Position numbers and translations under genes: made by a program. The notes below the pieces were generated by a model. The model was given only the letters and a program-made list of their open reading frames with translations. It searched no databases and had not been told where the DNA came from. A DNA stretch of 35,375 bases from Spirochaetales bacterium (lineage in GTDB: Bacteria; Spirochaetota; Spirochaetia; DSM-2461), in the NCBI GenBank assembly GCA_028532905.1, contig JAQQAM010000207.1:1-35375 (forward strand), in the 5' to 3' direction. Shown here piece by piece: positions 1-35,375 of the stretch (positions within the stretch are counted from its first letter, which is position 1; every line of letters begins with the position of its first letter).

Positions 1-690
1 TCCGTCATGGGTCAGGTCGCAGATGGGGAAGCCGTTGGGTTTGAATCCACCGGCGCCGGTACAGAGAATCACAGATTTTGCTTTGAACAGATGGATCACA
101 GGCTCATCGATACTGAAGCCGGCGGCTCCTGCAATACAGCCGTGTTCCTTGATCAGATGGGTAATCATAACCCGTTCCATCACAGGTATCTTTCTTTCCG
201 AAATGGGTTTATTGAAGGAGTCATAACAAAGGTGGGAATCAAAAAATCCCCATTCTCTGAGTTCCCGGACTCTGTCTTTCGAATGCTCTGCCATCTGTCT
301 GGTATAAACAGGATTATTGGTTTTCAGAGCGGAAGAGGAGACCTTTTCGGTAAACTCGTCCAGTGTCATCCCCGCAGTCGCCGGATCATAGGACATGATT
401 CCCTTGGCAAAGGGAGTCTGACCGGAAGATCCCAGCCTTCCTTTGGAGACCATCAGTACCTCTGATCCGGCATCATGACCTTTCACCGCTGCAAACAGTC
501 CGGTCATCCCTCCGCCGATCACCAGGATATCCGTGTCTTTTTCACTGTATCCCATTTCATCCGGATCGATTTCTCTCTCGTTTTTTTTCCAGTTTATATT
601 CATCCCCATGGAGGCAAGGGCCGCCGCTCCCAGAACTCCCCCGGTCAGGCCGAGAAACTGTCTTCTGGACATTCCGTTTTTTTCACTCAT
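1..690 (-). CDS. Tat-exported FAD-binding oxidoreductase (fumarate reductase/AprA-like), C-terminus outside window
   Basis: This gene runs off the left edge, so only its first 230 codons are visible. Near the N-terminus is a twin-arginine signal, SRRQFLGLTGG, followed by an alanine-rich hydrophobic stretch, so export by the Tat pathway is likely. A dinucleotide-binding loop (ILVIGGGMTGL) near residue 55 begins the FAD domain, and a second FAD-contacting segment (CTGAGGFKPNG) lies near residue 215. This is the pattern of the fumarate reductase/succinate dehydrogenase/APS reductase flavoprotein family; the substrate cannot be told because the catalytic half is missing. The start ATG at 690 is 4 bp after the ferredoxin stop, so the two are translationally linked, and the ferredoxin is the probable electron donor or acceptor. 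The family is well supported, the reaction is not. Confidence 0.85.
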   Translation of the reverse strand, partial: MSEKNGMSRRQFLGLTGGVLGAAALASMGMNINWKKNEREIDPDEMGYSEKDTDILVIGGGMTGLFAAVKGHDAGSEVLMVSKGRLGSSGQTPFAKGIMSYDPATAGMTLDEFTEKVSSSALKTNNPVYTRQMAEHSKDRVRELREWGFFDSHLCYDSFNKPISERKIPVMERVMITHLIKEHGCIAGAAGFSIDEPVIHLFKAKSVILCTGAGGFKPNGFPICDLTHDG

Positions 691-694
691 CCGA

Positions 695-907
695 TCACCC
701 CCAGGAAACAACCACCGGTATGGATTTTTCCGGTGTTATGGTTATGGCATTAACAGGACAGTACAGTCTGCACAGATGGCAGATCTGACAGTCTTCGGGA
801 TAGGCTATATAGGCTTTACCGTTATCCTTCAGACGGATAACGTCTGTGGGACAGGACTTCATACAGGTTCCGCATCCCATGCAGCCGTAAATGCTTTTGA
901 TGGACAT
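695..907 (-). CDS. 2[4Fe-4S] ferredoxin
   Basis: A 70-residue protein with two classical cluster motifs: CMGCGTCMKSCP beginning at residue 9 and CQICHLCRLYCP near residue 41. All eight cysteines are present, so two [4Fe-4S] clusters are expected. It has no signal peptide of its own. A good ribosome binding site (GAAGGAG) precedes the ATG at 907. It sits between the Gly/Pro-rich secreted protein (31 bp upstream) and the Tat flavoprotein (4 bp downstream), so it most likely passes electrons to or from that flavoprotein. Small ferredoxins paired with a flavoprotein of this kind resemble the AprB/AprA arrangement. Whether it stays in the cytoplasm or is exported bound to the Tat partner cannot be seen. 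Confidence 0.9.
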   Translation of the reverse strand: MSIKSIYGCMGCGTCMKSCPTDVIRLKDNGKAYIAYPEDCQICHLCRLYCPVNAITITPEKSIPVVVSWG

Positions 908-938
908 TGATTTAACTCCTTCTTCTTATGTCTGAGGT

Positions 939-1535
939 TTACAGTTCTTCCAGAGTTGTGATCAGATCCGGCAGTAATTCTGTCAAATCGTTCTCTTCCA
1001 TCTCTGCTTCATCAGGCCTTCCTCCTTCAGGAGGTGCTCCGTCCCGGGAGCCGCCGCTCTGTGGTCCGCCGCCTCTGGAACTGCCCATCATTCCACCCGG
1101 AGGGGGAGGGAAGAAGAGATTCTGTTCTTCTGTCAGCTCTTCTGATATCCGTTCAATATACTCATCCGGATCTGTGTCGCTGTCTTCCTCAACAGCCTCC
1201 AGCCACTCTTCGAGTATGGGGAGGATTGCAAGAGCCTGCTCATCACTTAATTCGATGACCTCTTCCGCCTCTTCGGCCAGGTAGGTCAGCCTGAATATCA
1301 TCAGTTCCGATTCGGAGGGCAGGACCATGGCCTGTCCGGACCTTCCTGATCCTCCGGGACCGCCTGATCCTCCGGGTCCTCCTGACCCACCGGGCCCTCC
1401 TGAAGCACCGGGACCACCCGATCCTCCCGGACCGCCTGAGCCCATCTGGCCGTCGGGATAACTTCCCGATGCAAAAGAGAAAAGGGTCAAATTAAAGAGA
1501 ACAGTAAGAAATGCAAGTTTTAAGGGTTTACTCAT
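939..1535 (-). CDS. Secreted Gly/Pro-repeat protein with acidic domain, function unknown
   Basis: About 198 residues. I chose the ATG at 1535 because GAGG lies 9 bases before it; an in-frame ATG at 1550 has no ribosome binding site. The protein starts with a signal peptide (LKLAFLTVLFNLTLFSFASG), then about 35 residues of Gly-Ser-Gly-Gly-Pro repeats, then a strongly acidic helical region with two phrases like LSDEQALAILPIL and ELTEEQNLFF. These recall periplasmic helical proteins with LTxxQ-type motifs, but I cannot assign a family. A second Gly/Pro-rich stretch and an acidic tail follow. It is the first gene of the operon with the ferredoxin and flavoprotein, so an accessory role in an exported redox system is possible. 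The low-complexity part makes similarity searches unreliable. Confidence 0.7.
   Translation of the reverse strand: MSKPLKLAFLTVLFNLTLFSFASGSYPDGQMGSGGPGGSGGPGASGGPGGSGGPGGSGGPGGSGRSGQAMVLPSESELMIFRLTYLAEEAEEVIELSDEQALAILPILEEWLEAVEEDSDTDPDEYIERISEELTEEQNLFFPPPPGGMMGSSRGGGPQSGGSRDGAPPEGGRPDEAEMEENDLTELLPDLITTLEEL
1340..1443 (-). repeat. In-gene tandem repeat coding for Gly-Gly-Ser-Gly-Gly-Pro units
   Basis: On the minus strand a 9 to 18 base unit rich in GGN CCN codons is repeated through about 100 bases, encoding GSGGPGGSGGPG-type sequence directly after the signal peptide. Third codon positions differ among units (for example ccgggac, ccgggtc, ccgggcc), so the array is not perfectly identical. 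Repeats of this type can change length by slippage. Confidence 0.75.
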
Positions 1536-1653
1536 TGTGTTTTTCCTCATTCTGGTATCAGGGCCGGAGACCCTGTGTGATTAGCCTAGCAGAGAGAAAA
1601 AATCGGATGGTAAAGGAGGTGTAAAAGCTATGTAAACTATGTTAAATCAGAGT

Positions 1654-2286
1654 TTAGCTGTGAAGACCGTCTATTTCCTTTAGTTTTGTTTCACATAAGG
1701 GAGATATATTTCCGGAGGTCAGAGCGTTCACGGTCATTTCGGCAGCGGCTTCCAGAACCTCGATCCGGTCAAAGGCCTGAAGCAGGGTTTTCCCCACAGT
1801 CAGAACTCCGTGGTTTTCCATTAAAAGGGCAAACTGTCCGTCCGCAAGGGATGCCGCCGCTGTATCGCCCAGGGATTCGGTCCCCATCAATGCATAGGGT
1901 GCAAAGGCGGGTTCTCCCAGTAAATATCGTGCCTCCGCAAGCAGGTCGGTCCGGATGACACCGTTTTGTACAGCCGTCAGATAACTGGCAGATTTGGGGT
2001 GGGCATGGACCACCGCATTAATATCAGGCCGGCACTTTAGAATTTTCAGATGCATATCAGTTTCTATACTCGGTTTCAGACCGGTGCTGTAGTTTTCTCC
2101 ATCCAGTGTCATCAGAGCAATCTGTCTGAAGTTTGTTTTTCCCTTGTCCAGAGCGGAGGGGGTAATGAGGACATGGTTTTTCCCCACTCTGAGGCTGATA
2201 TTGCCTCCCGAACAGGTGGTCAGCCCCTGACTGTAGAGGCGTCTCATGGTGGCCGCAACGGCTTCTCTTTCTTTTTGGTAAATCAT
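1654..2286 (-). CDS. Class II aldolase/adducin family protein (fuculose-phosphate aldolase-like)
   Basis: A 210-residue protein of the usual length for the family. It holds the phosphate-binding loop SGGNIS (26-31), Glu75, the zinc-binding pair in VHAHP (His94, His96) and a third zinc His159 in MENHGV. These match the E73, H92, H94, H155 set known from L-fuculose-1-phosphate aldolase (FucA), so a zinc-dependent aldol cleavage of a phosphorylated sugar or related compound in the cytoplasm is expected. Family members also include ribulose-5-phosphate epimerases and MtnB dehydratase, so the substrate is open. No sugar kinase or isomerase lies next to it. The ATG at 2286 lacks a clear Shine-Dalgarno and follows a strongly folded leader (2289-2340), which may control its translation. 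Confidence 0.85.
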   Translation of the reverse strand: MIYQKEREAVAATMRRLYSQGLTTCSGGNISLRVGKNHVLITPSALDKGKTNFRQIALMTLDGENYSTGLKPSIETDMHLKILKCRPDINAVVHAHPKSASYLTAVQNGVIRTDLLAEARYLLGEPAFAPYALMGTESLGDTAAASLADGQFALLMENHGVLTVGKTLLQAFDRIEVLEAAAEMTVNALTSGNISPLCETKLKEIDGLHS

Positions 2287-2288
2287 AA

Positions 2289-2340
2289 CAGCTGTATACT
2301 ACAGGGAATGGCCTGAAAGGGCGAGTCCCTGTTTCAGCTG
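2289..2340 (-). promoter_or_regulatory. Nested inverted repeats in aldolase leader
   Basis: Directly before the aldolase ATG are nested arms: CAGCTG (2335-2340) with CAGCTG (2289-2294), ACAGGGA with TCCCTGT (2326-2332 and 2301-2307), and an inner GCC/GGC. In RNA these stack into one long stem-loop ending about 2 bases before the start codon, in the place where the ribosome binding site should be. A possible -10 (TATAAT) lies further upstream near 2380. The structure is visible; a regulatory role is inference and no known riboswitch consensus was recognised. Confidence 0.4.
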
Positions 2341-2462
2341 CTCATGAGTATCACAATTATTCTCCTGTTCTTGAATTATAGGGAGATATATGAGTACGTT
2401 GTTGTGAAACAAGTACGTTCTTTTTGTGATTTGTAGGAAGGTAAAGTATTCTAATGGGGTTG

Positions 2463-2488
2463 AAAAAGGGCCGGATACTATCCGGCCC
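2463..2488 (-). terminator. Rho-independent terminator after peroxiredoxin gene
   Basis: Perfect 9-bp stem GGGCCGGAT / ATCCGGCCC with a 3-base loop, followed on the minus strand by five T residues. It sits 17 bp after the peroxiredoxin stop codon and should end the dps-peroxiredoxin transcript. Confidence 0.9.
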
Positions 2489-2505
2489 TGTCGTTTCATT
2501 GTCTG

Positions 2506-3228
2506 TTATTTCTTGAGTATTTTAGAAAGAACCTCATCCTTTGCGATGGGTTTTTGACAGAAGAACCAGTCCTGGCAGGTCATATCTTCTTTTCCGTCCA
2601 TTCTGTCCTTTGCTGTACCGCAGGAGCCGGCGGGTCCTATGATGACATCATCACCGGGACGCCAGTCGGCAGGTGTGGCCACTCCGAACTCATCTGCTGC
2701 CTGCATGGCGATAAGAGCTCTGTAGATCTCATCGAAGTTTCTTCCCAGGCTGAGGGGGTAGTAGATCATGGATCTGACTGTTCCCTGGGGATCAATGAAG
2801 AAAACGGCTCTTACGGCTTTTGTTGTATCTTCCCCCGGCTGGATCATACCGTACTTTTTTGCCACTTCCATGGTAATGTCTTCAATAAGAGGAAATTTCA
2901 CTTCCACATTTTTGTGTCCCCGGTATTCGATTTTCTCCTGAATCGTTCTCAACCAGGCAATATGACTGTATAAACCGTCTACAGACAGTCCGACCAGTTC
3001 GCAGTTTGCTTCTTTAAACTGATCTGCCATTGAGGCAAAGGTGATAAATTCTGTTGTACACACCGGTGTAAAATCTGCCGGGTGGCTGAACAGAATAACC
3101 CATTTGCCGCTGTAGTCAGAAGGGAAGTTAATTTCTCCCTGTGTTGTTACAGCCTTGAACTCGGGAGCCTTATCTCCGATTCTGGGCATTCCGACAGCCT
3201 GTTCTGCTTTGACTTCATTGTTTTCCAT
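2506..3228 (-). CDS. Peroxiredoxin, Prx6/archaeal Tpx-like subfamily
   Basis: A 240-residue thiol peroxidase that reduces hydrogen peroxide and organic hydroperoxides in the cytoplasm. The peroxidatic cysteine is Cys57 in the motif HPADFTPVCTTEF. The protein has the extended C-terminal domain of the Prx6 subfamily, with further cysteines at 203, 218 and 224; archaeal relatives such as Aeropyrum Tpx use C-terminal cysteines of this kind as resolving residues, so it may work as a 2-Cys enzyme. The ATG at 3228 follows an AGGAG site. It lies 44 bp after dps on the same strand with no promoter seen between, and a terminator follows, so dps and this gene probably form a two-gene peroxide-defence operon under the sigma-54 promoter at 3746-3762. 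Confidence 0.93.
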   Translation of the reverse strand: MENNEVKAEQAVGMPRIGDKAPEFKAVTTQGEINFPSDYSGKWVILFSHPADFTPVCTTEFITFASMADQFKEANCELVGLSVDGLYSHIAWLRTIQEKIEYRGHKNVEVKFPLIEDITMEVAKKYGMIQPGEDTTKAVRAVFFIDPQGTVRSMIYYPLSLGRNFDEIYRALIAMQAADEFGVATPADWRPGDDVIIGPAGSCGTAKDRMDGKEDMTCQDWFFCQKPIAKDEVLSKILKK

Positions 3229-3272
3229 ACTTAACTCCTAATTATTGATGTAACCGATTTACGGCTCATTTT

Positions 3273-3710
3273 CTATTTATCCTGTGTGGCTGACAGAAAC
3301 CAGATGTTCTTTCTGTAGGAAGAAACCAGCCCCTCAAAAAGAGCAACAGTTGTGAAGTCCCCTTCTTCGTCGGCAATCTTTCGGATTTCCGATGCTCTCT
3401 CCGACATGTCTTCAAGATCCTTTTTAACAATGTCCAGAAGCTTTTCAGTGCTCACAGGGACGGCGGGGATCTCTTCAATTCTGCTGAGAGCCAGATATTC
3501 TTTTACACTGGCAACAGGTGTCTCTCCCAGCATCTTGATCTGTTCCGCCACAGAGTCATACTGTTCAAAAACCTCTTCATAGAGGGCTTCTGTGAATTTG
3601 TGTGATGACATAAACTGAGAACCAACAACATTCCAGTGCAGGTTATGGAGTTTTACATTCCATACTGCCAGATCCGCTACGTAATTGTTCAATAATTCTA
3701 TTTTATTCAT
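3273..3710 (-). CDS. dps: Dps-family ferritin-like DNA-protection protein
   Basis: A 145-residue four-helix protein. The first helix carries LHNLHWNVVG with His25; His37, Glu41, Asp52 and Glu56 follow at the spacing of the intersubunit ferroxidase site of Dps proteins. It should form a dodecameric shell that oxidises ferrous iron with hydrogen peroxide and stores it, limiting Fenton damage. The N-terminus is short and lacks a lysine-rich tail, so direct DNA binding is not implied. The ATG at 3710 has AGGAG at 3717-3721. Upstream is a near-perfect sigma-54 promoter and then the divergent NorR-like activator gene, so expression is probably switched on by that activator. Family assignment is firm; the physiological signal is inferred. 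Confidence 0.93.
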   Translation of the reverse strand: MNKIELLNNYVADLAVWNVKLHNLHWNVVGSQFMSSHKFTEALYEEVFEQYDSVAEQIKMLGETPVASVKEYLALSRIEEIPAVPVSTEKLLDIVKKDLEDMSERASEIRKIADEEGDFTTVALFEGLVSSYRKNIWFLSATQDK

Positions 3711-3745
3711 TTCGAACTCCTATGCTTATTTATGTATATTCATAT

Positions 3746-3762
3746 TGCAACTCCTGTGCCAA
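3746..3762 (-). promoter_or_regulatory. Sigma-54 (-24/-12) promoter of dps
   Basis: The minus strand reads TTGGCACAGGAGTTGCA, matching the RpoN consensus TTGGCAC-N5-TTGCA with the required 10 bases between the invariant GG and GC. Predicted transcription start is near 3735, giving a leader of about 25 bases to the dps ATG. Confidence 0.88.
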
Positions 3763-3858
3763 AAATATTAATTCGAATTAAAAATTTTTTAAGTTGTTTT
3801 AAGGTAATTAAATATTTATATATATGTGTAGGTGTTTCATTTTTGTTATGGACATCTC

Positions 3859-3914
3859 ACCGATATTTCGTTATTATGAGTACCGAAATATGGGTGGTAC
3901 CGGTATTTCGGTAT
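3859..3914. promoter_or_regulatory. Three-copy operator, probable binding sites of the NorR-like activator
   Basis: ACCGATATTTCGTTAT (3859-3874) and ACCGGTATTTCGGTAT (3899-3914) are direct copies with 14 of 16 bases equal and a 40-bp offset. Between them TACCGAAATA (3881-3890) is an inverted copy of TATTTCGGTA (3904-3913). The set lies about 125 to 180 bp upstream of the predicted dps start, the usual place for sigma-54 enhancer sites, and ends 17 bp before the regulator's own ATG, which also suggests autoregulation. Confidence 0.7.
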
Positions 3915-3931
3915 GTTGCTGAGGAGGTCTC

Positions 3932-5425
3932 ATGAAAGATAATCTTTTACCCTCATCCTTGGAAAAGCTGCTGGAGCTTATCCTGCAGGCTGTCAGTGAG
4001 CTTGTGGATTTTGAACTGGCCGTGATTCTGAAGCTCTCTGACTCCAATCACCTGGTTGTGCAGAAAGCCGTCGGACCTCTGGCAGGAGGAGATTTACTGA
4101 CATATAAAATTGATCTCCGGCAACGGAAGGATATTGCCCGTATCCTCAATATTAATGAGCCCTATCTATTTGATGAAAATGAAGAGCATATTGATACTTA
4201 TGAGGAAATCCTCGAACTTCCCGAGGGGCATTCCTGTATGGTTTCCCCCCTGTATATCAAAGACCAGCCTATCGGTCTATTGACACTGGATCACAGTGTC
4301 TGCGGTCAGTTCTCTCCCATGATTGTTGATATCATAGGTACTCTATCCCGGTTGATCGCTATCATTATTGACCAGAATGAATCGGGACAGTACCTGGATG
4401 CCGAACGGAAATCTTTGACCAGAGAGAGGAATTTACTGCTGAAGAATAATCAGAGTGAATTCCGCAATCTGATAGGCAGTTCTCCCACCTGGAATATCGT
4501 ACTGGAACAGATTCGAACTGTTGCTGAGTCAGATCTTCCGGTGCTGATCCACGGGGAAACCGGAACAGGAAAAGAACAGGCCGCCAAGGTTATACACAGT
4601 TTGAGCTCCAGGCGGGATGCACCCTTTATCACTCTGAACTGTTCGGCTCTGAATGCCGGTCTGGCGGAAAGTGAACTGTTCGGTCATGAGCAGGGAGCAT
4701 TCACTTCAGCCAACAGCAGGCGCCGGGGACGGTTTGAACTGGCAGACGGGGGAACCCTCTTTCTGGATGAAATAGCTGATCTTCCTGCTGAAATTCAGCC
4801 CAAAATACTGAGAACTCTCCAGGAGGGCACTTTTGAGAGAGTGGGCGGTGAAAAAACACTAAGCTGCAATGTCAGAGTGATCGCCGCCAGTAACAAGAAC
4901 CTGAGGACGGAAGTCTCTGAAAACAGATTCCGGGAAGATCTGTATTACCGGCTGGGAGTTTTTCCGGTAAATCTTCCGCCCTTGAGAGATCGAAGAGAGG
5001 ATATTGTTCCTCTGGCGGAGCACTTTCTTTCGGGCGCCGGCTGCGGCAGCTCTGCCATACTGGGTACAGAGGCTCTGGAGGAAATGCTCAGATATCCCTG
5101 GCCCGGTAATATCCGGGAGCTGCAGAATGTGATGAGACGGGCTGCTCTTCTTGCGGGTGATGGAGTTATTAACGTTCATCACCTTGGGCTTACAGGGAAC
5201 CTGTCAGACACTTCTATAGTTCAGGGTGAATCTCCCGCAAAAGAAAAAAAGGACGGGTTTCCGACTCTACAGGAGGTGGAGACGTCTCATATACGCAAAG
5301 CTCTTACTGCCAGCGGAGGGAAAATTTACGGAAGCGACGGGGCTGCAGTCCTGTTGGGTCTTAAGCCGAGCACACTTCAAAGCAGAATGAACAAGCTGGG
5401 TATAAGCAAAAACAGCGGGTCTTAA
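3932..5425 (+). CDS. NorR-like sigma-54-dependent activator (GAF-AAA-Fis)
   Basis: A 497-residue enhancer-binding protein. An N-terminal GAF domain (about 15-150) holds Cys102 in a context resembling the iron-coordinating Cys113 of E. coli NorR, so sensing of nitric oxide or another oxidant is possible. The AAA+ domain has Walker A GETGTGKE (208-215), the sigma-54 contact loop at 255-260, Walker B GTLFLDE (274-280) and a Fis-type helix-turn-helix at about 465-491. The contact loop reads GAFTSA instead of GAFTGA. The ATG at 3932 follows GAGG. The gene is divergent from dps and the peroxiredoxin gene, which have a sigma-54 promoter with three upstream operators, so those are its likely targets. 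It overlaps the purC stop codon by 4 bp at the 3' end. Calling it true NorR would be too strong because no NO reductase gene is near. Confidence 0.88.
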   Translation: MKDNLLPSSLEKLLELILQAVSELVDFELAVILKLSDSNHLVVQKAVGPLAGGDLLTYKIDLRQRKDIARILNINEPYLFDENEEHIDTYEEILELPEGHSCMVSPLYIKDQPIGLLTLDHSVCGQFSPMIVDIIGTLSRLIAIIIDQNESGQYLDAERKSLTRERNLLLKNNQSEFRNLIGSSPTWNIVLEQIRTVAESDLPVLIHGETGTGKEQAAKVIHSLSSRRDAPFITLNCSALNAGLAESELFGHEQGAFTSANSRRRGRFELADGGTLFLDEIADLPAEIQPKILRTLQEGTFERVGGEKTLSCNVRVIAASNKNLRTEVSENRFREDLYYRLGVFPVNLPPLRDRREDIVPLAEHFLSGAGCGSSAILGTEALEEMLRYPWPGNIRELQNVMRRAALLAGDGVINVHHLGLTGNLSDTSIVQGESPAKEKKDGFPTLQEVETSHIRKALTASGGKIYGSDGAAVLLGLKPSTLQSRMNKLGISKNSGS

Positions 5426-6510
5426 TTAATCAGGTCCAGATGGTTCAGGGAATCCAGTATCTCCTGTTTCGGATTATCCGACAGGGGCAGGGGAGCTCCT
5501 GTAATCTGTTCGGCCAGATCAATATAAAGGCGGCTGACGTCCATCATCTGTTCATCTTTCAGCCGGAATGAATCGGCAAGGGCATACCGCTCCTCCATTC
5601 TGTCCTTGTTCAGAAGAACATCCTTATCCGGAACGCTGGCCTGAAGCATTTCCCTGAAATACTCCTTGGAATCCTCTCTGATCACCCCCTGTTCGTACAG
5701 GGCCTTATCCCAGTAGCGGGATGAATCGGGTGTTCCGATCTCATCAATGTAAATCAGACGGGCATCTTCTTCGTTGCCAATGAATCCAAACTCGAACTTG
5801 GTATCAACAAAGACCTTACCGATTGCATCCAGTTCCCGGGATATGAGATTAAACCCTTCTGTCAGAAGCCTCTCATAGGTATGGACTGCTTCCGCAGAGG
5901 GGAAGCGGAAGGCTTTCAGGTTATTCAGGATCTGATCCCGGCTGATATTGTAATCGTCCTTTTCGGGAATGTCCGCAACACCCCGGATAATTCCCTTTGT
6001 GGAGGGGGTGATCAGCAGGCTGTCCAGTTTCTGGTTTTTCTTCAGGCCTTCGGGCAGGGTTATGCCGCAGACTTCCCGTTCCCCTTTTTCATAGGAGCGC
6101 CACATACTGCCGGTGATGTACTGCCGGGCTATGGCTTCAACCATAACAGGACGGGCTTTGCGGACAATCCAGACCAGAGGATGGGGAACATCCACTATAT
6201 GATTTCCTGCCAGACCCTCTTCTTCAAACCGGGTAAACCAGTAACGGGCAATGGTGTTGAGAGCGGCCCCTTTTCCGGGAATTCCCTTCAGACCGCCTTC
6301 ACTCTGCCACAAACACTCATAGGCGGATATCCGGTCGCTGATAACCATTACCGCCAGTTCTTCATTCTCCAGGCCGTATCGGCTGCAGAGCCTTTTATTG
6401 TCTGCTTCTGTCAGCCAGTAGACGGAGCGGACTTTTCCTGAATGAACCTCTCCGGCATGTCTTATGGGGAGATTATCTGTCTGAATCAGTGCTTTATCTG
6501 TTATGGCCAT
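5422..6510 (-). CDS. purC: Phosphoribosylaminoimidazole-succinocarboxamide synthase (SAICAR synthetase)
   Basis: A 362-residue enzyme of de novo purine synthesis that joins CAIR and aspartate with ATP to form SAICAR in the cytoplasm. The N-terminal ATP-binding segment HSGKVRSVY, the ISDRISAYE segment and the late segments DTKFEFGF and YIDEIGTPDSSRYW are typical. It belongs to the long PurC type (about 360 residues rather than 240). I chose the ATG at 6510, which follows GGAAGGAC; a longer frame opens at a TTG at 6573, but that lies inside the predicted promoter. No other purine gene is adjacent, so it is a lone pur gene here. It converges on the NorR-like gene with the two stop codons overlapping in TTAA. 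Confidence 0.95.
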   Translation of the reverse strand: MAITDKALIQTDNLPIRHAGEVHSGKVRSVYWLTEADNKRLCSRYGLENEELAVMVISDRISAYECLWQSEGGLKGIPGKGAALNTIARYWFTRFEEEGLAGNHIVDVPHPLVWIVRKARPVMVEAIARQYITGSMWRSYEKGEREVCGITLPEGLKKNQKLDSLLITPSTKGIIRGVADIPEKDDYNISRDQILNNLKAFRFPSAEAVHTYERLLTEGFNLISRELDAIGKVFVDTKFEFGFIGNEEDARLIYIDEIGTPDSSRYWDKALYEQGVIREDSKEYFREMLQASVPDKDVLLNKDRMEERYALADSFRLKDEQMMDVSRLYIDLAEQITGAPLPLSDNPKQEILDSLNHLDLIN

Positions 6511-6543
6511 AGTCCTTCCGTCCTGTTGGTAATGATGCTTCAT

Positions 6544-6573
6544 TTTATACAACTTGTCAGACAAGTATTTCAA
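6544..6573 (-). promoter_or_regulatory. purC promoter with palindromic operator in the spacer
   Basis: The minus strand shows -35 TTGAAA (6568-6573), an 18-bp spacer and -10 TATAAA (6544-6549). The spacer contains the perfect 7-1-7 palindrome ACTTGTCTGACAAGT (6552-6566). TTGTCnGACAA resembles operators of FadR-subfamily GntR repressors; the cognate regulator is not in this window. Confidence 0.6.
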
Positions 6574-6606
6574 TAGGAAGAACCCCTATTTTAACCCGGG
6601 ATGCAT

Positions 6607-7422
6607 TTATCTTGTTTTAAAAGGGAGCAGCTCAGATACTTTGACATCGGGATGAGGACTCTGAATCATATCCAGGTCCACCGTGCTGACGGCATCTTCC
6701 GGGCACCAGTGATAGCAGCCCATACAGCCGATGCATCTGTCACCCCAGAGGGGTATTGTGTCATTCATTGTGATGTTGTCTACGGGGCAGAGCTTTTCGC
6801 AGATCCCGCAGCCGTTACACCCGGTTCCGGCTCGGAAGGACATGTTTTTCATCCCTTTGACTATCAACTGACCCATCAGCTTTCCTATGGTGGGAAGGAC
6901 CTTCAAAGTATTTCTGTTTAAAAACTCGGAGAACCGGCCGCTTTTCTCAAGAGTATCCGGTCCTCCGGAGCTGATGTGTTCGGCAATATATCTCACTTTT
7001 TGGGCCTGTTCCCTGATTCTTGAGACTGTCAGTTCGGGTGTGTTGATTCTCAGGGAGCCGATTCCGGACTGAGGCTGTAAGACAGAAAATCCCCATTTTA
7101 AAGAGAAATTTTTTGTTTTCAGTATTTTACCGGCTTCCAGCAGACTGTGTCCCGGTCCGATTCCGCAGGTGCATACGGCAAAGAGGACAGAGTCTTTACC
7201 AGGGGAGAACCGGCTTAACCACTGGCGGATATGTTTGGGCGGCATGGCACCGTATACGGGAAAAACAAAACCGATCTGAGGGGTCTCGTCACGGATCTCT
7301 TCCTTATTCAGGGTGGAGGATATATCTGCCAGTTCTGTATTATCCAGCAGGGCTGCCAGATCTCTGGCAACCGCATAGGAATGACCTGCTCCTGTGAAGA
7401 AATAGATTCTGGTATGGGGCAT
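6607..7422 (-). CDS. EFR1-type flavodoxin-ferredoxin fusion protein (copy 1)
   Basis: A 271-residue fusion of an N-terminal flavodoxin-like domain and a C-terminal 2[4Fe-4S] ferredoxin domain. The FMN phosphate loop TGAGHSYAVA is at 10-19. The cysteine ladders are Cys202, 205, 208, 212 and Cys230, 233, 236, 240, all present. The ATG at 7422 follows AAAGGAG; an upstream in-frame codon at 7458 lacks a binding site. Such proteins (named EFR1 family ferrodoxin in databases) are probable cytoplasmic electron carriers of anaerobes whose partners are mostly unknown. It is alone on its transcript, next to purC and divergent from the GPx-ohrR unit. A second, divergent copy lies at 16856-17710. Confidence 0.88.
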   Translation of the reverse strand: MPHTRIYFFTGAGHSYAVARDLAALLDNTELADISSTLNKEEIRDETPQIGFVFPVYGAMPPKHIRQWLSRFSPGKDSVLFAVCTCGIGPGHSLLEAGKILKTKNFSLKWGFSVLQPQSGIGSLRINTPELTVSRIREQAQKVRYIAEHISSGGPDTLEKSGRFSEFLNRNTLKVLPTIGKLMGQLIVKGMKNMSFRAGTGCNGCGICEKLCPVDNITMNDTIPLWGDRCIGCMGCYHWCPEDAVSTVDLDMIQSPHPDVKVSELLPFKTR

Positions 7423-7582
7423 GGGGATCTCCTTTTTGTTCAGGTAAAAGTGTAGCATGGAAATATTAAGTTGGTGTTAATTATTATATTTCTGAAAGGA
7501 GTTGCAGGAGGGGAGATCATATACAGGTACGGGCTCTCTTTTTTTTAAATCGGATAAAAATGCAAAATAACTGTATCATGTC

Positions 7583-7636
7583 TTGATTTATTATATCGCA
7601 TGCGATATAAATGTAGTTAAGTCGCGCGCGATATAA
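7583..7636 (+). promoter_or_regulatory. gpx-ohrR promoter with two palindromic OhrR-type operators
   Basis: A -35 TTGATT (7583-7588) and -10 TATAAA (7606-7611) are 17 bp apart. The perfect 20-bp palindrome TTATATCGCATGCGATATAA (7591-7610) fills the spacer and overlaps the -10. A second copy, TTAAGTCGCGCGCGATATAA (7617-7636), matches at 16 of 20 bases and covers the predicted transcription start. Binding of a MarR/OhrR dimer here would block RNA polymerase directly. The AGAGGTGAT ribosome binding site follows. Confidence 0.8.
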
Positions 7637-7651
7637 ATAAGAGGTGATTAT

Positions 7652-8134
7652 ATGAATGAAACAATTTACAGTTTTGATGCAAAAAGTCTGAAAGGGGAGG
7701 ATATCTCCCTGGAACAGTATAAAGGCAATGTGGTACTGGTTGTGAATACTGCCAGTAAATGCGGTCTGACTCCCCAGTATGAAGGGCTTGAAAAGCTCTA
7801 TAAACAGTACAAGGATAAAGGGCTTGTTATACTGGGATTCCCCTGCAATCAGTTTGCCGGTCAGGAACCGGGGGATGAAAAAAGCATATCAGAAGTCTGT
7901 CTGATCAATTACGGAGTGAGCTTTCCCATGTTTTCAAAAATAGATGTAAACGGCAGCGAAGCTCATCCGCTATATAAATTTCTGAGAAGCCGGCTCAAAG
8001 GTTTGGGGGGAGATAAAATCAAATGGAATTTTACCAAGTTTCTTATTGACCGGGAAGGACGTCCCGTCCGGCGCTTTGCTCCTACTGTTAAACCGGAAGC
8101 TCTTGAAAAACACATTCTGAAGCAGCTGGCCTGA
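7652..8134 (+). CDS. Glutathione peroxidase-family thiol peroxidase (cysteine form)
   Basis: A 160-residue member of the GPx family. The active site is Cys37 in [12 protein letters not shown], so it is the cysteine, not the selenocysteine, form; the other tetrad residues are visible as Gln71 in [11 protein letters not shown], and Trp125 and Asn126 in WNFTKF. Bacterial proteins of this kind usually take electrons from thioredoxin rather than glutathione, with Cys83 as a possible resolving cysteine. It reduces hydrogen peroxide and lipid hydroperoxides in the cytoplasm. The ATG at 7652 follows GAGG. It is the first gene of an operon with an OhrR-type regulator 4 bp downstream and carries OhrR-like operators in its promoter, so induction by organic peroxides is likely. 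Confidence 0.93.
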
Positions 8135-8138
8135 GACT

Positions 8139-8576
8139 ATGAAATACGATTCCCTGAAACTGGAAAATCAGCTCTGCTTCCCTGTGTATGCCGCCTCACG
8201 GCTAATCACGAGAGCCTATCAGCCTCATCTGGAGAAACTGAGCCTGACCTATCCTCAGTATCTGGTTCTAATGCTGCTATGGGAGCAGGAAGGACTGACG
8301 GTGAATGAAATTGCCGGTAAACTGATTCTGAATACAAACACCGTTACACCCCTTCTGAAAAGGATGGAGCAGCAGGGGCTTCTTCTTCGGGAAAAGTCTA
8401 AAGAGGATGAACGGAAAGTTATTATCCGCCTGAGCCCGGAAGGATTCGCCCTCAGAGAAGAAGCTCTTGCTGTTCCGGAAAGTCTGATTCGGGAAATTGG
8501 CAAAACCTCATTCACCATGGATGAATTAATGCAGCTTAAAGGCGAACTGGACCGTCTTGTTGATGCCCTTCGGTAA
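8139..8576 (+). CDS. ohrR: OhrR-type MarR family peroxide-sensing repressor
   Basis: A 145-residue winged-helix regulator. The N-terminal phrase KLENQLCFPVYAASR carries Cys13, at the place of the redox-active Cys15 of B. subtilis OhrR, followed by the typical LTYPQYLVLMLLWE. The helix-turn-helix (LTVNEIAGKLILNTNTVTPLLKRMEQQG) and the wing (SKEDERKVII) also match OhrR closely. Oxidation of Cys13 by organic hydroperoxides should release it from DNA. Only one conserved cysteine is seen, so it looks like the 1-Cys type. It is translated 4 bp after the GPx gene and so controls its own operon through the palindromes at 7591-7636. Unusually the target is a GPx gene rather than ohr. Confidence 0.92.
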   Translation: MKYDSLKLENQLCFPVYAASRLITRAYQPHLEKLSLTYPQYLVLMLLWEQEGLTVNEIAGKLILNTNTVTPLLKRMEQQGLLLREKSKEDERKVIIRLSPEGFALREEALAVPESLIREIGKTSFTMDELMQLKGELDRLVDALR

Positions 8577-8629
8577 AAAACGGAAGATGTTCGGGAAAAG
8601 GGTGAAGTGAAAACAGTGAAGTAAGGATA

Positions 8630-8651
8630 GCCCCCTTCCCGGAGGAGGGGA
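8630..8651 (+). other. Imperfect GC-rich hairpin between ohrR and the UPF0489 gene
   Basis: CCCCCTTCC pairs imperfectly with GGAGGAGGGG. There is no T-run, so a terminator is doubtful. The right arm contains the strongest Shine-Dalgarno-like bases before the UPF0489 gene, so it could also mask a binding site. Confidence 0.3.
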
Positions 8652-8672
8652 TAAACCTGTAAAATCCTGAAT

Positions 8673-9461
8673 GTGGAAAAGTGTCTTGCCGGCAGTACAA
8701 CTGTCTATACCGTTCAATCCCATAATCAAGTACTGGAGGCCTGGGAAACCTGTCCTGGTCTGAATGTCTTTTCTCTGGACTATCATACTGATACAAAAGA
8801 AGCCTTTGGCAGTTATGCCTACTGGCGGACAGACAGTGAGCTAAAGGCCGGCAGCTGCGGGAATCCGGATGTACGGAGACGGGAACTGGCACAGGATAAA
8901 ATACAGGCTTATCTGGATGGTAAAATCGATATCAGGGGAATTAATGATAATCTGAAGCATGATGAGCACATGGATTTCGCTGTTCGCAGCAATATTATTT
9001 CATCGGCTTTCGTTCTTTCTGTGAACCGGAACAGCAGCTCCTCCAACCCATATGTGTATATTGAAGGGTGTGATATAGAGTACTCAGGTCAACCCATTAT
9101 GGAATACTCTATGCCCTGCATTCCCGGCTGTTCCAGAGATTCTCATGATCAGGACTGTTTCAGGCGGTATAGAGACGCCTGTATTGATGACTCGGTTCTC
9201 AGTATGGCTGTCGGAATGGCAGAGTCCCTTAATCCCGGCTTTTTTGATGCCTTTATCCTTGATATTGACTGTGACTACTTCAATACAGAGGAGAGTCTTC
9301 ATCCCTCATCATCAGAGGTTTTCAAATCACTGATCAGAAAAGCGGCTTTAGTAACCATTGCCCTGGAACCGGAATGTGTTAAAATCTGCAGAATGGAAGG
9401 CTGTCAGCTGGAGAGCCGGCAGATTGCAGATGAGCTGAAGATTATAATCGGGAATGCCTGA
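8673..9461 (+). CDS. UPF0489 family protein
   Basis: About 262 residues. Segments characteristic of UPF0489 (the C5orf22-like family) are an N-terminal TVYTVQSHNQVLEAW, the acidic SLDYHTDT near residue 38 and a late ILDIDCDYF. The histidine and aspartate residues in these segments suggest metal binding and an arginase/deacetylase-like fold, but no reaction is known. The start is uncertain: the annotated GTG at 8673 has no good ribosome binding site, and an in-frame stop at 8652 excludes a long extension. It follows ohrR by 97 bp on the same strand and converges with the diguanylate cyclase gene (6 bp between stops). Function cannot be deduced from neighbours. Confidence 0.8.
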   Translation: MEKCLAGSTTVYTVQSHNQVLEAWETCPGLNVFSLDYHTDTKEAFGSYAYWRTDSELKAGSCGNPDVRRRELAQDKIQAYLDGKIDIRGINDNLKHDEHMDFAVRSNIISSAFVLSVNRNSSSSNPYVYIEGCDIEYSGQPIMEYSMPCIPGCSRDSHDQDCFRRYRDACIDDSVLSMAVGMAESLNPGFFDAFILDIDCDYFNTEESLHPSSSEVFKSLIRKAALVTIALEPECVKICRMEGCQLESRQIADELKIIIGNA

Positions 9462-9467
9462 ATCTGT

Positions 9468-11111
9468 TTATCCGGGAGTCTGGCCGGAAGTCTTCCCGGG
9501 AGCTTCCTGAGAAACGACCCTGTTTCTTCCCTGTCTTTTGGCCAGGTAAAGACGATTGTCTGTAATTTTCAGAAGATCTCTCAGGGTGAGGCGTTTATCA
9601 ATTTCAGCAATCCCCATGCTGACAGTCACAGTCTCGGGTTTGTTGTTCCAGAAGGATTCCACAGCAAAGCGGGTTTTTTCAGCCAGAGCAGCTGCCCCTT
9701 CCAGTGTTGTATCAGGACAGATAATCAAAAACTCTTCTCCACCCCAACGTCCGGGAATATCGGTCTGTCTTAAGGTGCTGCAGAAAATCTCTGCCACTTT
9801 TACCAGAACAGAATCTCCTGTGTCATGTCCCCAGGTATCGTTGATGATTTTAAAATGATCAAGATCTATCAGACACAGACAAAAGGGGCTTCCTGTTCTC
9901 AGATACCGTTTGTATTCCTGTTTCAGGAACGTGTCCAGGTGCCGCCTGTTGGCAATGCCCGTCAGCTGATCCGTGTTGGAAAGAGTTAGTAATTCCTTAC
10001 GCTGTTCTTCCAGTACTCTGTTTTTTTTCAGAAGTTCATCCCCGGCCATTTCCATTGTTCTTTTTGCGATGTGTCCGATTTCGTTATCCGGATAGTGAAA
10101 GGCCGTCTGGGGAAGCTCCTTCCCTTTTACAAGAATCTCGGTGTGCTGTTTCAGCTGCTGCAGAGGCTGAATAATTCTTCTGGCAAGGGTATTGCTCTGT
10201 GTATAGCCGAGAAACAGGGACAGTAGAAATACAGTTGTCAGAACCAGGATAATATCCTGTATGATGGGAACCAGGATCTCTTTTTTATCCACTGCTGTGA
10301 CAATCACCCAGTCTGCAGATGGAATCTTACTGTAAAAGGCAGTCTTTTTTACACCATCATAGGCATAAGAAAAAGTACCCCTGCCTTCAGTAAAATCGGC
10401 GGGACTGATTTCCGGAACCTCTTCAAAGAGATTATGTTTTACCCGGTCCGGATGGTAATGGATAATCATTTCTCCGCCGTCTCTGAATATGTAGCTGTAG
10501 GCGGAATTATAATTCGTGAGGGTCTTGCGCAGCAGTATATTCAGAAGATTCAGGTTGTAGTCCAGAGCAACGACTCCCGTTACCTCTCCCTGACTGTCTA
10601 TAAGAGTTCTGGATGTTGCAGAGAGCCAGGTCTTGTCAATAAACTCCTGATAAGGCTCGCAAACGGATGCTTCAGGACTGTTTTCCAGGGCATTGATATA
10701 CCAGGGGCGTAAGCGGGGATCAAAGTCTTCAGGAGTCTCATAATCATTAATAAGCAGGGTTCCGTCTGCATAGCCTGAATACAGGTATGTGATATAATCG
10801 TTGGTGTCCGTAATCAGTCTATATATATCCAGTACCGCCGCTCTGTCCGGTTCATCTCCTTTTTCCCCATAAATAATAATTTCCATACTTGAGAGAAAAT
10901 CAATTGTATTTTTAGTCTCCCTGAGGAAATTGTCCATAAAGTTATTCAGGTAACTGTTTCTGTCTTCAATGATCTGACTGACCGCTGAGATTTTCTGTTT
11001 GAACAGGATAAATGAAAAGATAACCCCCATCATAAGCACTGTAAGTGTGGAAAAGAGGACACTGCTTCTGAAAAGCGTGTTTTTTACAGATTTATTGCCT
11101 GTACTCAGCAA
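9468..11111 (-). CDS. dCache-HAMP-GGDEF diguanylate cyclase
   Basis: A 547-residue inner-membrane enzyme making cyclic di-GMP from two GTP. A first membrane segment (about 18-38) leads to a periplasmic dCache domain with the ligand-site phrase DPRLRPWY near 131, then a second membrane segment (about 283-303), a HAMP-like linker and a GGDEF domain. The active-site signature is GGEEF (457-461), and the product-inhibition site RxxD is intact as RQTD (448-451), so the enzyme should be active and feedback-regulated. Its Cache domain implies control by an external small molecule. Translation starts at a TTG (11111) with a weak GGGG site; no better in-frame start is visible. It stands alone. Confidence 0.92.
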   Translation of the reverse strand: MLSTGNKSVKNTLFRSSVLFSTLTVLMMGVIFSFILFKQKISAVSQIIEDRNSYLNNFMDNFLRETKNTIDFLSSMEIIIYGEKGDEPDRAAVLDIYRLITDTNDYITYLYSGYADGTLLINDYETPEDFDPRLRPWYINALENSPEASVCEPYQEFIDKTWLSATSRTLIDSQGEVTGVVALDYNLNLLNILLRKTLTNYNSAYSYIFRDGGEMIIHYHPDRVKHNLFEEVPEISPADFTEGRGTFSYAYDGVKKTAFYSKIPSADWVIVTAVDKKEILVPIIQDIILVLTTVFLLSLFLGYTQSNTLARRIIQPLQQLKQHTEILVKGKELPQTAFHYPDNEIGHIAKRTMEMAGDELLKKNRVLEEQRKELLTLSNTDQLTGIANRRHLDTFLKQEYKRYLRTGSPFCLCLIDLDHFKIINDTWGHDTGDSVLVKVAEIFCSTLRQTDIPGRWGGEEFLIICPDTTLEGAAALAEKTRFAVESFWNNKPETVTVSMGIAEIDKRLTLRDLLKITDNRLYLAKRQGRNRVVSQEAPGKTSGQTPG

Positions 11112-11189
11112 AATTTACCCCGATTGTTTTAAATTATTAAATCCTGTCTTACCCGAACACTGATAAACGACGGAATAAAACAATACCAT

Positions 11190-11205
11190 CAATAATATAT
11201 TATTG
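11190..11205. other. AT-rich palindrome upstream of the diguanylate cyclase
   Basis: CAATAATATATTATTG is a perfect 16-bp palindrome. It lies within a wider pair of arms, AAAACAATA (11177-11185) and TATTGTTTT (11201-11209). It could be an operator for the divergently oriented upstream region of the cyclase gene, or part of the end of the LacI gene transcript. Confidence 0.4.
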
Positions 11206-11230
11206 TTTTCCTAAGGTAAATTGACCAGGG

Positions 11231-11265
11231 AAAAAAATGATAAAATATATTTAAATTCATTTTAT
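11231..11265 (-). terminator. AT-rich probable terminator of the LacI-type gene
   Basis: On the minus strand ATAAAAT (11259-11265) pairs with ATTTTAT (11240-11246) and is followed by a run of seven T. It lies 19 bp after the regulator stop codon. The stem has no GC pairs, so it is weak. Confidence 0.4.
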
Positions 11266-11283
11266 GCTTAAAAAATGACGGGT

Positions 11284-12312
11284 TCAATCTATATTATGAA
11301 CAGTTTTAATTTCCACCGGAGATTTTATCCATTTATCCGGGGTACTGGGATGACCCATCAGATGCTGTACCATAATTTTTACCGGCAGATAGCCCTGATT
11401 AACGGGATCCTGGCATATGGTGAAATCGATATACCCTTTCTTGAGACCTTTTATGACTTCGGGAATCTCATCATTGCAGATAACCCGGACTTTTCCGAGA
11501 AGACCACTCTGTTTTACGGCTTCCATGGTAGCGGCAACCTTTCCAGTAGAAATAAATATCCCCTTTACATGCTGTTTCACTTCGGGATCGGCGAGCACCG
11601 CGGAAAAAGTATCTCTTTTGTATGGATTGTAACCTTCGATAATCCGTATGTCATAGTCCTTTGAGTATTCCTTCATTCCGTCAACAAAGCCGGTTATTCT
11701 TTCTGTATGAGCCTTAAAATCGGACTTTCCGGCCACAGCCAGAACAAGTGACGGACAGGGAGTTAGTTTATGCATCAGATCTGCTGCCACCTTGCCCCCT
11801 TTGTACAAGTCCTGTCCTACATAGCAGAGTCCTTTGTCACTTTGAATATCAGAATTGTAGGTAATAAAGGGAATCCCTTTCTCTGCCATGCTGTTCAGTT
11901 TCTCCCTGAGTTCCGGAACATCAGGCCCGGTAATAATCAGCCCTGCAATGCCCTCGCTCATAAGAGAATCCAGCTGTTCTGTAACGGCTGATATATTTCT
12001 GAAGTTCATATGAACTGCTGTGATGAGAGTGCCCATTTCTCTGTACTCTTCCTGTGCCTTAGCCAGACCTGTCTGGATAAAGCTGAAGAATGTGGAGTCC
12101 GTATCGGGCAGTATAAAGACAATCTTTTTAGGTTCCTTGTGAAGGGAAAGCGCCCTTGCCGCCGTATTGGGAAGGTACTCCATGGAAGCGGCAATCTCTT
12201 TTATTCTGCGGGCTACATCGGGATTAACTCCCTCTCTGTTATGGAGGGCTCTGTCTACAGTTCCTCTGGAGACTCCGGCCTTTTCAGCAATTTCCCTGAT
12301 CGTAACAGCCAA
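11284..12312 (-). CDS. LacI family transcriptional regulator
   Basis: A 342-residue repressor of normal family length. The N-terminal helix-turn-helix (IREIAEKAGVSRGTVDRAL, 5-23) and hinge helix (NTAARALSLH, 49-58) are followed by a periplasmic-binding-protein-like sugar-sensing domain with typical phrases such as IAGLIITGP and YVGQDLYKGG. The ligand is probably a sugar or related metabolite but cannot be named. The start is a TTG at 12312 with AAGGAG 10 bases upstream; no better in-frame ATG exists near the helix-turn-helix. It follows the desaturase gene by 86 bp on the same strand, and a LacI-style palindrome lies in the desaturase promoter, so it probably controls the desaturase and itself. 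Confidence 0.9.
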   Translation of the reverse strand: MAVTIREIAEKAGVSRGTVDRALHNREGVNPDVARRIKEIAASMEYLPNTAARALSLHKEPKKIVFILPDTDSTFFSFIQTGLAKAQEEYREMGTLITAVHMNFRNISAVTEQLDSLMSEGIAGLIITGPDVPELREKLNSMAEKGIPFITYNSDIQSDKGLCYVGQDLYKGGKVAADLMHKLTPCPSLVLAVAGKSDFKAHTERITGFVDGMKEYSKDYDIRIIEGYNPYKRDTFSAVLADPEVKQHVKGIFISTGKVAATMEAVKQSGLLGKVRVICNDEIPEVIKGLKKGYIDFTICQDPVNQGYLPVKIMVQHLMGHPSTPDKWIKSPVEIKTVHNID

Positions 12313-12348
12313 TCTTATACAACTCCTTCTAACAGCAGCATTCAGAGC

Positions 12349-12377
12349 CTGCCTGACAGATTCAGATTGTCAGGCAG
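12349..12377 (-). other. Hairpin between desaturase and LacI-type genes
   Basis: CTGCCTGACA (12349-12358) and TGTCAGGCAG (12368-12377) form a perfect 10-bp stem with a 9-base loop. No T-run follows on either strand, so it may be an RNA-stabilising 3' structure or partial attenuator between the two genes rather than a full terminator. Confidence 0.5.
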
Positions 12378-12398
12378 TGTGCAGAATCACTCATCCGC

Positions 12399-13430
12399 TT
12401 AGTTCATCCGGAATGGAGCTGCGCCCTCCGGAAGGGTCTGCCAGTAACGGTATTCCGGGTCAGACTTCTGTTTTTTATCAATTCTGAATACATGTGCCAA
12501 CCCCCTCCAGTATCCTTTCAGAGGTTCGGGAAAATCATGGCGGATCAGTTTGTTCAGCTTCGGCAGATTGTAAAAGGGAACTCCCGCAAACATATGATGG
12601 TCTATATGATACTGCATATTGCAGTAAAGGAAACCGGCAAGGGGACCCAGGTTGGTATTGTAGCATATGGCTCTCCAGTCAGGAATCTCTGAAGGAAGAC
12701 CCTTATGCTGGAGCATACCGCAACCCTTGGAGTAGAAGGTTCCGATAAAATATCCGAAAGAGACCAGAACGGCCAGTATCCATAGTTTGTAATACAGAAA
12801 CAGAGCTGTCAGCAGAAGGTGTCCGATGATCATAAACCGTGCCCAGGCAATCATCTTTTTTTCTTCTTTACTCCCTTTTTCAAATAGAGGATTCCATGAG
12901 AAATAATCAATTTGGGTTTTACCAAGGGCATGAGCGAAAGTAGGGATAAAATACTTGCCCATTTTGGGTATATCTACAGTCAGCATAGCCAGTACCTGAA
13001 GAATTCCCAGACCCACCGGAAGGTCCCAGACTTCCTTGTCATGTTCTTTGTGTATTGTGTAGTGATGATGGGCTCTGTGGCTCGCTTTGAAATGCACAGG
13101 ACTGTTCCATGACAGAAAACTGAAAAGATTGTAGAAAAAGGCATTGAGTCCCTTGCTTTTAAAGACCGTACCATGGGACAGCTCATGTACAGCAGACTCC
13201 ATTCCCATGAACCCGCGGAAGGCTCCATGAAGATAAGCGGCAGCAATCATGGGAATCCACATCTGAGCCTGGAAGAAATAGAAAGCCCCATACAGGGTCA
13301 GGGCGAAAAGCAGGAGAAATCCTCCCATATGGAGCAGCCCTTTGGCGTCACTTCTTTTTGTCAGCTTTCGAAACTCCTCTCTGTCTACGGGAGTTTTATA
13401 CCAGTTAATTCTTTGATTTGTATCTGTCAT
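12399..13430 (-). CDS. Membrane fatty acid desaturase
   Basis: A 343-residue integral membrane diiron enzyme. The three histidine boxes are present: HELSH (82-86), SHRAHHHY (117-124) and a late YHIDHHMF near 275. Hydrophobic segments around 32-70, 140-160 and 195-225 fit the four-helix desaturase topology. It would use molecular oxygen and electrons from a ferredoxin or similar donor to introduce a double bond in an acyl chain; members of this superfamily also include hydroxylases and carotenoid enzymes, so the substrate is open. The ATG at 13430 has GAGGAGG upstream. The promoter and an 18-bp palindrome lie just before it, and the LacI-type gene follows. An oxygen-requiring enzyme argues that the host meets oxygen. 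Confidence 0.9.
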   Translation of the reverse strand: MTDTNQRINWYKTPVDREEFRKLTKRSDAKGLLHMGGFLLLFALTLYGAFYFFQAQMWIPMIAAAYLHGAFRGFMGMESAVHELSHGTVFKSKGLNAFFYNLFSFLSWNSPVHFKASHRAHHHYTIHKEHDKEVWDLPVGLGILQVLAMLTVDIPKMGKYFIPTFAHALGKTQIDYFSWNPLFEKGSKEEKKMIAWARFMIIGHLLLTALFLYYKLWILAVLVSFGYFIGTFYSKGCGMLQHKGLPSEIPDWRAICYNTNLGPLAGFLYCNMQYHIDHHMFAGVPFYNLPKLNKLIRHDFPEPLKGYWRGLAHVFRIDKKQKSDPEYRYWQTLPEGAAPFRMN

Positions 13431-13444
13431 ACCATCCTCCTCGT

Positions 13445-13501
13445 ACCGTGCCCGGGCACGGTGTCTGATTTGAATTATATAACAGTCCTGTCAGAATGCA
13501 A
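13445..13501 (-). promoter_or_regulatory. Desaturase promoter with LacI-type palindromic operator
   Basis: The minus strand has -35 TTGCAT (13496-13501), a 16-bp spacer and -10 TATAAT (13474-13479). Just after the predicted start is the perfect 18-bp palindrome ACCGTGCCCGGGCACGGT (13445-13462), centred on a CpG step. Its core GTGnnC-GnnCAC has the same symmetry as the ideal lac operator, as expected for a LacI family site. Confidence 0.75.
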
Positions 13502-13502
13502 G

Positions 13503-13527
13503 AAATTTCTAATAAAATTAGAAATTT
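13503..13527 (-). other. AT-rich inverted repeat upstream of the desaturase promoter
   Basis: AAATTTCTAAT and ATTAGAAATTT are perfect 11-bp arms with a 3-base loop, ending 1 bp before the -35 hexamer. They lie 36 bp after the small membrane protein's stop. It could be an upstream activator site for the desaturase or an AT-rich transcript end for the minus-strand genes before it. Confidence 0.5.
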
Positions 13528-13562
13528 AAATTAAAGTAAGTTAAAGCTAATTCATTTACCAA

Positions 13563-13916
13563 TCAATCTGCTGATCTTTTCTGATGGATGTGTGTCTGAA
13601 GACGCAATACGAATCCACCCACAATTATTGAAGATCCCGGCAGGGCTCCTATCATAAAAAAAGCCTTGTACAGATTCATCCAGTCCTCCACCTCGGGCGG
13701 TCCTGCTGACCCCTCTTCAGTAAACAGAACCGTTATGAGGATTATCCCGGCAGCAATGGTCAGGATTATCCATAACAGACCGATCAGACAGCCCTTCGGC
13801 CGGGACATATCTGTCTTTCCCATCTTTCTCAGGGATAGAGTAAAGAAAATAATTCCCGGTATTATAAACAGCAGGAACGAAACAAATCCGGTTAAAACAG
13901 CAATGGCACTCAACAT
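13563..13916 (-). CDS. Small membrane protein, unknown function
   Basis: 117 residues with three predicted membrane segments at about 5-28, 44-66 and 82-103 and a short loop, GSAGPPEVEDW, between the second and third. No family is recognised. The ATG at 13916 follows AAGGGTG. It starts 13 bp after the stop of the YD-repeat secreted protein on the same strand, so the two are probably cotranscribed. No catalytic motif is visible. Confidence 0.65.
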   Translation of the reverse strand: MLSAIAVLTGFVSFLLFIIPGIIFFTLSLRKMGKTDMSRPKGCLIGLLWIILTIAAGIILITVLFTEEGSAGPPEVEDWMNLYKAFFMIGALPGSSIIVGGFVLRLQTHIHQKRSAD

Positions 13917-13929
13917 GGGGTCACCCTTA

Positions 13930-14838
13930 TTAATAACTGGTTATTATAAAAAACAGTGTGAAGGGAAAGAGAATCTCCTCAGGAACTGATTCCAGCAGAA
14001 AGGCGTAGTTTCTAAAATAGGGACTGACAGGGTCATGACCATATCCCGGTCCATAGTGAAATGACATGATTGTTATACTTTCTCCGTCATCATGCTCTAT
14101 GGTGATAAGCCGGCCGTCTGAGTTATAGAGAAACTGAAAAGATTCCCGGAAGGTCTTCCCTTTAAAAATGAGACTCGTCAGATTCCCGGAATCATCATAG
14201 TTCAAAGAGTAGGTATTGATATTTTTTAATGAGTCCTTCAGATCAAATCTGGTTTCTTCCATCCTCATTACACGTCCGGATTCATCATAGAAAAAATCCA
14301 GATTTGTAATGCTGGAAGGCTCATTGCTGTTCTCTTTTCTCATCAGAATATGACGAAGAATTCCCTCTCGGTAGGTATATTCCACTTTTCCGGCATTTCC
14401 GGATTGAAAATCCCAGCTGTTGCCGGCAGGTAATCCTTTATCCGTATAACTGTATGATTCCAGCTCTCCATTAAACCAGGATTTCACAAGCTGACTGTTT
14501 TCATATTCCATTGATATAAGGGCTGAATAATTTCTTCCGGGAGAAACCACAGTATAGCGATAGTCCTGAGGCAGCATTGCGGTATTATAGCTTAACTCCC
14601 AATCGAGGCTTTTCCTGCTTTTACGGACATCCCTGAAACGGACCAGTCTGTCTTCACTGTCATATTCCAGTTCAATGTCTCTGTTTTCCTTCCGGCCGCT
14701 TTCCAAATTTACAGATGTGATCCGCTGCCCCATGCCCTCTGTACCGCTTTGAGCCGTTAAGGCAAAGCTGACAGATAAGATAAAAAAAACTATAGAAAGA
14801 TAAAATTTATTCTCCATGCGTATAAGTCCAGTGATCAT
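13930..14838 (-). CDS. Secreted YD-repeat (RHS-like) protein, unknown function
   Basis: About 302 residues. I chose the ATG at 14838, which has AAGGG upstream and fits the predicted transcription start near 14863; an ATG at 14868 precedes that start, and an ATG at 14817 would also keep the signal peptide. A signal peptide (FYLSIVFFILSVSFALTAQS) directs export. The mature part is mostly beta-strand repeats with YD-like phrases: YDSEDRLVRF, YDESGRVMRM, YDDSGNLTSL and YNSDGRLITI. Such repeats occur in RHS/teneurin proteins, which form shells or bind carbohydrate, but this protein is far too short to be a toxin-delivering RHS polymorphic toxin. It heads a probable operon with the small membrane protein. 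Confidence 0.7.
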   Translation of the reverse strand: MITGLIRMENKFYLSIVFFILSVSFALTAQSGTEGMGQRITSVNLESGRKENRDIELEYDSEDRLVRFRDVRKSRKSLDWELSYNTAMLPQDYRYTVVSPGRNYSALISMEYENSQLVKSWFNGELESYSYTDKGLPAGNSWDFQSGNAGKVEYTYREGILRHILMRKENSNEPSSITNLDFFYDESGRVMRMEETRFDLKDSLKNINTYSLNYDDSGNLTSLIFKGKTFRESFQFLYNSDGRLITIEHDDGESITIMSFHYGPGYGHDPVSPYFRNYAFLLESVPEEILFPFTLFFIITSY

Positions 14839-14869
14839 AGATACCCTTATTATTAAATACTTATACATG

Positions 14870-14898
14870 AGTATAGCAGTTGGAACATCCTTGTTAAA
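14870..14898 (-). promoter_or_regulatory. Promoter of the YD-repeat protein gene
   Basis: The minus strand shows -35 TTAACA (14893-14898), a 17-bp spacer and -10 TATACT (14870-14875), with predicted start near 14863. Confidence 0.55.
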
Positions 14899-14903
14899 GG
14901 AGG

Positions 14904-15239
14904 TTGAACTTTCAGAACTCGATCAAGGACTGGATTCCTGTTTCTGTGAATCTTTTCTCAAAACAGTTTATCCGGAAAAATCCGGATATCAGCTTCTTAA
15001 GGATTTCCCCTGTTCTGATGACAGGTCCCGGTTGGAACAGCTGGGGCTTTCAGGAAAAAGGAGGGGAGGATGATTATCGTCTGAACGCTTTGACCTGGTC
15101 ATGGGGACTGCGGCTGAGATCTACTGTTGCGGGAGTCATTTATATTGAAAATCCTGTATTTGATGCATTTCTGTATCTCTGGAAATCCCGGTTAACCTAC
15201 ACCTTTTCCCATGATTCCACATCCCCCTCTATTTCCTGA
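14904..15239 (+). CDS. Possible hypothetical protein (uncertain ORF)
   Basis: An open frame of up to 111 codons in a stretch (14869-15196) with no other gene. Its first codon TTG at 14904 directly abuts AAAGGAGG, too close for normal use; an internal ATG at 15021 would leave about 72 residues. The deduced sequence has a hydrophobic, aromatic-rich second half (WSWGLRLRSTVAGVIYIEN) and its end overlaps the 3' end of the pyrimidine dimer glycosylase gene by 43 bp. No family is recognised. It may be a real small gene, a decayed remnant, or chance; I list it so that the gap is documented. Confidence 0.25.
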   Translation: MNFQNSIKDWIPVSVNLFSKQFIRKNPDISFLRISPVLMTGPGWNSWGFQEKGGEDDYRLNALTWSWGLRLRSTVAGVIYIENPVFDAFLYLWKSRLTYTFSHDSTSPSIS

Positions 15240-15625
15240 AAAAGGGGATTCACGAGTATCTTTTTCTCTTTATTCAGTTTCAGCAGTCGGTCTTTGTCTC
15301 TGACTTCCAGTTTTCTTTTCAGGTGTTCCAGTTCGTATTGTACCTGTCCTCTTGTCACATCGATGGTTTTACAGGCAGTGGTTACGGAAATTTTACTTTT
15401 GTCAAAATTGTAACCCCTTCTGTCTGCTTCCACTGCGACCTCCAGGAGGTAGTTTCCTATGGAGGCAGCCGGATCTTCGGTATTCAGAAAGCGGATCAGC
15501 TGCGGGTGTTTTGTGTATCCCTTTGTCTGTCCTGCAATGACCTTCTGTGCCAGAAGGGCTTCTCTCCAGAGAGCCACAAGACCTTTTGTATCCAGGTAAC
15601 GGGGATGGAGTGTCCATAATCTCAT
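15197..15625 (-). CDS. Pyrimidine dimer DNA glycosylase family protein (endonuclease V/DenV-like)
   Basis: A 142-residue protein of the Pyr_excise family. The conserved N-terminal block MRLWTLHPRYLDTKGLVALWRE, followed by ALLAQKVIAGQTKGY and the HPQLIRF segment, is typical; Glu22 probably corresponds to the catalytic Glu23 of phage T4 endonuclease V. Such enzymes cut the glycosidic bond of UV-made cyclobutane pyrimidine dimers and nick the strand. The cellular branch is less studied than the phage enzyme, so activity is inferred. The ATG at 15625 is the natural start because the family begins at MRLW. It is divergent from the alpha/beta hydrolase gene and alone on its transcript. Confidence 0.8.
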   Translation of the reverse strand: MRLWTLHPRYLDTKGLVALWREALLAQKVIAGQTKGYTKHPQLIRFLNTEDPAASIGNYLLEVAVEADRRGYNFDKSKISVTTACKTIDVTRGQVQYELEHLKRKLEVRDKDRLLKLNKEKKILVNPLFQEIEGDVESWEKV

Positions 15626-15654
15626 ATTGTAACTATAGGTGATTTTTCCCGTTT

Positions 15655-15672
15655 TTCCCCCCGATGGGGGAA
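15655..15672. other. GC-rich inverted repeat in the divergent region
   Basis: TTCCCCC (15655-15661) and GGGGGAA (15666-15672) form a 7-bp stem with a 4-base loop, 30 bp upstream of the pyrimidine dimer glycosylase start. It could be an operator or a leader hairpin. Confidence 0.4.
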
Positions 15673-15794
15673 TATCTTATGGATAACCGGGATTCAGTTT
15701 CTTTATATGCCGGGAGCCGGTTTTTTCTGTTGTATTTCCATAAAAGGAGAGTAGAATAGTAAACACGTCTGTAGTCTGATAAAGCGGAGTCCTT

Positions 15795-16721
15795 ATGAAA
15801 AAAACATCCGGAAGAATCCTGTTCTCTGTACTGATCCTGGCAGGGATTATCGTTTTTACCGTCAGTCCCGAAAAAAGACCCCTCACTGAAGGGATCAGAC
15901 AGGCATCGGGTTCTGATTTTATCCAACTGAGTGACGGTTTTTGTGAGTACCAGCTGACCGGTCCGGCAGATGGAACGCCGGTGGTTCTGGTTCATGGCCT
16001 TTCTGTTCCCTATTTTGACTGGGACGGGCAGTATCAGGTTCTGGGAGAAGCAGGATACCGGGTCCTTCGTTACAATCATTACGGCAGAGGCCTTTCGGAC
16101 AGACCCCGGACAGAGTATAACTCCCAACTCTATGTGAGGCAGTTGAAAGACCTGATTGATTCCCAGGGCTGGGAAAAGGTGGATCTTGTTGTCCATTCCA
16201 TGGGCGGTGCTGTGGCTGTCAAATTCACCGAGACCTATCCTGATGCGGTGGACCGCATCGTTTTTATCTCTCCCGTACTCCATATGGCGGAAGATAACAG
16301 CGGCATTACTCTTGTCCGTATCCCGGTACTGGGTGACTTGATGGCTGGGACGGCTCTCAGCGGAATCCTGAGTTCCAGAGCTGATGATCTGTTCAGTTCA
16401 TCCGGGATTGAAGAGGCTGGTTTATATTCACAGATGTTCCGGGAACAGACCCGGTATTACGGATTTTCCCGTTCGGTGAAATCTTTGTTCCGGAATAACA
16501 TGGTGGATGATCTGTCTGACTCCTACAGAACAGTACATCCGGGTTCCTCCTTTCTCATATGGGGAACAGAGGATCAGTCTGTATCGGAAGAGCATATTCA
16601 GAGGATCAGGAATATTCTGCCGGGAATGGAGACTGTCATCCTGAAAGATACGGGACATATGCCCAATATGGAGAAAAGGGAGCTTGTGAATTCCCTGATT
16701 CTGGATTTTCTGAAGTCTTGA
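15795..16721 (+). CDS. Alpha/beta hydrolase with N-terminal membrane anchor
   Basis: A 308-residue serine hydrolase. One hydrophobic segment at about 7-24 acts as membrane anchor or uncleaved signal, placing the enzyme outside the cytoplasmic membrane. The oxyanion-hole motif VHGLS is at 66-70, the nucleophile elbow VHSMGG has Ser135, and Asp260 (IWGTEDQSV) and His288 (DTGHMPN) complete the triad. Sequence style (NHYGRGLSDRP) is that of the general esterase/lipase/haloalkane-dehalogenase-like group; an esterase or monoacylglycerol lipase activity is plausible but not provable. The ATG at 15795 has GGAG upstream. It is a single gene. Confidence 0.85.
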   Translation: MKKTSGRILFSVLILAGIIVFTVSPEKRPLTEGIRQASGSDFIQLSDGFCEYQLTGPADGTPVVLVHGLSVPYFDWDGQYQVLGEAGYRVLRYNHYGRGLSDRPRTEYNSQLYVRQLKDLIDSQGWEKVDLVVHSMGGAVAVKFTETYPDAVDRIVFISPVLHMAEDNSGITLVRIPVLGDLMAGTALSGILSSRADDLFSSSGIEEAGLYSQMFREQTRYYGFSRSVKSLFRNNMVDDLSDSYRTVHPGSSFLIWGTEDQSVSEEHIQRIRNILPGMETVILKDTGHMPNMEKRELVNSLILDFLKS

Positions 16722-16768
16722 ATCATTATAAGTACGCCTTTCTATTGCCCGGGACGGCTTTTATGATA

Positions 16769-16797
16769 TTGGCTGTAAAATGAATTAATGTTATATT
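16769..16797 (+). promoter_or_regulatory. Promoter of EFR1-type gene copy 2
   Basis: TTGGCT (16769-16774) and TATATT (16792-16797) are 17 bp apart, about 60 bp before the ATG. Confidence 0.45.
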
Positions 16798-16855
16798 ATA
16801 CTTTAGTTCTTTCCTTCTTGTATGATGCTCCTAAAATTTTTCAGGAGGTCAAATT

Positions 16856-17710
16856 ATGGCCAAAATCCTTTTGGCGGTCTTTTCCCAGTCCGGCGCCACA
16901 ATTTCTGTGGCCGGCAGAATTGAAGCAGGTTTGAAATCTTCCGGTCATTCAGTGCATACCATTCCTATTGAAAAAGGTTCTCTGTCGGAGCTGAATGAAT
17001 ATGATGCCGTGGGCATCGGTACTCCCGTATTCTTCTACAGACTCCCTTTTCTGGTCAGTGATTTTATCCGGAACTTACCCCTGTTAAAGGGAAAGTCTGC
17101 CTTCTGGTTCTGTACGTACGGTACAGTCCCGGGAAAAAGTTTCAGGCAGATTCACAGGCTTCTGTCCGGAAAAGAGGCAGTTGTTCTGGATGGATTTTCC
17201 TGCCGGGGAGCGGATTACTGGTATGGTTATACTAAACGGGGTTATCTGTTCAATCCGGAATCTCCCACAGAGGAAGAGCTTTTTTCTGCCGGTGTGTTCA
17301 GTTCAGAAATTTCCCGGGCTTTGGAGAATCAAGTGCATTCGTCTCCTGTACCTCCGGATAAAACACCCCTTGCCTATGCAGTGGAGCGGATGTCTATGAG
17401 CCGTTTCAATGTTCAGACATTCTACTCCCGAACATTCCGGTCAAAAAGAGTACTGTGCAGGGAGTGCCGGAGCTGTGTTACAGCCTGTCCGAACCAGAAT
17501 ATTACCTTTGTGAAGGAACGGCCCCGATGGGGAACAGCCTGTATAATGTGCCAGAAATGTGCTCAATCCTGCCCCGAAGGAGCTATCCGGTCAGTTGCAG
17601 ACGGACTTATGTTTGCGCCCATTATGAATTTTAATATCCATGATGCCAAAAAGAGGGGAATCCCCTATGTTCATGTGGAACACAGGGCAGGGCAGACAAG
17701 AGTTCTCTGA
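16856..17710 (+). CDS. EFR1-type flavodoxin-ferredoxin fusion protein (copy 2)
   Basis: A 284-residue electron carrier with a flavodoxin-like N-terminal half and a ferredoxin C-terminal half. The FMN loop SQSGATISVA is at 10-19 and GIGTPVFFYRLP near 53-64 is another flavin-contacting loop. Two complete cluster motifs follow, Cys201, 204, 207, 211 and Cys229, 232, 235, 239, so two [4Fe-4S] clusters are expected. The ATG at 16856 has CAGGAGG upstream. It is related to the protein at 6607-7422 only in overall plan. No obvious redox partner is next to it; it converges with the PycTM-like gene. Confidence 0.88.
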   Translation: MAKILLAVFSQSGATISVAGRIEAGLKSSGHSVHTIPIEKGSLSELNEYDAVGIGTPVFFYRLPFLVSDFIRNLPLLKGKSAFWFCTYGTVPGKSFRQIHRLLSGKEAVVLDGFSCRGADYWYGYTKRGYLFNPESPTEEELFSAGVFSSEISRALENQVHSSPVPPDKTPLAYAVERMSMSRFNVQTFYSRTFRSKRVLCRECRSCVTACPNQNITFVKERPRWGTACIMCQKCAQSCPEGAIRSVADGLMFAPIMNFNIHDAKKRGIPYVHVEHRAGQTRVL

Positions 17711-17727
17711 TGCTGTTTCCTGCCGGG

Positions 17728-18240
17728 TTACAGAACAAGCTGCAGCAGAAAGAGAAGGAGTGAAAGACAGATTCCTCCAAAGAAGATCAGATAACTGATT
17801 CTCAGGTACCGGTACTTCCTGTTCCTCAGCACCAGGCCGCTCTGGTAGATATCATGAATCAGGGCTTCATAGACCTGCTCATCCTTTTGAATCAGATCTT
17901 TCATCCTCTCCCTGTATTCATCGGCTGTATACTGGGTGAAGTGACCGAAGAAGAGGGGATTCAGATCGGCCTTCTTGATATTTTTCACTTTTGTCCGGGG
18001 GATGAGAGTGAGAATGGCCGTGACCATGGCGGCAGCAGAACTGATCATCAGGGTCAGAAATCCCCAGTTCAGATCAATCGTATTCATCCGTGCCAGAGAG
18101 ACTGAGAAGACGACAGAACAGAAGGCGATTATGATATTGGCTTTCTGATCGGCCATAACACTCAGTTCCAGATGATTCTGCTGTGTTGTTCTCAAAAGGA
18201 GATCCACCGAATTACGGGCTTTCAGTTCTTCAGAAGTCAT
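17728..18240 (-). CDS. Pycsar-effector-like membrane protein (PycTM/DUF5706 type)
   Basis: A 170-residue membrane protein. An N-terminal helix leads to ADQKANIIIAF (30-40), the characteristic Asp-x-Lys-Ala start of the first of two adjoining membrane spans (about 33-52 and 58-80). A soluble part follows with NPLFFGHF (94-101) and YQSGLVLRNRKYRYLRIS, then a last span at about 147-168. This is the plan of the Pycsar effector transmembrane family, in which cCMP or cUMP binding is thought to open the membrane and stop phage infection. No pyrimidine cyclase gene is visible in the window, so a non-defence role or a distant cyclase is possible. I chose the ATG at 18240 because the family domain begins just after; its binding site is poor. 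A longer frame reaches into the divergent GlpA-like gene and is rejected. Confidence 0.65.
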   Translation of the reverse strand: MTSEELKARNSVDLLLRTTQQNHLELSVMADQKANIIIAFCSVVFSVSLARMNTIDLNWGFLTLMISSAAAMVTAILTLIPRTKVKNIKKADLNPLFFGHFTQYTADEYRERMKDLIQKDEQVYEALIHDIYQSGLVLRNRKYRYLRISYLIFFGGICLSLLLFLLQLVL

Positions 18241-18324
18241 AGTTATATAATAATGAGCCGACAGGTATTTTTCCAGTGCTGTTGTGATTGGACAGCTGAG
18301 CCTCCCTGAGCTATGGTATAGGTT

Positions 18325-19812
18325 ATGAATAAAGCAAACTCTTCTCCTGTACACAACGCTGACATTATTATAATCGGAGCCGGTGTTATCGGCTGCTCTG
18401 TTGCCCGCCGTCTCAGCCGGTATAATCTGAATATTCTTCTTCTGGAAGCCGCCGACGATGTGGCTTCCGGAGCCAGTAAGGCTAACTCGGGTATTGTACA
18501 CGGCGGATATACCGCTAAAGCCGGAACCCTCAAAGGGGAGCTGAGCATCCGGGGAAACAGAATGTTTGATCAACTGGAAGAGGAGCTGGCCTTCGGGTTC
18601 AAAAGGACCGGTTCCCTGGTCCTCGCTTTTGATAAGAAGGATATTTTTACCCTTGAAAAACTGGTTGATAACGGAAAACAAAATGGAGTGGAGGGACTGG
18701 AAATCCTGTCCCCTGAGGAGGCTCTCTCCCGCTGCCCGTCACTGAATACGGATCTTTTGGGAGCTTTGTATTGCCCTGAAACCGGAATCGTTTCTCCCTA
18801 TGAGTTTACCATAGCCCTGGCTGAAAACGCTGTTCACAACGGTGTCTCCCTTCATCTGGATACAAAGGTCATTTCCATAGAGAAGAAGGACTCTCTTTTT
18901 TATGTGGACAGCGGCGCTTCTGTTTTTTCTGCCCCTCTGATTATCAATGCAGCCGGTGCATCCAGTGGGGATGTGGCAGCCATGGCCGGAGCGGATAATT
19001 TTACAATTCATCCCCGGAAAGGACAGTACCTTCTGTTTCGCAGAGGCAGTGCCGAATCGGTGGAAACTGTGATATTTCAACCGCCCACGGAGATGGGGAA
19101 GGGGATACTGGTGACCCCGACTGTCTGGGGGAATCTTCTGGTGGGGCCTGATGCCCGTGAGGTTAATGATCCCGGTGATCTGGGAACAGATCCTGAATCT
19201 CTGGCGGCGGTATTCAAAACAGCTCTCCGATCGGTGCCGGGCCTGGATGCCTCAAAGGTTATCCGAATTTTCTCCGGGATTCGGCCCACCGGGGACCGGG
19301 GTGATTTTATCATTGAAGAATCTTCTGTGTCGGGGTTCATTAATCTGGGAGGCATAGAGTCTCCCGGGCTGACATCCTCCCCGGCCATTGCTCTTAAGAT
19401 TGAAGATATACTGAAGACCAGGGGCCTGATCCTGAGGGAAAAACAGAATTATGATCCGGTCAGAAAAGCCATCTGCCGACCCGGACCTCTGGCTGACCCC
19501 CGTGACATTACGGAAAATATTAAACTGGAGTACGGCAACCCTGACCGTATGGTGTGCCGCTGTGAACAGGTTCCGGAACGAGTCATTCTGGATGCCCTGA
19601 ACAGAGGGCTTCCCATCCGTTCTCTTGATGCTGTGAAACGGAGAACCCGGGCCGGCATGGGACCCTGTCAGGGGCAGTTCTGCGGCAGCCGGGTAAAGGA
19701 ATATCTTCAAAACGAGTGCGGTCTGGATGACAGTACAATCATAGGTCACTCCAGAGACAGACAGGAGATGAAGAGAATCCTGGATGAAATGCGGTCTCTC
19801 CTGAAAGAATAG
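18325..19812 (+). CDS. GlpA-like FAD-dependent oxidoreductase with BFD-type [2Fe-2S] domain
   Basis: A 495-residue flavoprotein. The N-terminal FAD loop IIGAGVIGCSVARRL (about 13-27) begins a DAO-type domain, and a C-terminal BFD-like domain carries Cys411, Cys413, Cys448 and Cys453 (CRC near VCRCEQ and GPCQGQFC), which should hold a [2Fe-2S] cluster. This plan is shared by anaerobic glycerol-3-phosphate dehydrogenases (GlpA type) and by related clostridial and Thermotoga enzymes. Oxidation of glycerol 3-phosphate to dihydroxyacetone phosphate is the best guess; 2-hydroxy-acid oxidation is possible. The usual partners (a second pyridine-nucleotide flavoprotein and a DUF1667 protein) are absent. 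If it is a glycerol-phosphate enzyme, it draws on the same substrate as PlsY at 32422. Confidence 0.82.
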   Translation: MNKANSSPVHNADIIIIGAGVIGCSVARRLSRYNLNILLLEAADDVASGASKANSGIVHGGYTAKAGTLKGELSIRGNRMFDQLEEELAFGFKRTGSLVLAFDKKDIFTLEKLVDNGKQNGVEGLEILSPEEALSRCPSLNTDLLGALYCPETGIVSPYEFTIALAENAVHNGVSLHLDTKVISIEKKDSLFYVDSGASVFSAPLIINAAGASSGDVAAMAGADNFTIHPRKGQYLLFRRGSAESVETVIFQPPTEMGKGILVTPTVWGNLLVGPDAREVNDPGDLGTDPESLAAVFKTALRSVPGLDASKVIRIFSGIRPTGDRGDFIIEESSVSGFINLGGIESPGLTSSPAIALKIEDILKTRGLILREKQNYDPVRKAICRPGPLADPRDITENIKLEYGNPDRMVCRCEQVPERVILDALNRGLPIRSLDAVKRRTRAGMGPCQGQFCGSRVKEYLQNECGLDDSTIIGHSRDRQEMKRILDEMRSLLKE

Positions 19813-19855
19813 AGACCCCTGTACAATCAGGTTTTAAACTGGCCGAAATTATCCT

Positions 19856-22177
19856 TCAGTCTCTTTTCTTTCTGCCTGTCTGATGGCTTTTCACATATTC
19901 CAGCAGATCGTTTTCAGGAAGGGGCTTTGAAAAATGATATCCCTGGTAGCTGTCACAGCCGAAACTGTGGAGCAACTGCAGCTGATCTTCATTCTCAACC
20001 CCTTCTGCCAGTATGGTCTTATACTCCAGAATCTTTCCTATTGAGATTATAGTCCGTACCATGTGCTGGGCAGATTCGTCTGAATTGATATCATCAACAA
20101 AAGTTTTATCGATTTTGAGTTCATCGATAGGAATCTTTCTCAGCATGGAGAGGGAGGAATAACCGGTTCCGAAATCATCCATGGAAATGGTAAAGCCTTT
20201 TTCTATTAATCGGTCCAGTTGGCTGACTACATAATCCAGCTCATTGATAAAAACACTCTCTGTCACTTCAAGAGTTATAAGCCCGGCGGGTAAGTCAAAC
20301 TCCTTTACCAGGGAGATAAAACTGTTTGCAAAATCTTTTTCCATAAACTGCATAACAGAAATATTCAGAGCCAGATTAAAGAGTTTTCCTGTTTTCTGCT
20401 GAACAGAACAGATTTCAGTCAGAGCCCTTCTTATGAGGAAGTCTCCCACTTTATTCATCTTGCCGGATGCCTCAACAATCGGGATAAAAACATCAGGAGG
20501 AATAAAACCAAAACGTCCGTTGTTCCACCGCAGCAGTGCTTCTACTCCCCGCATTGTATTATCAATTTTCATCTGGGGCTGATACACTATTGAAAACTCA
20601 TCATGGAGCAGACCTGTATCTATTTCTTTCTCCAGTTCAATCTTTCTCAGGAACTCCGCTTTCATGGATTCTGAGAAGAAACAGAAGCTGTTTTTTTTCT
20701 TCTTTGCCTCGGTCAGTGAGATATTGGAATGAATCAGAATCTCTTCAATATCAGACGCATCCTGGGGATACAGACAGATTCCAATACTGGTGGAAATCGT
20801 CACTCTGGAGTATCTCAGGGGATCCAGCAGGGATAATTCTTTCTGAATACGGGTGCAGAATCCCTCCAGATTATCCACCCTGGGAGTCAGAAGAACAAAC
20901 TCATCACCATCCACCCGGAATAAACTGTCCCCGTCTTCAATAACACTCCTCAGGCTTTTGGCAATAGCCTTTATCACGGTATCACCGGCCCGGTGTCCGA
21001 AGCTGTCGTTGATATAGCTGAAATTATCAATATCAATCAGCAGAGCTGCATGGGAGCTGTTGTTCTGTCTCCAGTCATCATACATGAGATACAGACTGTC
21101 TCTGTTATGGAGCTCTGTCAGGTTGTCGTGACTGGCCCTGTGTTCCAGGTCTTCCTTCTTTCTTTTTTCAATTCTGTATATGTAGAGGAAAAGTAGATAC
21201 AGAATCAGGGCTGTTCCCATAAAAAAGACCAGGTACCACAGGGAATCTCTTGTTGCTTCCTTAGTTATTCTGTCGTAGCGTAAATAGGAATTTACCCAGA
21301 GTTCATAACGGTTCAGATAGCGGCTGGAGATCAGATAGGATTGTCCGTCTATGGCTGATGTGGTTCTGAAACTGACAATCCGCTCTTCATCCATGATTTT
21401 TTCGATTGGCAGACCGGAAGATCGTTCCATTCTGCTCAGGGAATCCCGGTAAACCTCTTCCGGTATGGGGGTATTATAGACATCACTGAGTTTCAGACTT
21501 TCATCGTTGCTGATGAAGATCAGCGGATATCTGTCTTTACTTCTGAGAATATGGATACTGTCCAGGCCGGAGTTCAGAATATCATCATCTATAAAAGCAA
21601 TTTCTTGGGCATGAACTGCAAGAGTCAGAACAGCTGCAGGGTTTCCCGCAGGATCGAAAAGAGTCTGTCTGACTGGAAAGATAAAATCATCAGATAAAGC
21701 CAGCAGATAGGTTCTTCCCATTACTAATGATTCGCTGGCAAGGGTTTCGAGAAAGGTCTCTCTGGTCGTCTCATTCTCCAGGAGATTTGGTCTTTTTTCT
21801 GGTGTCTCATCCAGACTGCTGATCAGAAATTCTCCTTCAGGACTTATAAGAGCCAGGGCGTGAATCGCCTCATTCATGGAAATTGTTTTATCAAAGAGGG
21901 TTTTTATTTCTGACAGGGTCCAGTTTTTTTCTCTTATTCTCAGCGTTTCTTCGATAAGTTCCTGGATAATTTCTACCTGGTACAAAAAACCTTCCGTGGA
22001 TTTGGCAATCAGACGGGTTCTGTTTTCATTGGCAATTCTGTGTCCCTCAGCAGTCTCCTGCCAGACTGAGTAGGACGCATAGATATACAGACAAAGCATA
22101 AAAAACATAATGATAAAGAAGATAAACCAGTTGTTTCTAAAATTAATTCTCATTACCTGAAAGCCTCTGCCCTTCAT
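19856..22177 (-). CDS. Membrane dCache-type sensor with degenerate GGDEF and intact EAL domain
   Basis: A 773-residue protein with membrane spans at about 17-37 and 312-334 that enclose a periplasmic Cache-like sensor. The GGDEF domain reads DGDEF (423-427), so the first glycine is lost and cyclase activity is doubtful. The EAL domain keeps EALLRW (546-551), LEVTES (636-641), DDFGTGYSS (667-675), ELKID (686-690) and EGVEN (725-729), so phosphodiesterase activity against cyclic di-GMP is expected, perhaps stimulated by GTP at the degenerate domain. Starts at 22177 or at the ATG 22153 (with AGG close upstream) are both possible. It follows the DUF523-DUF1722 gene by 11 bp on the same strand, so the two may share a transcript. 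It would oppose the cyclases at 9468 and 33285. Confidence 0.9.
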   Translation of the reverse strand: MKGRGFQVMRINFRNNWFIFFIIMFFMLCLYIYASYSVWQETAEGHRIANENRTRLIAKSTEGFLYQVEIIQELIEETLRIREKNWTLSEIKTLFDKTISMNEAIHALALISPEGEFLISSLDETPEKRPNLLENETTRETFLETLASESLVMGRTYLLALSDDFIFPVRQTLFDPAGNPAAVLTLAVHAQEIAFIDDDILNSGLDSIHILRSKDRYPLIFISNDESLKLSDVYNTPIPEEVYRDSLSRMERSSGLPIEKIMDEERIVSFRTTSAIDGQSYLISSRYLNRYELWVNSYLRYDRITKEATRDSLWYLVFFMGTALILYLLFLYIYRIEKRKKEDLEHRASHDNLTELHNRDSLYLMYDDWRQNNSSHAALLIDIDNFSYINDSFGHRAGDTVIKAIAKSLRSVIEDGDSLFRVDGDEFVLLTPRVDNLEGFCTRIQKELSLLDPLRYSRVTISTSIGICLYPQDASDIEEILIHSNISLTEAKKKKNSFCFFSESMKAEFLRKIELEKEIDTGLLHDEFSIVYQPQMKIDNTMRGVEALLRWNNGRFGFIPPDVFIPIVEASGKMNKVGDFLIRRALTEICSVQQKTGKLFNLALNISVMQFMEKDFANSFISLVKEFDLPAGLITLEVTESVFINELDYVVSQLDRLIEKGFTISMDDFGTGYSSLSMLRKIPIDELKIDKTFVDDINSDESAQHMVRTIISIGKILEYKTILAEGVENEDQLQLLHSFGCDSYQGYHFSKPLPENDLLEYVKSHQTGRKKRD

Positions 22178-22188
22178 ACAAGCTGTTA

Positions 22189-23136
22189 TTAAATATGATT
22201 CAGTAAGCCCAGCTCTGCCGGGTGGGGATTCAGAAAATACTGCTTTATAAGATAGGATTCTTTATATTTCCCAGTATAGTGCCTGAGGAGGGTTAAGGGA
22301 ACAATAAGAGGAGAGTAGCCGTTGTAATAGAGCTCGCATTCCCTGAGAAGCTCCTGCTTTTCCTCTGGAGTCAGGTTTTTTTTGAAATACCCCAGAATAT
22401 GCAGAAGGACATTGTAATTGGTCTTTTTGGTTTTCTTTTCACGCAGCAAATTATTCAACTGTTTTCTGTATTCCTGTATGAGTGTATTGATATCCAGATT
22501 ACCTGCAGCAGCGGTCAGTTTACCCATAGCTTTCAAGAATTCGGGACTGTGAGCCATGAAGGTGTATTTATGTCTGGTATGGAACTCAACAATACTGCTG
22601 CTTTTCCTTTCAGAGACAGCCTGGCGCCAACGGTCCAGAATAAAAATGGATTCAATAAACTGTTCCCTTATGCCGTTGTCTTTCAGCCGGCCTTCATCCT
22701 CAACAGGTATATCGGGAAACCTCTGCATAAAGGCTTTTGCAAACAGGCCCTCCCCGTCATAGCTGACAGGGTTTCCTTTTTCGTTATAGATTTTAACCTT
22801 TCTCATACCGCTGGAGGGACTCTTTGTCTTGAAAATAAAGGCCATCAGATTCTCCTGTTCCAACTCCGGGAGTTTCTTCTGAATCCATTTTTCCATCTTT
22901 TCCGTATGGTCAATGCCGGTCAGGGACGTCATCAGCTTCTGTTGTTCACGGTTCCCCACAAGCCGCATGGTTTCTCTGGGAACAGGCAGTCCGCATTCCA
23001 CTTCCGGACAAACCGGAACAAAATCAAACCACTGACCCAGAACATCTGCTATATAGTGATCCAGTTTGTGCTGACTGTTGAAACGAACCTTGTTTCCCAG
23101 AAGACAGCTGCTGACACCAACTTTGATTTTATCCAT
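22189..23136 (-). CDS. DUF523-DUF1722 domain protein (YbgA-like)
   Basis: A 315-residue two-domain protein. The N-terminal DUF523 part has GVSSCLLG (about 7-14) with VPVCPEVECGLPVPRE (about 40-55), holding conserved cysteines that may bind a metal or cluster. The C-terminal DUF1722 part contains RHKYTFMAHSPE and YRKQLNNLL. The biochemical role is unknown. In E. coli a DUF1722 protein (YbgA) is encoded beside the photolyase gene phr, and related genes occur near cobalamin photoreceptor regulators, which hints at a light or UV response; here a pyrimidine dimer glycosylase gene lies about 7 kb away. The ATG at 23136 has AGCAGG upstream. The gene is followed closely by the GGDEF/EAL gene. Confidence 0.85.
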   Translation of the reverse strand: MDKIKVGVSSCLLGNKVRFNSQHKLDHYIADVLGQWFDFVPVCPEVECGLPVPRETMRLVGNREQQKLMTSLTGIDHTEKMEKWIQKKLPELEQENLMAFIFKTKSPSSGMRKVKIYNEKGNPVSYDGEGLFAKAFMQRFPDIPVEDEGRLKDNGIREQFIESIFILDRWRQAVSERKSSSIVEFHTRHKYTFMAHSPEFLKAMGKLTAAAGNLDINTLIQEYRKQLNNLLREKKTKKTNYNVLLHILGYFKKNLTPEEKQELLRECELYYNGYSPLIVPLTLLRHYTGKYKESYLIKQYFLNPHPAELGLLNHI

Positions 23137-23362
23137 TTCATACCTGCTTTTAACACTTTCTGATGCTGCCTGAAATTAATTCCTAAAACGGAGGACAGTC
23201 TTTAATAAAGTTTAGGCATATTGTAATGATTATGCAAACTCAGCATTTTCTGTTAAGTCCTTATTTAATGGGAAATTCTTCTTCTCTCAGCTGCAGTGAG
23301 ATTACTTTTGTCGAGGACGATAATTATTGACGATGCTGTCTCACAGAGTTAGGATTCTTTTT

Positions 23363-23911
23363 ATGAATATTCTGGCAATAAACGGAAGTCCCCGGAAAAA
23401 GGGCAATACGGAAATTCTGCTGCGGACCATTATGGAATCAGTTCCCGGTGAGGGGCATTCTTTTGATTTGATTTCACCGTCATATATGAAAATCAGTCCC
23501 TGTATTGCCTGTGATGCCTGTAAAAAAGGAAACCATCTTTGTGTGTTGAAGGATGATATGCAGAGTGTGTATGAGAAACTGGATGCTGCAGATGTCATCA
23601 TTTTCGGTACTCCGATTTACTGGTTCGGACCGTCTGCCCAGATAAAAACGGTGATTGACCGTCTGCGGCCCTATGCAGACAACCATAAACTGACAGGTAA
23701 GCAGGCTCTGGTTGTGACTCCCGCGGCAGACGGTCCTGGTGACTGCGAACCCGCCATAGAGATGTTTAAAAGATCCTTTTCCTATCTGAATATGAAATTC
23801 ACCGGCTCTGTTCCGGGAACGGCATACAGGAAAGGAGAAATCCTCCAGGACGGGGAGGCTATGAACGCAGCAAGATCTTTGGGACAGGGACTTCTCTCTG
23901 TATCAGATTGA
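23363..23911 (+). CDS. NADPH-dependent FMN reductase/iron-sulfur flavoprotein-like oxidoreductase
   Basis: A 182-residue flavodoxin-fold protein. The FMN phosphate loop GSPRKKGNTE lies at about 8-17 and a second flavin loop GTPIYWFGPSAQIKTVIDR at about 78-96. Between them CIACDACKKGNHLC carries the cysteine spacing of the iron-sulfur flavoprotein group, although many members with this segment lack a cluster. Its job may be to reduce quinones, flavins or disulfides with NAD(P)H. I chose the ATG at 23363 because the family begins directly with MNILAINGSP and TAGGA lies 9 bases upstream; the longer frame from a TTG at 23327 is not needed. It is divergent from the DUF523-DUF1722 gene. Confidence 0.87.
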   Translation: MNILAINGSPRKKGNTEILLRTIMESVPGEGHSFDLISPSYMKISPCIACDACKKGNHLCVLKDDMQSVYEKLDAADVIIFGTPIYWFGPSAQIKTVIDRLRPYADNHKLTGKQALVVTPAADGPGDCEPAIEMFKRSFSYLNMKFTGSVPGTAYRKGEILQDGEAMNAARSLGQGLLSVSD

Positions 23912-24004
23912 CAGAACAAACAGCAATATATGAAATTCTTTTAATTTGCTGGTATTCATTATTGCTGGTATATTGTAGTCAAATCTTATAATCAGGATAT
24001 TCAG

Positions 24005-25891
24005 GTGACTCAGAACTTTAACGGTAAATCTCTTATATTGAAGATTATTTTTGTCAATATTGCATTCCCTGTCTTTTTTGTCCAACTCTCCCAAAGTCTG
24101 ATGCAGATCTACAATCCGGCGGAGGCTGCAGACGGCGGTCTTGTCAGAAGGCTGATCCTCTCCATAAAACCAAGCATATACGGTTTATATCTTATCGCTC
24201 TGATTATTCTGTCACTGATTCTGACCAGAATGCTGAAGCCTCTGTTCAACTATGTTATAAAAGGCAAAGATTATGAAAAAGCCAGAAGAGCCACTCTTGC
24301 GGTTCCCTGGGTTCTGATCGTTACACACTGCGGACTCTGGATTCTATCCAATATTGCTTTCTACGCAGCCTACGGCTGGAACTCTCCCGGAGGCGTTCCC
24401 TTTTTCTGGAGTCTGGTCCTTTCTGTTCTGGCAGGACTGAATGGCGCCTTATTTACGGCTCTCACCATGAATATACTGTTCATCCCAGTAAAAAGCCTGC
24501 TGAAAATCACAAGCAGAAATGATAAAGAAGTGGACTATTTTATCATCTATAAAAATACAATTATTGCCTTGTGTTCCACTTTAACGACCCTGCTATTTAC
24601 GGTCTGGAGCACCCGGTATTATGTCCTTTCTGATAAGGAAAACGGCATCAGCTTCAATGCTTCCGTCATCCTGCTTCTTGTTGTCATGACTGTAATAGCC
24701 GTTTCATTGATTCAACTGAGCCGGAAAGAAGACAGACGGCAGCTCCGGTTTCTGACAAATAAACTGAAAGATCTAAACAAGAGCGGCGGAGACCTGTCAG
24801 GAAGCCTGGTGTTAATCAATTTTGACCAGACAGGACTAATTGTGGAAGAGATCAATAAGCTTATGACCAAACTCCACAGCTCTTTCAGTTCTGTGGCGGC
24901 TGCCGCCGGGGATGTGGAGAACATCTCCCGCAAAATTGATGATTCCATAGAAACCGCCAGAACCAGGATCAAGAGCATACTCGATTCATCCCATGAGGTT
25001 GAAGAATTTCTGGCCGAGCAGAAAGTGATGGTTAATGATACGGGGCAGAATCTGGCAGAGATGCTCAAAGGCTTTGAGCGGATCTCCAGTCTGATGGCGG
25101 AGCACAGGGCTTTTGTGGAAAATACTTCGGCCACAATTGAAGAGATGACGGCTAATATCGAATCTGTTACTGAGAATACCGGGAAAGCCAGGGATATTGC
25201 AGATCAGCTGGGACAGACCATACAGAAGGGGAGTGAGGCGGTCAGTACATCCATCGGGTCTATTGAAGAGATTCACGAAACAGCAGAGAAGACAAATGAA
25301 CTGGTCAGAATTGTCAGTGCCATTGCCGCTCAGACCAACCTTCTGTCTATGAATGCCGCCATTGAAGCGGCTCATGCCGGTGATGCGGGAAAAGGTTTTG
25401 CCGTAGTTGCGGATGAAGTGAGAAAACTGGCGGGGTCCAGTTCTCTGAATACAGGAGAAATTGCCGGTAATATCAAGCTGCTGAACGAGAAGGTCGGTCA
25501 GGGGGTGGCCCATACCAGATCGGCCGGAGATATCCTCGATCTCATTCTCAGTGAAACAGAACATTCTTCGGTTCTGTCCCGGGAAATAGCTGCGGCAATG
25601 GATGAGCAGAAAAACGGTACTGCCGAACTGCTGAATGCCGTAACAAAGGTGGTGGATACATCTGTTGTTATTGAGCAGGAAACCACCTCTCAGGTTTCCG
25701 GCAATGATCAGCTGAACAGGAATATACAGAGCTTTGTGGATCAATGTGCCCATATTCAGAGCCTCACCAGAGAACAGCTGGAATCCAATACCATGATTTA
25801 CGAGGTTATGTCCGGATTAAAAGAGCTGTCCGGGGAAGGTATGACCCTGGGGAATAAACTGGAAGAGGTTATTTCAGGGTTTAAGCTTTAA
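24005..25891 (+). CDS. Methyl-accepting chemotaxis protein with multi-span N-terminal membrane domain
   Basis: A 628-residue chemoreceptor. Rather than one periplasmic loop, the N-terminal 240 residues hold about six membrane segments with short loops, so the signal is probably sensed in or near the membrane or by a partner. The cytoplasmic part is a long coiled coil; the CheA/CheW-contact tip AAQTNLLSMNAAIEAA and GDAGKGFAVVADEVRKLA are strictly typical. A recognisable HAMP sequence is weak at best (about 245-290). Translation begins at a GTG (24005) with AGGA upstream. A lipoprotein binding protein gene follows 119 bp downstream on the same strand and could be its ligand-binding partner, but this is inference. 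Confidence 0.9.
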   Translation: MTQNFNGKSLILKIIFVNIAFPVFFVQLSQSLMQIYNPAEAADGGLVRRLILSIKPSIYGLYLIALIILSLILTRMLKPLFNYVIKGKDYEKARRATLAVPWVLIVTHCGLWILSNIAFYAAYGWNSPGGVPFFWSLVLSVLAGLNGALFTALTMNILFIPVKSLLKITSRNDKEVDYFIIYKNTIIALCSTLTTLLFTVWSTRYYVLSDKENGISFNASVILLLVVMTVIAVSLIQLSRKEDRRQLRFLTNKLKDLNKSGGDLSGSLVLINFDQTGLIVEEINKLMTKLHSSFSSVAAAAGDVENISRKIDDSIETARTRIKSILDSSHEVEEFLAEQKVMVNDTGQNLAEMLKGFERISSLMAEHRAFVENTSATIEEMTANIESVTENTGKARDIADQLGQTIQKGSEAVSTSIGSIEEIHETAEKTNELVRIVSAIAAQTNLLSMNAAIEAAHAGDAGKGFAVVADEVRKLAGSSSLNTGEIAGNIKLLNEKVGQGVAHTRSAGDILDLILSETEHSSVLSREIAAAMDEQKNGTAELLNAVTKVVDTSVVIEQETTSQVSGNDQLNRNIQSFVDQCAHIQSLTREQLESNTMIYEVMSGLKELSGEGMTLGNKLEEVISGFKL

Positions 25892-26010
25892 GCTATAGTA
25901 CCAGCCGGCAGGAAAAATAGAAAAGTCGGCTGTATAATAAAAGATAGTTGTTTTCATTATTTCCGGACAGGATTTACTCACTTTTATTAAGATTTAAAAG
26001 AGAGGTATTA

Positions 26011-27075
26011 ATGGTGTTGCATAAGCGTTTACTTCAGGCTGCTGTAATGCTCATCCTTACAGGATTCAGTCTTATATCCTGCTTCAGGCAGAATACAGAT
26101 GAACCTGAGGCCGTAGAAACAACAGCAGTTCCGGTTCAAAAAGAAAAGATACTCTATGTTGACTCCTACAATCTTGATTACCCCTGGATACAGGGCATCA
26201 CACGAGGCATTCTGAATACTCTTGATATCACCAGAGATGAGTCTGGAGAACTGGATAACAGCAAAAGTTTGTATGACTTGCGTATATTTCATATGGAGAC
26301 CAAAAGATATCCGGAACAGGTGCATATACAGAAGGCCGCATTAGACGCACTGGCACTGATAGAAGAGTGGAAACCTGATGTGATTATCACCAGTGATGAC
26401 AATGCCGCCAAATATCTTGTTGTCCCCTATCTGATGGAATCTGATATTCCTATTGTTTTCTGCGGAATCAACTGGGATGCTTCTGTTTATGGTTTTCCAA
26501 CACAGCATATTACAGGAATGATTGAAGTTAACCTTATAGACAAAATGGTTGAAGAACTGAAGCGCTATGGTAAAGGAGACAGGATCGGTTATATCCGTGA
26601 CCATTCAACCACCTCACTAAAAGAGTCGGAACACTATGAATCTCTTCTGCAGACCGGAATACAGAAAAAATTTCCTACCTCATTCAGTGAATGGAAAGAC
26701 GATTTTTTGACTCTGCAGAAACAGGTGGATATGATTCTTGTGGGTTATCCCATCGCACTGGAAGACTGGGATGGAAATACAGAGCCTTATGCAACCTTTC
26801 TAAATGAGAATACACGGATTCCCACAGGCTCATGGGATCAGTGGACAAGCAGTTGGGTTCTTCTCTCTTTTTCTCTGGAAGCTGAAGAACAGGGTGAATA
26901 TGCCGCCTCTACTGCAATGCGGATACTGGATGGTGAAAGTCCTTCCTCTATTCCTGTGGTAAGAAACCAGAAGGCAAGAATCTTCCTCAATATGGATATG
27001 GCCAGACAGCTGGATGTTCAGTTTCCCATGGATTTGATTGAAATGGCGCATATTGTTGACCATAGGGAAGACTGA
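26011..27075 (+). CDS. Lipoprotein of the ABC-type substrate-binding (PF04392-like) group
   Basis: A 354-residue lipoprotein. The ATG at 26011 follows AGAGAGG, and the signal peptide ends in a lipobox LISC with Cys24; an upstream frame from 25948 is rejected because it would bury that signal. The mature protein has a two-lobed periplasmic binding-protein look (ILYVDSYNLDYPWIQGI, WKPDVIITSDDNAAKYL, IPIVFCGINWD, DRIGYIRD). This resembles the binding proteins or sensor domains of the ABC_sub_bind family that often serve sensor kinases or cyclases rather than transporters, and no permease or ATPase gene is present here. Together with the chemoreceptor just upstream it could form a sensing pair. 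A bidirectional terminator follows. Confidence 0.8.
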   Translation: MVLHKRLLQAAVMLILTGFSLISCFRQNTDEPEAVETTAVPVQKEKILYVDSYNLDYPWIQGITRGILNTLDITRDESGELDNSKSLYDLRIFHMETKRYPEQVHIQKAALDALALIEEWKPDVIITSDDNAAKYLVVPYLMESDIPIVFCGINWDASVYGFPTQHITGMIEVNLIDKMVEELKRYGKGDRIGYIRDHSTTSLKESEHYESLLQTGIQKKFPTSFSEWKDDFLTLQKQVDMILVGYPIALEDWDGNTEPYATFLNENTRIPTGSWDQWTSSWVLLSFSLEAEEQGEYAASTAMRILDGESPSSIPVVRNQKARIFLNMDMARQLDVQFPMDLIEMAHIVDHRED

Positions 27076-27114
27076 ACCTTATACCTTTTCTCCTCAAAAC
27101 TATTATCTGCTCCC

Positions 27115-27146
27115 AAAAAAACCATCCCCCTCAGGAGATGGTTTTT
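27115..27146. terminator. Bidirectional terminator between convergent genes
   Basis: AAAAACCATC (27117-27126) and GATGGTTTTT (27137-27146) form a 10-bp stem with a 10-base loop and A/T tracts on both sides. It serves the lipoprotein gene (+) and the FAS1 gene (-), whose ends face each other. Confidence 0.85.
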
Positions 27147-27169
27147 ATCGAACTATATATTATCGGGGT

Positions 27170-27661
27170 TTACATGGGGGGAAGAATAACTGAATCAATT
27201 ACATGTATAACACCGTTGGAGGCTTCGATATCGGTTATGATGACCTGGGCTTCATTGATATAAACCTTTCCCATGTCTACCTTAACCATAAACTCTTTTT
27301 CGTTCAGTGCAGTTGCAGAGCTGATGTTCACTACATCTTCTGCCATAACAACTCCGTCCACTACATGATAAAGAAGAATGTCTGTAAGAGTTGGAATATC
27401 TTCCAGAAGGGCTTCTACTGTTCCCTCAGGCAATTTGGCAAAAGCATCGTCTGTGGGAGCAAATACAGTGAACGCTCCTTCTCCGCTTAAGGTCTCCACA
27501 AGCCCTGCTGCATCAAGGGCTGCGACAAGTGTTTCAAACCGCTCATCTCCGGAGGCTATTTCTGCTATACTGGGTTTCATCATTTCTTCTTCCGCTGTGG
27601 TGGCACAGGATATAAATACAAATGCTGTCAGAACGGCTAATACGGCTAAACTCTTTTTCAT
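27170..27661 (-). CDS. FAS1 (fasciclin) domain lipoprotein
   Basis: A 163-residue lipoprotein: signal peptide with lipobox FISC (Cys19) and a single FAS1 domain. Typical FAS1 blocks are visible as [15 protein letters not shown] (about 64-78), [11 protein letters not shown] (about 95-105) and [13 protein letters not shown] at the end. Such domains mediate adhesion or bind small lipophilic molecules at the cell surface. The ATG at 27661 follows TAGGAG. It is divergent from the CarH/LitR-like regulator gene, and three CarH-type operator repeats lie between them, so it is a likely direct target of that regulator; its -10 (TATACA) overlaps the middle repeat. Confidence 0.9.
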
Positions 27662-27747
27662 AAAAAACTCCTATTCTCTTTTGAAGCAGTCATGCTGCCT
27701 CATAGATGATTACTAATATGTCCTTAGGCTTTATACCTTAGGATTTT

Positions 27748-27778
27748 TGTATAATATTATGTATAATCAATGTATAAT
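27748..27778. promoter_or_regulatory. CarH-type operator: three tandem direct repeats
   Basis: On the minus strand ATTATACA occurs three times (27771-27778, 27760-27767, 27748-27755) at offsets of 11 and 12 bp. Each copy fits nnTnnACAnnn, the 11-bp direct repeat known for Thermus CarH tetramers. A FAS1 promoter (-35 TTGCAT upstream, 17-bp spacer, -10 TATACA inside the middle repeat) is covered by the sites, and the regulator's own upstream region is shared. Confidence 0.72.
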
Positions 27779-27843
27779 AAAAATGCAAATAAAATTATGC
27801 AAAAATTGAAAAAAAGTGAAAAATACTTGATCAAAGAAGGAAA

Positions 27844-28758
27844 ATGGAGGATCTTGAATATATGACCAAAAGATATTCCATAAGAATGGCCGCCCAGCTG
27901 AGCGGTCTCACGCCTCTATTGATCCGAACCTGGGAGAACAGGTATGGGGTTGTTAAACCGACACGCAGTGAGGGCAACCAGAGGCAGTATACTGATGAAG
28001 ATATAATCCGGCTCAGAACCCTGGGACAGGGAGTGGATAAAGGCTTCCGTATCGGACAGCTCAGTGGCATGAGCAATGATGAGATATCAGCTCTCCTAAA
28101 AGAAAAAAAACAGATGCAGAAAAAGGGCTCAGATTATTTATCCCTTTGTTTTCATGCTCTGGAGGATCTGGACAGTTCTCTTCTTGAGAATATTTTTGAA
28201 TCAGCTGTTATTGAGAAGGGTCTTATTCAGGCCATAGATGAAGTTCTGCTGGCTTTTCTGACGCGGGTAGGTGAAGGATGGAACCAGGGGGAATGGCAGA
28301 TTTATCAGGAGCATTTTGCCTCAGAAACAGTGAAATCCTTTTTGAGTGCCAAATTTCAGAGTTACCAGAAGAATCGCGACAATCCCTATGCTGTTGTCTC
28401 TACACCTTCCGGACAGGTCCATGATATTGGAGCGGCTGCAGCAGCTGTTGCCGCGGCAGCAGCCGGTTTCCACGTACTGTATCTGGGATCAGACATACCT
28501 CCTGAAGAACTGATTAATATAGTCAGCAAAACACAGGCTTCTGTTCTGATCCTGAGTATCGTCTTTCCCGGTAGTCCTGTACAGGTTAAAAGAGACCTTG
28601 ATATTCTTCACAGCAAACTTCCTGATTCCTGTTCCCTTTTTCTGGGGGGCAGTTCTGCCCAGTTTTTCAGCAGTTCCGAACGGACCAAACTCAGCAGGAG
28701 TATTATGGAGTTAATGAATCAGCTGCTCCTTCTTCGTGAAGAGATAATCAGCCGGTGA
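27844..28758 (+). CDS. CarH/LitR-like MerR-type cobalamin photoreceptor regulator
   Basis: A 304-residue regulator. The N-terminal MerR helix-turn-helix (SIRMAAQLSGLTPLLIRTWENRYG, 12-35) is followed by a helical cap and a B12-binding Rossmann domain. The cap shows the light-sensing W-x9-EH motif (Trp146, Glu156, His157), and His193 in the segment QVHDIG is the probable lower cobalt ligand; these align with Trp131, Glu141, His142 and His177 of Thermus CarH. It should therefore bind adenosylcobalamin, repress as a tetramer in the dark and let go of DNA when light breaks the Co-C bond. Starts at 27844 (AAGG close by) or ATG 27862 (GGAGG 11 bases away) are both possible. It overlaps the end of the convergent FakAB gene by 11 bp. 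Confidence 0.9.
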   Translation: MEDLEYMTKRYSIRMAAQLSGLTPLLIRTWENRYGVVKPTRSEGNQRQYTDEDIIRLRTLGQGVDKGFRIGQLSGMSNDEISALLKEKKQMQKKGSDYLSLCFHALEDLDSSLLENIFESAVIEKGLIQAIDEVLLAFLTRVGEGWNQGEWQIYQEHFASETVKSFLSAKFQSYQKNRDNPYAVVSTPSGQVHDIGAAAAAVAAAAAGFHVLYLGSDIPPEELINIVSKTQASVLILSIVFPGSPVQVKRDLDILHSKLPDSCSLFLGGSSAQFFSSSERTKLSRSIMELMNQLLLLREEIISR

Positions 28759-30550
28759 TTACGGCAACAGCAATAGCTCCCTGACCGGAATGCATACCAA
28801 CAATAGGAGATATGGAACTCATATAGTCGGGTGCCAGTCCTGTTGCCTGTTCGATGGAGCGGGCAAACTGTTCTGCTTTTGCAGGATCTGCAGCATGGAC
28901 GACAGCATAAGAGCGGATGCCTTTAATTCGGGCTGTTTCAGATATTATCCCACTGATTTTCTTCAATAGTCCCTTTCTGGTAAAGGCTTTATCAAAGGCA
29001 GTTCCTTTTCCCACAGCATTCAACGTAACAATGGGCTTCAAATGAAGGAAGGCAGCCAGATATCCCTTCATGGGGCTGACTCTTCCCCCTTTCACCATAT
29101 ATTTGAAAGTACTGACACTTACATAAATGTGTATCTTCCTTTTCAGTACTTCTGCAGATTCTGTGAGTTCTTTCAGAGATTTTCCTTCATTTGCCTGTCT
29201 GGCAATTTCCCTGACCAGAAGCCCTTGGGCGGCAGAGTTCAGGCATGTATCAATCACAGCTATTTTTTTCTCCCGGCTGTTATAGGGCTCAGCTGTTTTT
29301 GTCATCTGATTCCAGGTGCCGCTCAATGATTTTGCTACAGGAAGGACAATGATCCCGTCATAGTAATCGGTTAGATACTGATAGACCGCTTTAACCCTTT
29401 CTGCATCCGGAAGTGAACTTCCGGGGAATTCTTTCCGGCGGCTTTGTTCTCTGTAAAACTGTTCAGGAGTTATGGTCACCCGGTCCAGGAACTCATCCTC
29501 CCCCCAGCTCAGTTTATGATTGAGAACATGAATCTGTTCTGTATCCAGAATCTCCTGAGGTATATCGGCTATGGAATCGGTTAGAACCGCAATAGAACTT
29601 TTTCGATTGTTCACAACCTGCTCCTGCCGGATCATATCATCCGCCTTCTGTTCAGATAGGGTGCCGTATTTCTTTAATCGGGTTGCCACTTCATGGGGAC
29701 AGTTTGTATGTATATGAATCCTGGTTCTGTCCAGTCCCTCATTGATAATCAGAGAGTCTCCCAATTGAATCAGATCCTTTCTTAATTTATTCCGATGGGC
29801 TGTTTTTGTGTTGAGGAGCATCTCCGTACAGTAGCGGTATTGTGGTTTTTCTGTGGCTTTATGCCGGCTGATCACCGGGGACGCTGTTCCCCTGTCACTG
29901 CTGTCTATTACATTTTTTCTTAATGAAAGAGGAACGGGTCCTGAAAATCTGAGATTCTCCATTCCTTTCAAGAAGGAGACAAATCCGGAGGCTCCGGCAT
30001 CAAGAACATTGTTCTCCTTTAAAACCTGGAGCTGGTCTCTGGTTTTCTCAAGTACTGTACTGGCTCTCTTAAAGGCTCTGTGGAAAATATCATCAGGATT
30101 CCGCTTTTCCATACTCCCCTGATATATTGACTCTGACCAGGCTTTCAGAACGGTCAGCATGGTTCCTTCGACTGGATTATCTATTGATTCATAAGCCAGA
30201 GATACCGATTTCTGTGCTGCCTGTCCGAAGTCTTCCAGAGTCAGTTTATCTTTTCCGGCTGTATACAAAGCCAGCCCGTTCAGATACTGGGAGAAGATCA
30301 TGCCGGAGTTTCCCCTGGCACTGTATAGAGAAATACGGGCAATATCGCTTAATACAGCCGATGCAGATCTGGATGATTCCAGTCGTTTTACAATCATCGA
30401 AATGGTTCTGACCATATTGTTTCCCGTATCTCCGTCGGCAACAGGGAAAACATTTATTTTATTCAAATATTGTCTGTCATTATTAATATTCATAAATCCG
30501 GACAGAAATCCGTGATAAATCTGGTAGCCGTTCATCAAAGTCGTACTCAT
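28748..30550 (-). CDS. Fused fatty acid kinase: FakA (DAK2) - FakB (DegV)
   Basis: A 600-residue fusion. Residues 1-200 are a DAK2/DhaL kinase domain with the nucleotide-magnesium motif NVFPVADGDTGNNM (33-46), ARGNSGMIFSQYLNG (78-92) and LDAGASGF (183-190). A middle part (about 235-310) resembles the FakA linker domain. From about 318 a DegV domain follows, with AVLTDSIADIP (321-331), SLSGTW (408-413), VKGGRVSPMKG (486-496) and ISPIVGMHSGQGA (580-592). In Firmicutes FakB binds a fatty acid and separate FakA phosphorylates it to acyl phosphate, which enters phospholipids via PlsX/PlsY. Here both are one chain. The ATG at 30550 has GAGAGG upstream. It follows the XRE-B12 gene by 54 bp and is probably cotranscribed; PlsY is about 2 kb away. 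Confidence 0.88.
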   Translation of the reverse strand: MSTTLMNGYQIYHGFLSGFMNINNDRQYLNKINVFPVADGDTGNNMVRTISMIVKRLESSRSASAVLSDIARISLYSARGNSGMIFSQYLNGLALYTAGKDKLTLEDFGQAAQKSVSLAYESIDNPVEGTMLTVLKAWSESIYQGSMEKRNPDDIFHRAFKRASTVLEKTRDQLQVLKENNVLDAGASGFVSFLKGMENLRFSGPVPLSLRKNVIDSSDRGTASPVISRHKATEKPQYRYCTEMLLNTKTAHRNKLRKDLIQLGDSLIINEGLDRTRIHIHTNCPHEVATRLKKYGTLSEQKADDMIRQEQVVNNRKSSIAVLTDSIADIPQEILDTEQIHVLNHKLSWGEDEFLDRVTITPEQFYREQSRRKEFPGSSLPDAERVKAVYQYLTDYYDGIIVLPVAKSLSGTWNQMTKTAEPYNSREKKIAVIDTCLNSAAQGLLVREIARQANEGKSLKELTESAEVLKRKIHIYVSVSTFKYMVKGGRVSPMKGYLAAFLHLKPIVTLNAVGKGTAFDKAFTRKGLLKKISGIISETARIKGIRSYAVVHAADPAKAEQFARSIEQATGLAPDYMSSISPIVGMHSGQGAIAVAVITG

Positions 30551-30604
30551 TTAATAACCTCTCATCCAGTCCTTTTTAAAATCAGATGTTATAAGTATGT
30601 CTAT

Positions 30605-31486
30605 TTACATCTGTTTGTTTCCATTAATTATTGCTTTAAAACCATCTTTTAATGTCTCTGAACAGTGCAGTACCGATGGAAATTTCTGTAACAAATCTGC
30701 ATCAACGCCTCTGCCTCCCAGGGATATGACTGTTTCGGAAAGATTCATTGTTTCCAGATGTTCAAGATAACTTTCCAGACCATTTTTATGGATAATCATG
30801 GAGCATGAGATTGTTATGGCATCCGGTTTGAAGCTTTTAATCATATCTTCAAGATCTCTGAGAGGGATATCAGTTCCCAGAAAAGCCGCTTCCCATCCTT
30901 CAGTTCTGAGCAGCTCATACAGCATGAAAAGAACAAGATCGTGATGATCAGAGGGAGCACAGAGTCCTATCCACCTGGGGGCAGGGGATGGCAGCTTTCT
31001 GTTTTCTGTTTCATCGTCAGCCAGTACTGAAATGATTTCTCTCATTTTCAGGCTGATCAGGTGTTCTTCGGAGACTGAGAGCACTCCAGATTCCCATAAG
31101 CGTCCTGTTTCTTTCAAAACAGGAATAATGATTCCTGTGTATGTCTCTTCCAGGGTTAATCCCGAATCCTGTTTCCAGGCTCTTATATAGGCTGTTGCTC
31201 TGGAAACATCCTGATGTTCAAGCAGTTTCAATATTTTTTGCAGACTGAAGGATTCAACGTTTTTATCTGCTCCGGCGGGAGCAGATTTGTCTGTGAACAG
31301 AAGACTGACGGAAATACTGAGAGCTCTAGCCAGACTGTATATCAAATCTTCACCGGGGAAACGTGTCCCCCTTTCATAATTGGCAATAGTGACCTGTTGA
31401 ACACCGACTTTCTCTGCCAGTTCCTTTTGAGTCATTCCTGAGTCTTTTCTGTAAAAGAGTAAGTTTTTTCCAAAAACACTATGCAT
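30605..31486 (-). CDS. XRE helix-turn-helix - cobalamin-binding fusion regulator
   Basis: A 293-residue protein from the ATG at 31486; the longer frame to 31543 adds a hydrophobic extension upstream of the promoter and is rejected. Residues 4-60 are a Cro/C1-type helix-turn-helix (TQKELAEKVGVQQVTIANYERG). The rest is a B12 cap plus B12-binding fold. The cap has W-x9-EH (Trp131, Glu141, His142), and His182 in SDHHDLV is the likely lower cobalt ligand. This is the CarH/LitR light-sensor module on a different DNA-binding head. The segment after the ligand has Val185 where CarH-like proteins have Gly, so cofactor binding may differ. It is divergent from DUF1295-plsY and heads a probable operon with the fatty acid kinase. 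Function as a light or cobalamin sensor is inference. Confidence 0.85.
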   Translation of the reverse strand: MHSVFGKNLLFYRKDSGMTQKELAEKVGVQQVTIANYERGTRFPGEDLIYSLARALSISVSLLFTDKSAPAGADKNVESFSLQKILKLLEHQDVSRATAYIRAWKQDSGLTLEETYTGIIIPVLKETGRLWESGVLSVSEEHLISLKMREIISVLADDETENRKLPSPAPRWIGLCAPSDHHDLVLFMLYELLRTEGWEAAFLGTDIPLRDLEDMIKSFKPDAITISCSMIIHKNGLESYLEHLETMNLSETVISLGGRGVDADLLQKFPSVLHCSETLKDGFKAIINGNKQM

Positions 31487-31493
31487 ATTAGAT

Positions 31494-31521
31494 AGTATAA
31501 CAAAAAGAAATATTAAAACAA
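31494..31521 (-). promoter_or_regulatory. Promoter of the XRE-B12 regulator gene, possibly leaderless
   Basis: -35 TTGTTT (31516-31521), 16-bp spacer, -10 TATACT (31494-31499). Only 7 bases separate the -10 from the ATG, and no Shine-Dalgarno is present, so the transcript may start at the A of the start codon. GAAATATT copies at 31507-31514 and 31522-31529 overlap this promoter. Confidence 0.5.
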
Positions 31522-31568
31522 GAAATATTTGAAAATATTGCAAATAGTAATTATTCTTAAAGAAAGAG

Positions 31569-31589
31569 CTGTAGAATAGAATTCTACAG
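31569..31589. promoter_or_regulatory. Inverted repeat before the DUF1295-plsY operon
   Basis: CTGTAGAAT (31569-31577) and ATTCTACAG (31581-31589) are perfect 9-bp arms with a 3-base spacer. The site is just downstream of a possible promoter (TTGAAA, 17-bp spacer, TATTCT) and 30 bp before the DUF1295 ATG. It is a good candidate operator, possibly for the divergent XRE-B12 regulator, since XRE proteins favour inverted repeats. Confidence 0.5.
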
Positions 31590-31618
31590 TCGTATGAACT
31601 ACAATGTGGAGATAAACA

Positions 31619-32419
31619 ATGATCGATTTCGTTAATACCTTTCCCATCTGGGCATCGTTAGTGTTCAGTATTATTATTAACTTTTCCTTTTTTTTAATTG
31701 CCCTGATCTTCAAAACAGATAAAGTAACAGATTTGTCCTATAGTCTGACCTTTGCTGTTCTGGCTCCGGTTCTCCTTTTCAGTGCCGGAAAGGGGTATTC
31801 ACTGATTCAGATTCTTCTAATGGGTTCCATTCTTCTCTGGGCCATCCGCCTGGGATCTTATCTGTTAAAGAGAATTCTTATTACTAAAACGGATGACCGT
31901 TTTGATGACAAAAGAAACAATCCTGCTAACCTGATCCGCTTCTGGATTCTGCAAACCACAGCGGTCTGGATTATAATGATGCCTTATACTTTATTTCTCA
32001 TATCCCGAAATATAGACCTGCCTGCAGGACTGGTGATTTTTGGATTTATTATTTTTCTCACAGGATTTATTATTGAGATTGTCAGTGATGTTCAAAAATT
32101 CCGCTTTAAGTCACAAGAACAGAATAAGGGGAAATGGATGGATAAAGGTTTGTGGAAATATTCAAGGCATCCCAATTATTTTGGAGAAATCCTTGTCTGG
32201 TGGGGGTTGTTTATCGTAGTTCTTCCTGGTTTAAGCGGATGGAATCTACTGACTGCTGCAGGACCTGTTTCAATTACACTGCTGTTGCTGTTTGTCAGTG
32301 GTATTCCTCTTCTGGAAAAAAGCGCAGAAAAAAAATACGGCAGTAACCCGGATTATATCAGATACAGAGACCGGACCAGTCTTCTTGTTCCCATGCCTCA
32401 TAGAAAGGAGAACCAGTAA
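31619..32419 (+). CDS. DUF1295 (steroid 5-alpha-reductase/ICMT-like) membrane protein
   Basis: A 266-residue protein with about six membrane segments. The C-terminal block [20 protein letters not shown] (about 178-197) is the family hallmark and is shared with isoprenylcysteine methyltransferases and steroid or fatty-acyl reductases, which bind their cofactor there. Its substrate is unknown; related genes often lie in bacterial lipid-modification clusters, including some controlled by LitR-type photoreceptors. The ATG at 31619 follows GGAG. The plsY start is 2 bp after its stop, so both are one operon, divergent from the XRE-B12 regulator. A role in modifying acyl chains or a lipophilic molecule is likely but unproven. 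Confidence 0.88.
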
Positions 32420-32421
32420 AG

Positions 32422-33054
32422 TTGATTTATCTGCTGCTCTTATCCTATCTGGCTGGTTCCTTTCCTTCTGCAGTGATAATCACTTATATCGCTGCAGGAC
32501 AGGATATAAGATCTTTGGGAAGCGGTAATGCCGGAGCTACAAATGTATACAGAGAGCTGGGTGCATCAGCGGCTGTTCCTGTACTTCTTATTGATTTTCT
32601 AAAAGCCTTTATACCTGTGTTTTTCAGTGAAGAGCTGATCGTTTTCTTTGGTGTTGAGGCCAATAAAGATCTTGTGAGCATCTTAATGATCCTTTTTGTT
32701 ATGGCAGGGCATGTTTTCCCTGTCTGGACACAGTTCAGAGGAGGGAAGGCTGTCGCCGCCGCAGCGGGGGGAATTTCTGCTTTTTTTCCACCGGCTGTTC
32801 CTTTCTGTCTTGCCGTTTTTTTGATTACAGCAGTCTTGTCTCACTATATTTCTCTGGCTTCCCTGATCACGGCCTGGGGGCTTCTCCTGTTTTATATTGT
32901 TTATCAGATGTTGAGACAGTATGAAATGCCATGGTTTACTCTGCTTTTTTTTCTTATCATTCCGGTACTGGTAACCTTTCTGCACAGAAAGAATATTAAA
33001 AGACTTCTGAAGGGTGAAGAGAATTCTGTCACCTTCAGCAGGAAATCTGAATAA
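32422..33054 (+). CDS. plsY: Acyl-phosphate:glycerol-3-phosphate acyltransferase
   Basis: A 210-residue polytopic membrane enzyme that transfers an acyl group from acyl phosphate to glycerol 3-phosphate, the first step of phospholipid synthesis. All three PlsY motifs are visible: GSFPSA (12-17), SGNAGATNVYRELG (34-47) and FPVWTQFRGGKAVA (99-112). Translation starts at a TTG (32422) with GGAG about 12 bases upstream, coupled to the DUF1295 gene. PlsX is not in the window, but the fused fatty acid kinase at 28748 makes the same acyl-phosphate substrate, so this cluster could carry external or recycled fatty acids straight into membrane lipid. Confidence 0.94.
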   Translation: MIYLLLLSYLAGSFPSAVIITYIAAGQDIRSLGSGNAGATNVYRELGASAAVPVLLIDFLKAFIPVFFSEELIVFFGVEANKDLVSILMILFVMAGHVFPVWTQFRGGKAVAAAAGGISAFFPPAVPFCLAVFLITAVLSHYISLASLITAWGLLLFYIVYQMLRQYEMPWFTLLFFLIIPVLVTFLHRKNIKRLLKGEENSVTFSRKSE

Positions 33055-33120
33055 CAAAATTTCAGAATAGTATTAATTTATTCTCAATCTCTTATGATGA
33101 GAGACTGTTCTTACGGGTTT

Positions 33121-33136
33121 GTTTAATAAATTAAAC
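33121..33136. other. AT-rich inverted repeat between plsY and the diguanylate cyclase
   Basis: GTTTAAT and ATTAAAC are perfect 7-bp arms with a 2-base spacer, 67 bp after plsY. No T-run follows. Further down, TTGTAA and TATATT with an 18-bp spacer may be the promoter of the next gene. Confidence 0.3.
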
Positions 33137-33284
33137 TAAGGACGCAGATACCATTGGATTTTTTATCAATAGTAATGTTAATATCATTATTGAAATCTAA
33201 ACTGATGCTGAAATATATTGTAAACATACGTTGATTTATGTTATATTGACTCAGTGTCGTATTTAAAAAAAGGAGAATGACAGA

Positions 33285-34862
33285 TTGCTGTTTGCAGAAG
33301 TCTCTGTATCCTGGGCTGTTACAATACTATTTTCCAGTACTCTCCTTCTGTATCTGTCAGCCTATGCCCTTCAGAGAAAACAGGTTCATGGCGCTGTAGA
33401 ATTTGCTTTCTTTATGCTCTCTGTTTCATTTTACAGTCTTGCCTATGCCCTGGAGATGAATGCAACAACCGAATCAAGAATTATTGATGTACTTAAATTT
33501 GAGGTTTTCTGGGCCAGCTTTACTGCCCCGGCTTTTTTCCTGTTTGCTGTCAGGTTTATCAGGAGAAAAGAATCCTCTGTGCTGAGAACACTTCCCCTTT
33601 TTATTATCCCTCTGATTATTGGTTGTTTTGCCTTCACCAATGACCGGCATACATTCATCTACAAAAGCTATACTGTTGTTCAGGGGGCTTATTTCCCCAT
33701 CATTCACTATGAGCCGGGTATTGTTTATATTTTTCAGCTGGCATTTCTTATTGCCACATCCCTGTTTGCTGAGGTTCTGCTGCTGATTCATTTTTTGAAA
33801 AGCAATAATACCATTAGAAAGCAGACTATTCTGATTTTAATTGCAGGTCTTCTTCCAACTGTCAGTGCCGCTGTCAATCCGGGGCGCAGTACCTTTAACG
33901 GACTGGATACCCAGCCCTTTGCCTTTCTCATAAGCGGTATACTCCTGGCACTGGCCTTATTTCATTTTAAGATGTTTAATCTGGTCAGAATTGCCCGGGA
34001 ATATGCAGTTGATACGATTCATGATTATCTGATTATCATAGATAAAGATTTGGTTGTCAGGGATATCAATGCCTCAGGACGCAACTCTGCACTTTTGAAC
34101 AGTTTTGAGACGGGCTGTCTGTTACCCGGGGAATGTGATTTTGCATCTGATCTAATCCAGCATATAAGAGCTAACTCTTTTCAAGCTGATACTGTTTTTC
34201 AGTATGAGCAAAATAAGCGTCACTATAAGTATTCATTGGCTCCCATCCAGAGTAATGCAGAACATATTGAAGGTTATGTCGTTCTGATCAATGAGAATAC
34301 TGAACATGTCAGGCTGATGAAAAATCTGGAAAGTCTGGCTTTTAAAGACGGCCTCACTGGGATATACAACAGAAGATATTTTACAGAACTGTCAAACAGA
34401 GAGATTGAAATGGCCAGACGGGGTAGAAACAGTCTGTCTATGATTATGTTTGATCTGGATGACTTTAAAAAAATCAATGATTCCTACGGTCATCCGGTGG
34501 GAGACAGGGTCCTTGTCCGTGTTGCCAGGGCAGTTCAGAAGGAACTGAGAGCCTCTGAACTTTTCGGCCGTTACGGAGGGGAGGAATTCTGTATACTCTG
34601 TCCTGAAACGTCCGTTGAGGAAAGTTCTCTGGTGGCCGATAGACTCAGAAAAGTGATCAATTCACTGCTCTGGTTTGAGAATGGAACAAGCTTCACTCTC
34701 ACTGCCAGTTTCGGTGTATACAGTACATCAGATCTGGAAAATATGGATATCAAATCTTTATTTACCAAGGCTGACCAGAACCTCTACCGGGCTAAACACG
34801 AAGGTAAAAACTGTGTCCGTTCAGAAACAGAGAATAAAATCCCTTCTTCCCAGATGACCTGA
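33285..34862 (+). CDS. 7TM-PAS-GGDEF diguanylate cyclase
   Basis: A 525-residue membrane protein. The first 235 residues form a seven-span domain of the type found at the N-terminus of histidine kinases (7TM_HisK-like); a PAS-like part follows at about 240-345, then a GGDEF domain with signature GGEEF (431-435) preceded by GRY. The product-inhibition site reads RASE (422-425) rather than RxxD, so feedback inhibition by cyclic di-GMP is probably weakened. Translation starts at a TTG (33285) with AAAGGAG 9 bases upstream. It is a single gene ended by a hairpin at 34891. It adds to the cyclic di-GMP enzymes at 9468 and 19856. Confidence 0.9.
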   Translation: MLFAEVSVSWAVTILFSSTLLLYLSAYALQRKQVHGAVEFAFFMLSVSFYSLAYALEMNATTESRIIDVLKFEVFWASFTAPAFFLFAVRFIRRKESSVLRTLPLFIIPLIIGCFAFTNDRHTFIYKSYTVVQGAYFPIIHYEPGIVYIFQLAFLIATSLFAEVLLLIHFLKSNNTIRKQTILILIAGLLPTVSAAVNPGRSTFNGLDTQPFAFLISGILLALALFHFKMFNLVRIAREYAVDTIHDYLIIIDKDLVVRDINASGRNSALLNSFETGCLLPGECDFASDLIQHIRANSFQADTVFQYEQNKRHYKYSLAPIQSNAEHIEGYVVLINENTEHVRLMKNLESLAFKDGLTGIYNRRYFTELSNREIEMARRGRNSLSMIMFDLDDFKKINDSYGHPVGDRVLVRVARAVQKELRASELFGRYGGEEFCILCPETSVEESSLVADRLRKVINSLLWFENGTSFTLTASFGVYSTSDLENMDIKSLFTKADQNLYRAKHEGKNCVRSETENKIPSSQMT

Positions 34863-34890
34863 CATTTCCCTTCTCTCATCAATTTATACC

Positions 34891-34910
34891 CGGGACTGTT
34901 CCCGTTTTCT
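34891..34910 (+). terminator. Probable terminator after the diguanylate cyclase
   Basis: CGGGA / TCCCG stem with a 4-base loop followed by TTTTCT, 28 bp after the stop codon. The stem is short. Confidence 0.55.
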
Positions 34911-34966
34911 TAACAAACAGTTTTATTATGGTTTGCCGGTTCCTGAGTTTTTCTTCTCATCATTTT

Positions 34967-34995
34967 TTGCACACCCTTTACGATTTTCATATAAT
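34967..34995 (+). promoter_or_regulatory. Promoter of the truncated sensor gene
   Basis: TTGCAC (34967-34972), a 17-bp spacer and TATAAT (34990-34995); GGGAGG and the ATG follow at 35020. Confidence 0.7.
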
Positions 34996-35019
34996 TGTGA
35001 AGACAACCGGGAGGCAATC

Positions 35020-35272
35020 ATGAGCGGTAAAAGACATAAAATACAGCAGAGACTTATTCTTGTTATCTCTTTACTGACTGTTGTGGGGATGGTTTTACTG
35101 GTTTTTCTGACAATGAGTCAGTCTGTACGCGTTTATGAAACTCAAGCTGTTGAAAGGGTCATTCATGAGGCACAGGGAATTGCCTATCGTTTTGAAGATA
35201 AATTGAATGTGATCAGTACGAAACTGAATACCTTCACCCAGCTTCCGGATACTTCTCTGGACTTTCCTGAGG
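35020..35272 (+). CDS. N-terminus of a membrane sensor (chemoreceptor or kinase type), broken at probable junction
   Basis: The ATG at 35020 follows GGGAGG. About 84 residues are visible: a basic N-terminus, one membrane span at about 11-33, then the beginning of an extracellular helical sensor (VYETQAVERVIHEAQGIAYR), as in Cache-type chemoreceptors, histidine kinases or cyclases. The same frame stays open to the window end, but from about 35273 base composition jumps to high GC and the frame then reads as low-complexity Asp/Arg/Gly sequence, while another frame gives a good lipoprotein start. I therefore end the native gene near 35272. The output domain is not visible. Confidence 0.65.
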
Positions 35273-35375
35273 ATGACGATGGTGTTGTTCATGGTTCTGG
35301 TCGGGTTGGGCCTGCCGACGATCGGCTGCGCCTCGACGGGGATCGCGATCCGGGAGAAGCTCGGGACGCCCAAGC
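35273..35375 (+). CDS. Start of a high-GC lipoprotein gene (DUF2959-like), partial; possible foreign sequence
   Basis: From the ATG at 35273 the frame encodes a signal peptide (MVLFMVLVGLGLPTIGC) with a lipobox ending in Cys19, then ASTGIAIREKLGTPK at the window end. The phrase with Glu-Lys-Leu-Gly and Pro-Lys just after the lipid cysteine resembles the beginning of DUF2959 proteins. Codons end mainly in G or C, unlike every other gene here, and there is no spacing for a ribosome binding site because the ATG lies inside the sensor gene. A chimeric join or recent recombination is likely. Confidence 0.45.
   Translation, partial: MTMVLFMVLVGLGLPTIGCASTGIAIREKLGTPK

Follow-up and report, generated by a model that had tools for sequence, protein, structure and literature searches.

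An XRE-type helix-turn-helix protein with a CarH-like cobalamin module: a candidate light-released repressor in Spirochaetota and Bacillota

The window analysed here (the whole stretch of 35,375 nucleotides) carries a gene that raises the question of what a CarH-like cobalamin sensor does when it is joined to a DNA-binding head of another kind: whether it still binds its cofactor, which operators the head recognizes, which genes are controlled and what signal is read. The gene and the parts of its product, referred to below as the XRE-CBD protein, are:

30605..31486, minus strand: XRE-CBD regulator gene, 293 aa, ATG at 31486
Residues 12-62: helix-turn-helix (HTH); about 66-81: flexible linker; 82-160: four-helix cap; 171-292: Rossmann B12 domain
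Key residues: W131, E141, H142, axial H182, V185 and G204-P208

Domain plan and fold of the XRE-CBD protein

The first-pass annotation had read the product as an XRE head fused to a CarH-like B12 module, and Pfam domains and fold both bear this out. HTH_3 (PF01381) covers residues 12-62 (7e-13, 48.9 bits against a cut-off of 23), B12-binding_2 residues 83-155 (1e-8) and B12-binding residues 173-263 (2.5e-12), all three above their curated cut-offs, and Pfam gave no match to a MerR-type DNA-binding domain in the protein. Trp131, Glu141, His142 and His182, together with Val185, were found at the positions given in that annotation. The NCBIfam CarH model aligns only to residues 83-268, its score of 61 bits falling below the cut-off of 400, and NCBIfam has no family for the protein. 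Sequence matches in the PDB were to CtMerR, CarH and the photocobilins for the sensor and to Cro/C1-type proteins for the head. The HTH, linker and B12 module account for all 293 aa, so that the biliverdin-binding globin domain carried by photocobilins, which have no HTH, is absent. The gene is present as a single copy in its own genome.

An AlphaFold model built with 33 sequences (pLDDT 91.7, pTM 0.73) predicts a sensor that matches the B12 domains of photocobilins, CtMerR and CarH. The head is set off from it by a single flexible segment, residues 68-77 in the model. The B12 module of the photocobilins (SasPcob, AbDPcob) was the top structural match (VIA Z 22.6-23.6, the highest value being that for 8j2w), followed by the B12 domain of CtMerR from Chloracidobacterium thermophilum (PDB 8jbs/8jbt; Z 20.9 for 8jbs) and by TtCarH (5c8e, Z 19.7 over 197 residues at 2.4 A), while Foldseek placed full-length TtCarH first (E 1e-11). 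AppA SCHIC domains were also among the structural matches.

The XRE-B12 family and its predicted cofactor pocket

In a scan of contigs from named genomes a single-sequence query recovered no relative but an alignment-based query did, finding XRE-B12 proteins in Spirochaetaceae, Spirochaetales MAGs, Thermohalobacter berrensis, Petrocella, Natroniella and several Clostridium species; a phylum scan added more. A homologue is carried by the cultured relative Clostridium tetanomorphum. Nine genomes from the same family have orthologues (36-44% identity), and more distant orthologues were found outside that family. The protein is thus no peculiarity of a single genome; it belongs to a family in Spirochaetota and Bacillota, from which 33 XRE-B12 proteins were aligned. 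In a tree of the B12 domains the Spirochaetaceae group around the window forms one clade (98/92); a single origin of the XRE fusion was also considered, and on this point the tree gave no resolution.

The annotation had further suggested a distinct class of regulator, a claim that holds to the extent that no described family with exactly this XRE-B12 plan was found among curated families or in the open-access literature, where no paper that links CarH and cobalamin to XRE was found either. The family is apparently undescribed so far. To our knowledge no characterized XRE (Cro/C1) member has a B12-binding sensor. A 2024 signature survey refers in a general way to 'HTH' fusions of light-responsive B12 domains and, in the portion of its text available, does not describe an XRE head; its strict GxxH element, as given there, would miss the window protein (PMC11796333).

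Eight residues (G128, W131, E141, H142, H182, G204, S227 and G258) are invariant in all 33 aligned proteins. Of the four elements of the light-responsive B12 domain signature (SignatureFinder), GxxW (G128-x-x-W131) and EH (E141-H142) are present in 33/33 and GxxxP is present as G204-P208, whereas at the place of GxxH the window protein has S179-x-x-H182; here Gly is found in 23/33 relatives and the His is invariant. The change of Gly to Val after the axial His, to which the annotation had drawn attention, is real but not particular to one protein: among the 33, Gly stands at position 185 in 22, Val in 8, Ala in 2 and Ser in 1. Val marks a Spirochaetaceae sub-clade: within the window's clade the residue is mostly Val, with Ala in two members and Gly in one.

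These substitutions bear on the possibility of a corrinoid-independent regulator in which, as in class II LitR and AppA SCHIC, the B12 domain has degenerated and has no role beyond assembly or the binding of a partner. Val185 for the Gly of HxxG, Ser179 for the Gly of GxxH and the structural matches to AppA SCHIC domains would suit such a protein, but loss of the axial His would be expected in a degenerate domain, whereas 33/33 keep this residue as well as Trp131, Glu141, His142, Gly204 and the tail motif Ser227/Gly258. We therefore regard this reading as very improbable.

The residue after Trp131 corresponds to His132 of TtCarH, the second ligand in the light state, which is needed for efficient light disassembly, the H132A protein largely remaining tetrameric (PMC10442372). 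In the XRE-B12 family it is never His (0/33): it is Glu in the window protein, and Glu in 14, Ala in 7 and other residues elsewhere in the family. The position is variable among light-responsive B12 domains, and CtMerR is reported to be a dark tetramer that monomerizes in the light though it lacks the second His, having Arg at this position and a Glu-water contact in its place (PMC11796333). With Glu at this position the window protein is in that respect most like CtMerR, from which it differs in that CtMerR has a MerR head and strict GxxH and HxxG motifs. As His132 is missing in both, the light step of the XRE-CBD protein probably differs from that of TtCarH.

Operators and promoters

The intergenic region upstream of the regulator contains four elements:

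31494..31512, minus strand: predicted operator O1, TATTTCTTTTTGTTATACT, an imperfect inverted repeat at -26 to -8 from the ATG
31536..31552, no strand assigned: predicted operator O2, AATTACTATTTGCAATA on the minus strand, centre 40 bp from O1
31529..31557, plus strand: candidate promoter of the divergent DUF1295-PlsY operon, TTGAAA-17-TATTCT, a weak consensus match
31569..31589, no strand assigned: perfect palindrome with 9-bp arms, CTGTAGAATAGAATTCTACAG, unique in the 5-Mb genome

O1 overlaps the extended -10 (TGTTATACT) of the XRE-CBD gene. In the window it is a degenerate palindrome, and its position and C-N5-G core are conserved in orthologues. An unbiased search for upstream motifs returned TATAAC-N5-GTTATATT for the window clade, its distance from the ATG nearly constant at -25/-26, and aACACA-N3-TGTGTTA for the wider family; in each, a C and a G occupy mirror positions six apart, and the right arm extends into the extended -10 box. 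Motif likelihoods were 98.6 for the Spirochaetaceae clade (45-49 for shuffled sequences) and 165 for the wider set (53-57 shuffled), and mirrored base pairs numbered 54/80 against 25 expected and 78/119 against 32, values not reached in 20,000 random draws. The fixed position of promoter and operator, 25-26 bp before the ATG in nearly all orthologues, supports ATG 31486 as the start; a TTG start at 31543 was rejected, since O1 and the -10 would fall inside the extension. The short fixed distance to the ATG also suggests that transcripts may be leaderless in many members.

A second site was sought with a leave-one-out symmetric matrix, the threshold being the 95% shuffled maximum. Most upstream regions have one, at 20-22, 30-31, 39-42, 49-51, 60-61 or 81 bp, that is, at multiples of about 10 bp that place both sites on the same face of the DNA (R=0.82, 27 pairs). 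With one set per lineage (16 hand-picked distances) the Monte-Carlo p for this phasing was 5e-6, a value to be read with the caveat that kin share spacings by descent and that the lineages were chosen by eye. Where a divergent operon is present (seven loci), a -10-like box of that operon directly adjoins the second site and matches at 5 or 6/6, whereas at loci without such an operon the -10-like match is mostly 4/6. In the window, the divergent DUF1295 gene has a weak candidate promoter with a -10 that matches at 4/6, and O2 sits between the -35 and -10 of this promoter.

The first-pass annotation had placed DNA binding at repeats within 31507-31589 and had expected the head to bind inverted rather than tandem direct repeats. 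The latter expectation agrees with the palindromic form of the conserved predicted sites. As to the repeats, 31494-31512 and 31536-31552 are conserved palindromes, but the perfect palindrome at 31569-31589, although real, is absent from orthologues; being also out of phase with O1 and O2 (35 and 75 bp by coordinates), it was rejected as the main XRE operator. It is possibly located in the DUF1295 transcript leader and may be a leader hairpin or the site of another protein. The further suggestion that the protein probably binds as a dimer appears too simple, because pairs of palindromes in helical phase suggest that two dimers act in concert. Such pairs, together with the flexible linkers (15-59 residues between head and sensor across the family), suit a dimer of dimers. 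The arrangement recalls CarA of Myxococcus xanthus, two dimers of which bind inverted repeats cooperatively (PMC9304148); CarA, a CarH paralogue, differs in its MerR head and in being B12-independent.

Judged from sequence, the XRE-CBD protein resembles XRE (Cro/C1) one-component repressors in its HTH_3 head, its palindromic operators over the -10 and its presumed autoregulation. An activator, the cobalamin-bound form of which would recruit RNA polymerase in the light or in the dark, is the least probable of the readings that we considered: the sites lie over the -10 of the regulator's own gene and of the divergent partner promoter, the usual place for repression. Genome-wide matches to the operator pattern with one mismatch were about equal to, or barely above, those of the reversed-pattern control, so that a large regulon was rejected and the regulon looks local and small.

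Neighbouring genes, probable targets and proposed signal

The genes around the regulator are:

31619..32419, plus strand: DUF1295 membrane protein, divergent neighbour and probable target, a conserved neighbour in relatives
32422..33054, plus strand: PlsY-type glycerol-3-phosphate acyltransferase, part of the probable target operon
28748..30550, minus strand: DAK2 (FakA-like)-DegV (FakB-like) fusion, downstream of the regulator, a conserved island gene
27844..28758, plus strand: MerR-CBD (CarH/LitR-like) regulator, 2 kb from the XRE-CBD gene

The fusion, 600 aa long, unites a kinase domain (DAK2/FakA-like) with one for fatty-acid binding (DegV/FakB-like); the fatty acid kinases known to us have DAK2 and DegV as separate proteins. 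A fatty acid desaturase gene at 12399-13430 (minus strand) is another membrane-lipid gene in the window. When the ORFs around XRE-CBD genes were clustered and assigned with Pfam, an RND pump with its membrane-fusion protein was found at 12 loci, the DAK2-DegV fusion and PlsY at 7 each and DUF1295 and lipocalin at 5 each. A lipocalin gene lies directly behind a B12 regulator of XRE or MerR type at four loci (L083 9443-9973, L087 9075-9599, L088 10631-11152 and L099 10398-10967); none occupies that place in the window.

The MerR-CBD protein of the window keeps W..EH and HDIG and has Asn where TtCarH has His132. In the congeneric genome G003 its MerR-CBD orthologue, 50% identical to it, heads the lipocalin-DAK2/DegV-DUF1295-PlsY genes, and no match to the XRE-CBD protein was found in that genome. 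As the island stands under MerR-CBD in G003 and has both regulators in the window, two B12 regulators with different heads appear to serve one island.

Photolyase was present in 13/35 genomes searched and lay within about 8 kb of the XRE-CBD gene in 5/13, representing about four lineages; given about one photolyase per 4-Mb genome, we estimate the chance of such proximity at about 0.4% each. In L093 the photolyase start overlaps the XRE-CBD gene translationally, in L107 photolyase is the fourth gene of a divergent operon (8132-15187, minus strand) after those for the membrane-fusion protein, RND pump and outer-membrane channel, in L044 it lies nearby in convergent orientation, and it is also near the XRE-CBD gene in L084/L089. 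No photolyase was detected in the window's own genome, and phytoene synthase was found neither there nor in 11/12 other genomes searched, so that carotenoid control was rejected. With these classic targets absent, the targets in this genome would be the adjacent lipid genes. We found no open-access papers on DUF1295 together with light and photolyase. A 2-thiouracil desulfurase (DUF523)-DUF1722 protein is encoded at 22192-23136 (minus strand), though the genome has no detectable photolyase; DUF1722 (YbgA) is an operon partner of photolyase in E. coli, and a homologue stands beside photolyase in L084/L089. Use of B12 by this genome is supported by its three cobalamin riboswitches, together with a partial match to an adenosyltransferase.

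CarH is reported to be an AdoCbl-bound tetramer in the dark that falls apart in the light (PMC4557120), and its operator consists of tandem 11-bp direct repeats, nnnnTnnACAn (PMC9304148). The XRE-CBD protein shares with CarH and class I LitR the same B12 module in sequence and fold, the Trp/Glu-His/axial-His set and a probable role in the regulation of stress genes. It differs from them in having an XRE instead of a MerR head, predicted inverted-repeat operators in phased pairs, no His132, and lipid, efflux and photolyase rather than carotenoid genes for neighbours. We lean, with some reserve, towards its being a one-component AdoCbl-dependent dark repressor that is CarH-like apart from its head and is released by light. 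Architecture, ligand residues, fold match, palindromes at the -10, helical phasing and neighbourhoods were computed, and from them we infer which cofactor is bound, the oligomeric state, that light is the signal and that transcription is repressed. In the dark AdoCbl would be held where the helix bundle faces the Rossmann domain, His182 being its lower ligand and Trp131, Glu141 and His142 surrounding the adenosyl group. The B12 domains would then assemble as a dimer of dimers, the flexible linkers allowing the XRE heads to pair so that each pair grips one of two same-face palindromes, and the bound assembly would close its own promoter and, if a promoter of the adjacent operon faces it, that one too. 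Light would break the Co-C bond and loosen the assembly, allowing expression of membrane-lipid, efflux and photolyase genes.

In favour of a light-released repressor we count the domains, the invariant AdoCbl residues, the fold match, the palindrome at the -10, the spacing phase, the photolyase linkage, the MerR-CBD gene in the same island, the cobalamin riboswitches and the CtMerR precedent. Against it we count the absence of His at the His132 position in every member, SxxH for GxxH and Val185 for the Gly of HxxG, an own genome without photolyase or phytoene synthase, the degenerate O1, operator matches barely above control, and the many clostridial hosts, for which light is a less obvious signal. 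The main rival, which we judge unlikely, is a light-independent sensor of B12 form or of redox state or oxygen, in which loading with AdoCbl or another corrinoid would set assembly and DNA binding and light would have no physiological role. Loss of His132 throughout the family, hosts that include clostridia and Spirochaetales MAGs, and the lack of carotenoid and photolyase genes in the own genome all suit such a sensor, and the pump neighbours fit general stress control; it sits less well with the linkage of photolyase to XRE-CBD genes in several lineages, with adenosyl-surrounding residues kept without exception, with the MerR/CarH-type regulator in the same island and with the response of CtMerR to light without a second His.

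For the family as a whole the light-released repressor can be extended to a more tentative proposal, to which we give a little less than an even chance. XRE-CBD proteins may form a separate, widespread class of AdoCbl photoreceptor-repressors in Spirochaetota and Bacillota that span palindromes in helical phase at one promoter or at two facing promoters, need no bis-His light state for switching and control efflux, photolyase and the remodelling of membrane lipids, not carotenoids, with MerR and XRE heads exchanged at the same locus. The predicted operators, a short palindrome with helical spacing, make the regulon directly testable, and a family in which every member lacks the His132 of CarH is a natural test of B12 photoreceptor signalling without bis-His ligation. 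If the proposal is correct, the modular palindrome-binding head would supply green-light gene switches with a new part, and B12-based light sensing would be tied neither to MerR proteins nor to carotenoid control and would reach anaerobe-rich lineages in which light responses have been little studied.
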